DNA of 64,000 nt from Microlunatus soli (GTDB lineage: Bacteria > Actinomycetota > Actinomycetes > Propionibacteriales > Propionibacteriaceae): the NCBI RefSeq assembly GCF_900105385.1, contig NZ_LT629772.1, positions 496,001-560,000 on the forward strand, written 5' to 3'. The notes beneath the pieces were generated by a model. The model searched no databases. It was not told the origin of the DNA and saw only the letters and a program-made list of their open reading frames with translations. This document shows positions 1 to 64,000 of the stretch, piece by piece; position 1 is the first letter of the stretch, and each line of letters starts with the position of its first letter. A program made the position numbers and the translations under genes.

Positions 1-278
1 TCAAGGCCGGTCAGAAGAAGGAAGGCCGCTCGACCGACCGCGCCGAAGAGATTGCCGCTCGCACGGTGAACAAGCAGCGCGCCCAGGCCGGTGAGTCCCG
101 GCAGCGGAGCAAGACGTCGACCGAGGACACCTCGGCCTACCGGCGTGGCGGCAAGCAGTCCGGGTCGGGACCTCGTGGCCGTACCCGGGACCAGCTGTAC
201 AACGACGCCAAGAAGCAGGGCGTCAAGGGCCGGTCCAAGATGAACAAGGCACAGTTGGAGAAGGCCGTCGGACGCTGA
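1..278 (+). CDS. Small basic protein with C-terminal Rho-N/SAP-like motif, 5' truncated
   Basis: The reading frame is open from base 3, so the true start lies left of the window; an internal GTG at 66 is not needed as a start. The visible 91 residues are rich in K, R, Q and S. They contain a segment reading IAARTVNKQRA and end in a motif GVKGRSKMNKAQLEKAV. That end resembles the short helix-loop-helix of Rho-N/SAP/HeH domains that bind nucleic acid. Similar small actinobacterial proteins are often labelled plasmid stabilization protein, a name with little support. The same tail motif recurs in the protein at 19506–20012. Function is unknown; nucleic-acid binding is inference. Confidence 0.7.
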   Translation, partial: KAGQKKEGRSTDRAEEIAARTVNKQRAQAGESRQRSKTSTEDTSAYRRGGKQSGSGPRGRTRDQLYNDAKKQGVKGRSKMNKAQLEKAVGR

Positions 279-308
279 TCGGCATCGATCAGGTCACTGA
301 GGCGTAGG

Positions 309-344
309 GTAGCGAGCCGTAGGTATCAGCCTCCGGCTCGCTAC
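309..344. terminator. Bidirectional stem-loop between convergent genes
   Basis: A perfect 10-bp stem (GTAGCGAGCC at 309–318, GGCTCGCTAC at 335–344) encloses a 16-nt loop. It sits between the 3' ends of the genes ending at 278 (+) and 356 (−). No T-run follows, which is usual in high-GC actinomycetes. Confidence 0.55.
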
Positions 345-355
345 GCAGATGATCA

Positions 356-547
356 TCAGGTGTCATGCTTCTTCGTCCACTCGCGGCGGTGGCGGGCCAG
401 GTACACCTGCCCCGCCGCGACCGCCAGCAGCACGACGCCGGCGCTGATCATCATCCACCAGCGCCCGGTCGCTATACCGACGCCACCGGCGAAGATCAGC
501 GCCAACACGACGATCACGATTCCGACCTGTATTCCCTGCCAGGGCAT
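356..547 (-). CDS. Small two-TM membrane protein
   Basis: This is a 63-residue protein. Two hydrophobic segments (about residues 5–25 and 30–50) are separated by a short GRWWMM turn, and the C-terminus is basic (RHRREWTKKHDT). The ATG at 547 is chosen because AAAGGAG lies 5 nt upstream; an upstream in-frame ATG at 679 would add a non-membrane acidic leader and has no such site. The basic tail is probably cytoplasmic. No family is recognised and no function can be assigned. Confidence 0.6.
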   Translation of the reverse strand: MPWQGIQVGIVIVVLALIFAGGVGIATGRWWMMISAGVVLLAVAAGQVYLARHRREWTKKHDT

Positions 548-650
548 CGGTCTCCTTTCATCGAATCCCTCGACTCCTTCCAGCTGCTCGCCTTCGTCAC
601 CGGCATTGGCCCCTCGTCTTCGGTGTTCTGTGGTGCTACCGCACGCAAGA

Positions 651-1541
651 TCAGGAGACGGGCGTTCCGCCGGTGACACCGAGCATCTCGCCGGTGATGT
701 AGGACGAGTCGGTTGATGCGAAGAAGACGTACACGGGTGCGACTTCCGCCGGCTGCCCCGGACGTCGCAGCGGTGTCGACTCGCCGTGCTGCTCGGCCTG
801 GGACGGTGGCATCGTCGCCGGGATCAAGGGCGTCCAGATCGGCCCCGGCGCGACCCCGTTCACTCGGATTCCGCGGTCGGCGAGCTCGGCGGCGAGGCCG
901 CGGGTGAAGTTGTGGATCCCTGCCTTGGTGGTGGCGTAGTCCAGCAGTTGCGCGGATGGGGCCACCGCCTGCACCGACGCGGTGTTGATGATCACCGAGC
1001 CCGGTGCCATCTGCGGCACCACCATCTTGCACAGCCAGAACATCGCGTACAGATTCGTCTTCATCACCCGATCGAACTGCTCGCTGCTGATGTCCTTGAT
1101 GCCACCCGGTTGTGCCATCTGATGGGCAGCGTTGTTGACCAGGATGTCGATGCCACCCAACTGGTCGATCACGTCGTCGACGAGCTGCTGACAGGTCGAC
1201 TCCGAGGTGATGTCGCCCGGATGTCGGACCGCCCGCCGCCCGGCCGACTCGATCAGCTCGGCGGTACGTCGGGCGTCGGTCACTTCCTCGGGAAGGTAGT
1301 TGATCGCCACATCGGCACCTTCACGGGCGAACGCGAGTGCGACGGCACGACCGATCCCGGAGTCACCGCCGGTGATCAGCGCGCGTTTGCCGACCAGTCG
1401 TGCGTTACCCCGATAGCTCTGCTCACCGTGGTCGGGCTCCTCGGTCATCTGTTCGGTGAGGCCCGGATGTTCCAGTTGATCACTGTGCGGCTCGGGCCGG
1501 CCGCTTCGGTTTCGCGGATCGTCGGTCTGCTCTGTCGGCAT
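651..1541 (-). CDS. SDR family oxidoreductase (YhdF/GsiB-neighbour type glucose/ribitol dehydrogenase-like)
   Basis: This 296-aa short-chain dehydrogenase has a roughly 45-residue polar N-terminal extension before the Rossmann fold. Visible motifs are the cofactor turn TGGDSGIGRA, the NNAA strand, catalytic Ser in NTAS, the active-site pair YATTKAG and the PGPIWTPL loop. The long N-terminus with HPGLTEQM...PDHGEQSY is typical of the stress-associated SDR group related to YhdF/YhxC. The substrate is unknown; NAD(P)-dependent oxidation of a sugar or polyol is inference. ATG 1541 is preceded by GAGGAG. Neighbouring genes (DUF2188, gas vesicles, CsbD further on) fit a general-stress setting. Confidence 0.85.
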   Translation of the reverse strand: MPTEQTDDPRNRSGRPEPHSDQLEHPGLTEQMTEEPDHGEQSYRGNARLVGKRALITGGDSGIGRAVALAFAREGADVAINYLPEEVTDARRTAELIESAGRRAVRHPGDITSESTCQQLVDDVIDQLGGIDILVNNAAHQMAQPGGIKDISSEQFDRVMKTNLYAMFWLCKMVVPQMAPGSVIINTASVQAVAPSAQLLDYATTKAGIHNFTRGLAAELADRGIRVNGVAPGPIWTPLIPATMPPSQAEQHGESTPLRRPGQPAEVAPVYVFFASTDSSYITGEMLGVTGGTPVS

Positions 1542-1605
1542 CGCTACTCCTCTTCCTCGGTGACCCAGTACCCACGGAGCTACCAGTCGAAGCACTCGGC
1601 CGAGG

Positions 1606-1629
1606 GTTGGCGGTGGTCGCAGCGGGTAA
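1606..1629 (+). promoter_or_regulatory. Possible sigma-B-like promoter upstream of the DUF2188 gene
   Basis: GTTGGC (1606–1611) and GGGTAA (1624–1629) are separated by 12 nt and lie about 40 nt before the ATG at 1668. The match to GTTTnn-N12–15-GGGTAt is weaker than the sites at 1937 and 16971. Confidence 0.35.
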
Positions 1630-1667
1630 CGAGCCGTGGTAGCGCGTAGCGAGCCAAGGAGCTGACA

Positions 1668-1889
1668 ATGGGGTACGCACAGTTTCACGTTGTGCCGGAG
1701 AGCGACCTGTGGAAGGTCGAAAGCAATGGACGGTCGTCGACCGATCACAACTCACCGGCAGCCGCGATCAAGGCGGCGGAGGCCGAAGCCGACCTGGTCC
1801 GGCCCTCCCAGGTGATCATCCATGGCCACGACGGTCACATCGACCGGCAGCAGACCTACGACACCGAGCCGTTTCCGCCGAGCGGTTGA
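1668..1889 (+). CDS. DUF2188-like protein
   Basis: This 73-aa protein begins with FHVVPESDLWKVESNG and continues through repeated Ala-rich helix residues to VIIHGHDGHID. That matches the DUF2188 pattern: a short beta-hairpin that opens with HVVP...W.V and ends in a G-H-D-G-I turn. AAGGAG at 1656–1661 precedes ATG 1668. Members are small, cytosolic and commonly stress-induced, with unknown biochemical role. It lies just upstream of the gas-vesicle operon on the same strand but has its own spacing, so co-transcription is uncertain. Confidence 0.7.
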   Translation: MGYAQFHVVPESDLWKVESNGRSSTDHNSPAAAIKAAEAEADLVRPSQVIIHGHDGHIDRQQTYDTEPFPPSG

Positions 1890-1936
1890 ACCGCATGTGC
1901 ACCTGACGACAACCGGAGGGCGAGTTCGGCAACGGG

Positions 1937-1962
1937 GTTTAGAACCATCGTCGTCCGGGTAT
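1937..1962 (+). promoter_or_regulatory. Sigma-B-type promoter of the gas-vesicle operon
   Basis: GTTTAG (1937–1942) and GGGTAT (1957–1962) with a 14-nt spacer match the general-stress sigma factor consensus (GTTTAA-N12–15-GGGTAT). The first gvp-operon ATG is at 2055, leaving a leader of roughly 85 nt. The rest of 1890–2054 shows no gene. Confidence 0.65.
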
Positions 1963-2054
1963 CGGCCGGCACAAGACGCCGTACAGCCAATCGAGGCAAC
2001 TACTCGCCGGGCGGCAGGTCCGATGAGGAGATGCGGAAGTCGGGAAGGGGCACT

Positions 2055-2639
2055 ATGAACACCGGAGCGAAGGTGGCGGCCGCCGTTTCGGCAGGTTATC
2101 TGCTGGGGCGCACGAAAAAGCTCAAGCTCGCGATCGCTGTGGGCTTGATCCTTGCTGGACGCAAGCTGCCGAAGGATCCGTTGGAGTTGGCCGGTCAGGG
2201 GCTCAAGACACTGCAGCAGAGTGATCAGTTCGCCGGTTTGCGGGAGCAGGTCACCGGCAGTCTCGCCGATGCCGGCAAGCGTGCCGCCAGCCATTCGGCG
2301 GAGCAATGGCTGGGAAAGATGACCGACCGCCTCCGTGATGGGACACCCAGCTCGGAGAGCGAGTCCGAAGAGGACGAAGCTGACGATCAGGACGCCGGCG
2401 CGGAGGACGACGACACCGATCAGAGTCAGGAGGACGTCAATCAGTCCGAGGATGACATGACGGACTCGAATCAGGATGACGACGATTCGGATTCCGACTC
2501 CGACCAGAGTGGTCGCTCAAGATCATCATCCGCGAAGACGGGATCAGCCAGAAGCCATCAGAGCGGAGGGTCCACCGCGAAGAAGCCCTCCAGCAGGCGG
2601 AAGTCCTCGTCAACCAAACAGTCGGCAAAGGAGAGCTGA
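2055..2639 (+). CDS. Gas-vesicle cluster protein of the GvpY/GvpT kind
   Basis: This 194-aa protein has a hydrophobic Ala/Gly-rich N-terminal segment (about residues 5–35, with GYLLGRTKKLKLAIAVGLILAG). A roughly 60-residue amphipathic middle follows, and then a long acidic tail of D, E, S and Q ending in Ser/Lys-rich sequence. The N-terminal pattern is shared with accessory proteins of actinobacterial gas-vesicle clusters, often mislabelled DNA primase. Its role is unknown; the low-complexity tail suggests an intrinsically disordered surface or condensate-type protein. ATG 2055 follows GAAGGGG, and an in-frame start at 2031 is less likely. It is the first gene of the operon and sits 2 nt before the next start. 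Confidence 0.7.
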   Translation: MNTGAKVAAAVSAGYLLGRTKKLKLAIAVGLILAGRKLPKDPLELAGQGLKTLQQSDQFAGLREQVTGSLADAGKRAASHSAEQWLGKMTDRLRDGTPSSESESEEDEADDQDAGAEDDDTDQSQEDVNQSEDDMTDSNQDDDDSDSDSDQSGRSRSSSAKTGSARSHQSGGSTAKKPSSRRKSSSTKQSAKES

Positions 2640-2641
2640 AG

Positions 2642-3697
2642 ATGGCTGCGAGTGCAACGGACTCCGGCGGGCTGAAGGGTGCTCTGCAAGACGCGTTGAA
2701 CGCCTTGGGTGACCGCGCCATGCAGAAGATCCAGGATCAGGTCAGCGGGCTGACCGACAGGTTGACCGATATCGCCGACGGTGGCGGCGCAGCCAAGAAG
2801 GCCGCGGCCAAGGGCGCAGAAGAGGCTGCTCAGGGCGGCTCACCGGTGAAGGGAGCATTGAAGGGCGGCGTATCTGCCGTTGCCGACAAGGCCAAGGAGG
2901 CGCTGCCCGGTAGCGGCGGGTCCGGTGGCGGGAAGAATCAGGTGCCAGCTGCCACGAAGGCGATGAACTTCGTCGAGAGCATCGATGTCGGGGTCCCGGT
3001 CCGTGTTGCCTACAACCAGTGGACCCAGTACGAGGACTGGCCCGGCTTCATGAAGAAGCTCGAACACGCCGAGCAGGAGAAGGACCAACCGAAGGTCACC
3101 ATGAAAGGCCAGGTGTTCTGGTCGCACCGGACCTGGGACTCGACCATCATCGATCAGATCCCCGATGAGCGGATCATCTGGCGATCGACAGGTCAGAAGG
3201 GCCATGTCGACGGTTGCGTGACGTTCCACGAGATCGGTCCGCGGCTGACCCGCATCCTGATCACTCTCGAGTACTACCCGCAGGGCCTCTTCGAACGGAC
3301 CGGGAACCTGTGGCGAGCCCAGGGCCGTCGAGCGCGCTTGGAGATCAAGCACTTCCGGCGCCACGTGATGATGAACACCATTCTCAATCCGGACGAGGTC
3401 GAAGGCTGGCGCGGCGAGATCGAGAACGAAGAGGTGATCCGGACCCACGAGGAGGGCCTCGAGGACGACCGCAGGGCCGACGCGGAGCAGGAGGACGATC
3501 AAGACGCCGGCTCCGACGACGGCGTGCAGGACGAAGACGACGGCCAGCAGGACGAAGACGAAGAGCAGCAGGACGAAGACGAAGAGCAGCAGGACGAAGA
3601 CGAAGAGCAGCAGGACGAAGACGAAGAGCAGCAGGACGAGGACGAAGACGGCGAGCAGGACGAAGAAGAAGATGCTACAGAGAGTGGCCGCAGGTAG
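2642..3697 (+). CDS. SRPBCC-fold protein of the gas-vesicle cluster (GvpZ-like)
   Basis: This is a 351-aa protein. Residues about 1–100 are a Gly/Ala/Lys-rich region related to the preceding protein. Residues about 105–245 form a START/SRPBCC (polyketide cyclase-like) domain, seen in the pattern [20 protein letters not shown]...PGFMKKLE and a C-terminal helix. Residues about 285–345 are an extreme acidic tail. The tail carries the seven-residue unit DEDEEQQ four times, encoded by the exact 21-bp repeats at 3551–3634. Streptomyces gvp clusters carry a comparable 'cyclase' gene; catalysis is not implied. Operon spacing is 2 nt upstream and 35 nt downstream. Confidence 0.8.
3530..3634 (+). repeat. 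21-bp tandem repeat in the acidic tail
   Basis: Four exact 21-bp copies (3551–3571, 3572–3592, 3593–3613, 3614–3634) are preceded by one diverged copy (3530–3550). The unit is in frame (7 codons), so copy-number change would alter the length of the acidic tail without a frameshift. Confidence 0.95.
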
Positions 3698-3732
3698 TCC
3701 GGGCCTCGACCCGAGAGGAAGGGAACGCTGAC

Positions 3733-4209
3733 ATGACAGTGACGACGCAGTCCCAACAACGCGGGGGCGGCGGCTACCTCGACCGGCCCCGTTCCAGCAG
3801 TCTGGCCGATGTTGTCGAGATCATCTTGGACAAGGGCCTGGTGTTGGATGCCTATGTCCGGGTCTCCCTGGTCGGCATCGAGATCCTGACCATCGATGCC
3901 CGCGTGGTCATCGCCAGTGTCGACACCTACCTGCGCTTCGCTGAGGCGACGAACCGTCTGGACCTGTACGAGAAGGGCGGCAAGGACATCACCGAGGTTG
4001 TGGGTGACTCTGCCGAGAACGGTGCGAAGGGCAAGACCAGCGGCGCGATCCAAGGCATCAAGAAGGCCGTTACCGGCGACAAGAAGGACGATGACGGTGA
4101 TCGGGAGGACGCCGACGAGGACCGGGACGAACGAGCCGAGGCCTCGCGGCCGTCGCGCAGCAGTGCGGGACGCGGCTCGTCGCACGCGCATCGGCGGTCC
4201 TCATCGTGA
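3733..4209 (+). CDS. gvpA: Gas vesicle structural protein GvpA
   Basis: This 158-aa protein forms the ribbed hydrophobic shell of the gas vesicle. The conserved core occupies residues about 18–85: [39 protein letters not shown] and the downstream EATNRLDL segment. This is the alpha-beta-beta-alpha fold of GvpA/GvpB. A roughly 70-residue charged tail follows, rich in D, E, R and S, which is longer than in cyanobacterial GvpA (about 70 aa in total) but common in actinobacteria. ATG 3733 follows GGAAGGGA. The stop overlaps the gvpF GTG (GTGA), implying coupling. This is the best major-shell candidate; the proteins at 5529 and 6816 are minor paralogues. Confidence 0.93.
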
Positions 4210-4982
4210 GCACCGCAGTCGATCATGATGTCGGTACCCAGCAGGCCGTTGCCTGGCGGGTCTACGGAATCGTCCCCGGCGACGCAGAACTGCCCGCGCT
4301 GCCCGACGGTGAAGGAGGCCTGAAGAGCCGTACGTTGGAACTGCTGGGCCATCAGAAGATCGCCGCCGTGATCGAGCCGATCGACCCGGAGCGACGAGCC
4401 GGTCGACGTGATCTGCTGGCGCACAGCGAACTGTTGAGTGCGTTGGTGCAGGATGTCCCGGTCATCCCCGTCGCGTTCGGCTCCGCTTTCGCCGGACGGC
4501 TGCAGGTCGTCGAGGAGCTACTGGTCCCGCAGTATGTGCAATTGACGTCGATGCTGGACGACCTCGCCGATTACGTCGAGCTGCTGCTCCGGGTCCGCTA
4601 CTCGATGGACGATCTGCTCGCGGAGATCGTGGCGTCGGACGCCGGCATCGCCGCGCTGCGGAACCGTACCCGGGACCTGCCTGCCGGTGTGGATCATGGT
4701 GAGAAGGTCCGACTCGGCGAGCTGGTCAGTCGGGCCGTCGAGGACCGGATGACGGTCGACACCGAATGGTTGACGTCGCAGCTGGCAGCGCAGAGTGTCG
4801 AGGTCCACCTCAACGGTCGGTCACCGTCGACGCCCTCGATGACGCTGGCGTTCTTGGTCCGACGGGACCAGCAGCACGCGTTCGAAGAGATCGCCGAGGC
4901 CTGTGCCGAGCAGATGCAGAACCGTGCTGGGCTTGAGCTTCAGGGTCCGCTCGCCGCGTTCGACTTCCTGCCGGAGGGATGA
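4206..4982 (+). CDS. gvpF: Gas vesicle protein GvpF (GvpF/L family)
   Basis: This 258-aa protein is an accessory protein needed for vesicle assembly; family members bind GvpA and sit at the gas-facing surface or act in nucleation. Family signs are the opening [10 protein letters not shown], the [10 protein letters not shown] segment in the middle of the first domain, the helical second domain, and the end [10 protein letters not shown], which parallels the GP-WPPYSF end of GvpL. GTG 4206 overlaps the gvpA stop. It is a distant paralogue of the protein at 5947. Confidence 0.9.
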
Positions 4983-4988
4983 TCCCCG

Positions 4989-5219
4989 ATGGGATTGCTG
5001 TCGAGCCTGGTCGGCCTTCCCCTCGCGCCGGTCAAGGGCACCGTGTGGGTCGCCGAGCGGGTGTACGAGGAGGCCGAACGGCAGTTCTACGACCCCGAAC
5101 GGATCCGCCGAGAGTTCGACGAGATCGATCAACTCCGCCGCGATGGTGATCTCGACCCGGAAGCCGCCGAGTCCTACGAGGAGGAGTTGATCGCTCGGCT
5201 GATGGAAGGACCTGGGTGA
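4989..5219 (+). CDS. gvpG: Gas vesicle protein GvpG
   Basis: This 76-aa, mostly helical, strongly charged protein starts MGLLSSLVGLPLAPVKGTVWV, followed by ERVYEEAERQFYDPERIRREFDEID. That is the GvpG signature, with an N-terminal hydrophobic helix and a coiled-coil-like acidic/basic helix. It is an accessory assembly factor, co-encoded with gvpF as in other gvp clusters. It starts 6 nt after gvpF and its TGA overlaps the next ATG (TGATG). Confidence 0.88.
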   Translation: MGLLSSLVGLPLAPVKGTVWVAERVYEEAERQFYDPERIRREFDEIDQLRRDGDLDPEAAESYEEELIARLMEGPG

Positions 5220-5545
5220 TGGAGATGGCAGAGAACCAAGAAGAACACGAGAAGTCCAGGCAGAAGGGCCGGTCCCAGCCGACCACGTCCGCGGTGTCTG
5301 CAGCGACAACTGCCCGCGAACAGCTGACCGCGCTGCTTGATCGCGACATCGAACAGGTCGTCGGGATCGAGCGGAACGACGACGGCTGGACGGTGCAGAT
5401 CGAGGTCGTGGAGACCCACCGGATCCCCAACTCGACAGACATCCTGGGCCTGTACGACGTTCAGGTGGACCGCCAAGGCGATCTGACCGGCTACCGGCGA
5501 GGTCGTCGCTACAGCAGGGGACATGGCGATGACAGAGCCAGCTGA
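5219..5545 (+). CDS. gvpO: Gas vesicle protein GvpO
   Basis: This 108-aa protein has a basic, Ser/Ala-rich N-terminus followed by the GvpO core: VVGIERNDDGWTVQIEVVE, RIPNSTDILGLYDVQVD and GDLTGYRRGRRYSRG. GvpO is required for vesicle formation, possibly at the expression or assembly level; its mechanism is unknown. ATG 5219 overlaps the gvpG stop; a second ATG at 5225 is possible. The gene overlaps the next by a few codons, consistent with a single transcript. Confidence 0.85.
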   Translation: MEMAENQEEHEKSRQKGRSQPTTSAVSAATTAREQLTALLDRDIEQVVGIERNDDGWTVQIEVVETHRIPNSTDILGLYDVQVDRQGDLTGYRRGRRYSRGHGDDRAS

Positions 5546-5954
5546 CACACCAACTCCAGTCACCACCCGACAGAATGGTTCCGCCACCCGTTACGGAGCC
5601 GGCGATCGACCCCAACCGACCAACCTGGCAGACCTGCTGGAACGAGTATTGGACAAGGGTGTCGTGCTGGCCGGCGACATCCGCGTCAACTTGCTCGACA
5701 TCGAACTGCTGACGATCAAGATCCGACTGCTGTTGGTGTCGGTCGACAAGGCCGAGGAAATGGGCATCGACTGGTGGCGCACCGATCCGATGCTCAGCTC
5801 ACAGGCCAAACGGGAGCAGGACGCCCTGCAGCAGGAGAACGCCGAGCTTCGCGAGCGGCTGGAAGCATGGGATCGACCGGCTGCCGCCAGCGACGGCATA
5901 GCCGCCTTGAACGAGGAGAACGTATCTGCGGTCGAAGGACGTCGTGATGGCTGA
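5529..5954 (+). CDS. gvpJ: GvpA-family minor structural protein (GvpJ)
   Basis: This 141-aa protein has a GvpA-type core at about residues 29–75 (NLADLLERVLDKGVVLAGDI, VNLLDIELLTIKIRLLLVSVDKAEE). A helical, coiled-coil-like C-terminal region follows (QQENAELRERLEAWD). The extra GIDWW...DP segment after the core is typical of GvpJ/M-type minor shell proteins thought to form the conical tips or nucleation sites. ATG 5529 sits about 8 nt after AGGGG; ATG 5523 is an alternative. It overlaps gvpO upstream and the next gene downstream. Confidence 0.85.
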   Translation: MTEPADTPTPVTTRQNGSATRYGAGDRPQPTNLADLLERVLDKGVVLAGDIRVNLLDIELLTIKIRLLLVSVDKAEEMGIDWWRTDPMLSSQAKREQDALQQENAELRERLEAWDRPAAASDGIAALNEENVSAVEGRRDG

Positions 5955-6819
5955 GGCCACCGATGATGCCGCCTTCGCTGTGGAACAGGACGATGCGGTC
6001 GATGACCAACCGGCCGGCGACGGTACGGCTAGCTACGTCTACCTGGCAACCCGTGATCTTGGATCGGAGCAGGTAGCGACGCTGACCGGGATCGGCGATG
6101 TTCCCGTTCGACTGGTGACCAGCGCAGGTCTGACGGCAGTGGTGAGCACCGTCGACCGTGCGGAGTTCGGCGAGGAGGCACTGCGCCACAATCTGGAAGA
6201 TCTTGATTGGCTCGGCCGGATCGCTGCGGAACACGATCGGGTGGTCGGCCGGGTCAGCGAGCTGACGACGGTCGCCCCACTGAGGCTGGCAACGATCTTG
6301 TACAACGATTTTCGGGTCGGCTCGCTGCTCTCCGAGTGGGGCACCGAACTGACCGCCGCGCTGGACCGCGTCCAGGGCTGCTGGGAATGGAGCGTCAAAC
6401 TGGTCACCGATCCCCGTCCCGCTGCAGCATCGGTCGGTGACGCGGACCAGCCGACCAGTGGTGCGTCCTACCTACAGCGCCGACGGGCCGAGCTGCAGCG
6501 CTCGTCGGCGCTCTCCGAGGCATTGACCGCAATGGCCGATCGTACGCACCACAACCTCGCCGAACGGACGGTCGCCAGCCGACGGCTCGCGGCGCAGGAC
6601 CGCAAACTGAGTGGCCACCAGGGCGAGATGATCCTGAACGCCGCTTATCTCGTCGAGCGCGCGCACGCCGAGGGCTTCACCCAGGAGGTCGAGCGGCTGG
6701 CCGCCGAGCATCCCGAGCTGACGGTGGACCTGAACGGACCATGGCCGCCGTATTCCTTTGCCACGGTGGAATCCCGCGGCGACAGGCATGAAGGGACGAG
6801 GATGGCAGGACAGCCATGA
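5947..6819 (+). CDS. gvpL: Gas vesicle protein GvpL (GvpF/L family)
   Basis: This is a 290-aa second GvpF/L paralogue. It has an acidic N-terminal leader of about 30 residues, then ASYVYLATRDLG, VAPLRLATILYND and a long helical region (YLQRRRAELQRSS). The family-defining end DLNGPWPPYSFATVE is present. The GPWPPYSF motif separates it from the gvpF at 4206. It is an accessory protein for vesicle biogenesis that contacts several other Gvp proteins in studied species. ATG 5947 overlaps the preceding stop, and its own stop overlaps the next start (ATGA). Confidence 0.9.
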   Translation: MAEATDDAAFAVEQDDAVDDQPAGDGTASYVYLATRDLGSEQVATLTGIGDVPVRLVTSAGLTAVVSTVDRAEFGEEALRHNLEDLDWLGRIAAEHDRVVGRVSELTTVAPLRLATILYNDFRVGSLLSEWGTELTAALDRVQGCWEWSVKLVTDPRPAAASVGDADQPTSGASYLQRRRAELQRSSALSEALTAMADRTHHNLAERTVASRRLAAQDRKLSGHQGEMILNAAYLVERAHAEGFTQEVERLAAEHPELTVDLNGPWPPYSFATVESRGDRHEGTRMAGQP

Positions 6820-7058
6820 CCGATATCGCGACGTTCGAACCACGGCACCAGCCGGCCGGGCCGGCACGGCGGGAACCGGTCGCGCTGGTCGACCTGCTGG
6901 ACCGGCTACTCGGCAGCGGCGTCGTCCTCAGTGGTGACATCACCGTCTCGATCGCGGGTGTCGACCTGGTCGAGATCCGGCTGCACGCGCTTCTCACCTC
7001 GGTCCGCGCCGAGATGCGGAGCAGCAGCACTGCGGAGCGGGAGCAGGATGATGTCTGA
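6816..7058 (+). CDS. gvpS: Third GvpA-family protein (GvpS/GvpM-like)
   Basis: This 80-aa protein consists of little more than the GvpA core: ALVDLLDRLLGSGVVLSGDI followed by TVSIAGVDLVEIRLHALLTSVRAEM. It lacks the acidic tail of GvpA and the coiled-coil tail of GvpJ. Position between gvpL and gvpK matches GvpS in actinobacterial clusters, a minor shell component. Start and stop both overlap the flanking genes. Confidence 0.82.
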   Translation: MTDIATFEPRHQPAGPARREPVALVDLLDRLLGSGVVLSGDITVSIAGVDLVEIRLHALLTSVRAEMRSSSTAEREQDDV

Positions 7059-7338
7059 CACGACGTTGGCCCAGCGGCTGGAGACCGACAAGGACTCCGT
7101 CGAGCGGGACCTGTTCAAGCTGGTCCTGACGATCATCGAACTGGTCCGCGACCTGATGGAACGACAGGCGATCCGCCGGGTCGACGAAGGCGATCTCAGC
7201 GATGAACAGGTCGAGGAGATCGGTACGGCACTGATGCGGCTGGAGTCGGCGATGACCGATCTCCGCAGCCGATACGACCTTCGGCCCGAAGATCTCGATC
7301 TTGACCTCGGGCCGCTGGGACAACTCCTCGGCGACTGA
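7051..7338 (+). CDS. gvpK: Gas vesicle protein GvpK
   Basis: This 95-aa GvpK-family protein contains DKDSVERDLFKLVLTIIELVRDLMERQAIRRV, DLSDEQVEEIGTALMRLE and the end DLDLDLGPLGQLL. GvpK is essential for vesicle formation in studied clusters. Two adjacent ATGs (7048 and 7051) are possible; the start overlaps the gvpS stop. It is the last gene of the operon and the next genes run on the opposite strand. No gvpN-type AAA ATPase is visible in the cluster. Confidence 0.9.
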   Translation: MSDTTLAQRLETDKDSVERDLFKLVLTIIELVRDLMERQAIRRVDEGDLSDEQVEEIGTALMRLESAMTDLRSRYDLRPEDLDLDLGPLGQLLGD

Positions 7339-7374
7339 ATCCGGCTGCTGAGCCGGGCCTGACCGCCACGACGA

Positions 7375-8206
7375 TCACCCGATGCTGAGCAGAACGACCG
7401 CCGCACCGGCGCCGACCAATCCGACGCGCTGACGGCGCGTCACCGACTCGTGCAACAGCGTGACGCCGAGGAGGACGGGTAGTGCCGGATACAGCGAGGC
7501 CAGCACGACGGCTACGGTGAGCAGTTGCTGCCGAGTGGCAAGCAGATAGAGAACCAGGCCAACGGTCGCGCCGGCGCCGACGACGGCCGCGCGCAGCTGA
7601 TCGACCACCGACGGTCGGGCTGGTGCGGCCTTGATCACCGGGACGAGGATCAGGGCCACGGCGGACAACCGACCTGCGGCGACCGGCCAGAAACCACTGC
7701 TCGGTGACGCCTGGGCCAGAGCCAGGTACTGCACCGCGACACCGACACTGGCGATCAGTCCGTCGATGATCGCCGGAGACCAGCTTCTGACGCTGCCACC
7801 GGACACCCCACCACAAGGCCGGCACCACCAGGACGATCCCTGCCCACACGGCTGGGCTCGGTCGATCGCCCAACAGGACCACGCCGCAGACCACGGACAA
7901 CGCAACACCCGTCACCGCACTGATCGGCACCACAACGCTCACCGACCCACGGCCCACACCCCGATTGATGAACAGCATCGTGACGCCGCTGCCGAGACCG
8001 GACACGGCTCCCCACGCCAGGTCACTCGCTCGCAGCTCCGGGGCGCGGAAGGCGATGCTGCCGACGACAGCGATGATCAATGCTCCGAGCTGGCCGATCA
8101 GCGCGACCGAAGCGAAGTGGAGCCGGCGGGACAGCACTCCCCCGGCAAAATCTACCGCCCCGTACACGAGGGCTGAGGCCAATGCCAGCAGCGGTCCGCA
8201 GATCAC
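7375..8206 (-). pseudogene. EamA-type drug/metabolite transporter, frameshifted
   Basis: Residues read from GTG 8206 (ICGPLLALASALVYGAVDF...) form the first EamA domain with about five TM segments, up to VLVVPALWWGV. The second half (IDGLIASVGVAVQYLALAQ...VVLASLYPALPVLLG...VGLVGAGAAVVLLSIG) is in a different frame, ending at 7375. The frame change lies around 7770–7810: one base must be skipped to join the halves. Past that point the upstream frame becomes Arg-rich nonsense. Either a real inactivating indel or a sequencing/assembly error is possible. The GTG start overlaps the stop of the upstream permease gene (GTGA), so the two were co-translated. Confidence 0.8.
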
Positions 8207-9369
8207 CGGCTAGCAGCCGACCCGGCTCGCCGGCGGAACCACTGCCACAGTCGGCTGAGCCGAGAGGGTCGACCGACCGGGACGACGGACGGCCGACCGT
8301 TCAGCGGGCCCCAGACGGCCCGCAGCACACCGGTCAACGGGACCACGAACAGGGCACCGGCAAAGCCGGCGACGAAGGTTCCCAGCGCGAGCACCACGAT
8401 GATCGCCAGCGGATGCAGTCGGACGAACCGGCCGACCACGAACGGCTGCAGCAGGTGGGCCTCGATCTCATTCTCCACGACCAAGATCACCAGTAGCGGC
8501 ACAGCGGCGCCGAGGCCGGCGGTACCGAGCGTGATGACGACGGCAACCGCACCGGCGACGAACGCACCGACGACCGGGATGAAACTGCCGACGAAGACCA
8601 AGATCGCCAGCGGTAGCACGATCGGCACGCCCAGCAACCACAAGGCAGTCCCGATCACCAGCGCATGGATACAGGCGATCACGAAGGTGCCTTGGATGAA
8701 ACCGGTCAACGCAACCCAGGCAGCACGACCGGCCTCCCGGACCCGGTCCGACGCTCGTTGTGGGAACAGCTCGACGAACCAGTTCCAGACCCGATCTCCG
8801 TCGTGCAGCAGGAAGAGCACGACGAACAGGGCGAGCAGGACTCCGGCGACCAGATGGGCAGTGCCCTCGGTGATCCCGAGAGCCGCGGACGCCGTTCCGC
8901 TGCCCGCCGACTGCAGCGATCGAGTGACCCGATGCTGCAGCCAATCCAGCGCGTGCTGATCGATCGGCAGCGGCCCGGTGAGCAGTCGGTGCCGGATATC
9001 GGTGAGCGACAGCCTGAACTGTGCGACCAGGCGGCCTGATCGGCTGGCGATACCGGAACCGGCCAGAGTGGAAACCCCGCCCAGCACCGCCAGCAGGATC
9101 AGCACCGTCAGACCTGCCGACAGCGAGCGCGGCAGCCGCCGGCGGAACAACTGATCCAGTGGTGCGAGCAACGCGACGAACAGCAGCGCGACGGCACACG
9201 GGACGATCACGACAGCCAATTGATCGAGCAGCCACAGCAGCAGACGCACACCACCGCCGAGGACGGCGAGCCCGAGCACCCAAGCGACCGCGACCAGGAA
9301 GCGCCGCGGCAGAAGATCACGTACTGTCCTCGGCACCTCCTGGCCGGTCGAACGGTCTTCGGAAGCCAC
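8203..9369 (-). CDS. AI-2E family transporter (PerM/YhhQ-like permease)
   Basis: This 388-aa polytopic membrane protein has about eight TM segments. Two hydrophobic hairpins lie near the N-terminus, then a polar central domain (residues about 110–175), then the conserved C-terminal block. The FIQGTFVIACIHALVIG and IPVVGAFVAGAVAVVITL segments and the ENEIEAHLLQPFVVGRFVRLHPLAI signature define the family. Members have been linked to autoinducer-2 export, Na+/H+ antiport or other efflux, so the substrate cannot be called. It is followed by the EamA gene with a 4-nt overlap. The stretch 9370–9496 upstream is non-coding. Confidence 0.88.
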   Translation of the reverse strand: MASEDRSTGQEVPRTVRDLLPRRFLVAVAWVLGLAVLGGGVRLLLWLLDQLAVVIVPCAVALLFVALLAPLDQLFRRRLPRSLSAGLTVLILLAVLGGVSTLAGSGIASRSGRLVAQFRLSLTDIRHRLLTGPLPIDQHALDWLQHRVTRSLQSAGSGTASAALGITEGTAHLVAGVLLALFVVLFLLHDGDRVWNWFVELFPQRASDRVREAGRAAWVALTGFIQGTFVIACIHALVIGTALWLLGVPIVLPLAILVFVGSFIPVVGAFVAGAVAVVITLGTAGLGAAVPLLVILVVENEIEAHLLQPFVVGRFVRLHPLAIIVVLALGTFVAGFAGALFVVPLTGVLRAVWGPLNGRPSVVPVGRPSRLSRLWQWFRRRAGSAASR

Positions 9370-9496
9370 AGGGTCCCTTCGATTAGCGGGTCGACACCCA
9401 GTTGCTACCCGGATCCCGCCCCCTCAACCGATGCGTCCACTCTCCCGATGCGGCCTCCCGATCGGTGCGGTCGGTCGGCTCGCGGCCGGACGGACC

Positions 9497-11410
9497 TCAG
9501 ATGTCCACGTCGCCGCCCATGGTGACGGTCTGCCGGCTGGGAAGCCGGAATCGAGCAGCAGGGTCAGCGGCGTTGTGCGCCAACACGACGAAGAACCGCT
9601 TCCGCCACCGTCGCATCCCCGGGGCACGGGTCGGCGTGATGTTGCCATGGGACACGAAGTAGGAGACCGGCTGCGCCTCCGCGAGCACGCCAGGGAGCGC
9701 CTGCATCGCACAGGCAGCACGGATCGCCGTCGGGATATCGGCGTCGTCGGAGAAGCCCGCCCGGATCGTCAGGTGCTGGATGCCGTCGTCGGCGTAGCCC
9801 AGATCGTCGAAACTGTAGGCGTCGGAATCGCGCACATGTGGCACCTGCACGGCCTCAACCGAGACGATCAGGACATGCTCGTGCAGTACACGATTGTGAT
9901 CGACGTTGGCCCGCAGGGCGAGCGGAGTGGTGTCCTTGCCGATGTGCGGGAACACCGCCAGCCCCGGGACACGACGGACGTCGTCGTCGCGGACCTCCTC
10001 GACAAAGTCCGACAACCTGCCCTCGATGTCGCGGCGGGCGGCGAGCACCAGTTGACGTCCCGTACGCCAGGTGGTCATCGTCACCAGCACTGCGGCAGCG
10101 ATCAGCAGGGGCACCCAACCACCGCTCAGCACCTTCGACAGGTTGGCGGCGAGAAAGATCACCTCCAATCCTCCGAAGAGGATCGCCGTCATGATCAACT
10201 GCCACCCGCGCCAGTGCCAGAGTCGACGGGCGACCACGACCAACAACACCGTGTCGACGACCAGCGCACCGGTCACCGATACGCCGTACGCGGTGGCCAA
10301 CGCCTGAGATGATCGAAAGGCCAACACGACGGCCAGCACGCCCACGAACAGCAGCGCGTTCACCACGGGGAGATAGATCTGGCCACCTTCCCGTTCGGAG
10401 GTCTGCCGGACAGTCAGCGGCGGGACCAGGCCGAGCTGCATCGCCTGGCGGGACAGCGAGAACGCTCCCGAGATCACTGCCTGGCTGGCGATCACGGTCG
10501 CGGCGGTCGCCAGCACCACCATCGGGATCCGTGCCCACGGCGGCAACAGCAGGAAGAACGGATTGCCGACGGCATTCGGGTCGTCCAGGATCAATGCTGC
10601 CTGCCCGAGGTAGTTCAGATACAACGCCGGAAAGACGACGATGAACCAGGATCTCCTGATCGGGCTGCGCCCGAAATGCCCCATGTCGGCATACAGTGCC
10701 TCAGCGCCGGTGATCACCAGCACGATCGCCCCCATCGCGACGAAGGCGATGAACGGGTGGGCGATCACGAACCCCACGGCATAGGTCGGGGAGAGTCCCC
10801 GCAACACGCCTGGATGCTGCACCACCATCGACAACCCGGCAGCGGCGAGCGCGACGAACCAGAGCAGCATGATCGGCCCGAAGAACCGGCCGACCTTCCC
10901 GGTGCCGAAGCGCTGCACGGCGAACAACAGGACCAAGATCACGGCGGCGATCGGGACCACGAGATGGCTGATGCCCGGCGCCGCGATCTCCAGACCTTCC
11001 ACCGACGACAGCACGCTGATCGCCGGTGTGATCACCGAATCGCCGTAGAACAACGACACTCCGACGATCCCGATCACCAGCAGCACGGCGACCCGCCGGC
11101 TGCGGGCGTACAGCCGCTGTGCCAGTGCGGCCAGGGCCAGCACCCCGCCCTCCCCTTCGTTGCTCGCCCGCATCGTCACGGTCACGTACTTGATCGACAC
11201 GATCAGCGTTGCGCTCCAGAACATCAGCGAGATGACGCCGTAGACGTCGTCCGGCGTCGGTCGGACCGCACCGTGGTCAAGGGCGAACACGGTCTGCATC
11301 GCATACAACGGACTGGTGCCGATATCGCCGAAGACAACACCCAGGGCGGCGATCATCATCACCACCGCCGGTCTGCGCGCCGAGTCGGCGTTCATACCGA
11401 CGGCTCTCAT
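9497..11410 (-). CDS. kup: Kup-family potassium uptake protein
   Basis: This 637-aa K+/H+ symporter of the plasma membrane has about twelve TM helices. It starts with the diagnostic GVVFGDIGTSPLYAMQTVF and continues through NEGEGGVLALAALA and SLFYGDSVITPAISVLS. A cytosolic C-terminal domain from about residue 460 ends in the FFVVLAHNAADPAARFRLP block. Length fits the family (about 620–650). ATG 11410 lies 16 nt after the egtD stop; ATG 11395 is an alternative and neither has a strong Shine-Dalgarno. Spacing suggests it is the last gene of the egt operon, which would couple redox protection with potassium uptake under osmotic stress. Confidence 0.92.
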   Translation of the reverse strand: MRAVGMNADSARRPAVVMMIAALGVVFGDIGTSPLYAMQTVFALDHGAVRPTPDDVYGVISLMFWSATLIVSIKYVTVTMRASNEGEGGVLALAALAQRLYARSRRVAVLLVIGIVGVSLFYGDSVITPAISVLSSVEGLEIAAPGISHLVVPIAAVILVLLFAVQRFGTGKVGRFFGPIMLLWFVALAAAGLSMVVQHPGVLRGLSPTYAVGFVIAHPFIAFVAMGAIVLVITGAEALYADMGHFGRSPIRRSWFIVVFPALYLNYLGQAALILDDPNAVGNPFFLLLPPWARIPMVVLATAATVIASQAVISGAFSLSRQAMQLGLVPPLTVRQTSEREGGQIYLPVVNALLFVGVLAVVLAFRSSQALATAYGVSVTGALVVDTVLLVVVARRLWHWRGWQLIMTAILFGGLEVIFLAANLSKVLSGGWVPLLIAAAVLVTMTTWRTGRQLVLAARRDIEGRLSDFVEEVRDDDVRRVPGLAVFPHIGKDTTPLALRANVDHNRVLHEHVLIVSVEAVQVPHVRDSDAYSFDDLGYADDGIQHLTIRAGFSDDADIPTAIRAACAMQALPGVLAEAQPVSYFVSHGNITPTRAPGMRRWRKRFFVVLAHNAADPAARFRLPSRQTVTMGGDVDI

Positions 11411-11426
11411 CTCATCACGCGACCGT

Positions 11427-12383
11427 TCAGACCGGCAGCGCGAGTGACACCGCGAAGTCACCGGCCCGGTCGGTCCAGATCTGGTCGGCTCGCAGGCCCG
11501 CGGCCGCCAGCTCGGCACGGATCCCTTCGAGCCTGAACTTCGCCGAGATCTCGGTCCGGATCTCGTCACCCTCGGCGAATTCGACGGTCAGTTCACAGGA
11601 CGCGATCCGGACACGTTGCCGACTCCGTGACCGCAGCCGCATCTCGATCCACTCCTGCTCCCGATCCCACACTGCGACGTGGTCGAAGCCGGCCAGGTCG
11701 AAGTCGGCAGCAAGATCACGATTCAGCACCGCCAGCACGTTCTTGTTGAAGGCGGCGGTCACGCCGGCAGCGTCGTCGTAGGCGGCCACCAGACGGTCCG
11801 GATCCTTCACCAGATCGGTGCCCAACAACAGGGCGTCACCGACGTCCAGCACGGCGCGGACGCTGCCCAGGAAGTCGGCTCGTTCGGCCGGCACCAGATT
11901 GCCGATGGTCGAACCCAGGAACGCCAACAGCCGTCGTGACCCTGCCGGAAGTCGGTCAAGATCGGCTTCGAAGTCGCCGACGATCGGCGAGACCTGCAGG
12001 TGCGGATATTCCGTGGACAATGCTCTCGCGGCCGAGTGCAGCACCGCGGGATCGACGTCGAACGGGACGAAGCGCCGCAACGAGCCGGCCGCCTGCAACG
12101 CGTCCAGCAGCAGCCGGGTCTTGTCCGAGGTGCCGCTGCCCAACTCGATCAACGTCTCGGCGCCGCTGAGCCGCGCGATCCGGGCGGCGTTGTCGGCCAG
12201 GATCTCCCGCTCGCGTCTGGTCGGGTAATACTCGGGCAGGCGGGTGATCTGATCGAAGAGGTCGGAGCCGTGCGCGTCGTAGAAGTACTTCGATGGAAGG
12301 GTTTTCGGGCTGCCGGTGAGTCCGTCCCGGACGTCGCGGGCGAGTTGATCAAGGCGTTGATCATGGTTCAGGACGAGGTCCAT
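11427..12383 (-). CDS. egtD: EgtD, L-histidine N(alpha)-methyltransferase
   Basis: This 318-aa SAM-dependent enzyme trimethylates histidine to hercynine, the first committed step of ergothioneine synthesis. Visible signs are the PSKYFYDAHGSDLFDQITRLPEYY lead-in that forms the histidine pocket, the SAM loop LIELGSGTSDKT (78–89), and FLGSTIGNLVP. The C-terminal block EIRTEISAKF...AAGL is also present. ATG 12383 overlaps the egtC stop (TGATG), so translation is coupled. Length is normal for the family. It is the fourth gene of egtABCD. Confidence 0.95.
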   Translation of the reverse strand: MDLVLNHDQRLDQLARDVRDGLTGSPKTLPSKYFYDAHGSDLFDQITRLPEYYPTRREREILADNAARIARLSGAETLIELGSGTSDKTRLLLDALQAAGSLRRFVPFDVDPAVLHSAARALSTEYPHLQVSPIVGDFEADLDRLPAGSRRLLAFLGSTIGNLVPAERADFLGSVRAVLDVGDALLLGTDLVKDPDRLVAAYDDAAGVTAAFNKNVLAVLNRDLAADFDLAGFDHVAVWDREQEWIEMRLRSRSRQRVRIASCELTVEFAEGDEIRTEISAKFRLEGIRAELAAAGLRADQIWTDRAGDFAVSLALPV

Positions 12384-13078
12384 CAGTTTGCACTCTCCAG
12401 GTCGGTGATCATGATGCCGGCGTCCGACACCTCGATCATGTGGTGATCGGCCAGGCTGACCCAGCCCCGCTCGTCGTCGTAGGGTTCGCTGGCGACGACG
12501 ACACCGTCGGGCAGCTGCCGATAGCACAGCTCGTTGTCCCAGGCGACGCCGAGGATCCTGCTGCCGTCGGTCAGCAGCACTGTCAGCCGGGCGTCCGGAT
12601 CGGCGGCGGCAACCTTGGCCAATGTCTCGGCGAGGTGTTCGACACCGGTATCGAAGATGTGCGCCGCCAGTTGGGCGGAGTCACCGATCGACTCGGCGGC
12701 CGACGAGGTCGGCACCGCGTCCAACGCGACCCGGCCGTTGTGGGAGAACAGCCAACGGCCGTCGGTGAACGGTGCCGCCGCGGTCTCGTCCGGCGGCATC
12801 CCGACGGTGGCCGACCGGACGGCGGCGAGCACACAGCCGGAGCTGAGCACCGGTGCGATCGAGGCAAACGACGCGTCGTTCCACAACGGACGGGGCGAGC
12901 GCCAGCGCCGTACGGTGCCGGTGTCGTCGAGGAAGCCGACGCCCCAGCCGTCGGCGTTCAACAGTCCGTGCCGTTGCTGCCGTGGCGCGTAGGACTGCCG
13001 CAACAGGCCGTACTCGGGTTCGGTGATCAACGAGGACAGGGTCCGGGGTGCGCCGAGCCAGGCCAGATGCCTACACAT
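12383..13078 (-). CDS. egtC: EgtC, class II glutamine amidotransferase-like gamma-glutamyl hydrolase
   Basis: This 231-aa enzyme removes the gamma-glutamyl group from hercynyl-gamma-glutamylcysteine sulfoxide. Cys2 directly after the initiator Met (MCRHLAWLG) is the N-terminal nucleophile of the Ntn-hydrolase fold. Further class II motifs are [20 protein letters not shown] and FSHNGRV. The start at ATG 13078 is fixed by the need for Cys2. It overlaps egtB by 8 nt and egtD by 1 nt. Confidence 0.94.
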
Positions 13079-14426
13079 GATCATCTCCCGCTGTCGGTTC
13101 GACATCCCAGGCCAGCCGGAAACCGGTGAAGATCTGCCGCCGGATCGGCAGGTCCCAGTTGCGGAAGGACGGCCGGATCGCGCCGTCACCGACTGCCCAG
13201 GATCCACCGCGGAGGACTCGGAAGTCGCCGCCGAAGAAGGGCTCGCTGTACTGGCGGTAGAGCATCGGCCGAAAACCGGGCCAAGCTTCGAAGCCCGAAG
13301 AGGTCCACTCCCAGACATCACCGATCAGCTGCTCGACACCGTAGGCCGAGGCGCCTCCCGGATAGGCACCGACCGGGGCCGGCTGCAACGCCCCACCACC
13401 CAGGTTGGCCAATGCCGGCGTCGGAGCCGAGGATCCCCACGGCCAGCGCCGTCGGCGCCCGGTCGACGGGTCCCAGACCGCAGCCTTCTCCCACTCGGCC
13501 TCGGTGGGGAGCCGGGCACCGATCCAGGCAGCATAGGCCTCGGCCTCGAAGAAGCAGACGTGCTGCACCGGTTGGTCGGCGGGGATCTCCTCCAGCACAC
13601 CGAACCGGCGACGAGACCCGTCGCCGGTCCAGAATTGCGGCCGTTCGAGCCCTGCCTGCTGGCGGTGTGCCCAACCGGCCTCGGACCACCACTGCCGTTG
13701 CCGGTAGCCGCCGGCGTCGACGAAGCGGGCGTATTCGGCGTTGGTCACCGGGAAGCGGGCGATCTTGAACGCCGGCACCTGCACCCTGTGGGCCGGTCGC
13801 TCGTTGTCCAGCGAGAACGGCTCGTCGGCGCCGTCCACACCGAGCACGAACGGACCGCCGGGCACCAACACGACATCGTCGGCGGTGGCGCGTCCGGCCG
13901 GCAGTGCGGTGCCGGTCCCGAACAGCGGCTCACCCTCACGCAGTTGGTGGGTCGCCAACATCGTCTCGACATGCATCTGCTCGTGCTGGGAGACCATCAG
14001 ATACGGAAACAGCTCCGCGTCCTGGTCCAGCTGTCCACGACGCTCGAGCTGTTCGAGTCGATCAAGCACGCGTCCGCGGACGTCGGCGATGAACGTACGG
14101 GCGGCCCCCGGTTTGAGCAGCGGCAGTGACGGCCGGGTCGCTCGTGGATGCTCGAAGGCGTCGTACAGACTCTCGATCTGGGGCGGCAACAATCCTTGCA
14201 GGGTTGACTTCCCGTTCCGTAACAGCCACAGGTCCTCCTGCTGACCGATGTGTGCCAGGTCCCAGACCAACGGACTCATCAACGGGCTGTGCTGCCGGGT
14301 CAGCTCGGCATCGTCGAACGCGGTCAGAGCCGTCGTCCGTTGCCGGGCCGACTCCAGACTCCGGGCCAGCTGCTCGGTGTTCAGCTGCTGTGGGACCGGT
14401 TCCGGAAGCTGCCGGGTGTCAGGCAT
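13071..14426 (-). CDS. egtB: EgtB, hercynine sulfoxide synthase
   Basis: This 451-aa non-heme iron enzyme joins gamma-glutamylcysteine (or cysteine) to hercynine with oxygen. The N-terminal DinB-like domain carries the iron triad His59 (DLAHIG) and His148/His152 of the HEQMHVE motif. The C-terminal formylglycine-generating-enzyme-like domain (about 185–448) shows [31 protein letters not shown] and [10 protein letters not shown] 14426 is preceded by GGAGGAGGAG and overlaps egtA by 8 nt. The presence of egtA in the operon favours gamma-glutamylcysteine as thiol donor. Confidence 0.95.
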
Positions 14427-15681
14427 GGATCTCCTCCTCCAAGGCGGCGGCCGGGCCGTCGCGTTCGACGCGTGCTGCAAAGTCACCGGCCGGCGACCGG
14501 CCGGCAATGATCAGGTCGCAGAACTCCCTGAACTCGGCACGCAATTCGTCCGGGGCGTGCCGGACGGCGATCTCGGCGCAGCCTCGGGCGGCCCGTGCCA
14601 GCGGTGGATCGGCCAGCCCGTACCGGGCCGCCTGATGCCAGCGCCCCCGGACCGGTGCCAGCTGCCGGGCTGCCGATGCTGCCGCCGCCGGAACATCGAT
14701 CAAGGTGACGACGAAGGCGGCCAATCCGGGCCACCAGCGGTCGCCGACGGCGTCCAGGCACCGAAGCTCGAGGTAGCCGCGGGGCCGGATCGGTGGGAAC
14801 AGCGTGCTGAGATGATGATCAAGATCGGACCTGGTCGGCGGTCGATCGACCGGGCCGGCACCCTCGACCCAACCCGAGAACGGGATCCGATCCGTCACCG
14901 CCCGGATCCGATCATCGTCGCGGATCTGCATCACCGGGGCGGCCAGCGCGTAGTCCGCCCAGGCTGCTGCCGGATGATCATCGGCGGGCACCGGGCCGGA
15001 ACGTCGCGGATCGAGGCCGGACCAGGCCTGCTGCCGCATCGAGGACCAGCCCGAGCGTCGGCCGCCCAGCGCCGGTGAGGCTGCGGAGACCGCGATCAGC
15101 AGCGGTGCCAGTGCGGTGATCAACCGGAACCTCGCCGGCCACCCCGCCCGGGGACCGGCTTCCAGGTTGATCTGCAGCGCAGCGGTCGCGGTCATCATCG
15201 CCGTACCGGCTGCGCCGCTGCCGACGGCTCTGAAGTGCTCCTCCATTGCCGCGTAGCGAGGCCCGGGAGAGACGCGGCGCGGCGGTCGGAGCGGATCGGC
15301 ACCGAGCGGCACGGCCGCCAGACCGCGTACGGCAAGCGCCGCTGTCAGTGTCCTCCGGTCGGCCTGCAGCGCGCGGATCGCCGTCACCGCACCGTCCAAG
15401 GGCGGCGTCGACAACTCCAGCTGCCCGCCGGGCTCGACGGTGACCTTGCTGCCTCCGGACATCGGCGGCAGCCCGTCCACCAGGTCGGTGATCTCTTCCC
15501 ATTCCGGGCGCCGTCGCCGGTCGGCGGTGTCGATCAGATGGGCCTCCAGCTCCAGGCCGACCGGGCCGACGACGGAATCGGTCAGGGCGGTGGATTCGAC
15601 CCATCGACGCGCCGTCTCGATCGAGTCCAAGGGCGCTGCTGCAGGCAGCGGCTGGTCGACGATCGGAATGACTGTGGCCAT
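14419..15681 (-). CDS. egtA: EgtA, glutamate–cysteine ligase
   Basis: This 420-aa ATP-dependent ligase makes gamma-glutamylcysteine for ergothioneine. It belongs to the GCS2/EgtA group. Visible features are [11 protein letters not shown] near the N-terminus, the [19 protein letters not shown] metal/substrate segment, INLEAG, and [18 protein letters not shown] in the C-terminal half. It is the first gene of the egt operon, and ATG 15681 is preceded by GGAGG. An interrupted palindrome (15689–15711) overlaps that Shine-Dalgarno on the RNA and could form a 5' UTR hairpin. The upstream 15712–15956 holds no gene. No egtE is found in the window. Confidence 0.92.
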
Positions 15682-15956
15682 TCACCCCTCCAGGTCCGGA
15701 CCGGTCCTGGATCCCCGTGAGGAGCACAGAACCGCGGGTCGGTGCGGGGCGATCGCTCAACTGAACGCTCGTCCTCGTCCTGCGTCGATGCCACAGCCGA
15801 GCTGCGACGCCGAGGTCATGCTGCGACCAGTCCATACCCGGTCGCCGTCGAGGTCAAACGTACCCGGCCCGGATCCCGCGGTGAAGACCTCGGGGCGTCG
15901 GTAGCCGATCGGTAACCGCTCGGTGAGGTCGACGATCACCGCAGTTCAGGCCCGAC

Positions 15957-16814
15957 TCAGGTCTTGGCGTTCTTGGCCCAGACGAAGCAGAACAGACCGA
16001 AGCACGCCAGTCCTCCGGCGAGCACGGTGAGCAGCACCGGGCCGGCCGGCTGGTTGCGGACCAGCCGGAGCGCCTCGTCCAGGCCACCGGCGCGTCGGGG
16101 GTCGAAGGTCAGGGCCGCCCAGCCGAACAAGCCGCCGACCAGAGCCAGCGCGATGCCCTTGGTGATGTAGCCGGCCACGCCGACGGCCCTACCGGCAGCC
16201 GAGGTCGAGCCGACCAGGTCTGCGGTGAAGCTCCGGCGGCTCCCCTTGATCACCTGCGAGACACCGACCGCGATCACGCCGATGCCGACCGCCGCTACCA
16301 GGATCCGACCCAACGGCAGTGTCATCAGCTTCGCCGTGATGGAGTCCTCGCTGGAGCCCGAGCCGGCTCCACCGACGAAGCGGAATGCACTGGCTGCGAG
16401 CAGCAGGTAGACCAGTGCTCGGCTCGCCGAGGAGAGCCGCTTCAACGTCCGACGCTTCGGGTCGTGTTCGACGGCAACCTTGCCGTGACCGAGTGCCGCT
16501 TCCAATGCTTGCCACGGGACCAGCACGGCCAATCCGATCCCGACCATGATCAACAACAGTGGGCCGGCCGGGGTGCCGGCCAGGGTTCGCAACGCACCCT
16601 GCTCCGATGCCTGGCCGTCTCCGCTCCAGGCCAGCCGTAGCGCGATACCGGCGATGATCAGATGCACCACCCCGTACGCGCAGAGTCCCGCGCCGACCAG
16701 GATCCGATACCAGCGGGCTCGCCGGACCCGCTGGCTCAACTCCTCGGCGGCATCGCGTGCGTCATCGGCAACCTCGGCGGCATCGCGGGCGACCCCGCCG
16801 CCGGTTGTGTCCAT
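15957..16814 (-). CDS. DUF1206 membrane protein
   Basis: This 285-aa protein has six TM segments arranged as three related hairpin modules of about 75 residues. Each contains an R-x-x-x-x-x-Y-x-x-G/K pattern and a polar loop (YRILVGAGLCAYGVVHL; RALVYLLLAASAF; VAGYITKGIALALVGG). A helical Ala/Asp-rich N-terminus precedes them. This triple module is DUF1206. Function is unknown. ATG 16814 is preferred; an in-frame GTG at 16835 would add seven residues, and neither has a strong ribosome-binding site. It diverges from csbD. Confidence 0.8.
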   Translation of the reverse strand: MDTTGGGVARDAAEVADDARDAAEELSQRVRRARWYRILVGAGLCAYGVVHLIIAGIALRLAWSGDGQASEQGALRTLAGTPAGPLLLIMVGIGLAVLVPWQALEAALGHGKVAVEHDPKRRTLKRLSSASRALVYLLLAASAFRFVGGAGSGSSEDSITAKLMTLPLGRILVAAVGIGVIAVGVSQVIKGSRRSFTADLVGSTSAAGRAVGVAGYITKGIALALVGGLFGWAALTFDPRRAGGLDEALRLVRNQPAGPVLLTVLAGGLACFGLFCFVWAKNAKT

Positions 16815-16879
16815 GGAATCAGTATGTCCGTCCACCGCCGGCAGTGCCGGTGATCCGCACGAACCGCCGCCCCGGTTTC

Positions 16880-16972
16880 ACCTGGATCCACCGATTTGCG
16901 GCTCCTGCGCGACCCCATCCGGGCACATCGGCCTGGTGCCGCTCGCTACGCCGCAAATCGGTGGATCCAGGT
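16880..16972. repeat. Perfect 23-bp inverted repeat with 47-nt loop
   Basis: Arm 16880–16902 (acctggatccaccgatttgc followed by ggc) is the exact reverse complement of 16950–16972. It lies between the divergent starts of the DUF1206 gene and csbD. The right arm ends inside the −35 element of the csbD promoter (16971–16976). Confidence 0.9.
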
Positions 16973-16995
16973 TTAACGGATCCCAACGCGGGTAT
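16971..16995 (+). promoter_or_regulatory. Sigma-B-type promoter of csbD
   Basis: GTTTAA (16971–16976) and GGGTAT (16990–16995) with a 13-nt spacer match the general-stress sigma consensus; the ATG is at 17035 with GAGGAGG in between. CsbD genes are classical members of this regulon in Bacillus. Confidence 0.7.
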
Positions 16996-17034
16996 CGCTC
17001 CCGCTATCCGGCACGACAGATGAGGAGGACTGTG

Positions 17035-17253
17035 ATGACAGGCGCATTCGACAAGGCCAAGGGCACAGCCAAGGAGAAACTCGGCGAGGCCAAGGAGAAA
17101 GTCGGCTCCGCGACGAACGATCGCAGCACCCAGGCCGACGGCGTCACCGATCAGGTGAAGGGCAAGGCACAGCAGGCGGAGGGAGAGTTGAAAGACCGAG
17201 CAGACGGTGACACCGTCGACGAGCGCGGCGACAGGACGACCGACGATCGGTGA
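17035..17253 (+). CDS. CsbD family stress protein
   Basis: This 72-aa hydrophilic protein has two AKGTAKEKLGEAKEKVGSAT-like 11-mer-type repeats and then TDQVKGKAQQAEGELKD, the CsbD family pattern. The C-terminus is rich in D, R and T. Members are abundant, poorly structured proteins induced by general stress, with unknown molecular role. ATG 17035 follows GAGGAGGAC. The sigma-B-like promoter immediately upstream supports stress induction. The stretch 17254–17387 after the gene holds a weak stem (17278–17283 with 17301–17306) that may terminate transcription. Confidence 0.9.
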   Translation: MTGAFDKAKGTAKEKLGEAKEKVGSATNDRSTQADGVTDQVKGKAQQAEGELKDRADGDTVDERGDRTTDDR

Positions 17254-17387
17254 GCGTCGATCATGATCATCGGGCCGGGCGATAGCGGCGGGAAGCCGGG
17301 ATCGCCTGGCCCTCGGTCGCCGGTCGGACCGGCAAACCGCTGGCAAACCATGGACCCGTACGGCGGACGGCCTTACAGTCTGCTGCG

Positions 17388-18398
17388 ATGATCACCCGAC
17401 ACCCGAACAATCCCGTCCTGGAACCGAGCCAGGTCCCCTATCCCGCGGACTGCGTCTTCAACGCCGGAGCCGCCAAGATCAACGGCGACTATCTGATGGT
17501 CTTCCGCAACGACTTCGACTACCGCGGCGGAGCCGCGTTCGGTGGCTGCTGTCTCGGCCTGGCCCGGAGTTCCGACGGCGTCGACTGGACGGTCGACCCG
17601 GAACCGATCGTGACGATCGAGCAGGCCCGGCAGTGGTTCGCCGACAGCCACCATCCTCGCTTCGGCGCCGACGAGATCAGCCGGGTCTACGATCCACGGA
17701 TCACGGTGCTCGATGATCAGATCCACCTGACGGTGGCGATGGACACCCGGCACGGCATCCTCGGCGCGATCCTGCGGACCGACGACTTCCGCCGGTTCGA
17801 GCTGATCAGCCTGTCGGTGCCGGACAACCGCAACATGGTGCTCTTCCCGGAACGGATCGGCGACCGCTACTACCGGCTGGAGCGCCCGTTCTCGATCTAC
17901 GGTCGGGGTGCACCCGAGGCGTTCGATCTCTGGTCCTCCAGCTCACCGGATCTCACTCACTGGGGCAACAGCCGACTGGTGCTCGGGAGCGAAGAGGTCC
18001 CGTACGCCAACTCCAAGATCGGCCCGGCGGCGCCACCGATCCGCACCCCCGCAGGCTGGCTGGCAGCGATCCACGCCGTCCACAAGGACGATGATCAACT
18101 CTTGAACGCCTGGGGTGATCAGCAGTGGACGAAGGCCTACCACGCCGGCCTCGCGTTGCTCGATCTCGACGATCCGCAACGACTGATCGGTATCTCCCGG
18201 CAGCCGCTCCTGACTCCGGAGCCGCCGTATGAGACCGACGGCTTCCGCGGCAGCGTGATCTTCCCCTGCGCGATGATCGCCGAGGACTCCGGAGAGGTGA
18301 AGATCTACTACGGCGCCGCCGACACCGTCGTCGCCCTCGCCTCCGCGGATCTGGATGATCTGCTGAGCTCGATCGAACCGGTGCCGACAGCGCGGTAG
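17388..18398 (+). CDS. GH130 family glycoside phosphorylase/hydrolase
   Basis: This 336-aa five-bladed beta-propeller enzyme likely acts on beta-mannosides. Family signs are HPNNPVLEPSQ at the start, FNAGAAKINGDYLMVFR with the substrate-binding region, ISRVYDPRITVLDD, RNMVLFPE, KIGPAAPPIRT and the end KIYYGAADTVVALA. GH130 includes mannosylglucose and mannooligosaccharide phosphorylases as well as hydrolases; the subgroup cannot be set from these motifs. There is no signal peptide, so it acts in the cytosol. No sugar transporter is adjacent. Confidence 0.88.
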   Translation: MITRHPNNPVLEPSQVPYPADCVFNAGAAKINGDYLMVFRNDFDYRGGAAFGGCCLGLARSSDGVDWTVDPEPIVTIEQARQWFADSHHPRFGADEISRVYDPRITVLDDQIHLTVAMDTRHGILGAILRTDDFRRFELISLSVPDNRNMVLFPERIGDRYYRLERPFSIYGRGAPEAFDLWSSSSPDLTHWGNSRLVLGSEEVPYANSKIGPAAPPIRTPAGWLAAIHAVHKDDDQLLNAWGDQQWTKAYHAGLALLDLDDPQRLIGISRQPLLTPEPPYETDGFRGSVIFPCAMIAEDSGEVKIYYGAADTVVALASADLDDLLSSIEPVPTAR

Positions 18399-18459
18399 CA
18401 CTGTCCGGCTGCCGTAACGCCTGCGTTTGTCACGCCCTCGCCGGGGTACTGGCCACGGC

Positions 18460-18975
18460 ATGACTGGACCGGAATCTGAACTGACCGCGGAAGAACGCGC
18501 CACTGCTGACCGGCAGGCGGTCGCCGATGTCGTCGAGAAGGCACGGATCGCCGTGCTGACGACGATTGCGTCCGACGGATCGCTGGTCAGCCGACCGATG
18601 GCGCTGCAGCAGCGGCGGTTCGACGACGACCTGTATTTCTTCACCCCGGACCCGTCGGACAAGACCGACCAGGTCCGTTCCCATCCGGCCGTCAACGTCG
18701 CGATCCACTCCGCCGGCTCGTACCTGTCGCTGTCCGGATCGGCATCGATCAGCAAGGACCCGACGGTGATCGATGAGCTGTGGGATGCCGGTGCGGCCGC
18801 GTGGTTCGATGCCGGCCGGAACGACCCGGCGGTCGCTCTGCTGGTGGTGAGCACCGACTCCGCCGAACTGCAGTCGATCGACGGACCGCGGATCCTCACG
18901 TTGGCCAAATACGCCAAGGCTGTGGTCACCAAGGATCACCCTGACGTCGGCGACAGCACCCGGTTGGACCTCTGA
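18460..18975 (+). CDS. Pyridoxamine 5'-phosphate oxidase-fold (general stress protein 26-like) protein
   Basis: This 171-aa FMN-binding split-barrel protein contains VVEKARIAVLTTIASDGSLVSRPM, DDLYFFTPDPSDKTDQVRSHPAVNV and YLSLSGSASISKDPTVIDELW. The order and spacing match the GSP26 branch of the PPOX family, whose members bind flavin or F420 rather than making PLP. The ATG at 18460 begins the conserved part. It is followed 49 nt later by the SRPBCC gene on the same strand. Confidence 0.82.
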   Translation: MTGPESELTAEERATADRQAVADVVEKARIAVLTTIASDGSLVSRPMALQQRRFDDDLYFFTPDPSDKTDQVRSHPAVNVAIHSAGSYLSLSGSASISKDPTVIDELWDAGAAAWFDAGRNDPAVALLVVSTDSAELQSIDGPRILTLAKYAKAVVTKDHPDVGDSTRLDL

Positions 18976-19024
18976 ATCCGCCGTCAACCGCGCCCCCAAC
19001 GACCGAATGAAGGAGTCCTCACTG

Positions 19025-19489
19025 ATGCCCGACACCACCGCGATCACCGTCCGTCGGGAGATCGACGCCGACGCCGCGGACATCTTCAGCATCCTGAGCA
19101 ACCCCGATCGACACAACGAATTCGACGGCTCCGGATTCATCCGGTCGGCCGACCACCCGCAGCGGATCCAGGCGGTCGGCGAAACGTTCCGCATGAACAT
19201 GGCCGGCGACCACATGGGCGGCGAATACCAGACCGACAACACCGTCACCGGCTTCCAGCCCGGCAAACTGATCTCCTGGCAGACCGCACCGGCCGGCCAG
19301 CAGCCACCCGGCTGGGAGTGGGTCTACGAACTCACCCCACTTGATCATGAACGCACCGAGGTCCAGCTGAGCTACGACTGGTCGCGGGTCACCGACAGGG
19401 AACTGCTGAAGCAGATCTCGTTCCCGTTGGTCGGTCGCGAACAGTTGGAGGGTTCGCTGGCCGAACTCGCCGCAGTGGTCCGCGGCTGA
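19025..19489 (+). CDS. SRPBCC family protein
   Basis: This 154-aa START/SRPBCC-fold protein shows VRREIDADAADIFSILSNPDRHNEFDGS at the N-terminus, the mid-barrel VGETFRMNM and PGKLISWQT, and the C-terminal helix LEGSLAELAAVV. This helix-grip fold binds hydrophobic ligands; no catalytic role is evident. AAGGAG at 19010–19015 sets ATG 19025 as the start rather than the ATG at 19007, which contains the ribosome-binding site. Ligand is unknown. Confidence 0.78.
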   Translation: MPDTTAITVRREIDADAADIFSILSNPDRHNEFDGSGFIRSADHPQRIQAVGETFRMNMAGDHMGGEYQTDNTVTGFQPGKLISWQTAPAGQQPPGWEWVYELTPLDHERTEVQLSYDWSRVTDRELLKQISFPLVGREQLEGSLAELAAVVRG

Positions 19490-19505
19490 GCCATCACCCG
19501 GGCCG

Positions 19506-20012
19506 TCAGCCGGCGCGGAGTGCCTTGATCAAGTCCGCCTTGTTCATGGCCGAACGTCCCTTGACACCGACGTTCTGCGCTTCCTTCAGCAGATCGGCTC
19601 GGGTCCACTCCGCGTAGGCCGGTGCCGATCCCTGCGCAGCGGTCTTCCGCGGGGTCGCCGTCTTGCGCGGGATCGCGGCCTTGCGGGTGGCCGTCTTGCG
19701 GGCGGGCGCGGCCTTCCGTGCGGTCGCAGTCCTGCCTGCGGTCGAGCTCTTGCGCGGCGCAGCTGGTGCGCTCGGAGCTTCGGTGCTGCTCGGCTCCGGT
19801 GCCGGGGCGGCCTGCTCCGCCGCGGCGGCTTCGGCCTTCGCGGCCTTCTTCGCGTCCTTCTTGGCTGCCTTGTCCCGCGCAGCCGTGGCCGCGTCGGCAA
19901 TCCGAGCCGACTTCTTCTTGGACAGTCCCTCGTCCCGCAGCAGCTTGTACAGCGCGCGGTCCGCGACCGGCTGGCCGGTCTTGTCCTTGCTCTTCTTCTT
20001 CGTCTTCGCCAT
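19506..20012 (-). CDS. Lys/Ala-rich protein with C-terminal Rho-N/SAP-like domain
   Basis: This is a 168-aa protein. Residues 1–55 hold a conserved charged block with DRALYKLLRDEGLSKKKSARIADA. Residues 55–125 are a histone-H1-like Ala/Lys/Pro/Thr-rich tail with several ARKTAT/PRKTAT-type units. Residues 135–168 form a helix-loop-helix reading TRADLLKEAQNVGVKGRSAMNKADLIKALR. The last part matches the end of the protein at the left window edge. Together this suggests a small nucleoid- or RNA-binding protein. ATG 20012 follows GGAGGACACC. Confidence 0.75.
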   Translation of the reverse strand: MAKTKKKSKDKTGQPVADRALYKLLRDEGLSKKKSARIADAATAARDKAAKKDAKKAAKAEAAAAEQAAPAPEPSSTEAPSAPAAPRKSSTAGRTATARKAAPARKTATRKAAIPRKTATPRKTAAQGSAPAYAEWTRADLLKEAQNVGVKGRSAMNKADLIKALRAG

Positions 20013-20177
20013 GGTGTCCTCCACAGGTTCGAATCCGTCGGCCGGGTCGGGGTCTTCGAACCGAGCCCGGGTACGGGCCCACCTACGGCCGACGAGTAGT
20101 CCCGGCACTCTACTGCCAGCACGTGACGCGGGCCGCGCGCCACGACGCAGCACCGATCTGCTCAGTCGCTGCCCTGC

Positions 20178-20510
20178 TCAGTCGTTGCCGGCGACGTCCT
20201 TGGGGACCTCGAGATCGCTGTGCACGATCTCCTCGATCGAGACGTCGCGGAAGGTGAGCGCCTTTGCGCTCTTGACGAACCGGGACGGCCGGTACATGTC
20301 CCACACCCAGGCGTCGGCCATCGAGACCTCGTAGTAGACGTCGCCGCCCTCGGAACGGACCTTCAGATCGACGGCGTTGCACAGGTAGAAGCGACGCTCG
20401 GTCTCCACCGCGTAGGTGAAGATCCCGACGACGTCCTTGTACTCACGGTAGAGCTGCAGCTCCAGATCGCTCTCGTACTGTTCCAGATCTTCGGCGCTCA
20501 TCTCACTCAC
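20178..20510 (-). CDS. DUF2469 family protein
   Basis: This 110-aa protein begins MSEMSAEDLEQYESDLELQL, continues YREYKDVVGIFTYAVETERRFYLCN and ends with DMYRPSRFVKSAKALTFRDVSIEE. It is the highly conserved actinobacterial DUF2469 protein usually encoded right after rnhB, as here; its start overlaps the rnhB stop by a few bases. Function is unknown; linkage to rnhB, lepB and rplS suggests a role tied to ribosome or RNA metabolism, which is inference only. Confidence 0.9.
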   Translation of the reverse strand: MSEMSAEDLEQYESDLELQLYREYKDVVGIFTYAVETERRFYLCNAVDLKVRSEGGDVYYEVSMADAWVWDMYRPSRFVKSAKALTFRDVSIEEIVHSDLEVPKDVAGND

Positions 20511-21264
20511 CCTCTTCTCGACCGCGGTTGTGCAGCAGCAGCCCGGGCAGGGACCGGAGCTGCTGTCCGGGCTTCACCGTACGGACCACGTTGTCGAAGC
20601 GCATCCGGTGGGTCGGGCTCGGTCCCAGCCGATCCAGGTGCCCCTGGTGCAGCGGCGTGCAATAGCCCTTGTGGACCGCGAACTCGTAGTCGGGATACAC
20701 CGCGTCCAGTTCGACCATGATCCGATCCCGGGTCACCTTGGCCAACACCGATGCTGCCGCCACGCAGGCCGCCACCCGGTCACCCTTCCAGATCGACAGG
20801 CCAGGCAGTCCGAGTCCGTCCACGCTGAAACCGTCGGTCAGCACATAGGTCGGCGCGATGTCCAGCCGCAGCAACGCCCGACGCAGTGCCTCGATGTTGG
20901 CGACATGCATGCCGAGCCGGTCGCATTCCTCGGGCTCGATCGCCACCACCGACCAGGCCAGCGCCTTGTCGACGATCTGGTCGTAGCAGCGTTCCCGCTG
21001 TGCGGCGGTCAGCAGTTTGGAGTCGCGCAGACCGGTGATCTGTTTGGACTTGGCATCGGACAGGATCGCAGCACCGGCGACCAGCGGCCCGGCGCACGCA
21101 CCACGGCCTGCCTCGTCGGCCCCGGCGACCGGATCCAGACCGGCTCGCTGCAGCGCGCGCTCGTAGCCGTACAGCCCACTGTCGCGGCGGACCTGGACGC
21201 GGGGGACGACGGCGTCGGTCCCGATGCCGACGCCGGCTCCCTGATCGGTGACCGAAGCATTCAT
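20503..21264 (-). CDS. rnhB: Ribonuclease HII
   Basis: This 253-aa enzyme degrades RNA in RNA–DNA hybrids and starts removal of misincorporated ribonucleotides. The catalytic D-E pair is in GADEAGRGACAGPL (Asp50, Glu51). Further motifs are LRDSKLLTAAQRE, the AAASVLAKVTRDRIM block and the HKGYCTPLHQ loop. About 40 variable residues precede the core. ATG 21264 overlaps the lepB stop (TGATG); ATG 21270 is also possible. It is the third gene of rplS-lepB-rnhB-DUF2469. Confidence 0.94.
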   Translation of the reverse strand: MNASVTDQGAGVGIGTDAVVPRVQVRRDSGLYGYERALQRAGLDPVAGADEAGRGACAGPLVAGAAILSDAKSKQITGLRDSKLLTAAQRERCYDQIVDKALAWSVVAIEPEECDRLGMHVANIEALRRALLRLDIAPTYVLTDGFSVDGLGLPGLSIWKGDRVAACVAAASVLAKVTRDRIMVELDAVYPDYEFAVHKGYCTPLHQGHLDRLGPSPTHRMRFDNVVRTVKPGQQLRSLPGLLLHNRGREEGE

Positions 21265-22172
21265 CAACATCTCACGTTAGGCGTTTTCACCACCGGTTCG
21301 GCAGCGGGTGGGCCCTTCGCGTCGGGAACCGGCTCGAAGGTGGCCGGACGTTTCAGCAGTTCGGCACGGGAGAACGGAGCGACGATGGCGAACACCGGGC
21401 CGACGACGTCATCGGTCGGGACGAAGGCGCTCATGTATTCGCCGTCGGCGCTCTGGTCGTCCAGGTGGCAACGGGAATCGGCGCTGTTGTCGCGATGGTC
21501 ACCCATCACCCAGATCCGGTCCCGAGGCACCACCACGTCGAACGGGAAGTCCGACGGCTTGCTCTGCGAACCGCCGCTCTTGTACAGGTAGGACGACTCG
21601 TCCAGTGCCTGGCCGTTGACCGTGATCCGGCCGTCGGTGTCGCAACAGACGACATGATCACCGGGCAGTCCGATCGCCCGCTTGACCAGGTACTCGCTGC
21701 TGGTGTTCGGCAGCACGCCGATCCACTCCAGCCCCTTGCCGATCGGGCCGCGTTCCTCGGTCTGCGGTTCGTCACCCAGCCAGTGGTTGGGGTCCTTGAA
21801 GACGACGACGTCGCCGCGTTTGAAGTCGGTGATCTTCTGGACCGCGATCCGGTCGCCGACATTGAGGGTGTGCTCCATCGATCCGGACGGGACCAGGAAC
21901 ATCTGACCGACGAAGGCACGGATCAACGCTGCGATGATCAACGCGCCGACGACGACGATCACCAGTTCCTTGATCAGGCTCCAGATCTTGTCACCGATGG
22001 TGCGCGGATTGTCCTCGCTGCCGACCTTGGCCGCATTCAACGGACGGCGTCCGACCACGAGAGGATCGGCCTCGTCATCAGCGATGACGTCAGCATGGCT
22101 TTCACTCGTTCCGTTGACACGTCGGCCATTATTCCTCAGGCCGAGGACAAACCTGAGAGAGCGCGCCGCCAC
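21264..22172 (-). CDS. lepB: Signal peptidase I
   Basis: This 302-aa membrane-bound serine peptidase cleaves signal peptides on the outer face. A roughly 65-residue cytosolic N-terminus is followed by one TM helix (about 68–90). The catalytic serine is Ser98 in VPSGSMEHTL and the general base is Lys164 in YLVKRAIGLPGD. The GDHRDNSADSR box is present near residue 225. The GTG at 22172 is the only plausible in-frame start but lacks a clear Shine-Dalgarno. It starts 32 nt after the rplS stop. Confidence 0.93.
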   Translation of the reverse strand: MAARSLRFVLGLRNNGRRVNGTSESHADVIADDEADPLVVGRRPLNAAKVGSEDNPRTIGDKIWSLIKELVIVVVGALIIAALIRAFVGQMFLVPSGSMEHTLNVGDRIAVQKITDFKRGDVVVFKDPNHWLGDEPQTEERGPIGKGLEWIGVLPNTSSEYLVKRAIGLPGDHVVCCDTDGRITVNGQALDESSYLYKSGGSQSKPSDFPFDVVVPRDRIWVMGDHRDNSADSRCHLDDQSADGEYMSAFVPTDDVVGPVFAIVAPFSRAELLKRPATFEPVPDAKGPPAAEPVVKTPNVRC

Positions 22173-22204
22173 TCCGGGGAACTCGGCCCCCGGGGTACGG
22201 GGAC

Positions 22205-22570
22205 TCAGGCCTCGCGCTTCTCCTTGATCTTGGCGGCCTTGCCGCGCAGACCACGCAGGTAGTAGAGCTTGGCGCGACGGACATCACCGCGGCGGTCGAC
22301 CTCGATCTTGTCGATGATCGGGCTGTGCACCGGGAAGGTCCGCTCGACGCCGACGCCGAAGCTGACCTTGCGGACGGTGAAGGACTCGCGGACACCTGCA
22401 CCGGAGCGGGAGATCACGATGCCGGTGAAGAGCTGGACACGGGACCGGTTGCCTTCGACGACCCGGACGTGCACCTTGACGGTGTCACCGGCGCGGAAGT
22501 CGGGAACGTCGTCCCGCAGCGAAGCCTTGTCGAGAGCGTCGATCAGGGCGGGAGAGGGCGTGGTAGCCAT
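22205..22570 (-). CDS. rplS: 50S ribosomal protein L19
   Basis: This 121-aa ribosomal protein shows [22 protein letters not shown], the conserved [37 protein letters not shown] and [21 protein letters not shown] end. ATG 22570 begins the protein; an upstream in-frame ATG (22594) is less likely. In most actinobacteria trmD is directly upstream, but here trmD is at 61437–62678 and an unlinked NUDIX gene diverges from rplS. The 200 nt upstream must therefore hold its own promoter. Confidence 0.96.
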
Positions 22571-22769
22571 GATGGTGTCCTTGCTCGGCGCCACAGGTCA
22601 CCGCTAGCGATGAGTTCTCAAACCCTCAGGGCGCGGACGATCCCCCTGTGGCAGGAGCCGCGCAGACGCTGAGGACAACAGCAGTCGATTCTGCCACAGC
22701 GGTGCCATCGGGGCGAAATCGATCGCCGCCGAACGCAGGCGCCGGAGTCAGGTCGTCCGCGGGACGAGA

Positions 22770-23204
22770 ATGGCGGCCATGAGTGATTTCCACCTGGTGG
22801 GCTGGTTGGTTCTTCGTGACGACCGGGAACGGATCCTGCTCGCCCGGCGGGCCGGCGTCAGCTACGGCGAGGGTCACTGGGGTCTGCCCGGCGGGCACGT
22901 CGAGCCCGGTGAGACGCTGCCCGATGCCGCCGCCCGGGAAGCCGCCGAGGAGGTCGGGATCACCGTGCGGCCGGATCGGCTGGTCCCGCTGGGCATGTCC
23001 CGCTACACCGACGCCGGCGTCGCCGGTCTGGATGTGTTCTTCGGCACCGACCACTACTCCGGCGAACCGCGCCCGGTCGACGAGTGCGACCGGGTCGGCT
23101 GGTTCGGGCTGGACGCACTCCCCGACCCGGTCCTGCCGTGGCTGCCGACGACGCTCCGGCGACTACTGGTGGACCACCAGTGGTACGAGGAAGTGTTGGG
23201 CTGA
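22770..23204 (+). CDS. NUDIX hydrolase
   Basis: This 144-aa protein has a clear Nudix box: GGHVEPGETLPDAAAREAAEE followed by VGI, with the metal-binding REAAEE. N-terminal strand is HLVGWLVLRDDRERILLARR, and WFGLDALPDPVLPW follows the box. It probably removes a nucleoside diphosphate-linked moiety; the substrate cannot be predicted. ATG 22770 is 5 nt after GGGA; ATG 22779 is an alternative. It diverges from rplS. Confidence 0.88.
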   Translation: MAAMSDFHLVGWLVLRDDRERILLARRAGVSYGEGHWGLPGGHVEPGETLPDAAAREAAEEVGITVRPDRLVPLGMSRYTDAGVAGLDVFFGTDHYSGEPRPVDECDRVGWFGLDALPDPVLPWLPTTLRRLLVDHQWYEEVLG

Positions 23205-23219
23205 ACCGGCAGCCCGGTA

Positions 23220-23278
23220 CCGAATGTGAGCCGATGGCTGCCAAACCGGCCATCCGACAGCCATCAGCTCACCATCGG
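23220..23278. repeat. Palindromic intergenic repeat, copy 1
   Basis: Arm ccgaatgtgagccgatggct(g) at 23220–23240 pairs with 23258–23278 (18 of 21 positions), loop 17 nt. It lies between the convergent 3' ends at 23204 and 23366. A near-identical element is at 29322–29380. It may act as a bidirectional terminator. Confidence 0.8.
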
Positions 23279-23365
23279 TGCCCGGTCTGCGATCCGGGTA
23301 CGACGGGCGTCGGGCCAGCCAGGGCTGTGGCGGATCTTCGGCGCCCGCCAGCGGTAGCGGTCAGG

Positions 23366-23890
23366 TCAGGTCAGGTCGACCAGTCGGGCTCGGCCGACCC
23401 CGATCCAGATCGCGGCGACGAGCGGGACCAACAGTCCCCAGGACGGGCCGAACGCCCGCTCGTCATCCCCGGCGTCGATGTCGGGGAACCAGCCGAGTCC
23501 GATCGCCACCAGCAGCGTTCCGAGCACCAGCACAGCCAGCGAGATCCCGACCAGCCATTTCGCCTTGGCCGAGTCCTTGTCCAACGAGGTCAGCACCGCG
23601 ACCGCGGTGGCCAGCAGTCCGATCAGCAGCACCGCCACCCCGATCCCGATCAGCACCAGACCGCCCTGTGCCGCGTACGGGTGGGATTCGGCCAGGTCCT
23701 CGACCTCCTCGCCGAGCTCGGGCATCCTGGCGATCAGGCCGAACAAGTGGTGCCGGTCGACCGAGAGCCGGTCGCTGCCGTCGTGTTCGTCAGCCGTGAA
23801 GGCGGCGACCGGAACCAAAATCGTTGCGGCCAACAGCGTCAGGGAGATCAACTGGGTTTGCCATCGGACGAGCTGGACGATGCCGTCCAT
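23366..23890 (-). CDS. Four-TM membrane protein, unknown family
   Basis: This 174-aa protein has an N-terminal TM (about 12–35), an extracytoplasmic polar loop with ADEHDGSDRLSVDRHHLFGLIARMPELGEEVEDLAE, and three further TM segments separated by short charged turns (LTSLDKDSAKAKW; FPDIDAGDDERAFGP). ATG 23890 is 11 nt after GAAGGAG; a GTG at 23920 is an alternative. I do not recognise a family. It is oriented with, and just downstream of, the ABC-F gene's opposite end, with no obvious functional tie. Confidence 0.65.
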   Translation of the reverse strand: MDGIVQLVRWQTQLISLTLLAATILVPVAAFTADEHDGSDRLSVDRHHLFGLIARMPELGEEVEDLAESHPYAAQGGLVLIGIGVAVLLIGLLATAVAVLTSLDKDSAKAKWLVGISLAVLVLGTLLVAIGLGWFPDIDAGDDERAFGPSWGLLVPLVAAIWIGVGRARLVDLT

Positions 23891-23948
23891 CCGACCCGAC
23901 ACTCCTTCGACGGATATCACCGGCGCATGGTAGCGGTCCCTGAGCTCG

Positions 23949-25619
23949 TCAGCCGTTCGCCGCGACGGCGGCCGCGCCCCCGGCCGGCGCCGGGTCGTCC
24001 GGTGCCGCGATCGTCTCCAGCCGCGCGAACCGGCCGGGCTCGGGGTCGTCGGTGAAGGTGAGTTCGCCGGTCAGCCCGATCTCGTCCAGGAACGGCCGAT
24101 CGTGGCTGATCACCAGCAGCGCACCCTGATACTGCCGCAGCGCCGAGGTCAGCGCCGCGACGGTGTCCAGGTCCAGATTGTTGGTGGGCTCGTCCAAGAT
24201 CAGCAGCTGTGGCGCAGGCTCGGCCATCAACAACGCCGCCAGACTCGCCCGGAACAGCTCTCCCCCGGACAGGCTCCGGGCCGGTCGGGTGATCACGTCG
24301 GCTCCGAGCAGGAACCGTGCCAGTCCGGCACGCAGCCGGTTGTCATCGGCGTTCGGGGCCAGTCGGGACACCGAGGACAACACCGGCAGGTCGTTGTCCA
24401 GGATCTGCAACCGCTGCGGCAACAGCCGGTAGGGCACCTTCGTCCGTACCGTTCCCGCCCGTGGTGGCACCGTGCCGGTCACCGTGTCGATGAAGGTCGT
24501 CTTGCCGGTTCCGTTGCCTCCGGTCAGTGCCAGCCGCTCCGGGCCGCGGACGTGCAGATCAACACCGACACCGTTGCGCAGCACCAGGTCCTCGGTGATC
24601 AACACCTCCCGTCCGGCGGGGATCGCCGTCGCCCGCAGGTCGACCTTGATCAGATCGTCATCGCGGACCCGTGCCTCGGCATCGTCCAGCCGCGCCTTGG
24701 CCTCCTCGACATCGGCCTCGTGGCCGCCGCGGAGCTTGCCGTTGGATACCTCGGCCTTGCGTTTCATTGCGCCGGCGATGATCTTGGGCATCCCGCTCTT
24801 CTCGGCGAACTCCTTGCCGTAACGGTTGTGCCGATCCATCTTGGTCTGCGCCTCGATCAACTCACGACGCTGTCGTTTCAGATTGGCCTCGGCACTGCGG
24901 ACAGCACGGGCTGCGGCTTCCTGCTCCACGGCGACCGCCTCGGTGTAGGCATCGAAGTTTCCGCCGTAGAAGGTGATCGCGGAATCCCGGAGCTCGGCGA
25001 TCTGATCACACAGGGCGAGGAGCTCGCGGTCGTGGCTGACCGCGATCACCGGCCCGGGCCAGCGTTGCACCGCGGCGTACAACCGGTCCCGGGCCGACCG
25101 GTCCAGGTTGTTGGTCGGCTCGTCCAACAGCAACACCTCGGGTCGGGCGAGGAAGAGTCCGGCCAGCGCCAGCAGCACGACCTGCCCGCCGGACAGGGTG
25201 CCGACCGGTCGCTCCAGATCAAGATCGACAAAACCGAACGCGGACAGCTCGGCCTGGACCCGATCCTCCAGATCCCAGTTGTCGCCGATGACGTCGAAGT
25301 CGTCCGGCTCACCGTCGCCGGCGTCGACCTTTGCCAATGCAGCAACGATTTCCTCGATGCCGAGCACCGAGGCGACCGTGCGGTCGCCGGCCAGCACGAG
25401 GTCCTGCCGGAGGTAGCCGATCCGGTCCGGGCGACTGATCGTCCCGGACGTCGGGTGCAGCTCGTCGGCCAGCAGTTTGATCAAGGTCGACTTGCCGGCT
25501 CCGTTGCGCCCGACCAGTCCGGTGAAGCCGCCGGCAAAGCTGCAGTCCAGGGATTCGAGGACGGTCTCGCCGGTCGGAAAAGAGAATGAGAGGTCGTGAC
25601 AGACCAGAACAGCAGACAT
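23949..25619 (-). CDS. ABC-F family ATPase (ribosome-associated, possible antibiotic-resistance type)
   Basis: This 556-aa soluble protein has two ABC domains and no TM segments. The first Walker A is GRNGAGKST (37–45) with LSGGQVVLLALA and LLLDEPTNNLD; the second is GGNGTGKTT with LSGGELFRASLA and LILDEPTNNLD. The charged linker between them (about 230–320, with RHNRYGKEFAEKSGMPKIIAGAMKRK...) is the P-site tRNA-interaction arm of ABC-F factors. Members either tune translation (EttA type) or displace ribosome antibiotics. The structured leader at 25629–25688 favours the inducible resistance class, but this is inference. ATG 25619 follows AGGAG. Confidence 0.9.
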   Translation of the reverse strand: MSAVLVCHDLSFSFPTGETVLESLDCSFAGGFTGLVGRNGAGKSTLIKLLADELHPTSGTISRPDRIGYLRQDLVLAGDRTVASVLGIEEIVAALAKVDAGDGEPDDFDVIGDNWDLEDRVQAELSAFGFVDLDLERPVGTLSGGQVVLLALAGLFLARPEVLLLDEPTNNLDRSARDRLYAAVQRWPGPVIAVSHDRELLALCDQIAELRDSAITFYGGNFDAYTEAVAVEQEAAARAVRSAEANLKRQRRELIEAQTKMDRHNRYGKEFAEKSGMPKIIAGAMKRKAEVSNGKLRGGHEADVEEAKARLDDAEARVRDDDLIKVDLRATAIPAGREVLITEDLVLRNGVGVDLHVRGPERLALTGGNGTGKTTFIDTVTGTVPPRAGTVRTKVPYRLLPQRLQILDNDLPVLSSVSRLAPNADDNRLRAGLARFLLGADVITRPARSLSGGELFRASLAALLMAEPAPQLLILDEPTNNLDLDTVAALTSALRQYQGALLVISHDRPFLDEIGLTGELTFTDDPEPGRFARLETIAAPDDPAPAGGAAAVAANG

Positions 25620-25628
25620 CTGCGGGTA

Positions 25629-25688
25629 CTCCTGAAGTCGGATGCGCACCGGCCGGATCGGCTGGGTGCAGCGAGAATGCGACTTCAG
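25629..25688 (-). promoter_or_regulatory. Leader stem-loop overlapping the ABC-F ribosome-binding site
   Basis: On the minus-strand RNA, ctgaagtcgcat (25688–25677) can pair with atccgacttcag (25643–25632) with one mismatch, loop 33 nt. The Shine-Dalgarno AGGAG (25633–25629) shares two bases with the downstream arm. A reading frame starting at ATG 25728 runs through the stem and past the ABC-F start. The layout could mask or expose the start site. Confidence 0.5.
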
Positions 25689-25902
25689 AGATCCACTGGG
25701 TGGCCTTCCGCAGACAATGAGACGGCATCAAGCTTAGGCCAGCGATCCGAGTCGATCAAGTCTGCTGCGCCGAAGGGTCAGATCCGCCCGGGCCGAGGTC
25801 AAGGTCGGGCCACGGTGTGGAGTCCGGATCGTCGACAGACCATGACCCTGCTGTGACAAAGCCGCGATGTCGTGGTGACGGCCCGAACCTACCGTCGCCA
25901 TC

Positions 25903-26427
25903 ATGATCAACTTCAAGAAGCGAATCATTGCCTCTGCAGCTGTTGCGGCCGCCGGGCTCGGGGTCACGGCCGGCACCGCGGTGCTGCCGACCGCCGATGC
26001 CGCGGCGACGCCGCCGGCCAAGGCCAGCGACCTGAAGATCACCGCCAAGACCATCGACAACAGCAGCGCCGGGCACCACTACGCCTGGCTGACCTTCACC
26101 AACACCAGCGATCACAAGGTCTCGTTGCGAGGCTTCTCCGGGACCTCGTTCGTCGCCTACGACAACGGCACCCAGGTCGGCAAGTCCGCCCGCTGGCAGC
26201 ACGAGCACTCGCCGAAGACCGTCGTCCTCTCCCCCGGCAAGAAGACCAAGGAACTGGTGACGATGGCCGATCCGGGCGTCTTCGGCTCCGGCCACACCGT
26301 GACCGCGGACGGCTTCCGGGTCTACATCCCCGGCTCGACGGCGGCCGTCTTCGTCCCGTACAAGACCAAGGTCAGCACCCGCAACGTCGAGCAGCTCGCC
26401 GTGCAGCCGATCGGGATCCCCGCCTGA
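25903..26427 (+). CDS. Secreted DUF4232-like protein
   Basis: This 174-aa protein has a clear signal peptide: NFKKR, a hydrophobic core AAVAAAGLGVTAGTAVL, and a likely cleavage after ADAAA near residue 35. The mature part is an Ig-like beta sandwich in the DUF4232 style: AGHHYAWLTFTNTSDHKVSLRGFSG, then a loop, then VLSPGKKTKELVTM and TADGFRVYIPGSTAAVFVPY. The usual cysteines of DUF4232 are absent. It is an exported protein of unknown role. Its 3' end almost touches the convergent epimerase gene. Confidence 0.75.
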   Translation: MINFKKRIIASAAVAAAGLGVTAGTAVLPTADAAATPPAKASDLKITAKTIDNSSAGHHYAWLTFTNTSDHKVSLRGFSGTSFVAYDNGTQVGKSARWQHEHSPKTVVLSPGKKTKELVTMADPGVFGSGHTVTADGFRVYIPGSTAAVFVPYKTKVSTRNVEQLAVQPIGIPA

Positions 26428-26435
26428 TCACACCA

Positions 26436-27449
26436 TCAGGAGCCCTGGCGGACTTGCCAAGCGGACAGCAGTCGATCCTCGGTTTCCGGAGTCAGGCCGG
26501 ACCGGCGTTCCCGCCGCAGGCCGCGGTCACGTTCGTCGGCGAGGCAGCGTTCGACGGTGTCGGCCAGCGGACGGAGCCGCATCCCGGCCGCGCGGGCCGC
26601 GGCGTTGCTGCGGCACCCGAATCCGGTGTAGTCGGCGGGCAGCCAGAGCGGCAGCGAGTCCGGCCCGGCCCAGTAGCCGACACCGTGATCTACCAGGAAC
26701 CCGGGGTCGACAGCGATCCGGTTGCCGCGATGCCCGGCGGTCTGCTGGGACAGGTCGAGGACCTCGCTCAGCGGCCCGGGATCGCCTACTGCATTGAGGA
26801 TCCCGGTCTCCCCTCGCTCCGCGGCGTCGAGCAGCCAGCCGGCAAGATCATCGACGTCGATCACCTGGGTGAGCGCATCGGGTGTGTCCGGGACCAGCAC
26901 GTCGTCGGCGCCGCGCTCTTCCTGCCCGCCGCGTGCGAAGCGGCCCGGCCAGTAGCCGAAGCGGTCGCTGCTGTCGTCGGGGCCGACGATCAACCCGGCG
27001 CGGCTGATGTGCATCCGTTCGGCTGCCTGCTGGACCGCCTGTTCGCAGGCAACCTTCGCCGGGCCGTAGTCCTCATTGTCGGTGAACCGGTCTGCGCCGA
27101 GCGGTGTGTGCAGCGGACCGGACTCGTCCTGCCCCGGCGTGCTGTCGTCGGTGTACACCGACACCGTCGAGACCAGCGTCCAGTGGCCGGTGCGATCGGC
27201 CAACGCTCGCAGCGCCTCCCGCACCGGGCGCGGTTGCATCGCGACATCGATCACCGCCTCCCAGTCACCGGTTGCTTCGGCGTAGGCGTCGACCCCGTCG
27301 TCGCGGTCGGCCCGGATCCACTCCGCTCCCTCGGGCGGACGTCGCCTGCTGCCGCGGGCCAGGCAACTCACCTGATGCCCGCGCTCGACGGCCTGCCGAG
27401 CCGTCGCCGCGGACAGGAACGCCGTACCACCGAGGATCAGGATGCGCAT
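26436..27449 (-). CDS. NAD-dependent epimerase/dehydratase family protein
   Basis: This 337-aa extended SDR starts with MRILILGGTAFLSAATAR, a variant of the GGTGFLG NAD-binding loop. It includes VSTVSVYTDD (active-site Ser region), YGPAKVACEQAV (catalytic Tyr-x-x-x-Lys), a roughly 60-residue substrate lid and ITQVIDVDDLA-type metal-free end. ATG 27449 matches the first beta strand; an upstream ATG (27482) only adds polar residues. It resembles the epimerase at 49869–50861 but with low similarity. Substrate unknown. Confidence 0.82.
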   Translation of the reverse strand: MRILILGGTAFLSAATARQAVERGHQVSCLARGSRRRPPEGAEWIRADRDDGVDAYAEATGDWEAVIDVAMQPRPVREALRALADRTGHWTLVSTVSVYTDDSTPGQDESGPLHTPLGADRFTDNEDYGPAKVACEQAVQQAAERMHISRAGLIVGPDDSSDRFGYWPGRFARGGQEERGADDVLVPDTPDALTQVIDVDDLAGWLLDAAERGETGILNAVGDPGPLSEVLDLSQQTAGHRGNRIAVDPGFLVDHGVGYWAGPDSLPLWLPADYTGFGCRSNAAARAAGMRLRPLADTVERCLADERDRGLRRERRSGLTPETEDRLLSAWQVRQGS

Positions 27450-27712
27450 GAGCTCGATCCTGCCAGGACTGCGGCCGAGCATGGCCCGCCTCTTCCGTGA
27501 GCAGAATCCGTGCGGGTCACGACCAATCTGCTGTCCCGACGATCTGCTCCGGAAGATCGATCAGCTGTTCGACGCGCGGGAGTCCCACCTGAGCTGGGGC
27601 AATCCCGAGCGGTCCATGCCTTCGTGCGCTACAGATCGTCACCGCCCGCAGGACAGCCTGGCCGGAGCGGGCACCCGACGGGGCCCTCGGGCCGAGTAGG
27701 CTCCGTCGGCAT

Positions 27713-27894
27713 GGGGCGGCGTCGGGAGCGAGGTTCCACCGCACAGTGCGACAATCAACGATCTGTCGTCGTGCGGCGCCCGAGGAACCCTCGGGTGATG
27801 GTGATCATTCCGGCCGACGATCGCAGGCAACGCAGCGGGCTCCGCCCGCCTCTTTGCCCGCAGCACAGGACAGGTCGCAGTCCGACGCCGCCTC
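27713..27894 (+). ncRNA. Candidate retron msr–msd RNA
   Basis: The region directly upstream of the reverse transcriptase gene has the layout of a retron RNA. Possible a1/a2 arms are 27715–27725 (ggcggcgtcgg) and 27882–27892 (ccgacgccgcc), an exact 11-bp inverted repeat extendable to 14 with G·U pairs. Right after a1 stands AGCGAGG (27727–27733), like the branching-G context of retron Ec86. Inside are a hairpin 27739–27776 (CCGCAC/GTGCGG outside, CGACA/TGTCG inside), a 7-bp hairpin 27779–27795 and a 6-bp hairpin 27835–27849. No long msd stem is obvious, so the boundaries are uncertain. The upstream part of the non-coding stretch, 27450–27712, holds no gene. Confidence 0.45.
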
Positions 27895-27958
27895 CTCCCG
27901 GGCCGACGCGTCGAGGTCGGAGACCGACGGGCCACGGTCTGCACGACCGCGATGCCGG

Positions 27959-29305
27959 ATGAGCAGCAAGACGGTCCAGGACGATCTTGCTCGGCGTCTC
28001 GGTTATCGGATGCTCGCCGTCGAATGGGATCGTGATCATCTTCTGATCGGCTGTCGGCGCGCGCTCGGGTCCGCCCCGCCCTGGCTGGGGCCGGTGATCG
28101 ATGCCGTGCTGCAGCAATACCCGGTGAAACCGTCGGGCCGTCATCATGAGCTGACCGCTCTGATCGCTTCGACAGAAGAGTTCCAGGACGCCGTCTTCGT
28201 CAGCAGGTCCGGCCGGCACTGGCAGATCCGTTCGCTTCCGGTCGGTGATCTTGATCCGGACGAGCTGCGGATGGCGACTTCGCGCTGGCCGGTCCCGACT
28301 CTGGGGACGGAGGCTGCACTGGCCGATCTGCTCCGGGTGGATCTGCCGGTGCTGCTGTGGTTGGCCGACCCGAAACGGATGCTGCGCCGACGCCCGGACG
28401 GAGGTCTGCAGCCCTATCGCTATCGCTGGCTGGAGCGCCACGGCCGTACTCCCCGACTGCTGGAGATACCGGGACCACTGCTGCGACACGTCCAGCGTCG
28501 GCTGCTGGAGCGGGTGATCGATCGGATCCCGCCACACCCGGCGGCGTACGGGTTCGTCCGCGGTGGTGGACCGCACCGCAACGCGGCGCAGCATGTCGGT
28601 GCGGATTGGGTGATCAACTTCGACCTGCGGTCCTTCTTCGCCGGCGTCCGTACCGGACGCGTTGCCGGCATCTTCACCGCGGCCGGCTATCCGGCATCGG
28701 TCGTCGCGCTGCTGGCCGGGCTGGTCAGTCGGCCGACGCCGGAGTTCGTGCTGCGCGGCATGCCGGACGGTGGCGACCCGAGTGATCGGGCGCTGCTGCG
28801 GGCCCGACTGCGGGCGGCGCATCTGCCTCAGGGTTCGCCGAGCTCACCGGCGATCGCCAACCTGGTCGCCTTCAATCTCGACTGTCGACTCAACAGGTTG
28901 GCCAAGAACGCCGGCTTCGGCTACACCCGGTACGCCGACGATCTCACCTTCTCCGGCAGCGGACCACGACCGGCTGCGGGCTTCGTCCCGCTGGTGCGCA
29001 AGATCATCATCGACGAGGGCTTCGCGCCCAACGACCGCAAGCTCCGGATCCGGGGCCGCGGACAACGGCAGCTGGTGACCGGCATCGTGGTCAACCAGCA
29101 CACCAACCTGAGGCGTCGTGATCATGATCGGCTGCGGGCCGTGCTGCACGACGCGATCCGCAACGGACCCGACGCCGCCAACCGTGATCACCATCCCGAC
29201 TTCCGGGCGCATCTGGAGGGCCGGGTCGGCTGGGCCGAGCAACTCAACCCGACCCGCGGCGCCCGGCTCCGCAGGCAACTCGAGCTGATCAGTTGGCCCT
29301 CGTGA
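27959..29305 (+). CDS. Retron-type reverse transcriptase with N-terminal extension
   Basis: This is a 448-aa protein. Residues about 1–115 are an extension of no recognised family; the RT core is about 118–440. Core motifs are PRLLEIPGPLL, the retron-specific region X NAAQH (208–212), NFDLRSFF with Asp222, LPQGSPSSP (289–297), catalytic YADD (325–328) and region Y VTG (373–375), plus the thumb end VGWAEQLNPTRGARL. NAxxH and VTG together are diagnostic for retrons, which make a branched RNA-linked DNA and often serve in anti-phage defence. ATG 27959 is chosen because the in-frame upstream ATG 27746 lies inside the structured RNA. No separate effector gene is adjacent; the N-terminal region or a distant gene would have to act. 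It is flanked by unrelated housekeeping genes. Confidence 0.92.
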   Translation: MSSKTVQDDLARRLGYRMLAVEWDRDHLLIGCRRALGSAPPWLGPVIDAVLQQYPVKPSGRHHELTALIASTEEFQDAVFVSRSGRHWQIRSLPVGDLDPDELRMATSRWPVPTLGTEAALADLLRVDLPVLLWLADPKRMLRRRPDGGLQPYRYRWLERHGRTPRLLEIPGPLLRHVQRRLLERVIDRIPPHPAAYGFVRGGGPHRNAAQHVGADWVINFDLRSFFAGVRTGRVAGIFTAAGYPASVVALLAGLVSRPTPEFVLRGMPDGGDPSDRALLRARLRAAHLPQGSPSSPAIANLVAFNLDCRLNRLAKNAGFGYTRYADDLTFSGSGPRPAAGFVPLVRKIIIDEGFAPNDRKLRIRGRGQRQLVTGIVVNQHTNLRRRDHDRLRAVLHDAIRNGPDAANRDHHPDFRAHLEGRVGWAEQLNPTRGARLRRQLELISWPS

Positions 29306-29321
29306 TCTGCCCACACTGCAA

Positions 29322-29380
29322 CGGAATGTGAGCCGATGGCTGCCGATCCCCTCGGCTGACAGCCATCAGCTCACATTCGG
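29322..29380. repeat. Palindromic intergenic repeat, copy 2
   Basis: Arms 29322–29342 and 29360–29380 pair at 19 of 21 positions around a 17-nt loop; consensus with copy 1 is CCGAATGTGAGCYGATGGCT. It again sits between convergent 3' ends (29305 and 29429). Confidence 0.85.
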
Positions 29381-29428
29381 CGCGTGATCCGGTGGTCCGG
29401 GATCCCCGGGCTGGGTGTCAGCTGGGTG

Positions 29429-30184
29429 TCAGTGGATACCGCAGGTGCCGCGGCCGAGGGCGCCGAGCAGGTCGCGGTTCATCCGCGAGATGGTCTCCAG
29501 CGGGACACCCTTGGGGCAGGCGGCAGTGCATTCGCCGATGTTGGTGCAACCGCCGAAGCCCTCGGCGTCGTGCTGGGCGACCATGCCCAGCACCCGGGAG
29601 TCCCGTTCGGGCTGGCCCTGCGGCAGCAACCCCAGGTGGGTGATCTTGGCGGCGGTGAACAGCGTTGCCGAGCCGTTCGGGCAGGCCGCGACGCAGGCGC
29701 CGCAGCCGATGCAGGTGGCTGCGTCGAACGCGGTGTCGGCGTCGTCCTTCGGCACCGGCATCGCGTGACTGTCCGGCGCAGCCCCGGTCGGTGCGCTGAT
29801 GTAGCCGCCGGCCTGGATGATCCGGTCGAAGGCGCTGCGATCGACGATCAGATCCTTGACGATCGGGAAGCCCTCGGCGCGCCACGGCTCGATGTCGATG
29901 GTCTCGCCGTCGTCGAAGTAGCGCATGTGCAGCTGGCAGGTGGTGGTCTGGACCGGCCCGTGGGCCTCGCCGTTGATCACCAGTCCGCACATCCCGCAGA
30001 TACCCTCGCGGCAGTCACTGTCGAAGGCGATCGGATCGTCACCCTGCAGCGTCAGTCGCTCGTTGAGAACATCGAGCATCTCCAGGAAGGACATCTCCGC
30101 GTCGACACCGTCGACGTCGTAGCTGACCATCCGGCCTTCGGCCTGCGCGTTGGCCTGCCGCCAGACCCGTACGGTGATCTTCAC
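29429..30184 (-). CDS. sdhB: Succinate dehydrogenase iron–sulfur subunit (sdhCAB operon)
   Basis: This 251-aa electron-transfer subunit links the flavoprotein to quinone. The [2Fe-2S] ligands are in [11 protein letters not shown] and the later TTTCQLH. The 3Fe/4Fe clusters are in [14 protein letters not shown] and [14 protein letters not shown]. The GTG at 30184 opens [17 protein letters not shown]. The gene lies 64 nt after sdhA; that gap contains a copy of a dispersed sequence (30224–30240), an unusually long break for this operon. The subunit arrangement follows the type-B (single cytochrome b) complex II. Confidence 0.93.
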
Positions 30185-30223
30185 GCGTTCGTCTCCATCT
30201 CTTCCATGATCAACTTTCCCAGT

Positions 30224-30240
30224 CCTTCGACGGGCTCAGG
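30224..30240. repeat. Dispersed repeat, copy in the sdhA–sdhB gap
   Basis: The sequence ccttcgacgggctcagg is shared, apart from one base, with 61425–61441. The motif (reverse complement cctgagcccgtcgaagg) is common between genes in many actinobacterial genomes. Here it lies inside an operon. Confidence 0.6.
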
Positions 30241-30248
30241 GGCCTTGA

Positions 30249-32258
30249 TCATTTGTAACTGCGCTGCTTCAGCTCGATGAACTCGTAGCTCAGGTCTTCC
30301 TTGTGCAGGATGGGTTTGCCGACCTCGCCGGGCTCCGGTGTCCCGCCGAACTCCCAGCCCGCGACGTAGGCGAAGTTGTCGTCGTCGCGGAGCGCCTCGC
30401 CGTCCTCGGTCTGGCTCTCGGAGCGGAAGTGACCGCCGCAGGACTCCCGACGGTGCAGCGCGTCGATGCACATCAACTCGCCCAGCTCGAGGAAGTCGGC
30501 GACCCGGCCGGCGCGCTCCAGGGCCTGGTTGAGTTCCTCGCCGGAGCCGAGCACCTTTACGTTGGTCCAGAACTCCTTGCGGAGTTCACGGATCTGGCCG
30601 ATCGCCTTCCGCAGGCCTTCCTCGTTGCGGTCCATCCCGCAGTATTCCCACATGATGTGGCCGAGCTCCTTGTGGAAGGAGTCGACCGTCCGTTCGCCGT
30701 TGATCGACAGCAGCCGGTCGATCCGGGTCCGGACGGACTCGAGCGCCTCGACGGCGGCCGGATGGTTCTCGTCGATCTTGTCGTACGGCCCGTCGGCCAG
30801 GTAGTCGTTGATCGTGTTCGGCAGCACGAAGTAGCCGTCGGCCAGACCCTGCATCAGGGCGCTGGCACCGAGCCGGTTGGCGCCGTGATCGGAGAAGTTG
30901 GCCTCACCGGCGACGTACAGCCCGGGGATGCTCGACTGCAGGTCGTAGTCGACCCACAGTCCGCCCATCACGTAGTGCACGGCCGGATAGATCCGCATCG
31001 GAACCTCGTACGGCGAATCACCGGTGATCCGCTCGTACATGTCGAACAGGTTGCCGTACTTCTCGTCGATCTGCTCCTTGCTCATCCGGGACAGCGCTTC
31101 GGCGAAGTCCAGGTAGACCCCGCGCCGGAAGTCGCCGACCTTGGGGCCGACACCCCGGCCCTCGTCACAGACGTACTTGGCGGCCCGGGAGGCGATGTCG
31201 CGCGGCACCAGGTTGCCGAAGGACGGGTAGATCCGTTCCAGGTAGTAGTCCCGATCGGCCTCTGGGATATCCCGCGGATCCTTCTCGCAGTCATCGGCGC
31301 TCTTCGGCACCCAGATCCGGCCGTCGTTGCGCAGCGACTCGCTCATCAACGTCAGCTTGGACTGGTAGTCACCGGACACCGGGATGCAGGTCGGGTGGAT
31401 CTGGGTGTAGCAGGGGTTGGCCATCAAAGCGCCCTTGCGGTGCGCCCGCCAGGCTGCGGTGACGTTGGAACCCATCGCGTTGGTGGACAGGTAGAACACG
31501 TTGCCGTAGCCGCCGGAGGCGAGCACCACCGCATCGGCGAAGTGGGTCTCCAACTCGCCGGTCACCATGTTCCGGGCGACGATCCCGCGGGCCTTACCGT
31601 CGACGACGATCAGTTCCTGCATCTCGTGCCGGGTGAACATCGACACGGTGCCGGCGGCGATCTGCCGCTCCAGGGCCTGATAGGCGCCGAGCAGCAGCTG
31701 CTGGCCGGTCTGACCGCGGGCGTAGAAGGTCCGCGACACCTGCACACCGCCGAAGGACCGGTTGTCCAGCATGCCGCCGTATTCGCGGGCGAACGGAACG
31801 CCCTGGGCCACGCACTGGTCGATGATCTGGGTGCTGACCTGGGACAGCCGGTAGACGTTGGTCTCCCGGGAACGGTAGTCGCCGCCCTTCACCGTGTCGT
31901 AGAAGAGCCGATAGACCGAGTCGCCGTCGTTGCGGTAGTTCTTGGCGGCGTTGATGCCACCCTGGGCTGCGATCGAGTGCGCCCGGCGCGGGCTGTCCTG
32001 ATAGCAGAAGCTCTTCACGTGCAGCCCGGACTCGCCGAGTGTGGCCGCGGCCGACGCTCCGGCCAGACCGGTGCCGATCACGATCACGCTCAGCTTGCGC
32101 CGGTTGGCCGGGTTGACCAGCTTGGCGGTGAAGATCCGCTTGTCCCACTTGTCCTGGATCGGACCGTCGGGTGCGGTGTCGTCGGCAATCGGGGCGCCGA
32201 CGGTGTAGAGATCGTCGGCGTCCAGCCCGGGCTGTGAAAGGGTTTGCGATTCGGACAT
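30249..32258 (-). CDS. sdhA: Succinate dehydrogenase flavoprotein subunit (sdhCAB operon)
   Basis: This 669-aa flavoprotein oxidises succinate to fumarate (or the reverse). A roughly 50-residue leader precedes the FAD dinucleotide fold [14 protein letters not shown]. The covalent-FAD histidine is in AHSIAAQGG. Substrate and active-site regions include [24 protein letters not shown] and [17 protein letters not shown]. Length and long C-terminal helical domain fit the Bacillus/Wolinella-type (type B) enzyme. The gene starts 11 nt after sdhC. Confidence 0.95.
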
Positions 32259-32269
32259 GCTCAGTCCTC

Positions 32270-33028
32270 TCAGGAGATCAGGCCGGCGACGATCGACCAC
32301 GGCACCAGCAGGAAGCCGACGGCGATCAGGGCTGCCACGATGTAGGCGATCACGTTGATCCGTCGGCGGGCAGCGGCGCTGGTGTTCAGCCCCAGCGTGG
32401 CCAGCGCACTCCAGACGCCGTGCCGCAGATGGAAGGCCAGCGCCAGCAGAGCGATGGTGTAGACCGCGACGACCCACCAGACCCCGAACGAGTTCAACAC
32501 CCGGTCGTACGGGCTCGGCGACGCACCGCCCGGATGGATCGTTCCGGTGGTCAGGTTGAGGATGTGGAAGATCACGTAGAGAGCGATCACCACACCACCC
32601 CAGCGGAGCGTGAACGAAGCGTAGCTGCGCTGCACGCCGCGCCGGTTCTTCGTCGACTCGTACCGTTTTCCGGCCCCCTTGCGGGCCTTCCAGTCGCGCG
32701 CGGTCAGCCGGATCGCGGAGTAGATGTGCGCTCCGACGGCGAGCAGCAGAACCACCCGGAGGATCCAGAAGAATCCGTCGTACGGGAGGATCGGCTCACC
32801 AAGGATGTGCAGGTGATGGGCGTAGGTGTTGAACATGTCCCGACCGCCGAAGGCCATCAGGTTGCCGTACATGTGCGCCAGCAGGAACAACACCATGATC
32901 AAACCGCTGGCCGCCATCAGGGCCTTCAGGGCGATCGTCGACCGCCAGGCCTTCTGCCGCGAGGTCAGTGATCTGCCTGGTGTCGTCGTTTTCGGTGTTG
33001 TACCCGGTGTGGGTGTCGTCGTCGCCAC
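32270..33028 (-). CDS. sdhC: Succinate dehydrogenase cytochrome b subunit (single-polypeptide anchor)
   Basis: This 252-aa integral membrane protein has five TM helices. Haem-ligand histidine candidates are in [41 protein letters not shown] and [12 protein letters not shown] single anchor with several conserved His marks the di-haem type-B complex II rather than separate SdhC/SdhD chains. The N-terminal 20 residues are Thr/Pro-rich and cytosolic. GTG 33028 has no Shine-Dalgarno and follows a possible −10 (TAGTGT) by about 10 nt, so the mRNA may be leaderless. It is the first gene of sdhCAB. Confidence 0.93.
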
Positions 33029-33215
33029 GCGGCCAACACTAGACCTTTGACCGTGGTGGCATTAACTCAGGACACCTCGGTGTGGCCAATCCCTCACTCG
33101 GTCGGTGACCCGCGCCACATCGCGGACCTGTGGGCGTGACGCCGACCACACCGGACCGGGTCCTTGGCCGGTCGGTCGGCGGGCCGTCGGAACGGCCGAG
33201 CCGTCCTCAGGGCGG

Positions 33216-33632
33216 TCAGAAGACCAGCATGATCAACACCACCACGGAGGCGACGATGCCGAGCATCGCCGCGCCGTAACAGATCACCGCCACCAAGGTG
33301 CGTTGCTTGACCTGAAGTCCGTCGTAGAGGGTGTAGCGGAACCGGTGGCCGGCATGGATCAGCATCATCACCAGCGCGACCAGCAGCACCAGACCGGTGA
33401 GCGGATGGCTGAGCAGAGCCTCCAGACCGGCGAAGTCCGGACGCACCCAGCCCAGCGGCAGCGCCAGCCCGAAGAGCACGATCAAGATCGGCAACAGGAT
33501 GGCTGCGATCACCCCACCGCCGCTGAACCCCAGCCAGACGAAGGGTTCGAGATGCAGCTTGCGCCGAGCCGCTGCAGCGGGGCGGCTGGACGGGCGGTGG
33601 GCGGTGCCGCCGGCGTTCGCGGCGCTGCTCAT
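33216..33632 (-). CDS. frdD: Fumarate reductase subunit D
   Basis: This 138-aa anchor has a polar N-terminus, then three TM helices (about 35–62, 73–92, 112–136). HLEPFVWLGFSGGGVIAAILLPILI, HPLTGLVLLVALVMMLIHAGHRFRYTLYD and CYGAAMLGIVASVVVLI match FrdD. It forms the membrane part of a type-D (no-haem, E. coli-like) quinol:fumarate reductase together with FrdC. It overlaps frdC by 4 nt. A 187-nt non-coding stretch separates it from sdhC. Confidence 0.9.
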   Translation of the reverse strand: MSSAANAGGTAHRPSSRPAAAARRKLHLEPFVWLGFSGGGVIAAILLPILIVLFGLALPLGWVRPDFAGLEALLSHPLTGLVLLVALVMMLIHAGHRFRYTLYDGLQVKQRTLVAVICYGAAMLGIVASVVVLIMLVF

Positions 33633-34015
33633 CGGACCACCAGCCAGAACACGACCGCGGAGACGATCGCCAGCACGACGTACTGGGCGGCGACGATCGC
33701 CGAGCCCGGCACCCGGCGGCCGCCGGCCTTGAGCACCATCGCCCGCGGGGTGAGCAGGAACCAGGTCACCGTGTGCAGCAGCACGAACAGCAGGGCGACG
33801 ACGTTGATGATCACCACCCACGGGCTGTTCGCCCAGTCCAGGAAGTCGCGGTAGGCCGACTCCCCTCGCGCGACGGCGAACAGCAACAGCAACAGATAGA
33901 CGCAGAACCAGCCGACGAAGATGCTGCTCAGCTCCCGCAGCACGAACAGCAGATAGGTCCGTTTCCGGGTCCACCACCAGGTCGACATCGGGCGGCGTTG
34001 ATTGATCGTGCTCAT
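33629..34015 (-). CDS. frdC: Fumarate reductase subunit C
   Basis: This 128-aa anchor has three TM helices. Family signs are PMSTWWWTRKRTYLLFVLRELSS, followed by FLDWANSPWVVIINVVALLFVLLHTVTWF and the C-terminal TM. Short basic and aromatic residues near WWW-TRK contact quinone at the cytosolic side in the family. ATG 34015 is chosen; two upstream ATG/GTG codons would add unrelated sequence. It overlaps frdD (ATGA) and sits 34 nt after frdB. Confidence 0.9.
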   Translation of the reverse strand: MSTINQRRPMSTWWWTRKRTYLLFVLRELSSIFVGWFCVYLLLLLFAVARGESAYRDFLDWANSPWVVIINVVALLFVLLHTVTWFLLTPRAMVLKAGGRRVPGSAIVAAQYVVLAIVSAVVFWLVVR

Positions 34016-34049
34016 CGCCGGCCGCCGATCGTCGCCCACTCCGCGATGA

Positions 34050-34913
34050 TCATCGGGCACCTCGCGGCAACAGGATCGCCTTGACCTGTTCGGTGGCTGC
34101 CTTCAGCTTGTAGCGCTGGATGGCCGAGGCGGGATCGACGTGCTTGGGACAGACCCGGGTGCACTCACCGACGAAGGTGCAGCCCCAGACACCCTCCTTC
34201 TCGATCAGCACGTCGAGCCGTTCCCGGGCGCCCCGGTCGCGGGAGTCCAGGTCGTAGCGTTCGGCCAGCGCGATCGCCGCCGGACCGGCGAAATCGGGAT
34301 CCAGTCCGTAGACCGGGCAGGCGGAATAGCAGAGCATGCAGTTGATGCAGCCGCTGAACTGCTGATAGGCGTCCAGCTCGTCCGGGGTCTGCAGGTACTC
34401 CCCGCCCTCGACCGTCGCGTTGTCCAGGTCGGGGTCGTCGCGGATGATCCACGGTTTGACCTTGGGCAACGTGGTCAGGAAGTCGTCGATGTCGACGACC
34501 AGGTCCCGGACCACCGGGAAGTTGGCCAGCGGCTCGACCCGGACCGGACCGGGGGTGAAGTCGGTCAGGAAGGTGCCGCAGGACAGCCGTGGCGAGCCCT
34601 GGATGTTCATCCCGCAACTGCCGCAGACACCCATCCGGCAGGACCAGCGGTAGGACAGTGTCGGGTCGATGGTGTTCTTGATGTGGTTCAGCCCGTCCAG
34701 CACCGTCCAGTCGTCACGCAGCGGAACGTCGTACTCCTGCCACTGGATCGGATCGTCGACGGCGACCGAACCCGTCGTCGGATCCGGTGCGTAGCGGGCG
34801 ACCTTGAGCCCGATCGTGCCGCGGGCCTCCGCGGCCGCCGCACTCGGCGCCTTCGTGCCCGGCACACCGCTGTTCGAGCCCGGTTCGCTGTTCGATCTGG
34901 TGGGATCGGTCAT
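34050..34913 (-). CDS. frdB: Fumarate reductase iron–sulfur subunit
   Basis: This 287-aa protein carries a [2Fe-2S] cluster ([16 protein letters not shown] with later LSCGTF). The two C-terminal clusters are in [15 protein letters not shown] and [18 protein letters not shown] Ser/Ala-rich N-terminal extension of about 30 residues precedes the ferredoxin fold. It moves electrons from menaquinol (through FrdCD) to FrdA. It lies 3 nt after frdA, so the two are co-translated. Confidence 0.93.
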
Positions 34914-34916
34914 CGA

Positions 34917-36674
34917 CTACCTCCCGTAGACCCTTTCGCCCGGCGGCCACCGGGTGATCGTCACCGGCAGATCTTCCAGCCGGGAGCTTCCGTCGGCTTC
35001 CCGATGCACCAGTTGGTGGGTCAGGAAACGGTCGTCGTCGCGGTCGGGGAAATCGCTGCGTTGATGCGCGCCACGGGACTCCTCGCGGACCGATCCGGCA
35101 TGCAGCATCGATCGGGCGATGTCCAGCATGTTGTCCAGTTCGAGTGCCGCGGTCAGTTCGGTGTTGAACGGGCGGACCGCATCGGCCACCCCGATCTTGG
35201 CCATCCGCTCGGTCAGCTCACCGAGAGCCTGCCGACCGGCCTCCAGTTCGGGACCGGTGCGGTAGATCCCGGCCGCGGCCTCCATCGTCGCCTGCATCTC
35301 GTCGCGGATCGCCGGCACGCTTTCGCTGCCGTCCCGACCGAACAGGTCCTGCTCGATCCGACGGACCTCGTCGGCTGCCTGCGCCGCCGCAGCAGCCGAC
35401 AGCCCTGCCGCCGGCCCGGATCGGGAGTGCTCTGCCGCCGCCCGGCCGGACCGAGCGCCGAACACCAGACACTCGGGCAGCGAATTGGAGCCGAGCCGGT
35501 TGGCGCCGTTGATGGTGGCGCAGGCGGTCTCACCGGCGGCATACAGGCCGGCGATCGGGGTGGCGCCGTCGATGTCGGTATGCACCCCGCCCATCATGTA
35601 GTGCACCACCGGACGGACCGGGATCAGATCGGTGACCGGATCGATCCGCTCGTACTTCAGGCAGAGCTCGCGGACGAACGGGATCCGTTCCTCGATCTTC
35701 TTCTCGCCCAGGTGACGAAGATCAAGATGGACCACCTGCCCGTACGGCGACTCGATGGTGCGGCCCTTCTCCAGTTCACCGACGAACGCCTGGGACAGTC
35801 GGTCGCGTGGACCGAGTTCCATGCTGCGCAGCTTCGGTTCCGGCGTCGGTTGGCCGAGGTCGTAGTCCTGCAGGTAGCGGTAGCCCTCGGAGTTGATCAA
35901 CCAGCCGCCCTCACCACGGGCCGCCTCGGTGATCAAGATGCCGGTGAACGGCAGCCCGGTCGGGTGGTACTGGACGAACTCCATGTCCTTCAACGGTGCG
36001 CCGGCCCGATAGGCCAGGCCCATCCCGTCGCCGGTGTTGATGTTGGCGTTGGTGGTGAACGGGAACACCTTGCCGCAGCCGCCGGTGGCCAACACCACCG
36101 ATTTTGCTGCAATGGTGTGGATCCGGCCGGTCATCAGCTCGATCGCGACGACGCCCTGCACCCGCCCCTCGTCGACCAACAGCTTGGTGACGAACCATTC
36201 GTCGTAGCGCTTCACCTCGCCGTATTTCAACGAGGTCTGGAACAACGTGTGCAGCAGATGGAAGCCGGTCTTGTCCGAAGCGAACCAGGTCCGCTTCTTC
36301 TTCATCCCGCCGAACGGCCGGACCGCGATCTTGCCGTCCGGCTGTCGGCTCCACGGGCAGCCCCAGTGCTCCAGTTGCAACAGCTGCTTGGGTGCGTCGT
36401 TGACGAACATCTCGATGACGTCCTGATCACCGAGCCAGTCGCTGCCGGAAATGGTGTCGTAGATGTGTTCGTCGATGCTGTCGTCGTCGGCGATCACCCC
36501 GGCCGCGCCGCCCTCGGCCGACACGGTGTGGCTACGCATCGGATAGACCTTGGAGATCACCGCGACGTCGATCTCCGGGTCGGTCTCGGCGATCGCGATC
36601 GCAGCCCGGAGCCCGGCAGCACCACCGCCGATCAGGAGGACGTCATGCGTCGCGGTGACCGTCTCGCCGGTCAC
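34917..36674 (-). CDS. frdA: Fumarate reductase flavoprotein subunit
   Basis: This 585-aa flavoprotein has FAD fold [15 protein letters not shown], covalent-FAD His in [10 protein letters not shown], active-site regions [17 protein letters not shown] and [24 protein letters not shown], and [18 protein letters not shown] near the C-terminal domain. Length and motifs fit E. coli-type FrdA. GTG 36674 begins [16 protein letters not shown]. It is the first gene of frdABCD. The 140 nt upstream (36675–36815) must hold the promoter. Fumarate as terminal electron acceptor implies anaerobic or propionate-type metabolism. Confidence 0.95.
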
Positions 36675-36815
36675 CGGGTGTCTCCCCGATCAACATCATC
36701 TTCGATGTGGCTGTCGATCTGCATCGCCGTCTTCCGTCCGATCCGGCCGCAAGCGATTCATCGCCGATGATCTTCGGTGATCACCCACCGGATCGCAGCC
36801 GTACGACTCGGGCCG

Positions 36816-37985
36816 CTAGTCGCAGTGTGCACCCCCGACGGCCGAATGTGAAGGACCCACACCCGAATCGACGTCACCCATCGCCACCCGATACAGCGCC
36901 GGAAGCGCCGCGTCAAGGGGGTGTTTCTGCGGTCTGCCGGATGCGTCCAGCCGATTCGGCCGGAGCAGGTTGACCGCGACCGAGAACTGTCGGCGTCCGT
37001 CGGACCGGATCATCGAGATCGCGCCGGAACCCCAGGTGGTGCCGTCGTGGCCCCAGAACGTGCCGTAGCCAGGAAGGTGTTGCCGGTGCAGCCCGAGACC
37101 GTACTCGATCGTCGTCCCCTCGAACGAGATCACCGGCCCCGTACGCTGCATCTGTTCCAGCGATGCGTGACTGACGATCTCGCCGGCGAGCAGCAGGGTG
37201 TACAGCCGATTGAGATCGGCGACGGTGGAGATCATCGACGCCGCCGGGCCGACCCAGGACATGTCGTACACGCTGTAGTCGCGCGGCGGATCGATCATCT
37301 GGAACCAGGACTCGTAGGCCCGTGAATGCGGTCCCGCAACCTGCGGCGTCGTCGGCAGCTCGGTGTCGGTCAGGCCGGCGGGTTCGATCACCTGCCGGGT
37401 GATGTGCTCCTCGGCCTCGGCACCGGTGACCCGCTCGAGCAACTGGGCCAGCAGCAGGTAGTTGGTGTTGGAATAGACGCCGGGCCGGCCGCCCGGTCTC
37501 CCGGCAGGCGGTGCGGCGACGCCCAGCGCGATCAACTCGACCGGATCGAATCGGGTGAAGCGATGATCATCCAGGCTGTCCGGCGTCGTCTCGGCCAGCC
37601 GCGGGAAGGCACCCAGCGACGGAAAGGCGTACGGGAGATACTCCGCCAGGCCGCTGGTGTGGCCGAGCAGCATTCGGACCGTGATCGCTCGGCCCCGCTG
37701 CCCCGGCACCAGCTCGGGAAGGTAGTGACCGATGGCGGTGTCGAGCCCCACCTGTTGCTGCTCGACCAGTTGCAGCACCGCTGCAGCGGTGACGGTCTTG
37801 GTGATGCTGCCCACGCGGTGCCGCAGGTCGGCGGCGACCGGACGGCCGGTGGCGAGGTCGGCGACCCCGACGGCGCCTCGCCAGACGTCCGCACCATCGC
37901 GTACCTCGGCGAACAGTCCCGGCATACCGGCTCGTCGGACGTCCTCCATCGCCGCCTGCAGGGCGACCTGATCGATCGTGGCCAT
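36816..37985 (-). CDS. Serine hydrolase of the class C beta-lactamase/DD-peptidase fold
   Basis: This 389-aa protein has the SxxK motif SITK (Ser60, Lys63), the YSN motif in GVYSNTNYLLLAQLLE, and the third motif HDGTTWGSG (H-x-G) near residue 325. There is no signal peptide, which suggests a cytosolic esterase, amidase or peptidase rather than a secreted beta-lactamase. It diverges from a TetR-type repressor with a shared operator (38012–38066), so it is probably the repressor's target. ATG 37985 starts right at the edge of the operator region. Confidence 0.85.
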   Translation of the reverse strand: MATIDQVALQAAMEDVRRAGMPGLFAEVRDGADVWRGAVGVADLATGRPVAADLRHRVGSITKTVTAAAVLQLVEQQQVGLDTAIGHYLPELVPGQRGRAITVRMLLGHTSGLAEYLPYAFPSLGAFPRLAETTPDSLDDHRFTRFDPVELIALGVAAPPAGRPGGRPGVYSNTNYLLLAQLLERVTGAEAEEHITRQVIEPAGLTDTELPTTPQVAGPHSRAYESWFQMIDPPRDYSVYDMSWVGPAASMISTVADLNRLYTLLLAGEIVSHASLEQMQRTGPVISFEGTTIEYGLGLHRQHLPGYGTFWGHDGTTWGSGAISMIRSDGRRQFSVAVNLLRPNRLDASGRPQKHPLDAALPALYRVAMGDVDSGVGPSHSAVGGAHCD

Positions 37986-38011
37986 GTCCCTCCCGGATCT
38001 CGATGTCCAGA

Positions 38012-38066
38012 TTTTCGCTACTTCTGGTTTCGCTACCTTCGGTTTCGATACTCAGCATAGCGAAAC
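38012..38066. promoter_or_regulatory. Repeated operator between the serine hydrolase and the TetR gene
   Basis: Three direct copies of TTTCGCTAC/TTTCGATAC begin at 38013, 38028 and 38043, exactly 15 bp apart, and an inverted copy TAGCGAAAC is at 38058–38066. The last direct and the inverted copy form a palindrome, a normal TetR-family operator shape. Confidence 0.6.
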
Positions 38067-38082
38067 TCGGTATCATCCGTCC

Positions 38083-38784
38083 ATGGCTCCTACGCCCCCG
38101 TCCTCCCCAGCCGCCGGTCCGGCCAGGACGCCGGGACGTCCGCGGATCAGCGTCGACAGCGCGGTGTTCACCGCGACCCTGAAGACGATTCACGAGATCG
38201 GGTATGCCCGTGCCACGGTCGAGCGGATCGCCGCCGAGGCGGGCATCGCCAAGACGACGATCTACCGCCGATGGCCGTCCAAGGGGGTACTGATCGTCGA
38301 CTGTCTGCTCGATGAGTTCGGCCCCGTACCGATCGCTCCTGAACCGATCAGTCCTGCACCGATCAGTCCAGAACCGATCAGTCCTGAACCGATCAGTCCT
38401 GAACCGATCAGTCCAGGGCCGATCAGTCCAGGGCCGATCGCCGACCGCGGTCGTGGCGACCAGATCGCCGGCGCCATCCGCTGGATCGCGGCGAAGATCA
38501 GCCAACCGGGTGTCGGCGACGCGTTCGCCGGCGTGTTCAGTGACGCGGTCAGCGACCCGGCACTGCGCGAGATCCTGGCTACCCGTTTCCAGGAGCCCTA
38601 CCGGCTAGCGCTGGAACGCGCCCTCGGAGAATCGCGGCAGCACGTGCTCTTCCTGATCGACGTCGTCGTCGGAACTCTGCTGCACCGGATGGGGATGACC
38701 GGCGAACCGATGGTCGACTCCGACGTGGACATCCTGGTCGAGATGGTGCTGGCCCACTTCGGCGACGACCGCCGATCCGCCTGA
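38083..38784 (+). CDS. TetR/AcrR family transcriptional regulator with a Pro-Ile-Ser repeat linker
   Basis: This 233-aa protein has an N-terminal helix-turn-helix (about 24–70): ATVERIAAEAGIAKTTIYRRWPSK. The C-terminal ligand-binding domain is about 122–230. Between them (81–120) lies an inserted low-complexity run of the five-residue unit PEPIS/PAPIS/PGPIS, encoded by 15-bp repeats at 38329–38442. Such a stiff linker is absent in ordinary TetR proteins. ATG 38083 begins a proline-rich 20-residue leader. It probably represses itself and the divergent serine hydrolase. Confidence 0.88.
   Translation: MAPTPPSSPAAGPARTPGRPRISVDSAVFTATLKTIHEIGYARATVERIAAEAGIAKTTIYRRWPSKGVLIVDCLLDEFGPVPIAPEPISPAPISPEPISPEPISPEPISPGPISPGPIADRGRGDQIAGAIRWIAAKISQPGVGDAFAGVFSDAVSDPALREILATRFQEPYRLALERALGESRQHVLFLIDVVVGTLLHRMGMTGEPMVDSDVDILVEMVLAHFGDDRRSA
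38329..38442 (+). repeat. 15-bp tandem repeat inside the TetR gene
   Basis: Seven consecutive 15-bp units (consensus ccgatcagtcctgaa) run from 38329 to 38433, with a partial eighth to 38442. All copies stay in frame, so slippage changes linker length by five residues. Confidence 0.92.
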
Positions 38785-38795
38785 GGGGCGGCCGA

Positions 38796-39590
38796 TCACT
38801 CGGGGCAGGAGGGTGCGCCGGTCAGCTCCTCGTCGGCCTTCTGCCAGGCCTCGATGTGGTCCGGCGCAGTCTTCCATTCGGCCAGCCAGTCCTCGCGGGA
38901 GTCACCGAGCTGCTGCTCCAGCGTCATCGACGACAGGTGATTCGACCAATCCGTCATCGCGGCCGCAGCGGGCGGCAACGCGGCCCGCAGCGCATTCAGC
39001 CGTCTGCCACAGCTGCCCAGCGCGGCAGCATCGGCCGGGCTCAAACCGGTCACCCCGGAGCAGGCCGCCGGATCGTCCTTCCAAGCGTCCCGTGCGCGGT
39101 GCCAGGCGTCGACATCGTGCTTGCCCGGTTCTCGGGTCTCGCGGAGGATCGTGGCCAGTTCGTCGTCATCGATCCGCCCCGCCAAGGCATCGGTCTGGGC
39201 TTGGACATGTTGGTTCCAGTGATCGATGCCGGTCCGGCCGGCAGCCATCACCGCATCGGCACGGTCCACCTGCTCGCGGCAGCTGCTCAGCGCCGCCGCC
39301 GCACTCGACGCGGCGCTCGGACTGTCCGCGGTCAGCGAGCGCCCGCTCGCGGCGGCAGGTGACTGATCCCCCTCTGAGACATTGCGGATCAGCCAGATCG
39401 AGCCACCGCCGACCGCCATCGCCAAGACGACGGCGACCGCGATCAGGAAGGGGCGCCGACGATGTCTGCGTCGCGGCGAGGCATAGCGGTAGTGCCGTTC
39501 TACGGCACGACGTGGTGCTACCAACGCGCTTCTCCCCCGAGTTCGTCGCGGCTCCTTGGGACCGCCGCGGCATGGCGTGACGACGTGCAC
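38796..39590 (-). CDS. Membrane-anchored protein with two related extracytoplasmic helical modules
   Basis: This protein is about 264 aa. It has a basic N-terminus (RRRHRRRPF), a single TM segment (LIAVAVVLAMAVGGGSIWLI, about residues 47–66) and a Ser/Ala linker. Two related helical modules follow, beginning SCREQVDRADAVM and SCGRRLNALRAAL, each holding a W–H pair (HWNQHVQA; DWSNHLSS). Four cysteines may form disulphides. The family is not recognised. The GTG at 39590 is weakly supported; no Shine-Dalgarno is visible and earlier in-frame sequence belongs to the repeat array. Its 3' end nearly meets the TetR gene. Confidence 0.65.
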   Translation of the reverse strand: MHVVTPCRGGPKEPRRTRGRSALVAPRRAVERHYRYASPRRRHRRRPFLIAVAVVLAMAVGGGSIWLIRNVSEGDQSPAAASGRSLTADSPSAASSAAAALSSCREQVDRADAVMAAGRTGIDHWNQHVQAQTDALAGRIDDDELATILRETREPGKHDVDAWHRARDAWKDDPAACSGVTGLSPADAAALGSCGRRLNALRAALPPAAAAMTDWSNHLSSMTLEQQLGDSREDWLAEWKTAPDHIEAWQKADEELTGAPSCPE

Positions 39591-39716
39591 ACTAGGACTC
39601 GAAACGCCGGGAATGGCCTTTCCCCAGGTATGTATCCGCCTAATTCGGCAACGTTTCCACGCGTAAAGGGCATTGCATAATTCGATCGCGGCGGCTGCGA
39701 CCGGGTGTCCAGGTCC

Positions 39717-39977
39717 GCGACCTCCCAGCGATCCGGCCCCCGAAGGTCGGCCGAGTGTCCACAATTCGCGACGCTCCCAGCGACCCCGCCCCCGAAAATC
39801 GGCCGAGTGTCCACAATTCGTGACCGCCGCTGCGACATCGCGCTCGAAGATCGGCCGAGTGTCCACAATTCGCGACCCTCCCAGCCACCCCACCCGCGAA
39901 AATCGGGCGAGTGTCCGAACTTCACCACCCTCCCAGCCACCCTCGGCCCCGAAAATCGGGCGAGTGTCCACAAATTC
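39717..39977. repeat. 52-bp minisatellite between divergent genes
   Basis: Five units of 51–54 bp (39717–39767, –39819, –39871, –39923, –39977) share the core cgagtgtccacaattcgcga and, just before it, gaaaatcgg, which forms a small CCGA-AAA-TCGG hairpin. Degenerate ends extend on both sides. There are no unique spacers of constant length, so it is not a CRISPR. The remainder of 39591–40147 shows no gene. Confidence 0.85.
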
Positions 39978-40147
39978 GCGACCTTCGGGCTCCTGGCAGA
40001 TCGCGTTCGGCGTCGGGCGGATGGACACTGGGGGTGGCAGCTCGACGCTCGCTCAGGTCGGGCACAGCGGCGGCTCAGATTCGGCGAGCAGGATATGAGG
40101 GACGAGACGTCGGGTCGTACCGACGGCACGAGGAGAGGATCGAGACG

Positions 40148-40864
40148 ATGCGAGTGCTGGTGGTCGAGGACGAGAAGAAGCTCGCCGAGTCGATCCGGGT
40201 CGGTCTGCGCCAGGAGGACTTCGTCGTCGACGTCTGCAACGACGGCGTTTCAGGACTCTGGTCGGCGACCGAGAACGGCTACGACGCGATCGTGCTGGAC
40301 ATCATGTTGCCGCGGCTGAACGGCTACGACGTGCTGAAGGAGATCCGCCGCCGTAAGGTCTGGACGCCGGTGCTGATGCTGACCGCCAAGGACGGCGACT
40401 ACGACCAGACCGACGCCTTCGACCTCGGCGCCGACGACTACCTGACCAAGCCGTTCAGCTTCATCGTGTTGGTCGCCCGGTTGCGGGCGTTGATCCGGCG
40501 CGGGACGCCGGAACGCCCCAATGTCGTTGCGGTCGGTTCGTTGCGACTCGACCCGGCCAAGCGGCGGGTGCATCGCGGTCAACACGAGATCACCCTGACC
40601 GCCCGTGAGTACGGCCTGCTGTCCTACCTGATGCGGCACAGCGGCGACATCGTCACCAAGGGCGAGATCCTGGACAACGTCTGGGATTCCTCCTTCGACG
40701 GCAGCGAGAACGTGGTCGAGGTCTACATCAGCTATCTGCGGAAGAAGATCGACATCCCGTTCGGTCTGCGCACCCTGATCACCGTACGGGGAATGGGCTA
40801 TCGCCTGATGGCCGACGAATCCGAGGACGCCGAACAGGCGCCGACGGCCGGCGCGACGTCCTGA
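40148..40864 (+). CDS. OmpR/PhoB-type response regulator
   Basis: This 238-aa protein has a receiver domain (1–120) with acidic pocket VVEDEKK, phospho-acceptor Asp51 in IVLDIMLP, and the LTKPFSF lysine. A winged-helix DNA-binding domain (about 130–225) ends in EVYISYLRKKID...TVRGMGYRL. ATG 40148 follows GAGGAGAGG. A histidine kinase gene converges on it from 42404 to 40872 with 7 nt between the stops, an uncommon arrangement for a cognate pair. It probably partners that kinase. Confidence 0.92.
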   Translation: MRVLVVEDEKKLAESIRVGLRQEDFVVDVCNDGVSGLWSATENGYDAIVLDIMLPRLNGYDVLKEIRRRKVWTPVLMLTAKDGDYDQTDAFDLGADDYLTKPFSFIVLVARLRALIRRGTPERPNVVAVGSLRLDPAKRRVHRGQHEITLTAREYGLLSYLMRHSGDIVTKGEILDNVWDSSFDGSENVVEVYISYLRKKIDIPFGLRTLITVRGMGYRLMADESEDAEQAPTAGATS

Positions 40865-40871
40865 TCCGGCT

Positions 40872-42404
40872 TCATCTGGCCGGCCCGACCGACCGATCGG
40901 GCCGAACCGACCGATCGGGCCCGGCCGGATGGTCCAGCCCGACCGGCTCCGCTACCGCCGCCTCGTCATCTGCCGTCGGATCGACTTCGTCGGTCTGATC
41001 CGACTCGTCCGCGTCGATTCCGGCCGCCTCGTCCAGCGGAAGTTCGATCATGAAGCGGCACCAGCCCTGCTCTGACTCTCCGACGGTGATGCTGCCGTTG
41101 TGCGCAGCCATGATCGCCGCACTGATCGCCAGTCCGAGCCCGCTGCCACCGCTGTCCCGGGACCGGTCGTCGTCGAGCCGGACGAAGCGTTCGAAGATCC
41201 GCTGTCGGTCTTCCGGCGGCACCACCGGCCCGTCGTTGTCGATGATCACCCGCGCCACAGCTCCGTCGCGATGCAGGGTGATCGCGATCCTGCCGCAGCT
41301 GTGCAGCCGGGCGTTGTCCACGATGTTGCGGACCACCTGACCGAGCCGGTCCGGGTCACCGCTCACCCGGGTCGGCTCGATCCGTGCGGTCACTTCCATC
41401 GAGGTCGCGGCCCGGAGCCGCCGCAACTCGGTCTGCAACAGATCGTCCAGGTCGACATCCTGGCGATGCAGCACCAGTCCGTTCGCGTCCACCTTGGCCA
41501 GGGTCAACAGGTCGTCCACCAGTCCCTGCATCCGACGGACCTCCGAATCGACCAGGTCGCCCATCTCCAGCCAGGTCTTCCCGGTCGGATCGGCCGAGGC
41601 GATCTCGGAGGTCACCACCAGGGTGGACAGCGGACTGCGCAGCTCGTGGCTGGCGTCGGAGACGAACGCGCGCTGTGCGCGATCGGAGGATTGCAGTCGG
41701 TCCAGCATCCGATTCATGGTCCGGGCCAGACGTTCGATCTCGTCGGCGGTCTGCGGCACCTCGACCCGCTCGTCGAGATTGGCGCCGCTGATCCCGCCGA
41801 CCTGGGTGGTGATCCGATCCACCGTTCGTAACGAACGCCCGACCAGCACCCAGACGGCCAGCGCGACCACGCCGAGCAGCAGCGGGCCGCCGCCGAGCAG
41901 GAACCAGGCCACCGTACGGATCGTGTCGGCCTGGATCTGGATCGGCCGGGCCACTTGGACGACCACCGGCTCACCCTCGCTGCTGGACCCGTACGCAGCC
42001 ACCAGCACATCCTCACCGGATCGCAGCGACGGCAACTGGCCGAGCCGCTCGGTCCGGTTCTCCCCGGGCGGCGGCAGCAGGGCCGGAGCCATCGGGCCGC
42101 CGAGCCGGTCGTCGGAGCTCTGCAGCACCTTGCCCCTGGTGGTCAACAACTGGATCCGCTCCCCGTGTTCGAGGTCGGCTGCCAACCGCAGGTCGGTGTC
42201 CCGGCCGCCCTGCTGGATCAGCAACGCGACGTCGCGGGCGCGTTCCTGCAGGGCGACCTTGGTGGTGTTGATCAGCGCCGATTGCAACAGCACCAGCAAC
42301 AACGCGCCGCCGGCGATCAGCGCGAGTCCGACCACGATGACCGCGCTGATCACCGAGTTTCGCCGCAACCCCTTCGCCCGCCGTGCCACGCCCTCAGTAT
42401 CCAT
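40872..42404 (-). CDS. Sensor histidine kinase
   Basis: This 510-aa membrane kinase has TM1 (about 18–42), an extracytoplasmic sensor domain of about 115 residues, TM2 (about 165–188), and HAMP (about 189–240). The phosphorylated His253 lies in FVSDASHELRSPLSTL. An HATPase domain shows VRNIVDNARLHS and GGSGLGLAISAAI. The C-terminal about 50 residues are acidic and end in a small PDRSV repeat. ATG 42404 sits at the natural N-terminus; the open frame continues upstream antisense to the next gene but is not coding. It partners the response regulator by proximity. Confidence 0.92.
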   Translation of the reverse strand: MDTEGVARRAKGLRRNSVISAVIVVGLALIAGGALLLVLLQSALINTTKVALQERARDVALLIQQGGRDTDLRLAADLEHGERIQLLTTRGKVLQSSDDRLGGPMAPALLPPPGENRTERLGQLPSLRSGEDVLVAAYGSSSEGEPVVVQVARPIQIQADTIRTVAWFLLGGGPLLLGVVALAVWVLVGRSLRTVDRITTQVGGISGANLDERVEVPQTADEIERLARTMNRMLDRLQSSDRAQRAFVSDASHELRSPLSTLVVTSEIASADPTGKTWLEMGDLVDSEVRRMQGLVDDLLTLAKVDANGLVLHRQDVDLDDLLQTELRRLRAATSMEVTARIEPTRVSGDPDRLGQVVRNIVDNARLHSCGRIAITLHRDGAVARVIIDNDGPVVPPEDRQRIFERFVRLDDDRSRDSGGSGLGLAISAAIMAAHNGSITVGESEQGWCRFMIELPLDEAAGIDADESDQTDEVDPTADDEAAVAEPVGLDHPAGPDRSVRPDRSVGPAR

Positions 42405-42554
42405 CTCCGCCCCACCCCGGCCCGGTGCACGGGCGCGATATATCAAGCTTGAGCACGTTCCCGCGGGGTTCGGAGGTGCGTAACCTCGTCGGATCTTGGT
42501 CCGATCCCCGTTCGATCGCGGTCCGATCGCGGTCGGCCGCACCGCTCGGGCAAG

Positions 42555-45500
42555 ATGGACGACGTGCAGATCGCGTTGCTCGGACCGCTCCAGGTCACCG
42601 TCGACGGTGTGGCCGTCCCGGTCCCCGGTTCGCGGCTTCGGGCGCTGCTGATCCGGCTGGCAGTCGACGCACCCCGAGCGGTGTCGAGCAGCGAACTGGT
42701 GGACACGATCTGGGCCGACGAGCCACCGGCCGAGGCGGCGAACGCCCTGCAGTCGTTGGTGTCGCGGCTGCGGCGGGCGCTGGGCGGTTCGTCGTCGGTG
42801 CTGGCCGAGGCGACCGGCTATCGGCTCGCCGTCCAACGCGACGCCATCGACGCGAATCGGTTCGCTGCGCTGGTGGACGACGCCCGCCGGCTGCTGCGTG
42901 ACGATCAGCCGCAGGCTGCCGTCGATGCCTGCGCCGCGGCCCTGGACCTGTGGCGCGGCGAGCCGCTGGCCGAGGCCGGCGACGCGCCGTACGTCGGCGG
43001 GCTCGTCGCCGGCGTGCAGAACCAGCGGCTGGACGCGATCGGCATCCGCAACGACGCACTGCTCGAGCTCGGCCGCGGCCCGGAGTTGATCACCGAGCTG
43101 GAACGGCTGGTCCAAGAGCATCCGCTGCGGGAGCAGTTCGTCGTCCAGCAGTTGCGAGCCCTGGCTGCCGCCGGCCGCGCCGGTGAGGCGCTCGCGGCCT
43201 ATGAACGCTGCCGGGCGATGTTGGCCGACGAGTTCGGCAGCGACCCCGGACCGTTGCTGCAACAGACCCATCTGGCGCTGCTGCGCGGTGAGCTGCCGGC
43301 GGACGCAGGGGCTGAACCCGACCAGCAGACCAATCTCACCCCGGCGTTGACCAGCTTCGTCGGCCGCGAAGCCGAGCTGGATCGGATCGCCGGGGCGCTG
43401 GCGAGCTCCCGGCTGACGACGATCGTCGGACCCGGCGGCGCGGGTAAGACCAGGATCGCAGCGGAAGCCGCTCGTGGTTGGTTGGAACGCACCGGGAGCG
43501 CTGCCTGGCTGGTGGAGCTCGCGCCGGTCGGCACCGCGGCCAACATCATCGGCGCCGTCCTCAGCGCCCTCGGACTGCGCGATGCCCATCTGGCCGACCG
43601 CACCAAGGATCGGGTGCCGTCCCCGGACGACACCGAACGACTGGTCGATCATCTCCGGCGGCATCCGTGCCTGCTGGTGCTGGACAACTGTGAGCATCTG
43701 ATCGACGCCGCCGCCAAGACCACGGAGGATCTACTCTCCCGGGCACCGCAGTTGCGGATCCTGGCGACCAGCCGCGAGCCGCTGGCGATCACCGGCGAGA
43801 TGCTGTGCGCGCTGCCACCGCTGGGTCTGCCGCCGGCCGACTGCCCGCTCGATCGGGCGTCCGGCTACCCGGCCGTACGGCTCTGGCTCGATCGCGCGAC
43901 CGCGATCGACCCCGGTTTCCGGCTGGACGACGCCACCCTGCCTGCGGTGTTGGAGATCGTCAACAGACTGGACGGCCTGCCGCTGGCGATCGAGCTGGCC
44001 GCCGCCCGGCTGCGGGCGCTACCGGTGATCGACATCGCCCGGCTGTTGTTCGACCGGTTCCGGCTGCTCACCGGCGGCAGCCGGACCAGCATGCCCCGGC
44101 ATCGCACCTTGCGGGCAGTGGTGGAGTGGAGCTGGGACCTGCTGACCGACGCCGAACGACTGTTGGCGATGCGGATGTCGATCCTGCCCGCCGGCGCCGG
44201 GATCGACACCGCGACGGCGATCTGCGCCGACGACCGGCTGGCCTCGGACACGGTCGGCGAGTTGTTGATCACGTTGACCGACAAGTCGCTGCTGCAGCGG
44301 TCCAGCACAAGTCCGGTCCGGTTCCGGATGCTGGAGACGATTCGGGAGTACGGGCAGGAGCGGCTGACCGAGAGCGACGGTCTGGCCGCGGCCCGGCGGC
44401 GGCATGCCGACTATTTTCTCGACCTGGTGCAGCAACTCGAGCCGGCCCTGCGTGATCGGCGGCAGCTGGCAGCTCGTGCGCAGCTGGAACTGGAACGGGA
44501 GAACATCTTCGCCGCGATCCGTTACCTGCTGGACAACGACCGACCCCATGACGGGTTGCTGATGATCTTGGCCCAGTTGTGGTACTTCCAGGTCCAAGAT
44601 CATGAAGGCGAGCTCGCCTACTGGTTGGACCAGGCGATCATCGCGTACGGCGATTCCGACGACCCACTGCTGGACTACGGACTGTTGGCGTCAGCGCTCG
44701 CCTCGGTGTCGGTGCAGGCAGCGGACGCCTGGACAGAGGTCCGCGATCGGCTGCGGCCGATCATGCCCCGCCTGCAGGACGGGCCGAAGGCGCCGTTCGC
44801 GAGCTTGGAAGCACTGCGGATGATGCTGCCGATGTTCATCGACTTCGTCGGTGACGGAGCCGAGTCCGGCGGTGACGGGTCGGACGGTGATCGGGACGAC
44901 CTCGCGACGCGGCCGTTCATCACCGATCCGCAGATCTGGTCCGACTATGCGACGAAGATGATCACCGAGGCCGAGGACAGCGACGACGTCTGGATCCGCG
45001 GGATCGCCTACCTCGGTGCTTCCGGAATCGCAGAGAATCAGGGCGATCTGGATGCCATCGACCGGTACGCGACCGAGGCCTATCGGGCGTTCGAAACCTG
45101 TGGGGATCGCTGGGGACTGTCCTCCACCCTGAGCTTCCGCGCGCAGGTCGAATCGTTGCGTGGCAACACCTCGGCGGCGACCGCTCTACTGGAGGAGTCG
45201 TTGGGGCTGTCGCCGACGATGGGGGCCGAGGACGACGCCTTGATCATCCACCTCCGGCTGGCCGGCTTGTCCATCCGCGCCGACGATCTGCCGGCAGCGC
45301 GGCGGCATCTGGAGTCGCTGCGAGCTGCCGGTCGCCGCAACGCGGCGAATCCGGAGCGGGTGATGTTCGCTGACGCGATCGAGACCGAATTGCTCTGGCT
45401 GGAAGGAGATCCGGACGGGGCGATGACGCTGGCCGACAAGCTGCGCGGCGAGCTCGCCGCGATGCCGCACCCGAATCGGTTCGCCGGTCACCGGGTGGCG

Positions 45501-45956
45501 CTGTGCTGTGTCGCGATCGCCTACGTCGAAGCGTTGGCGGCGGTCGAGCACCCGATCGGCAGCACAACTCAGCGTGATGATCATCTTCGTCGAGGTCTGG
45601 CCGATCTACGCAATGGCTACCGACCGACCGTGATGACCGAGGACATCCCGATGATCAGCGAGTTCGCCAACTCCTCGGCCGCGTTGGCGGCTGCTGCGGG
45701 GCAACCGCAGCGGGCCGCCTTTCTGTTGGGGATCGGGGCCGGGTTGATCGGGATCGACAACGCCGAGGACCGGCATCGCGCCAGGATCAAGGAACAGCTG
45801 CGGTGCGACCTCGATGCCGACCGGTTCGCGGCGGCGTTCGAGTCCGGCCGACGCTGCACCCGGGCCGAGGCCTTCGCTGCTTTGGACCCCGAACAGCTGA
45901 TCACCGTCTGCGGATTCGGTGATCAGCTGTCCGATGGCCGCCCCGAGCCCAGCTGA
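42555..45956 (+). CDS. AfsR/SARP-type regulator (winged HTH–BTAD–NB-ARC–TPR)
   Basis: This is a 1133-aa regulator. Residues about 1–95 form an OmpR-like DNA-binding domain (LLGPLQVTVDG...SRLRRALG). About 97–245 are the bacterial transcriptional activator domain. About 265–520 are NB-ARC with Walker A GPGGAGKT (292–299), LLVLDNCEHL and GLPLAIELAAARLRAL. The remainder is TPR-like helical repeats. Such proteins activate secondary metabolism or transport genes on ATP-dependent switching. It diverges from the kinase gene and lies just before the DrrAB exporter on the opposite strand, which may be its target. Confidence 0.9.
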   Translation: MDDVQIALLGPLQVTVDGVAVPVPGSRLRALLIRLAVDAPRAVSSSELVDTIWADEPPAEAANALQSLVSRLRRALGGSSSVLAEATGYRLAVQRDAIDANRFAALVDDARRLLRDDQPQAAVDACAAALDLWRGEPLAEAGDAPYVGGLVAGVQNQRLDAIGIRNDALLELGRGPELITELERLVQEHPLREQFVVQQLRALAAAGRAGEALAAYERCRAMLADEFGSDPGPLLQQTHLALLRGELPADAGAEPDQQTNLTPALTSFVGREAELDRIAGALASSRLTTIVGPGGAGKTRIAAEAARGWLERTGSAAWLVELAPVGTAANIIGAVLSALGLRDAHLADRTKDRVPSPDDTERLVDHLRRHPCLLVLDNCEHLIDAAAKTTEDLLSRAPQLRILATSREPLAITGEMLCALPPLGLPPADCPLDRASGYPAVRLWLDRATAIDPGFRLDDATLPAVLEIVNRLDGLPLAIELAAARLRALPVIDIARLLFDRFRLLTGGSRTSMPRHRTLRAVVEWSWDLLTDAERLLAMRMSILPAGAGIDTATAICADDRLASDTVGELLITLTDKSLLQRSSTSPVRFRMLETIREYGQERLTESDGLAAARRRHADYFLDLVQQLEPALRDRRQLAARAQLELERENIFAAIRYLLDNDRPHDGLLMILAQLWYFQVQDHEGELAYWLDQAIIAYGDSDDPLLDYGLLASALASVSVQAADAWTEVRDRLRPIMPRLQDGPKAPFASLEALRMMLPMFIDFVGDGAESGGDGSDGDRDDLATRPFITDPQIWSDYATKMITEAEDSDDVWIRGIAYLGASGIAENQGDLDAIDRYATEAYRAFETCGDRWGLSSTLSFRAQVESLRGNTSAATALLEESLGLSPTMGAEDDALIIHLRLAGLSIRADDLPAARRHLESLRAAGRRNAANPERVMFADAIETELLWLEGDPDGAMTLADKLRGELAAMPHPNRFAGHRVALCCVAIAYVEALAAVEHPIGSTTQRDDHLRRGLADLRNGYRPTVMTEDIPMISEFANSSAALAAAAGQPQRAAFLLGIGAGLIGIDNAEDRHRARIKEQLRCDLDADRFAAAFESGRRCTRAEAFAALDPEQLITVCGFGDQLSDGRPEPS

Positions 45957-45983
45957 CCCCGGAGTCCTGCACGGTGTGTCGTT

Positions 45984-46814
45984 TCAGACCCGTCGCCGGT
46001 AGGCCCGGACAGCCAGCGGCACGAAGACGATCAACAGGGCCGCCATCCAGCCGAGGGTCCACAGCACGTCACTGCCGGCCGGCGCGCCGGTGAACAGCGC
46101 ACGGATCGACGACACCAGGTGGGTCATCGGGTTGACGTTGACGAACGCCTGCAGCCAGCCCGGCATGGTGCCGGTCGGGACGAACACGTTGCTGCCGAAA
46201 CTCAACGGCATCACGATCAACATGCTGATCCCGGTGACGGCGCCGGAGGTGCGGGCCTTCATGCCGATGAACACCGACACCCAGACGAAGGACAGCGCAA
46301 AGCCGATCATCAACGCGATCCCGCCGATCACTCCGGCGGCCGGCGCGTGGAAACGGAAGCCCATGATCATCCCGACGCCGAGGGTGACGACGATCAGGAT
46401 GGCGTAGCGGACGAAGTCGGCCAGCACCGCACCGACCAACGGCGCCGACCGACCGATCGGCAACGCCCGGAAGCGATCGAACACGCCCTTCTCGATGTCA
46501 CTGTTCAGATTGGATCCCAGACTGATGCCGGCCATCGCGATGGTCTGGCCGAGGATGCCCGGCAGCAGGAACTGCAGGTACTGGCTCTGCGAACCGCCGG
46601 CGATGGCGCCACCGAAGATGTAGGTGAACAGGGCCAGGAAGATCACCGGCTGCAAGGTCACGTCGACCAACGCCTCCGGTGTCCGCATCGTCTTGATCAA
46701 GCTCCGCTTGGCCAGCACCAGGCAGTGGCTCAGGTAGCGGATGACCGCCGGTCGGGACTGCTGGGTGACCGGGGCCTCGGTCGGGTCGGGTGCCAGGGCG
46801 GTGATGGTGCTCAT
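45984..46814 (-). CDS. ABC-2 type permease (DrrB-like)
   Basis: This 276-aa membrane protein has six TM segments. A Pro/Thr-rich N-terminus precedes the ABC-2 core with TLQPVIFLALFTYIFGG, LPGILGQTIAMAGISLGSNLN, EKGVFDRFRALPIGRSAPLVG and SNVFVPTGTMPGWLQAFVNVNPMTH. This is the pattern of daunorubicin-type exporters. It forms a two-component exporter with the ATPase at 46811–47767, overlapping it by 4 nt (ATGA). Substrate unknown; drug or lipid export is the usual role. Confidence 0.9.
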   Translation of the reverse strand: MSTITALAPDPTEAPVTQQSRPAVIRYLSHCLVLAKRSLIKTMRTPEALVDVTLQPVIFLALFTYIFGGAIAGGSQSQYLQFLLPGILGQTIAMAGISLGSNLNSDIEKGVFDRFRALPIGRSAPLVGAVLADFVRYAILIVVTLGVGMIMGFRFHAPAAGVIGGIALMIGFALSFVWVSVFIGMKARTSGAVTGISMLIVMPLSFGSNVFVPTGTMPGWLQAFVNVNPMTHLVSSIRALFTGAPAGSDVLWTLGWMAALLIVFVPLAVRAYRRRV

Positions 46815-47767
46815 GCCGCGTCCTCCTCATCTGTACTGGTGGTCTTGCCGGTCAGGGTGAGGAAGACCTCGTCCAGGGTCGGCAGGTGAAGGGAAAGCTC
46901 GGTGACTGCGACGCCGGCGTCGGCCAGCCCGGCGACCACCACCGGCAGCGCGGTCTCGTCGGCGACCGGTACGGTGACGGTGTTGCGACCGGTGACCTCG
47001 ACCTCGCCGGTGCCGATCCTGGTCAGCAGCTGGGACACCTCGCCGAGGTGCTCGGCGTCGCGTGGTCGAACCTTGATCCGATGGCCTCCGATCACCTGCT
47101 TGAGGCCGTCGGCGGTGTCATTGGCGATCACCCGGCCGTGATCGATCACGGTGATCTTGTCGGCCAGCGCATCCGCCTCGTCCAGGTATTGGGTGGTCAG
47201 CAGCACCGTCGATCCGTCGGCGACCAGGTTGCGGACGACATCCCACATGTCCTCCCGCTTGGCCGGATCGAGTCCGGTGGTCGGCTCGTCCAGGAAGATC
47301 ACCCGCGGCCGGCCGACCATGCTGGCGGCAAGATCAAGTCGGCGACGCATGCCACCGGAATACTTCTTGGCCGGTTTCCCGGCCGCGTCGCCGAGATCGA
47401 ACCAGGCCAGCAGTTCCTTGGCCCGGGCTCGGGCCTGGAACCCGCTCAGGTCGAGCAGTTGGCCGATCATCACCAGGTTCTCGGTGCCGGTCAGGTCCTC
47501 GTCGACCGAGGCGTACTGCCCGGTCAGCCCGATCGTCTCGCGAACCCGCTGCGGCTGGCTGACGACGTCATAGCCGGCGATCCGGGCCGTGCCCGCGTCC
47601 GGCTGCAGCAGGGTCGCCAGGACCCGTACCGCAGTGGTCTTTCCTGCCCCGTTCGGTCCGAGCACGCCGAGCACGGTGCCCCGCTCGGCGGACAGATCGA
47701 CACCGTCCAGCGCCTGGGTGGTTCCGAAGCGCTTCTTCAACCCGTGCGCTTCGATGATTGCGCTCAT
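46811..47767 (-). CDS. ABC transporter ATP-binding protein (DrrA-like)
   Basis: This 318-aa ATPase has Walker A LGPNGAGKTTAVRVL, the Q-loop QYASVDEDLTGTENL, signature YSGGMRRRLDLA and Walker B VIFLDEPTTGLDP. A C-terminal regulatory domain shows PTLDEVFLTLTG, the hallmark of the DrrA family. ATG 47767 follows GAGGAGAGGC. It is translationally coupled to the permease. The region 47768–47944 upstream holds no gene and separates it from the Pr6Pr gene on the same strand. Confidence 0.93.
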   Translation of the reverse strand: MSAIIEAHGLKKRFGTTQALDGVDLSAERGTVLGVLGPNGAGKTTAVRVLATLLQPDAGTARIAGYDVVSQPQRVRETIGLTGQYASVDEDLTGTENLVMIGQLLDLSGFQARARAKELLAWFDLGDAAGKPAKKYSGGMRRRLDLAASMVGRPRVIFLDEPTTGLDPAKREDMWDVVRNLVADGSTVLLTTQYLDEADALADKITVIDHGRVIANDTADGLKQVIGGHRIKVRPRDAEHLGEVSQLLTRIGTGEVEVTGRNTVTVPVADETALPVVVAGLADAGVAVTELSLHLPTLDEVFLTLTGKTTSTDEEDAA

Positions 47768-47944
47768 GCCTCTCCTCGATCCAGGTGGGCCTGTTCCGAC
47801 CCGACAGGAACGAGCATGCGCGCGGCCGCTGACACGGCACGCACACCGCGCTGGCACGACCACGATCGAGCTGTGCCACCGATGGGAGCCGATCCCGCCC
47901 ACGTCTCGACCTCGAGATGCCCACTCTCGTTGTCGCAGCCGGCG

Positions 47945-48664
47945 TCAGTTGTCGGCGACGTCCAGGCCTGCGGCGGGCCGACCGGGGGTGCGGTGACGGC
48001 CGCCAAGATACGGGATCCAGCGGTCGACCGCGGCGGCGAGCAAGATCAACACGATCGCGTACCCGAGCACGATCGAACTGTTGGCGATCGCTCGCCCGAG
48101 GCCGAGGCGGCCGGCGTCGACGATCGGGTACGGATACCAGCCCGTGACAGCACCGCGTACGAAGGTGAAGATCAGCCAGCCCACCGGCCAGGCCAGGAGC
48201 CACGGTGCCAACCGCCAGGACCAGCGCCGCCGCGGACCGAACACCAACCAACCCACGGTGAACAACACCGGACTGACCTGATGGAACAACGCGTTCGCGA
48301 CAACGGCGCCGGCCCTCAACTCGATACCGGGCACGACGATCACACTGAACAACGTCCCCGTCACCACGATGCTCACCAGCCCGTCCAGTTGAGCCACCCA
48401 CCACACCGGGCCCTCGCGGTCCGGTCGCACCACGGCCAGCAACGACACGACCAGGACAATCAGGTTGCTGCCGATGGTGAAATAGCTGAACAACCGGGCG
48501 AATCGGACCTCCAGCGGTGCCCCGGCTCCGGTCTCCCCCGAGTTCACGTCGGCACCGCCCGTCGCGAGCAGATAGAACTGGATGGCAAAACCGACGGCAA
48601 CCACTGCGGCGACCCCGACATACCAGCAGCGGGCAGCAACGCGCGACCCGGGCATGGTCACCAT
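47945..48664 (-). CDS. Pr6Pr family membrane protein
   Basis: This 239-aa protein has six TM helices matching the Pr6Pr pattern: ARLFSYFTIGSNLIVLVVSLLAV, LDGLVSIVVTGTLFSVIV, ANALFHQVSPVLFTVGWLVFG, and AWPVGWLIFTFVRGAVTGWYPYPIVDA. The conserved charged and polar residues inside the helices suggest a small-molecule or ion-binding membrane protein of unknown function. ATG 48664 follows AAGGGGCG; ATG 48655 is an alternative. Confidence 0.85.
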   Translation of the reverse strand: MVTMPGSRVAARCWYVGVAAVVAVGFAIQFYLLATGGADVNSGETGAGAPLEVRFARLFSYFTIGSNLIVLVVSLLAVVRPDREGPVWWVAQLDGLVSIVVTGTLFSVIVVPGIELRAGAVVANALFHQVSPVLFTVGWLVFGPRRRWSWRLAPWLLAWPVGWLIFTFVRGAVTGWYPYPIVDAGRLGLGRAIANSSIVLGYAIVLILLAAAVDRWIPYLGGRHRTPGRPAAGLDVADN

Positions 48665-48805
48665 CTTCGCCCCTTGGCCGCCTTGACGGGTGCTCCGCCA
48701 CGCGCCAGGACGTGACCGGAATCGCTCGCCCGTCGCCCGGAGACTGACACCGGCGGCCCGGGTCGAGCAACACCTGGCCCGGCCGTTGCCTGATCCGCAA
48801 CCTCG

Positions 48806-49405
48806 GTGAGCACCCGAGCCGTCGGCGAGCAGGCGGGACGCAACGTCCACAATGGCCCTGTGAGTGCGTACACGCTGTGCGAGGGATTACTGGATACCGT
48901 GATCACGCCGATGAGGGCGGTCGAGGTCAAGACTCAGGACGGCCGGCGGATCGGACACGTGGTACGCGGCGACGTCGCCGATTGCGAGCGAACCGGGACA
49001 TTCCGGTTCGAGCCGACCTCCGGACCGAGCACCTCGATGGGGATCGTCGGCGCGACGGCTCGCACGATCCTTCATCGACTCCTTCGCCCCAGCTACATCC
49101 TGCTGCACGAACGACAGCGCTGGACGCTCCACGATCTGCCGGGCGAAAACCTGCTCTACTTCGCCGTCGCCGGCACCGTACAGGCCCGCAGGCTGGTGGC
49201 GCGCCTCGATTGGGACGATTCGGTCCAGATCACCGCGGACGGGGCCGAGGTCGGCCGGGTCGACCCCGGCGACCTGCTGTTGGACACCCGGCTGCGGGCC
49301 GACGACGACCTGGATCCGCCCTTGTTCGGACTGATCATGCTGATCCCGTTCATCTACCGGGTCTACGAGCAAGAGGCGGAACTGATCGAGTCGCTGCTGG
49401 ACTGA
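48806..49405 (+). CDS. LURP-one/phospholipid scramblase-like protein
   Basis: This 199-aa protein contains beta-strand repeats of the Tubby-like LURP-one fold: AVEVKTQDGRRIGHVVRGD, YILLHERQRWTLHDLPGE, LDWDDSVQITADGAEVGRVDPGDLLLDT. A hydrophobic C-terminal helix follows (LFGLIMLIPFIYRVYEQE). The fold is commonly membrane-associated. GTG 48806 has no clear ribosome-binding site; GTG 48860 begins nearer the conserved part. Function unknown. Confidence 0.65.
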   Translation: MSTRAVGEQAGRNVHNGPVSAYTLCEGLLDTVITPMRAVEVKTQDGRRIGHVVRGDVADCERTGTFRFEPTSGPSTSMGIVGATARTILHRLLRPSYILLHERQRWTLHDLPGENLLYFAVAGTVQARRLVARLDWDDSVQITADGAEVGRVDPGDLLLDTRLRADDDLDPPLFGLIMLIPFIYRVYEQEAELIESLLD

Positions 49406-49476
49406 TTCTGCTGGCATTCACACTGCGTCAGGACCGCAGGGCGGCCTGAGCCGGTGTCGCCCTCCCGACCGTCGGC

Positions 49477-49872
49477 TCAGCCGCCGACGGTGGTCAGGCA
49501 GAACGGGTGGCCGGCCGGATCGATCAACACCCGCCAGAGATCGGGACCGGCCTGGTGGTCGGCCTCTCGGGCGCCCAGTTCTACCGCCCGGTCGACGGCC
49601 CGCGGAAGGTCCGAGACCGAGACGTCCAGATGCATCTGTTGCAGTTGACCGGGCTCCGGCCACGTGGGTGGAACGTAGTCCTGCACCCGCATGAAGGCCA
49701 GCACTCGGGCGCCGTCGGTGATCGCGACGACCTGACCGGAGGGCTGTTCGACCAGGGTGGTCATCCCGAGCAGGTCGCGGTAGAAGGCTGCCAGCGCGGC
49801 CGGATCGGGACAGTCGATCGAGACCGCACCCAACTGACCGACCGGTCCACCGTCGACGGACCCGTCGGTCAC
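49477..49872 (-). CDS. VOC superfamily (glyoxalase/bleomycin-resistance fold) protein
   Basis: This 131-aa protein shows the paired beta-alpha-beta modules of the fold: LGAVSIDCPDPAALAAFYRDLLGM, a central segment AFMRVQDYVPPTW, HLDVSVSDLPRAVDRAVELGA and DPAGHPFCLT. The metal ligands are not clear. It starts with GTG overlapping the stop of the epimerase gene (GTGA), which indicates coupling. Function may be a small-molecule dioxygenase, isomerase or binding protein. Confidence 0.82.
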   Translation of the reverse strand: MTDGSVDGGPVGQLGAVSIDCPDPAALAAFYRDLLGMTTLVEQPSGQVVAITDGARVLAFMRVQDYVPPTWPEPGQLQQMHLDVSVSDLPRAVDRAVELGAREADHQAGPDLWRVLIDPAGHPFCLTTVGG

Positions 49873-50861
49873 AGCTTGGCCGCCATGAAGGGGATCTGGC
49901 AGAGCTTGCTGATCACGGCGTCGACCTCCGGATCGACCTGCTGGCGGCCCGGGTCGGCGTCGTACCAGGCGATCATCTGACGCGCGCCCTCGGTGAAGTC
50001 GATCTTGGGCGCGAACTCCGGCACCAGCGCGGCGACCTTGGCGTTGTCGAACGTCATCGTGTGTGCCTTGTCGCCGACCAGGCCCGGTCCCCACGCCGGA
50101 TGGACGCCGGCGATGGTGGCGGAGGCGACGTGCACCAGATCGGGCTGCTCGACGCCGGCGGCGTTGGCCAACTCGGTGTAGATCCGGTTCCAGGTGATCG
50201 GGTCGGAGTTGGTGATGTGGAACGCCTCACCGAGCGCGGCCTTGTTGCCGAGCAGACCGACCAGGCCGACGGCGAAGTCGTCGGTGTGGGTGATCGTCCA
50301 CAGTGAGGTGCCGTCGCCGTGCACCGCAACCGGAAGATTGCGACGCATCCGGTCGATCGCGGTCCAGCCGCCCTCGATCGGCAGCGAGGTCTGGTCGTAG
50401 GTGTGGGACGGCCGGATGATCGTCCAGTCCAGTCCGTCCAGTTCCCGAACCCGTTGCTCACAAGCGATCTTGTTCCGCGAGTACTCCCAGTACGGGTTGT
50501 CCAGCGGAGTCTCTTCGGTGACCGGGACTGCAGCAGGTGGCGTCTGGTAGGCCGAGGCGGAGCTGATGAAGACGTACTGCCCGGTCCGGCCGGTGAACAG
50601 CTCGGCGTCGGTGTCGATGTGTTCCGGTACGAATGCGACGAAGTCCAGGACCACGTCGAAGCTGCGGTCGCCGAGCGCCTCCCGTACGGTCTCCGGCGAC
50701 CGGATGTCGCCCTGCACGACCTCGACACCGTCCGGCAACGCCCGCTTGGACGAGGATTGTCCCCGATTGAGGACGGTGACCTGATGTCCCAGCTCGATCG
50801 AACGGCGGACGGCCGCGGTGCTGATGATGCCGGTACCGCCGATGTACAGGAAGCTCGCCAT
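49869..50861 (-). CDS. NAD-dependent epimerase/dehydratase family protein
   Basis: This 330-aa extended SDR has the cofactor loop GGTGIISTAAVRRSIELGH, VVQGDIRSPETVREALGDRSFDVVLDF, the active-site ISSASAYQ, and EYSRNKIACEQRVRELDGLDWTIIRPSHTYD. The Tyr-x-x-x-Lys is replaced by Y-S-R-N-K, which keeps the Tyr and Lys. A C-terminal lid follows. ATG 50861 has GAGGAG upstream. It shares translation with the VOC gene; a sugar-nucleotide or natural-product role is possible but not shown. Confidence 0.87.
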   Translation of the reverse strand: MASFLYIGGTGIISTAAVRRSIELGHQVTVLNRGQSSSKRALPDGVEVVQGDIRSPETVREALGDRSFDVVLDFVAFVPEHIDTDAELFTGRTGQYVFISSASAYQTPPAAVPVTEETPLDNPYWEYSRNKIACEQRVRELDGLDWTIIRPSHTYDQTSLPIEGGWTAIDRMRRNLPVAVHGDGTSLWTITHTDDFAVGLVGLLGNKAALGEAFHITNSDPITWNRIYTELANAAGVEQPDLVHVASATIAGVHPAWGPGLVGDKAHTMTFDNAKVAALVPEFAPKIDFTEGARQMIAWYDADPGRQQVDPEVDAVISKLCQIPFMAAKL

Positions 50862-50946
50862 GGATCCTTCTCCTCGTCGCTGTCGATGATCAACCTACCC
50901 AGCCGACACGGACCGGCCCGAGCCGGCCTCGCTGTAGGGTCTCGCC

Positions 50947-51492
50947 ATGCCGACCTGGATCTGCCTGCTGCGCGGGGTCAACCTCGGCGCCCGCAACAAG
51001 GTGAACATGGCCGCGCTGCGGGACGCCCTGACCACCGCCGGCCTGTCCGAGGTGCGCACCCATCTGCAGAGCGGCAACGTGATCGTCAGGTCAGCGGTCC
51101 GCACCCCGGACAAGGTCGCCGGCAGCATCGGCGACCTGCTCCGCGACCGGTTCTCGCTCGACGTCCCGGTGATCGTCCGGACACCGCAGCAACTGCGTGA
51201 TCTGCTGGCCTGGTGCCCGTTCCGGAAGGAGGCTGCGGAGCACCCGGCCACGGTGCACCTGCTGCACCTGACCGCCCGGCCCGACCCGGATCGGCTGCCC
51301 GCCCTGACCGGCCAGGACTGGGAGCCGGACAAGATCGCAATAGCTGAACACGACGTCGCGATCAGCTATGCGACCAGCATGCACCACAGTCGGTTGCAAC
51401 ACGGCGCCGTGCTCCGCAGACTGGGCGTTGACGGCACCGCACGGAACTGGCGGACGGTTCAGGCACTGGTCGACCTGACCGCCGCGGAATGA
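50947..51492 (+). CDS. DUF1697 protein
   Basis: This 181-aa protein shows the DUF1697 pattern WICLLRGVNLGARNKVNMAALRDALTTAG, THLQSGNVIVRS and the central PVIVRTPQQLRDLLAWCPF, ending ATSMHHSRLQHGAVLRRLGVDGTARNWRTV. The family is widespread and of unknown function. Its TGA at 51490–51492 adjoins the stop of the convergent gene; the palindrome TGATCA there supplies both stops. Confidence 0.9.
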   Translation: MPTWICLLRGVNLGARNKVNMAALRDALTTAGLSEVRTHLQSGNVIVRSAVRTPDKVAGSIGDLLRDRFSLDVPVIVRTPQQLRDLLAWCPFRKEAAEHPATVHLLHLTARPDPDRLPALTGQDWEPDKIAIAEHDVAISYATSMHHSRLQHGAVLRRLGVDGTARNWRTVQALVDLTAAE

Positions 51493-52245
51493 TCACCCGG
51501 CCCGAACCGACATCTGCGAGCGCAGCACCGCGAACTCGCAGCCCGGAGAGGACGGGTCGAATCCGTGTTCGATCAGCCAGCGGGCCGCCCCGAGGCTTCG
51601 CAGCGACCACCAGGCACTGATCACCTCCCGGTCGACGGCGCCGCCGTAGCCGGCCAGCAGGTCGTCCACGTGCTCCGCATGGCCGAGCGTCAGGGTGGCG
51701 AGGTCCCACAGTGGATCGCCCTGGCTCGCCTCGGACCAGTCGATCACCCCGGTGACGGCGTCGTCGTCGACGAAGACGTGGCTGATCTGCAGATCCCCGT
51801 GGATGAAGGCCGGCGTCCAAGGCCGCAATGCGGCCTCCGCCAGTCGACGATTGTGGCCGACCACCTCGGCAGGCAGCACGTCGTTGTCCACCAACCAGCG
51901 GCATTCGGTATCCAGCTCGGTCCTGATGTCGTCGACCCGCTGTCCGGGCCAGGGCGGCAACGGCGCGTCATGCAACGTCCGGATGGCGGCGCCGGCGGCC
52001 GCCCAGGCCGCAGCAGAAGCCGTCGACGGCTCCCCGAGTCGGCCCAGAGCCGTCCCCGGCACGGCTGAGATCGCCAGCACGGGTGGCCGGCGCCACAGCA
52101 CCTCCGGGGTCGGAATCGGCGCCAGCGTCATCGCCTCGGCCTCGACGGAGGTTCGGTCCTGATCGGCGTCGATCTTGAGGAAGACGTCCCCCACCCGCAG
52201 CGTTGTCCGCTCGCTGTGCGCGACGACGATCTCGACCTCATCCAC
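51493..52245 (-). CDS. Aminoglycoside phosphotransferase-fold kinase
   Basis: This 250-aa protein has the APH/choline-kinase fold: VFLKIDADQDRTSVEAEAM (Lys contacting ATP), HGDLQISHVFVDDDAVTGVIDWSEASQGDPLWDLA with Asp in the HGD and IDW motifs, and a helical C-terminus. It could phosphorylate an antibiotic, a sugar or a metabolite; resistance is only one possibility. GTG 52245 is chosen at the first strand; upstream sequence is not family-like. Confidence 0.85.
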   Translation of the reverse strand: MDEVEIVVAHSERTTLRVGDVFLKIDADQDRTSVEAEAMTLAPIPTPEVLWRRPPVLAISAVPGTALGRLGEPSTASAAAWAAAGAAIRTLHDAPLPPWPGQRVDDIRTELDTECRWLVDNDVLPAEVVGHNRRLAEAALRPWTPAFIHGDLQISHVFVDDDAVTGVIDWSEASQGDPLWDLATLTLGHAEHVDDLLAGYGGAVDREVISAWWSLRSLGAARWLIEHGFDPSSPGCEFAVLRSQMSVRAG

Positions 52246-52313
52246 GCCCGCGATTATCACCGCGGCATCCGCAGTGGACAACGGGATTTCGACTCCCCGG
52301 CCGACCCCGATGA

Positions 52314-53267
52314 TCAAGGGATGCTGACGCCGGTCAGGTCCTCCGACAGCGTCCACAACCGGGTCGCATCATCGTCCTTGCGTAGCGGTGCCCAGAGTCG
52401 CTGCTCACCCGCCGGACCGCCCAGGTTGCCCGGCCACTGCGGGCCGTAGCAGGAACCGTCGCGCGCATCGGGTGCGGTCGCCGCCAGCAACGCGGGCAGC
52501 TTCGCGGTGTCCACCGTGCCGACGATCAGACCGCGGGCCGAGAGCCAGCGGATGATCCGGACATCGCGGGTGTCGGTGTTGCGCCCGACCTCCGGGCGCG
52601 CCGACAGCAGGCCGGTCGGCGCGACACCGGGATGCGACAGGGTGCTGGTGATCCCCCAGCCCGCAGCACGGCTCCGGCGGCCGAGTTCGAGACCGAACAA
52701 CCCGCAGGCGATCTTGGATTGCCGATAGGCGCGCATGCCGTCGTACCGCTGTTGCCAGTTGGGGTCGTCGAAGTTGATCATGCCGCTCCGGGCTGCGACG
52801 CTGGTCTGCGACGTCACCCGCGCCCGCCCGGCGGTGAGCAGTGGCAACAGTGCACCGGTCAGCGCGAAGTGGCCCAGATGATTGGTGCCGAACTGCAGCT
52901 CGAATCCGTCGGACGTGGTCTGCCGATCCGGCGGAGTCATCACGCCGGCGTTGTTGATCAGGATCTGGATCGGCACGCCGTCGCTGCGCAGCCGCTCGCC
53001 GAGCGCGGCAACCGATTCCAGCGACGACAGGTCGAGCTTCTCCAACACCAGCCTGGCCGCCGGATGCCGATCACGGATCTTGGTCACGGCGGCCTCCCCC
53101 TTGACCGGATTACGCACCGGCATCACCACCTCGGCTCCGGCACCGGCCAACGCGGTCGCGATCCCGAGTCCGACCCCGTCGCTGGCGCCGGTGACGACTG
53201 CACGCTTGCCGCTGAGGTCGGGAATGCTGACGTCGTACCGTCTGCCGTCGCTCCTGCTGAGTGGCAT
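52314..53267 (-). CDS. SDR family oxidoreductase
   Basis: This 317-aa short-chain dehydrogenase of the retinol-dehydrogenase-like group has [40 protein letters not shown] (Tyr-x-x-x-Lys) and a C-terminal lid. The [20 protein letters not shown] stretch is typical. ATG 53267 follows AAGGAG. It diverges from an MmyB-like regulator at 53388, an arrangement in which the regulator often controls its SDR neighbour. Substrate unknown. Confidence 0.9.
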
Positions 53268-53387
53268 GAGTTGCTCCTTGAATGGTCGGGGTGTCGCCGG
53301 GTGCTACCAGACTTGCCCACAACGCCGGCGTTATCCACGGCCTGACGATCAGTGGCTAACGAACCCGGTCCACGCAAGGATGCCGTC

Positions 53388-54224
53388 ATGATCGATCGCC
53401 CCGCCCTGGCCGACTTCCTGCGGAGCCGGCGCCAGGCGTTGCAGCCCGAGGATGTCGGTCTGCCGCGCGGCAGCCGGCGTCGTACCAGCGGGCTGCGCCG
53501 CGAAGAGGTCGCCGCGCTGTGTCACATGTCGGCCGACTACTACGCACGCCTGGAGCGCGCCCGTGGACCGCAGCCGTCCCAACAGATGGTGGCCGCGATG
53601 GCGCAAGGTCTTCATCTGTCGCGGGCCGAGCGTGATCATCTGTTCCTGTTGGCCGGTCACGAACCGCCGGCGAGAGGGACGTCCGGTGATCACGTCAGCC
53701 CTGGGATGATGCGGATCTTCGACCGGCTCACCGACACCCCTGCCGAGATCGTCACCGAACTGGGCGAGACCCTGCGGCAGACCGCGATCGGTGCAGCGTT
53801 GGTCGGGGATCTGTGTCAGTACGAGGGTCCGTCCCGCAGCATCGGCTACCGTTGGTTCACCGATCCGACGGCGCGCGATCGCTACCCGGCCGAGGACCAC
53901 GACTTCTATTCCCGGATGTATGTCTCGGGACTGCGCAGTGTCCTCACGCTCCGCGGCCCGACGTCGCGGGCCGCGCAACTCGCCGACCTGCTCGACGGGC
54001 GGAGCGAGGAGTTCCGAGAGCTGTGGAAGGAACATCAGGTCGGGATCCGTCCGCGGGAGATCAAGCGCTATCAACACCCGTCGGTCGGGTTGATCGAACT
54101 GCACTGCCAGATCCTGCTCGACCCGGAGGAATCCCAATCCCTGTTGGTCTACACGGCCACACCGGGCACCGAGAGCCATGACAAATTGCGACTGCTGTCG
54201 GTGATCGGCAGCACGATCGGCTGA
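53388..54224 (+). CDS. XRE-type HTH regulator with MmyB-like ligand domain
   Basis: This 278-aa protein has an N-terminal helix-turn-helix (about residues 5–80) with LADFLRSRRQALQPEDVGLP, RRTSGLRREEVAALCHMSADYYARLERARG. A C-terminal MmyB-type domain (about 105–270) shows PAEIVTEL, YRWFTDPTARDRYP and EIKRYQHPSVGLIELHCQILL. Such domains bind fatty acid-like ligands in known members. ATG 53388 is used; an in-frame GTG at 53352 would add twelve residues. The divergent SDR is the likely target. Confidence 0.88.
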   Translation: MIDRPALADFLRSRRQALQPEDVGLPRGSRRRTSGLRREEVAALCHMSADYYARLERARGPQPSQQMVAAMAQGLHLSRAERDHLFLLAGHEPPARGTSGDHVSPGMMRIFDRLTDTPAEIVTELGETLRQTAIGAALVGDLCQYEGPSRSIGYRWFTDPTARDRYPAEDHDFYSRMYVSGLRSVLTLRGPTSRAAQLADLLDGRSEEFRELWKEHQVGIRPREIKRYQHPSVGLIELHCQILLDPEESQSLLVYTATPGTESHDKLRLLSVIGSTIG

Positions 54225-54372
54225 TCCTCCTCATGCCGACCCGGCCGACCGTGTTCGGGCTGATCGTGCCGTCCGGTCTGGTTGCCCGGACTGCGCGCAG
54301 CACCGCCGCGATCATGATCGAATGGCGGATCCGGTTGTCGACCCGAACGCCGCCGACCAACACCGGCGAACG

Positions 54373-56574
54373 TCACCGACCGAGTCGTTCGGCCACGACG
54401 ACTCGGTGCGCGCCGCCCGGTTCGCCGACCTGGCGGAGCTCGGCCCGACTGGAGATGCCGAGCTTGGTGTAGATGTGCTGCAGATGGTTCTCCACCGTCC
54501 GCCGGGACAGACACAGTGCGCCGGCCACCTCGGCCGAGGTCCGGCCGGCGATCACCGCATTCATGATCTCCCGCTCCCGATGGGTCAACGCCGCCCCCGG
54601 GAATTCCGGGGCCGGTCGCCACCAACCAGGAACAGCCAGCTGCGCCTCCGCGGAGAGACGACGCACCAGCTGCCGGGCAGCTACCGCATCCGGCGTCGGC
54701 AGATCGCTGTCGTCGGCCGCGATCGCGCTGACGGCCGAGTCACCGGCCAACAACAGCATTCCCGAGCGATCCAACGATGCCGCCAGCTTGGCCAATCTGC
54801 CCGGATCATGATCGGACAGTGCCGCCGCATGCTCGACGAACGACTCGAGTAACGGTCCCTGCGTGACGGCAGAGAGATTCGCGATCCGGGACCTCGCGGC
54901 CTCGGTGTCGTTGATCCTCTGCCGCAGCAGCAGCCCCAGGAGCTCGATCAGAACGTTGCCCTCGGACCGGGCCCGCCGGCAGACGTCGGCTGCGAGCTCG
55001 GAGCCGGCCGACCGCTCGCCCCGGAGATCGAGGGTCACCGACCTGATCAGGTCCACCCATTCGTCGAGCCCCCACCACGCCTCGGCGACCGGACCGGTGG
55101 GGCTCGTCGGGCCGCACGTCTGCAGCGCACGCGCCGCGTGCTGATGCGTCGTCTCCGCCGCTCCCGGGCGGCCGGCGAGCTGTTCGGCGAGAGAGCGCAG
55201 TTCCATGATCAACGGTGCCAGTCCCAACCGCCGCTCGGTCTGCAGCTCCGGCAAGCAGTCTGTGAGCAGCCGTGCCGCCGTCACCGGACGCGCAGCAGCC
55301 AACGCGATCAGGCCGGCCAACAGGCAGCCTGCGGCGTGGCTGCTGGCTCGTCGTTCCCGCACCCCGAGCCGACACAATCGGGTCGCGACCTGCTGCGCCT
55401 GTCCTGGCTCGTCACAGAACATCAGGCAGATCCCGATCATGAACTCGTTGATCGGATCCGATCGCTGCTCCGGCGCCGCCTGCCGTGCTGCTCGTCGCGC
55501 GCCACGCAGCGCTTCGACGGCCCGGCCACGGCAGAGATCGACGACCGCGGACCTCAGGTTGCGGTCGAGCGGCAGGTGATCATGGTGAATGCGGCTCGGC
55601 GTCGGCCGGCGGACCGGCACCCGGCCGCCGATCACCCGGGCCAGCCGCTCGGACGATCGGCGCCGACGCAGGGTGGAGACCGTGGCCAGGGCGACCAGGC
55701 CGGCCAGCGGCTCACCGGACACCGACTCACCGTCGCTCGACCAACGCAGGTATCCGATCTGTTCGGCAGCTTCCAGCGACTCCGGATCATGCAGCGCAAG
55801 CAGGGTCCGGATCGGCATCGGCCCGGCCGATGCCAGCGTGATCAGCACATCGATCAGCTCGCCGCCGGAGTGGCCGAGTTCATCACCGATCCGCGCCTGC
55901 GTGATCGGCGGTACGGTGATCGGCCCCGTCCAGAACCACAGATCATTCCGCCGGCGCAGTCTGCCGGACAGCCGACCGTCCTGCAGCAGTTCCATCAGAC
56001 ATTGAGGGTTCCCTCCGCTGAAGTCCAGCAGCCGACGAGCGCTCATCGGTTGCAGCCGGCCGCCGAGGGTGTCGGTGGTGTAGCGCTGCAGATCGATCAC
56101 CCGCCAGGGCGCGAGTCGGACCAACGTCAGCGGCCGTGACGGTCGCAACGCACCGAGGACCTGGGGCAGCTGCCGGCTGCGTACGGCCCCGAGCAGACGC
56201 ACACCGTCGCCGTCGATGCCGTGCGCGAGGGCAGCCAGCGCCGGCAGCTCCCACTGTTCAAGATCATCGGCGACCACTACCACGTCCCGACGGCCGGCGC
56301 GCCCGATGACGGCCTCCCGACAGCTGACCAACAACGGATCGATCTCCCGACGCGATCCGGTACGGGTCCGGACAACGACCGGCTGGTGGTCGGGCGGCCC
56401 GACCCAGTGCAGGTCGCCGGCCAGCACCCGCAGGGTATGGCTCTTGCCTGCTCCGACCCCGCCGGCGACAACGACACCTGCCGCGTGCGGATCCGACAGC
56501 GCCCGCCGCACGGCTCTGTTGATCTTGAGCTGTCGATGGTCGCGGACAGCGGACCGATCTCTCGGTTCAGCCAC
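54373..56574 (-). CDS. LuxR-family LAL-type regulator with N-terminal ATPase domain
   Basis: This protein is about 733 aa. An AAA-type ATP-binding domain starts near the N-terminus (Walker A GGVGAGKS, about 38–45; Walker B VVVVADDLEQW). A long helical central region follows. The C-terminal LuxR helix-turn-helix is about 665–720: LTHREREIMNAVIAGRTSAEVAGALCLSRRTVENHLQHIYTKLGI. GTG 56574 follows GGGAGGGAAGG; a TTG at 56625 is less likely. It diverges from the repeat protein/protease cassette, and a CTACTC-based motif lies between, so it probably activates that cassette. Confidence 0.88.
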   Translation of the reverse strand: MAEPRDRSAVRDHRQLKINRAVRRALSDPHAAGVVVAGGVGAGKSHTLRVLAGDLHWVGPPDHQPVVVRTRTGSRREIDPLLVSCREAVIGRAGRRDVVVVADDLEQWELPALAALAHGIDGDGVRLLGAVRSRQLPQVLGALRPSRPLTLVRLAPWRVIDLQRYTTDTLGGRLQPMSARRLLDFSGGNPQCLMELLQDGRLSGRLRRRNDLWFWTGPITVPPITQARIGDELGHSGGELIDVLITLASAGPMPIRTLLALHDPESLEAAEQIGYLRWSSDGESVSGEPLAGLVALATVSTLRRRRSSERLARVIGGRVPVRRPTPSRIHHDHLPLDRNLRSAVVDLCRGRAVEALRGARRAARQAAPEQRSDPINEFMIGICLMFCDEPGQAQQVATRLCRLGVRERRASSHAAGCLLAGLIALAAARPVTAARLLTDCLPELQTERRLGLAPLIMELRSLAEQLAGRPGAAETTHQHAARALQTCGPTSPTGPVAEAWWGLDEWVDLIRSVTLDLRGERSAGSELAADVCRRARSEGNVLIELLGLLLRQRINDTEAARSRIANLSAVTQGPLLESFVEHAAALSDHDPGRLAKLAASLDRSGMLLLAGDSAVSAIAADDSDLPTPDAVAARQLVRRLSAEAQLAVPGWWRPAPEFPGAALTHREREIMNAVIAGRTSAEVAGALCLSRRTVENHLQHIYTKLGISSRAELRQVGEPGGAHRVVVAERLGR

Positions 56575-56654
56575 TGGCCTTCCCTCCCTCGCGGGCCCCA
56601 GTGCACCCAGTATCGACCTCGTCAACGGGCCAGGTCCTCAGTGCTAGTACGCAG

Positions 56655-56726
56655 CTACTCAGCACAACGGAAGCTTCGCCGACTACTCGCCGGTCAGATC
56701 GACCGAAGTGGAGTAGCCGACTACTC
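56655..56726. promoter_or_regulatory. CTACTC-based operator region between the LuxR gene and the repeat-protein cassette
   Basis: CTACTC occurs at 56655–56660, 56683–56688 and 56721–56726. The last copy forms a perfect palindrome gagtagccgactactc (56711–56726) with an inverted copy. This is typical in shape of LuxR-family binding sites. The stretch 56575–56796 has no other feature. Confidence 0.55.
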
Positions 56727-56796
56727 ATGCGGGCCCGCCGCAACGGCGCAAACCTGGTCGGAGGTCACCGACAGCCCGCGACACAGGAGTCGACTC

Positions 56797-57990
56797 ATGC
56801 CCGGAAATCTCACCACCACGTTCGAAAATCTCACCAGTACCTCCAGCCCGGCCGGCACCGCTGCGCCGGCCGCTGCCGAGGCCCCGACGGCCAAGCCCGC
56901 AACGGCTGGACATCCCTCCGACGGTCCGTTGATGGTCGTCCCGGCAGGCATCTTCGGCGACATCATCGGCGGGCTGGCCGGCACCATCGGTGAGGTCACC
57001 GGTGGATGGTTCGGCAATGCCCAGCTGGGCAAGACGCTCGGCAACGCGGCATCGCCGATCATCGAGCACTACGTCCCGTTCCAGGTCATTCCGCCGGCGG
57101 TCGCCCCGGCATCCGCCGGACCCGATGCTCAGCGGTCCGGTTCGTCGGAGCCACTGGTCGTCGTACCGGCAGGATTCCTCACCGGCGTACTCGGCGGCCT
57201 GGCCGGCAACCTTGCCGGCGGCGCACTCGGCGATCTCTTCGGGGACAAGGATCTGGGCTCGCAGATCGGATCCGGCGTGCTCGGGGCCGTCGGCTCGGTG
57301 TTCGGCCCGTTCTCCGTCATCCCACCGCAGGTCGCCCCTGCTTCGGCCGGCCCGGGCAGCGATGGTGACACGGCACCGTCGGAAGCGATGGTGGTCGTTC
57401 CGGCCGGCTTCTTCGGCGACCTGATCGGCGGCGTCGCCGGCACGGTCGGCCAGATCGTCGGCGGCGGCACCAGCGAGCAGGTCGGCGGCATGGTCGGTCA
57501 ACTCGCCAAGCTGTTGCCCTTCTCGGCTGTCCCGCCGAACCTCTCCCCTGCCTCGGCCGGACCGGAGGGAACGGGGAAGACACAGGACCTGGTCGTCGTA
57601 CCGGCCGGTTTCTTCGGCAGCCTGGTCTCCGGTTTCGGTGGCACCATCGGCAGCGCCGTCGGAGGGCTGTTCGGCGATTCCAAGACCGGCGGCGACATCG
57701 GCGGCCTGATCGGCTCGGTCGGCAGTCTGTTGCCCTTCCACGAGGTGCCCCCGGCGCTGCTCCCGGCGTCCACCCGGCCGAACACCGAGACCGCCGCGGA
57801 GGATCGGATGATCGTCGTTCCCGCCGGATTGTTCGGTGGCCTGCTGAACACGCTCGGCGGCACCATCGGCAGCACGGTCGGCGGGATGTTCGGCGACGCG
57901 AAGACCGGCGGCGAGATCGGCGGTCTGGTCGGTTCGTTGGGCAAGTTGCTCCCGTTCCAGGTGCTGCCCAGCACAGCAACGGCCGGCTAG
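56797..57990 (+). CDS. Five-repeat glycine-zipper protein
   Basis: This is a 397-aa protein. After a roughly 45-residue Thr/Ala/Pro leader without a signal peptide come five repeats of about 55–75 residues (46–109, 120–186, 198–256, 266–325, 338–391). Each begins M/VVVPAGFFG, continues DLIGGLAGTIG-type glycine zippers (GxxxGxxxG) and GGLFGD.K.GG.IGG, and ends LLPFxVxPPxxxPASAGP. Linkers between repeats vary in sequence but are bounded by conserved PASAGP and VVVPAG. Such helices can insert into membranes or self-assemble. No family is recognised. It opens a four-gene cassette with a subtilase; ATG 56797 follows AGGAG. Confidence 0.85.
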   Translation: MPGNLTTTFENLTSTSSPAGTAAPAAAEAPTAKPATAGHPSDGPLMVVPAGIFGDIIGGLAGTIGEVTGGWFGNAQLGKTLGNAASPIIEHYVPFQVIPPAVAPASAGPDAQRSGSSEPLVVVPAGFLTGVLGGLAGNLAGGALGDLFGDKDLGSQIGSGVLGAVGSVFGPFSVIPPQVAPASAGPGSDGDTAPSEAMVVVPAGFFGDLIGGVAGTVGQIVGGGTSEQVGGMVGQLAKLLPFSAVPPNLSPASAGPEGTGKTQDLVVVPAGFFGSLVSGFGGTIGSAVGGLFGDSKTGGDIGGLIGSVGSLLPFHEVPPALLPASTRPNTETAAEDRMIVVPAGLFGGLLNTLGGTIGSTVGGMFGDAKTGGEIGGLVGSLGKLLPFQVLPSTATAG

Positions 57991-57998
57991 GCAGTCCG

Positions 57999-58328
57999 AT
58001 GACCTTCACCTGGAACAGGTCCAAGCTGCCTCAGGACCAGGACCGGGCGGCCCTGCTGCCGGCATCGACGCCGGCGCCGGCAGCAGCCGCCGCCCCGGTC
58101 GACGATCCGCGGTGGCAGCAGGTCGGGAACTTGATCATCGGCCTGTACGACTATCTCCGGACCAACGTCGACGCCCATCCGGCACTGGCCGCGGTGATCC
58201 CGACGCTGAGCTCGGCGGTCGCGGACTACCGATCACGGCAGTCGGCCGATCCGTTCGATCCGGTCCGCACGGTGTTGGCCGCCGTCCAGCAGCAGCGCGC
58301 TCGGGACAGCTCGATCCCCGAGCCGTGA
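57999..58328 (+). CDS. Small protein of the repeat-protein/protease cassette
   Basis: This 109-aa protein has a Pro/Ala-rich stretch (about 20–35), then a helical part WQQVGNLIIGLYDYLRTNVDAHPALAAVIPTLSSAVADYRSRQ and a basic C-terminus. There is no signal peptide or TM segment. It starts 8 nt after the repeat gene, so it is in the same transcript. No family is recognised; a chaperone, adaptor or inhibitor for its neighbours is possible but unproven. Confidence 0.7.
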   Translation: MTFTWNRSKLPQDQDRAALLPASTPAPAAAAAPVDDPRWQQVGNLIIGLYDYLRTNVDAHPALAAVIPTLSSAVADYRSRQSADPFDPVRTVLAAVQQQRARDSSIPEP

Positions 58329-58355
58329 CATCAGCACCCCCGTCAAGGCACAGCC

Positions 58356-58583
58356 GTGTCCGCACCAGAGCAGTTCGTTCTCGCCGGGCCGACCGCCGAT
58401 CTGCGATCGGCCCTCGCGGATCTGACCGCCGACCCGGAGGCATCGGTGCTGTCGGTGCACGCCGACAGCACCGGTGAACCGGACCGGCTGGTCGCGACGA
58501 TGCTTCCCGAACGGGCCGCAGCGCTCGGCTCGGCCCTACCGGGAATCGTCATCGAACCCGATGCACCGCTGACGCTCGACTGA
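58356..58583 (+). CDS. Very small acidic protein of the same cassette
   Basis: This 75-aa protein shows one alpha/beta unit: EQFVLAGPTADLRSALADLTADPEASVLSVHAD, then ERAAALGSALPGIVIEPDAPLTL. GTG 58356 is 27 nt after the previous stop. The strand-helix-strand pattern ending IVIEPDAPL resembles the end of an I9 prodomain (compare VIEEDHLL in the subtilase), so it might act as a subtilase inhibitor or folding aid. This is a suggestion from shape only. Confidence 0.6.
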   Translation: MSAPEQFVLAGPTADLRSALADLTADPEASVLSVHADSTGEPDRLVATMLPERAAALGSALPGIVIEPDAPLTLD

Positions 58584-58670
58584 GGTCAGCGGGGCTGCCG
58601 ATCACGCACTCCGACGCCGACACACCGATCCGCCCGTCCGATCCCCGCCACCCTTCAGAAAGGTCCGATC

Positions 58671-60458
58671 GTGAGTCCCGAGAACACCACCGGTCTGCCG
58701 ACCCGTCCCCGTCGTTACCTCGTTGCGCAGGACAGCACGATGCTGGCCACGGCCGGCTTCGGTGGACCGTTGGACTTCGGCTCGGTCGTCGAGCAGTTGC
58801 AGCATGATCCCCGGGTCGAGGTCCGCCAATCGCTGCGACCACGCAGTGTCAGCGCCCAGACTCTCGGCACGACGATCACCGACCACGTCGTCGTCGCCGA
58901 CATGCCCGACGACGTCGCCGCCGAGCTGCGGGGGCATCCGCAGGTGGTGATCGAGGAAGATCATCTTCTGCAGCCGCAGGAGTTGATCGGCGGCACGATC
59001 GATCCCGGCGTGCTGATCCCGTTCGGCGTGAGCACGAGCTGGTCGCTCAAGATCGTCGACGAGGCGGACCGGCCGGTCGTCGGCGCAACCGTCTATCTCT
59101 ACGGCAGCGGCGTTCCGGCGCAGGGCCGGACCGACGACACAGGCATGATCAGCATCAGCCTGCTGAACGAGTCCGACGCCGGCCTGCGAGCGCTCTACGT
59201 CAATCCGCAGAGCGGCTACTGGTCGATGTGGGTGGACCGGCCGCAGCTGACCAGCGGAAGCCTCAACACCGTACGCCTGCAGTCGCTCGGCGCCGAGCTT
59301 CCCGGCTTTCCCGACCAGCAGCTGATCGGCTGGGGTCAGCGGGCAATGCGACTGGAATCCGTGCCGGCTGGGATGACCGGCCGCGGGATCAAGGTTGCCG
59401 TCGTCGACTCGGGTGCTGCCGTCCGCACCCATGCCGACCTCGGAGCGATCCACAGCGGGATGGACCTGACCACGACACCGGCCAATGATCAACAGTGGAT
59501 CGACGACACGATCGCGCACGGCTCGCACTGCAGCGGCATCATCGCCGGTGCCGACAACGGACGCGGCATCCGCGGGTTCGCGCCCGACGCCGAGCTGGTC
59601 GAGTTGCGGATCTTCCCCGGCGGTCGGGTGAGCAGTCTGATCGATGCCGTCGACTACTGCATCGACCAGCAGATCGACGTGGTCAACATGAGTCTCGGCA
59701 CCGGCGGCAGCTCCCAGATCCTGCTGCAGAAGATCGCTCAGGCCAAGGAACTCGGTGTCGCCTGCATCGTCGCCGCCGGAAACACCGGCGGCGAGGTGCA
59801 GTTCCCCGGGGTGTCTCCCGATGTGCTCACCGTGTCTGCGATCGGAAGCCAGGGAACCTTTCCCGACAACAGTTACCACGCACAGCAACGGTGGTCCGGC
59901 GGCACCCTCGACCATGATCTTTTTGCCGCGCAGTTCTCCTGCCACGGTCCCGAGGTCGACGTCGCCGGCCCCGGTGTCGCGATCGTTTCCTCGGTTCCGC
60001 CGGACGGGTTCGCCGCCTGGGACGGGACGTCGATGGCGACGCCACACATCACCGGCCTGGCCGCGTTGACGTTGGCCCATCACCCGGACTTCGCGGGCGG
60101 TGCGCTGTCCAATCGCAACGCCGCCCGCGTCGACCACCTCTTCGATCTACTGCGCGCTGCGGCGACCCCGTTGTCGTTCGGCGATCCGCAGCGGTCCGGC
60201 GCCGGGCTGCCGGACTGCCTGCGCGCGCTGGGTCTGCAACCCGGCGCACAGGGGTCGTTCCCCGATGCGGCCGCGGCGGACGCCGATGCGATCCGGATCG
60301 CGTTGGCCCAGTTGAGGCTCCAACTGCTCGCCGCGGGACTGCTGACCGAGCCGGCCGGGGCTGCCCTGGTCGACGACGGCCTGTCGGAGCGGACCAGGAT
60401 CCGCCGCGGGATGGCCGAACTGCGCGCTCAGATGCTGGCCGCCTCACTGTCCGTCTGA
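58671..60458 (+). CDS. S8 family subtilisin-like serine protease, non-secreted
   Basis: This is a 595-aa protease. Residues about 35–103 resemble an I9 prodomain (VVEQLQHDPRVEV...VVIEEDHLLQP). Residues about 115–205 form a beta-rich insert (KIVDEADRPVVGATVYLYGSG) like a carboxypeptidase-regulatory domain. The subtilase domain is about 215–490 with Asp246 (VAVVDSG), His283 (AHGSHCSG), Asn371 (VAAGN) and Ser454 (DGTSMATPH). A helical C-terminal region of about 95 residues follows. There is no signal peptide, so it works in the cytosol unless exported another way. GTG 58671 follows AAAGG. Confidence 0.93.
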   Translation: MSPENTTGLPTRPRRYLVAQDSTMLATAGFGGPLDFGSVVEQLQHDPRVEVRQSLRPRSVSAQTLGTTITDHVVVADMPDDVAAELRGHPQVVIEEDHLLQPQELIGGTIDPGVLIPFGVSTSWSLKIVDEADRPVVGATVYLYGSGVPAQGRTDDTGMISISLLNESDAGLRALYVNPQSGYWSMWVDRPQLTSGSLNTVRLQSLGAELPGFPDQQLIGWGQRAMRLESVPAGMTGRGIKVAVVDSGAAVRTHADLGAIHSGMDLTTTPANDQQWIDDTIAHGSHCSGIIAGADNGRGIRGFAPDAELVELRIFPGGRVSSLIDAVDYCIDQQIDVVNMSLGTGGSSQILLQKIAQAKELGVACIVAAGNTGGEVQFPGVSPDVLTVSAIGSQGTFPDNSYHAQQRWSGGTLDHDLFAAQFSCHGPEVDVAGPGVAIVSSVPPDGFAAWDGTSMATPHITGLAALTLAHHPDFAGGALSNRNAARVDHLFDLLRAAATPLSFGDPQRSGAGLPDCLRALGLQPGAQGSFPDAAAADADAIRIALAQLRLQLLAAGLLTEPAGAALVDDGLSERTRIRRGMAELRAQMLAASLSV

Positions 60459-60524
60459 TGACCACCGGTTCCGTGCCGGGATCTCTGCCCCGGCACGGGC
60501 CCGCGTGAGGAGTAGGTTCGCTGG

Positions 60525-61418
60525 ATGTCAACGGAGACGGTTTTCCGGTTCAGCAGCGATGCCGCGATGAACCTGCACCACGTGCTCTACTCCGAAGCGT
60601 GCGCTGCGGAGTCGGCGGCGACCGGGGCTCGACCACGTGCCCAGCACCTCGAAGGCGGGCTGACGATCCGGGGTAGTGCGGCATACGAGGCGGCGGTCGA
60701 CTACTACCGGCACGAGTTGATCACACGAGATCTCCTCTTCGACTCGACGATGCGCCGGCTGTCCGCCGAGGTCGCCGGCCTCGGTGGAACCGCACCCCAC
60801 GGTTGGTCGGACGTGTTCCAGCCTGCTCTGGGCGACTATCTCGGTGCGGACTGGTCCGGTCATGATGCGACGAATGTTGCGTGGACGGTGCAGCTCACCG
60901 ATCGGCTCGCACCGTTGCTGCCTGATGTCGTCGGCCGACTGGAGCAGGTCTACCGCACCCCGTTGCCCGACGTACCGGTGCCGGTCAGCACCGTTGTCGT
61001 GGGTCGCACCGAGCCGGCCTACACCGCGGAGGGACCGGACCACATCACCTGCACGACGACCCATCGCAAGAGTCAGGGTCTTCAGTCGGTGGAGATCGTT
61101 CTCCATGAACTGAGCCACCTGTTGGCCGGACCGCTGTACGAGGCATTGGCGGCACGCGCCACCTCGGACGAGCGTCCTGATCTTTGGCACGTCGTGCTGT
61201 TCTATCTGACCGGCCAGGTGGTAGCTCGGGCCTGGGCCGACCATGGCGTCGACTATCTGCCGTACCTGGATGCCACCGGTCTGTTCGATCGAGCCTGGCC
61301 GGATCTTCGGCAACCCGTCGGTGATGCCTGGAACGGCTATCTGGACGGGACCCGGGACTGGGACAGCGCCTGCGATCAGGTTGTCGATGCGGTGAATGAT
61401 CCGGCTACCCGCTCGTGA
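60525..61418 (+). CDS. HExxH zinc-metalloprotease-like protein
   Basis: This 297-aa protein has VEIVLHELSHLLAGPLYEALAARA, an HExxH motif near residue 198; the third zinc ligand is not certain. The N-terminal half is helical (AAMNLHHVLYSEACAAESAA...YRHELITRDLLFDSTMRRL). There is no signal peptide. No family is recognised beyond gluzincin-like appearance. It lies 66 nt after the subtilase on the same strand and may belong to the same cassette. Its 3' end precedes a dispersed repeat and the convergent trmD. Confidence 0.7.
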   Translation: MSTETVFRFSSDAAMNLHHVLYSEACAAESAATGARPRAQHLEGGLTIRGSAAYEAAVDYYRHELITRDLLFDSTMRRLSAEVAGLGGTAPHGWSDVFQPALGDYLGADWSGHDATNVAWTVQLTDRLAPLLPDVVGRLEQVYRTPLPDVPVPVSTVVVGRTEPAYTAEGPDHITCTTTHRKSQGLQSVEIVLHELSHLLAGPLYEALAARATSDERPDLWHVVLFYLTGQVVARAWADHGVDYLPYLDATGLFDRAWPDLRQPVGDAWNGYLDGTRDWDSACDQVVDAVNDPATRS

Positions 61419-61424
61419 TCAAGC

Positions 61425-61441
61425 CCCTCGACGGGCTCAGG
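61425..61441. repeat. Dispersed repeat, copy next to trmD
   Basis: ccctcgacgggctcagg differs by one base from 30224–30240. It overlaps the last codons of trmD and lies between two convergent genes. Confidence 0.55.
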
Positions 61442-62678
61442 AGCCGACCGAGTCCAACGCCTTCTCCATGTTGACGATCTCGGAGCCGTCGTGCGGCTCA
61501 TGGGAGATGACGCGGTAGCCATGCCGGGAGTAGAAGGAGGAGTTCGGTCCCTCCGAGCCGGTGACCAGGCGGATGGTCCGGCATTCGGCGGGTGCGGCTT
61601 CCTCGATCGCGCGCAGCAGTCGGCCGCCGATCCCCTCGCCCTGACGGTCGGGGGCGACGACGAGCCGGCCGATGTACCAGGCGTCGTCGTCGGTCAGCCG
61701 GCCGAGCACCGAGCCGATCACCCGGCCCCGGTGCACCGCGCTCGAACCCTGTCGGGCGACCAGTACGACGGCGTCGGCGAGGCTGGTCCGGACCTCATCG
61801 ACGGTCTGGGTGAAGGCCGGCAACGCCAGCGTCTTGTTGGCCAGCGCCTCGGACACGAACGCGGCCCGCTGCACCGTGACGATCTCCCCTGCGTCCTCCG
61901 CCGATGCTCGTTCGATGTGCAATGCGCCGGGACCGGACGGCGGATCGCTGATCTCCGGCAGCAGGTCAGGGCGACGCCGTCGGGTCAGCGCCTCGGCCTG
62001 TTCCCGGCGCCAACCGGCGATCTTGGCGTGATGGCCGGAGAACAGGATGTCCGGCACGTCCAGACCGCGCCAGCTCTGCGGCTTGGTGTAGAGCGGATAC
62101 TCCAGCAGCCCGTCCTGGCCGGCCGCATGCGACTCCTCGGCCAACGACTCCGGGTTGCCGATCACACCGGGCAGCAGCCGGACGACGGCCTCGATGATCA
62201 CCAGAGCGGCGGCCTCGCCGCCGTTCAGCACGTAGTCGCCGATGCTGATCTCGTCGACCTGCATCCGGGTGGCGGCGTCCTCGGCCACCCGTGCGTCGAT
62301 GCCCTCGTAGCGGCCGCAGGCGACGATCAGATGATCGGCGTCGGCCAGTTCGTCGGCGATCCGCTGAGTGAACGGCCGCCCCGCCGGTGTCATGATCAAA
62401 AGCCGCGGTCGGCTCCCGCTCGCTGCGGTCGAGTCGTCGGGGTCGGCGCCGACCGGGGCAAGATCATCAAGCGCCTCCCCCCACGGTTCCGGCTTCATCA
62501 CCATCCCGGCTCCGCCGCCGTAGGGGGTGTCGTCGACGGTGCGATGTCGATCATGGGTCCATTGCCGAAGATCATGGACGCCGAGGTCGACGATGCCGTT
62601 CTCGATCGCCTTGCCGACCAGCGAGAGGTTCAACGGCTGCAGGTATTCGGGGAAGATCGACACGACATCGATCTTCAT
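61437..62678 (-). CDS. trmD: TrmD tRNA (guanine-37-N1)-methyltransferase fused to a GNAT acetyltransferase
   Basis: This is a 413-aa fusion. Residues 1–245 are Trm[34 protein letters not shown], the SPOUT knot [24 protein letters not shown] and [11 protein letters not shown]. Residues about 252–413 are a GNAT domain with the acetyl-CoA loop RQGEGIGG (345–352) and [10 protein letters not shown]. TrmD alone is usually about 240 aa. It methylates G37 of tRNAs to keep reading frame; the added acetyltransferase's substrate is unknown. It overlaps rimM (ATGA). The canonical next gene, rplS, lies 39 kb away. Confidence 0.94.
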
Positions 62679-63220
62679 CGCTGCTGCTCCGATCGATCGG
62701 TGGCGAGCTCCGCCTCGTCGTCCAGCAATCCGGCGACCGGGTTGATCACCAACCGCGAGTTTTCAAGATCGACTTCGGGCACCAGCTCGGAAACGAACGG
62801 GACCAGCCGGACGCCGTCCGCGGTCGCGATCTCCAGCAGATCCTGGGCCGGCAGATGCAACACCGCGCGGACCGATCCGTACGATTCCCCGTCGACGATC
62901 GCGGTCAGTCCGACCAACTGCCGGTCGTAGTATTCCTCGTCATCGCCGGGCCGCTCGTCCGGCGGCACATCGGCCACCAGCTGTACACCGCGGGCTGCTT
63001 CGGCGGCGGTGCGGTCGCCGAGTTCGGTGAAGGTGACCAGCCATCGCCCCTGATGCTCCCGGGTCCGGACGACGGTGAACGTTCCCCCGTTGTCACCGCG
63101 AAGCACCTGGCCCGGCGCGAGCCGGCGTTCCGGTTCGTCGGTCCGCAGAATGACAGCGACCTCACCGCGAACACCGTGGGCGCGACCGATCGCGCCCACG
63201 GTGATCTCGATGAGGTCCAT
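62675..63220 (-). CDS. rimM: Ribosome maturation factor RimM
   Basis: This 181-aa 30S maturation factor shows [28 protein letters not shown] and the C-terminal PRC-barrel with [28 protein letters not shown] and [22 protein letters not shown]. Length and motif order are normal. ATG 63220 lies just after the KH-protein gene, and the 3' end overlaps trmD by 4 nt. Confidence 0.95.
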
Positions 63221-63246
63221 TCAGATTGTCCGGCTGTCGACGTCGA

Positions 63247-63522
63247 TCAACGACGCGAACGCGACCGGCCACCGCGGCCACCGCCGCGGTGTTCCAGATC
63301 GACGAAGTCGACCCGGACCGAGTCCCGGCCGGCGAGCGCACCGACGACGGTCCGCAGGGCCGATGCGGTGCGACCGTTGCGGCCGATCACCTTGCCGATG
63401 TCGGACGGGTTGACCCGTACCTCGAGCAGCCGACCGCGACGCAGGTCCTTGTCCCGGACGCTGACGTCATCGGGATTGGGCACGATGCCGCGGACGAGAT
63501 GCTCCAACGCGTCGGCCAGCAC
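63247..63522 (-). CDS. KH-domain RNA-binding protein (YlqC/KhpA-like)
   Basis: This 91-aa protein is almost a single KH domain: ALEHLVRGIVPNPDDV, NPSDIGKVIGRNGRTASALRTV with the GxxG loop, VRVDFVDL. A Gly/Arg/Ser-rich tail follows. It is encoded between rpsP and rimM as in most actinobacteria, and likely acts on RNA or ribosome assembly. Confidence 0.93.
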   Translation of the reverse strand: MLADALEHLVRGIVPNPDDVSVRDKDLRRGRLLEVRVNPSDIGKVIGRNGRTASALRTVVGALAGRDSVRVDFVDLEHRGGGRGGRSRSRR

Positions 63523-63524
63523 GA

Positions 63525-64000
63525 TCAGGCCTCGGACTTCTCGTCGTCAGCCTTCTCCTCGGCCTTGTCACCCTCGGCGTTGACGAAGCCGGCGGCCTCG
63601 GCTGCCTCGGCGCCGTTGAACCACACCTCGGCGACGGTCCGGGCGTACCACGGGGAGGTCGGGGCGTGGAACTTCATCGAGTCCTCGTTGCCCTTGATCT
63701 CGAAGCCGGCCGGCGGGTTGTCGCCCTTGTACGAGCCCTCGCCGTACGGCTGCTCGCCCTTGTCGTCGCTCTTGGCCCCGTCGCTCTTGGAGTCGGCCTT
63801 CTTGTCAGCCTTCTTGTCGGTCTTGGCGTCGCCGTCGGTGGTGATGGCGTCGCTGACCGGCTCGGCACCCTTCTCGGCCAGGGCGGCGTTGAAGGCTGCG
63901 AGCTTGTCCTTCTTCTCCGGCTGCGGGGTGATGCCCGACGGGCTGGTGTCGCCGGAGAACTTCTGCCAGTCACCGGTCCGCTTCAGCAGCGCGACCACGG
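63525..64000 (-). CDS. rpsP: 30S ribosomal protein S16 with C-terminal extension, 5' end beyond the window
   Basis: The visible part begins in VALLKRTGDWQKFSGD, the end of the S16 core, so the start lies right of the window. A long extension of about 130 residues follows, with a Lys/Asp-rich linker and then PPAGFEIKGNEDSMKFHAPTSPWYARTVAEVWFNGAEAAEAAGF. That last module matches the short IKGN...H.P...TxAEVWF domain seen at the end of several actinobacterial proteins ('sunset' type). The extension is not needed for ribosome binding in other species; its role is unknown. The gene is followed by the KH gene 2 nt later. Confidence 0.9.
   Translation of the reverse strand, partial: VVALLKRTGDWQKFSGDTSPSGITPQPEKKDKLAAFNAALAEKGAEPVSDAITTDGDAKTDKKADKKADSKSDGAKSDDKGEQPYGEGSYKGDNPPAGFEIKGNEDSMKFHAPTSPWYARTVAEVWFNGAEAAEAAGFVNAEGDKAEEKADDEKSEA

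Follow-up and report, generated by a model that had tools for sequence, protein, structure and literature searches.

This analysis revealed that a five-unit glycine-zipper protein (rep), two small proteins (s1 and s2) and a subtilase of the S8 family (S8) make up a cassette that is conserved as a gene set and co-inherited. The cassette was found in the window, a stretch of 64,000 nucleotides from Microlunatus soli. The actinobacterial gene set is rare and probably mobile, and it looks like a protease-controlled switch. Taken as a whole, we read it as a horizontally spread, regulated effector cassette, in which rep would be processed by S8 and act on the membrane, with s2 serving as a brake; this reading is plausible, if somewhat short of probable. 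No description of the cassette was found in the open-access literature searched, and the claim is limited to that search.

Gene content, distribution and regulation of the cassette

The features picked out in the preliminary description, namely the repeat protein, the small proteins, the subtilase, the LAL regulator and the motif, were all confirmed in the window (Table 1). The genes follow one another closely in the order rep, s1, s2, S8, with gaps of 8, 27 and 87 bases. The full four-gene cassette is also present in an Arthrobacter MAG (locus L004), and the cassette minus s1, which was not found there, in Microbacteriaceae VKM Ac-2854 (locus L006). In the latter, s2 was assigned by position and alignment; tblastn at 1e-5 misses it. 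A genome scan gave three loci, one of which (L005) is broken off inside rep; other genome scans scored three or four candidates per genome.

Table 1 Features of the cassette and of the adjoining regulator (window positions)
Feature	Position	Strand	Remark
LAL-type LuxR regulator, 750 aa, TTG start	54373..56625	-	P-loop N-terminal part, C-terminal GerE HTH (GerE 8e-15)
CTACTC half site	56655..56660	+
CTACTC half site	56683..56688	+
Palindrome GAGTAGCCGACTACTC	56711..56726	.	candidate LAL operator, 70 bases 5' of rep start codon
rep, 397 aa	56797..57990	+	five-unit glycine-zipper protein
rep unit 1, aa 45-119	56929..57153	+	linker included
rep unit 2, aa 120-197	57154..57387	+
rep unit 3, aa 198-264	57388..57588	+
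rep unit 4, aa 265-337	57589..57807	+
rep unit 5, aa 338-397	57808..57987	+
s1, 109 aa	57999..58328	+	no family match, FTWNR-like start
s2, 75 aa, GTG start	58356..58583	+	free-standing, propeptide-like
S8 subtilase, 595 aa, GTG start	58671..60458	+
S8 N-terminal prodomain-like region, aa 12-105	58704..58985	+	profile match to s2
S8 CarboxypepD_reg-like beta-domain, aa 127-174	59049..59192	+	E 0.0028, weak
S8 catalytic domain, aa 237-479	59379..60107	+	D246, H283, S454

Protein searches that scored about 8000 candidates gave at least 101 relatives of rep and at least 120 of S8 among the matches listed. The distances of rep and S8 are correlated (r 0.80, 24 pairs), the two being paired by contigs of equal size or by organism name, except for the window, L004 and L006, which were read directly. 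With regard to the possibility that rep occurs widely without the protease, S8 was present in all three loci that can be read through (the same three); twelve rep relatives of another, non-actinobacterial type lie outside this count and may function without this protease. A rep contig without a paired S8 does not prove that S8 is absent. The S8 protease clade extends beyond the cassette: of the 120 S8 relatives among the matches listed, 95 had no rep contig of equal size. Many of these are on short contigs, but some lie on long ones, from Nakamurella flavida and Actinoplanes. An SDR in L004 that matches the window SDR at 33% represents a common enzyme type and was left out of the cassette.

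The cassette sits within a segment of about 10.5 kb that is absent from the closest genus member examined. The ends of this segment share no direct repeat of at least 10 bases, and no tRNA was found in the window. The GC content of the cassette does not stand out, so that the claim of transfer is based solely on the distribution and the missing segment. Carriage by a plasmid or phage was rejected, as rep was unmatched in 72,556 plasmid and 50,697 phage records and no match was confirmed in viral contigs.

A divergent LAL regulator with a CTACTC palindrome in the spacer had been described and is indeed seen in the window. Half sites (CTACTC/GAGTAG) start at 56655, 56683, 56711 and 56721. The 6.73 Mb genome contains a single instance of the arrangement GAGTAG-N2..6-CTACTC, at 56711-56726. 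When the 171-base spacer was shuffled base by base 100,000 times, the arrangement arose in 4 cases. Both palindrome and LAL are kept in a second family, L006, where GAGTAGCGACTACTC lies beside a LAL that matches the window LAL at 49% over 71 aa (HTH end) and at 25% over 224 aa (N-terminal part). Control of the cassette by the LAL, as proposed earlier, would fit these two loci. The palindrome is absent from L004 and no LAL match was found in the 21 kb of that locus, so the LAL is not obligatory. In PADLOC, the LAL matched CARF3 models through its HTH (4e-10).

Properties of rep, S8 and s2

The five-repeat structure of rep was borne out, the repeat part containing 30 GxxxG motifs compared with 16.6 +/- 3.2 in composition shuffles; across 82 relatives the mean z was 4.9 (1.6 to 7.4). 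The proposed unit boundaries held in part: VVPAG is found in all five units, whereas PASAGP closes only units 1 to 3, unit 4 having PASTRP instead and unit 5 lacking PASAGP at its end. The repeats are preceded by a 44-residue extension rich in Ala, Pro and Ser. All 82 relatives of actinobacterial type with at least 340 aa, among the matches listed, have five units, and the best hits of their units agree in position in 404 of 410 cases. As the units are orthologous by position, rep is a fixed five-part protein rather than five interchangeable copies, and a recent tandem duplication was rejected on the same ground. Mean column conservation is 0.33-0.44 in the linkers, which are mostly hydrophilic, as against 0.62-0.72 in the cores.

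A two-helix hairpin was modelled in each unit, although the model is weak overall (pLDDT 67, pTM 0.45), with residues 238-275 poorly modelled, and the comparison of this low-confidence model with solved structures gave no fold match and nothing usable. In only four of the five units does the first helix exceed shuffles in amphipathicity (uncorrected). A simple hydropathy screen, used in place of a signal-peptide predictor, detected no secretion-like start in the window protein and was exceeded by 2 of 82 relatives; the starts of s1 and s2 are not secretion-like by the same screen. The scans against Pfam, NCBIfam, PHROG and PADLOC gave no model for either rep or s1. The twelve other-type relatives among the matches listed have three to eight units, and the named ones are proteobacterial; their Pfam matches to PspC, PE and DUF5832 look like repeat-driven cross-hits and were set aside. 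Rep-like matches in G133 (E 1e-4) were too weak to be accepted as homologues.

S8 matches PF00082 (E 1.5e-37) and has, as described earlier, a full triad and no signal peptide in the hydropathy screen, which 1 of 60 relatives exceeds; it thus seems, judging by sequence, to remain inside the cell. Among the 60 relatives, D, H and the oxyanion Asn are present in all and S in 59. Of these 60, 53 matched the CarboxypepD_reg-like domain at E values no higher than 0.1 (best 1.4e-6).

The role of s2 as a partner of S8 is absent from the preliminary description. Its profile resembles the N-terminal region of S8 itself, and it was modelled confidently as beta-alpha-beta-beta-alpha-beta, the topology of subtilisin propeptides. 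Given these two likenesses, the best reading of s2 is that of a propeptide-like putative inhibitor or chaperone acting on S8 in trans. In the model, the fold is of the common ferredoxin-like type: the re-aligned fold list is headed by POIA1, tied with unrelated ferredoxin-like folds (lead below 1 Z unit), and Foldseek's own list, topped by elongation factor G, has no entry under E 0.001. Small proteins beside proteobacterial S8 genes (L010, L011) were rejected as s2 homologues; they agree in size and position only, and the profile comparison gave a probability of 0.4%.

Proposed mechanism and rival explanations

We propose that rep would be made in the cytosol as a single-chain five-part glycine-zipper protein with one helical hairpin per unit, and that S8 would be its dedicated cytosolic processing enzyme, with its own prodomain restraining it and s2 doing so in trans. 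Some signal would lift this inhibition, upon which S8 would cut rep at exposed variable parts, that is, in the 44-residue extension, the inter-unit linkers or both. The five hairpins would then assemble on or in the membrane, the most likely outcome being that the producing cell is permeabilised; the biological purpose that we infer is that of a protease-gated, self-directed effector. s1 would be accessory, perhaps a chaperone of rep, and the LAL would govern expression via the GAGTAG-CTACTC palindrome where that palindrome occurs. Cleavage at variable linkers, releasing five units, had been suggested before. The cleavage part agrees with the variable linkers, the co-inherited genes and the retained catalytic residues of S8, whereas five position-specific units fit a fixed assembly better than a multiplied peptide and argue against the release of five equivalent peptides. 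Carried further, rep could be a single-chain pseudo-pentamer, in which five non-interchangeable hairpins close into a ring or pore of unseen fold, armed by a cytosolic subtilase under the control of a separate propeptide protein; such a bacterial protease-gated pore, unrelated to gasdermins, is in our estimation unlikely. The five distinct units in fixed number make the ring or pore hypothesis directly testable.

The fixed architecture would also suit a self-assembling scaffold (a membrane domain, condensate or compartment-like body) that concentrates or stores S8, with rep uncut and other proteins as targets. Glycine zippers favour self-assembly, the CarboxypepD_reg-like domain could dock, and on two plasmids of Streptomyces, S8 relatives of a more distant kind are preceded by a Gln/Gly-rich low-complexity protein and not by rep. 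However, the variable, mostly hydrophilic linkers are as expected for exposed cut sites, and the window, L004 and L006 have no recurrent partner substrate gene next to the cassette; we regard the scaffold as rather unlikely, though a serious contender. Alternatively, rep could be harmful and S8 the antidote that destroys it; in this toxin-antitoxin-like wiring, s2 would block the protease under stress. The same gene set would serve, yet the fixed units and conserved linker-flanking motifs suggest processing over wholesale destruction, which makes this quite improbable. A likeness to leader-processed bacteriocins was suggested earlier; in such a reading, rep would be a precursor from which S8 frees five antibacterial peptides for release from the cell. 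In its favour, two-peptide bacteriocins typically carry GxxxG motifs, and some S8 enzymes, PatA among them, mature peptide precursors; the PatA/PatG model of NCBIfam matches S8 at 5.8e-9, far under its cut-off. Against it, no transporter or other exporter was recognised among the Pfam-scanned neighbours of the cassette in any of the three loci (window, L004 and L006), so export is unsupported; rep, with 26 acidic and 11 basic residues, is net acidic; and its conserved cores and variable spacers are the reverse of the pattern in cyanobactin-type precursors. We consider a peptide precursor very unlikely.

Comparison with known systems

Mycosin, the S8 protease of type VII secretion, is the best NCBIfam match of S8 (TIGR03921). 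Nevertheless, S8 lies far under the cut-off (120.3 bits versus 278.75) and lacks a signal peptide in the hydropathy screen, and no type VII genes were recognised among the scanned neighbours in the window, L004 and L006. The defence system IetAS consists of the subtilase IetS and an ATPase; S8 weakly matches the PADLOC IetS model (E 0.0055), but only within the catalytic domain, and the general subtilase model is far better (3e-22). PADLOC gave no family for rep, s1 or s2. POIA1 is a free subtilisin inhibitor of the I9 type, and s2, which was modelled with the same fold, resembles the N-terminal region of its cognate S8. In contrast to POIA1, s2 matched no Pfam family at E 1, Inhibitor_I9 included, nor was Inhibitor_I9 matched in 60 S8 relatives at E 0.1; its inhibitory action is a proposal. 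Weak similarity to the glycine-zipper families PF13488 and PF13436 was found in 10 and 1 of 82 rep relatives, respectively (best E 0.0023), whereas the window rep, with five linked units and no signal sequence seen, matched no Pfam family at E 1.

A close parallel is HET-Q1/HET-Q2, in which an S8 subtilase cuts a gasdermin-like protein of fungi; according to a review, the majority of gasdermin genes in fungi are found in clusters with genes for proteases (PMC10989679). In both systems, an S8 protease gene lies near that of a candidate membrane effector; unlike HET-Q1/HET-Q2, the cassette has five glycine-zipper units, a separate propeptide-like s2, s1 and a LAL, and cleavage of rep is a proposal. 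Bacterial gasdermin-protease systems, covered in the same review (PMC10989679), likewise combine a protease with a dedicated effector partner, whereas sequence searches of Pfam, NCBIfam and PDB matched rep to no gasdermin, the rep model being too weak for a fold search to exclude a gasdermin fold. If S8 gates rep, the cassette would represent a second, gasdermin-independent design of protease-controlled membrane effectors in bacteria, in which a free-standing propeptide would serve as the safety catch.

Layout of the cassette and its recurrence in other genomes

The host genome consists of one contig of 6.73 Mb. The gene of the five-unit glycine-zipper protein (rep) opens the cassette. Downstream of it, in the same orientation, lie the genes of the small proteins s1 and s2 and of the S8 protease; the three intergenic gaps measure 8, 27 and 87 bases, respectively. 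The LuxR-type regulator LAL is divergent from rep across a spacer of 171 bases. With Pfam, S8 was assigned to PF00082 (1.5e-37) and LAL was found to carry GerE (8e-15). Neither Pfam nor NCBIfam gave a match for rep or s1, and for s2 both gave only chance matches below the cut-off.

Scanning a species-genome collection for rep yielded three loci, in an Arthrobacter MAG (L004), a Microbacterium MAG (L005, whose sequence ends inside rep) and Microbacteriaceae VKM Ac-2854 (L006). The gene order is rep, s1, s2, S8 in L004 and LAL, rep, s2, S8 in L006; identities to the window proteins are 63% and 56% for S8 and 42% and 38% for s2, respectively, the s2 of L006 having been assigned from position and alignment, with no tblastn hit. 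The s1 of L004 is 42% identical, and s1 was not found in L006. The preliminary description had suggested checking whether the repeat protein co-occurs with an S8 gene and a LAL regulator: S8 accompanies it in L004 and L006, and LAL in L006, with no LAL match within the 21 kb of L004. The palindromic CTACTC motif described between LAL and rep is present in the window (GAGTAG-CCGA-CTACTC) and recurs between the same genes in L006 (GAGTAG-CGA-CTACTC); each pattern arises in 4 of 100,000 shuffles of its own spacer. The window spacer holds two more CTACTC half sites, and L004 lacks the palindrome.

Co-inheritance of rep and the protease

A protein search with rep, which takes in only proteins of 0.55-1.75 times the query length, listed 101 proteins including the window's own: 89 of an actinobacterial type and 12 of another type, the named ones being proteobacterial. 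For 25 of the 86 actinobacterial-type rep clusters, the contig equals in size that of an S8 relative among the 120 listed; 23 remain once two contigs without room for both genes are set aside. On contigs of at least 10 kb, 14 of 24 clusters are so paired. Distances of rep and S8 correlate (r 0.80 over 24 pairs; permutation maximum 0.31), and the nearest neighbour is the same in 11 of the 24. Judged by the shared loci, the contig pairing and the agreeing distances, the cassette travels as a unit. Conversely, 95 of the 120 S8 proteins in the list match no rep contig in size, and some of them lie on long contigs, which indicates that the protease clade extends beyond the cassette.

S8 genes also occur on plasmids. 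The more distant relatives in Streptomyces (38%; L008, L013) have a Gln/Gly-rich low-complexity protein upstream, which may be an alternative partner for this type of protease. The Paracoccus and Pararhizobium genes (L010, L011) are directly followed by an 83- or 81-aa protein, similar to s2 in size and without profile similarity to it.

Rarity and genomic setting

A convincing rep was found in one of 197 genomes of the family (tally 2, the second match weak) and in none of 19 other genus members listed; in the phylum, rep and the S8 clade (E 1e-55) each occur in one of 396 genomes. In the closest genus member by TrmD (G125; 76%), trmD ends at base 1497 of the region L042, the next match begins at base 1501, and the order then runs on through window 29-48 kb. 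About 10.5 kb of the window, 50.9 to 61.4 kb, is missing from G125. Six regions from the genus that lie beyond trmD (L042-L047) gave no match at 1e-5 to rep, s1, s2 or S8. The segment ends carry no tRNA and no direct repeat, and no mobile gene was recognised there.

Coordinates of features in the window and at the plasmid loci
Feature	Location	Position	Strand	Remark
rep	window	56797-57990	+	first gene of cassette
First G125 match past trmD	window	49872-50894		
Accessory segment	window	50895-61436		also carries DUF1697, APH-type phosphotransferase-family protein, SDR, MmyB-type HTH regulator
297-aa protein	window	60525-61418	+	HELSH motif, possible zinc peptidase
TrmD	window	61437-62678	-	fused to C-terminal GNAT acetyltransferase domain
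Region of S8 relative	L008	7048-9596		Streptomyces plasmid
Region of S8 relative	L013	about 4.3-7.6 kb		Streptomyces plasmid
Region of S8 gene	L010	7602-9408		plasmid
Region of S8 gene	L011	7662-9412		plasmid

Of the 19 other genus members sampled, 13 match the TrmD-GNAT query over residues 2-393 or more. The HELSH protein has no Pfam or NCBIfam match; three of the 19 other genomes of the genus gave a match to it, one of them a short fragment, and two regions examined around these matches contained no cassette gene matches.

Architecture of rep and possible mode of action

Among the relatives admitted by the length-limited search, all 82 of the actinobacterial type that reach 340 aa have exactly five units, as counted with a unit profile built from 82 of these proteins. 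Seven shorter ones, which may include proteins cut by contig ends, have 2-4 units, and the 12 of the other type (P0082, P0088, P0090, P0092-P0100) have 3-8. Several of the latter show Gln-rich spacers, with APQG replacing VPAG. When a unit is compared with another protein, its best hit is the unit of equal index in 404 of 410 comparisons. In contrast to the linkers, the unit cores are conserved, as is the PxSAGP motif; GxxxG is enriched. A structural model of modest overall confidence (aa 238-275 poor) predicts a two-helix hairpin in all five units, an opening VVVPA-like strand in four and a closing three-residue strand (PFxV) in two. The first helices exceed shuffles in amphipathicity in four of five units (uncorrected). 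As the units are fixed and distinct, a five-part assembly within a single chain is more likely than the release of equal peptides.

The cassette is proposed to be a protease-gated effector system, the effector being probably directed at membranes, with putative cleavage by S8, putative inhibition by s2 and putative membrane action. The nearest known wiring is that of HET-Q1/HET-Q2, in which a gasdermin-like protein is the substrate of an S8 enzyme and the two are often encoded in a cluster (PMC10989679). No gasdermin relationship was found for rep, and the cassette is therefore not classed as a member; it possibly works in a manner like that of HET-Q1/HET-Q2.
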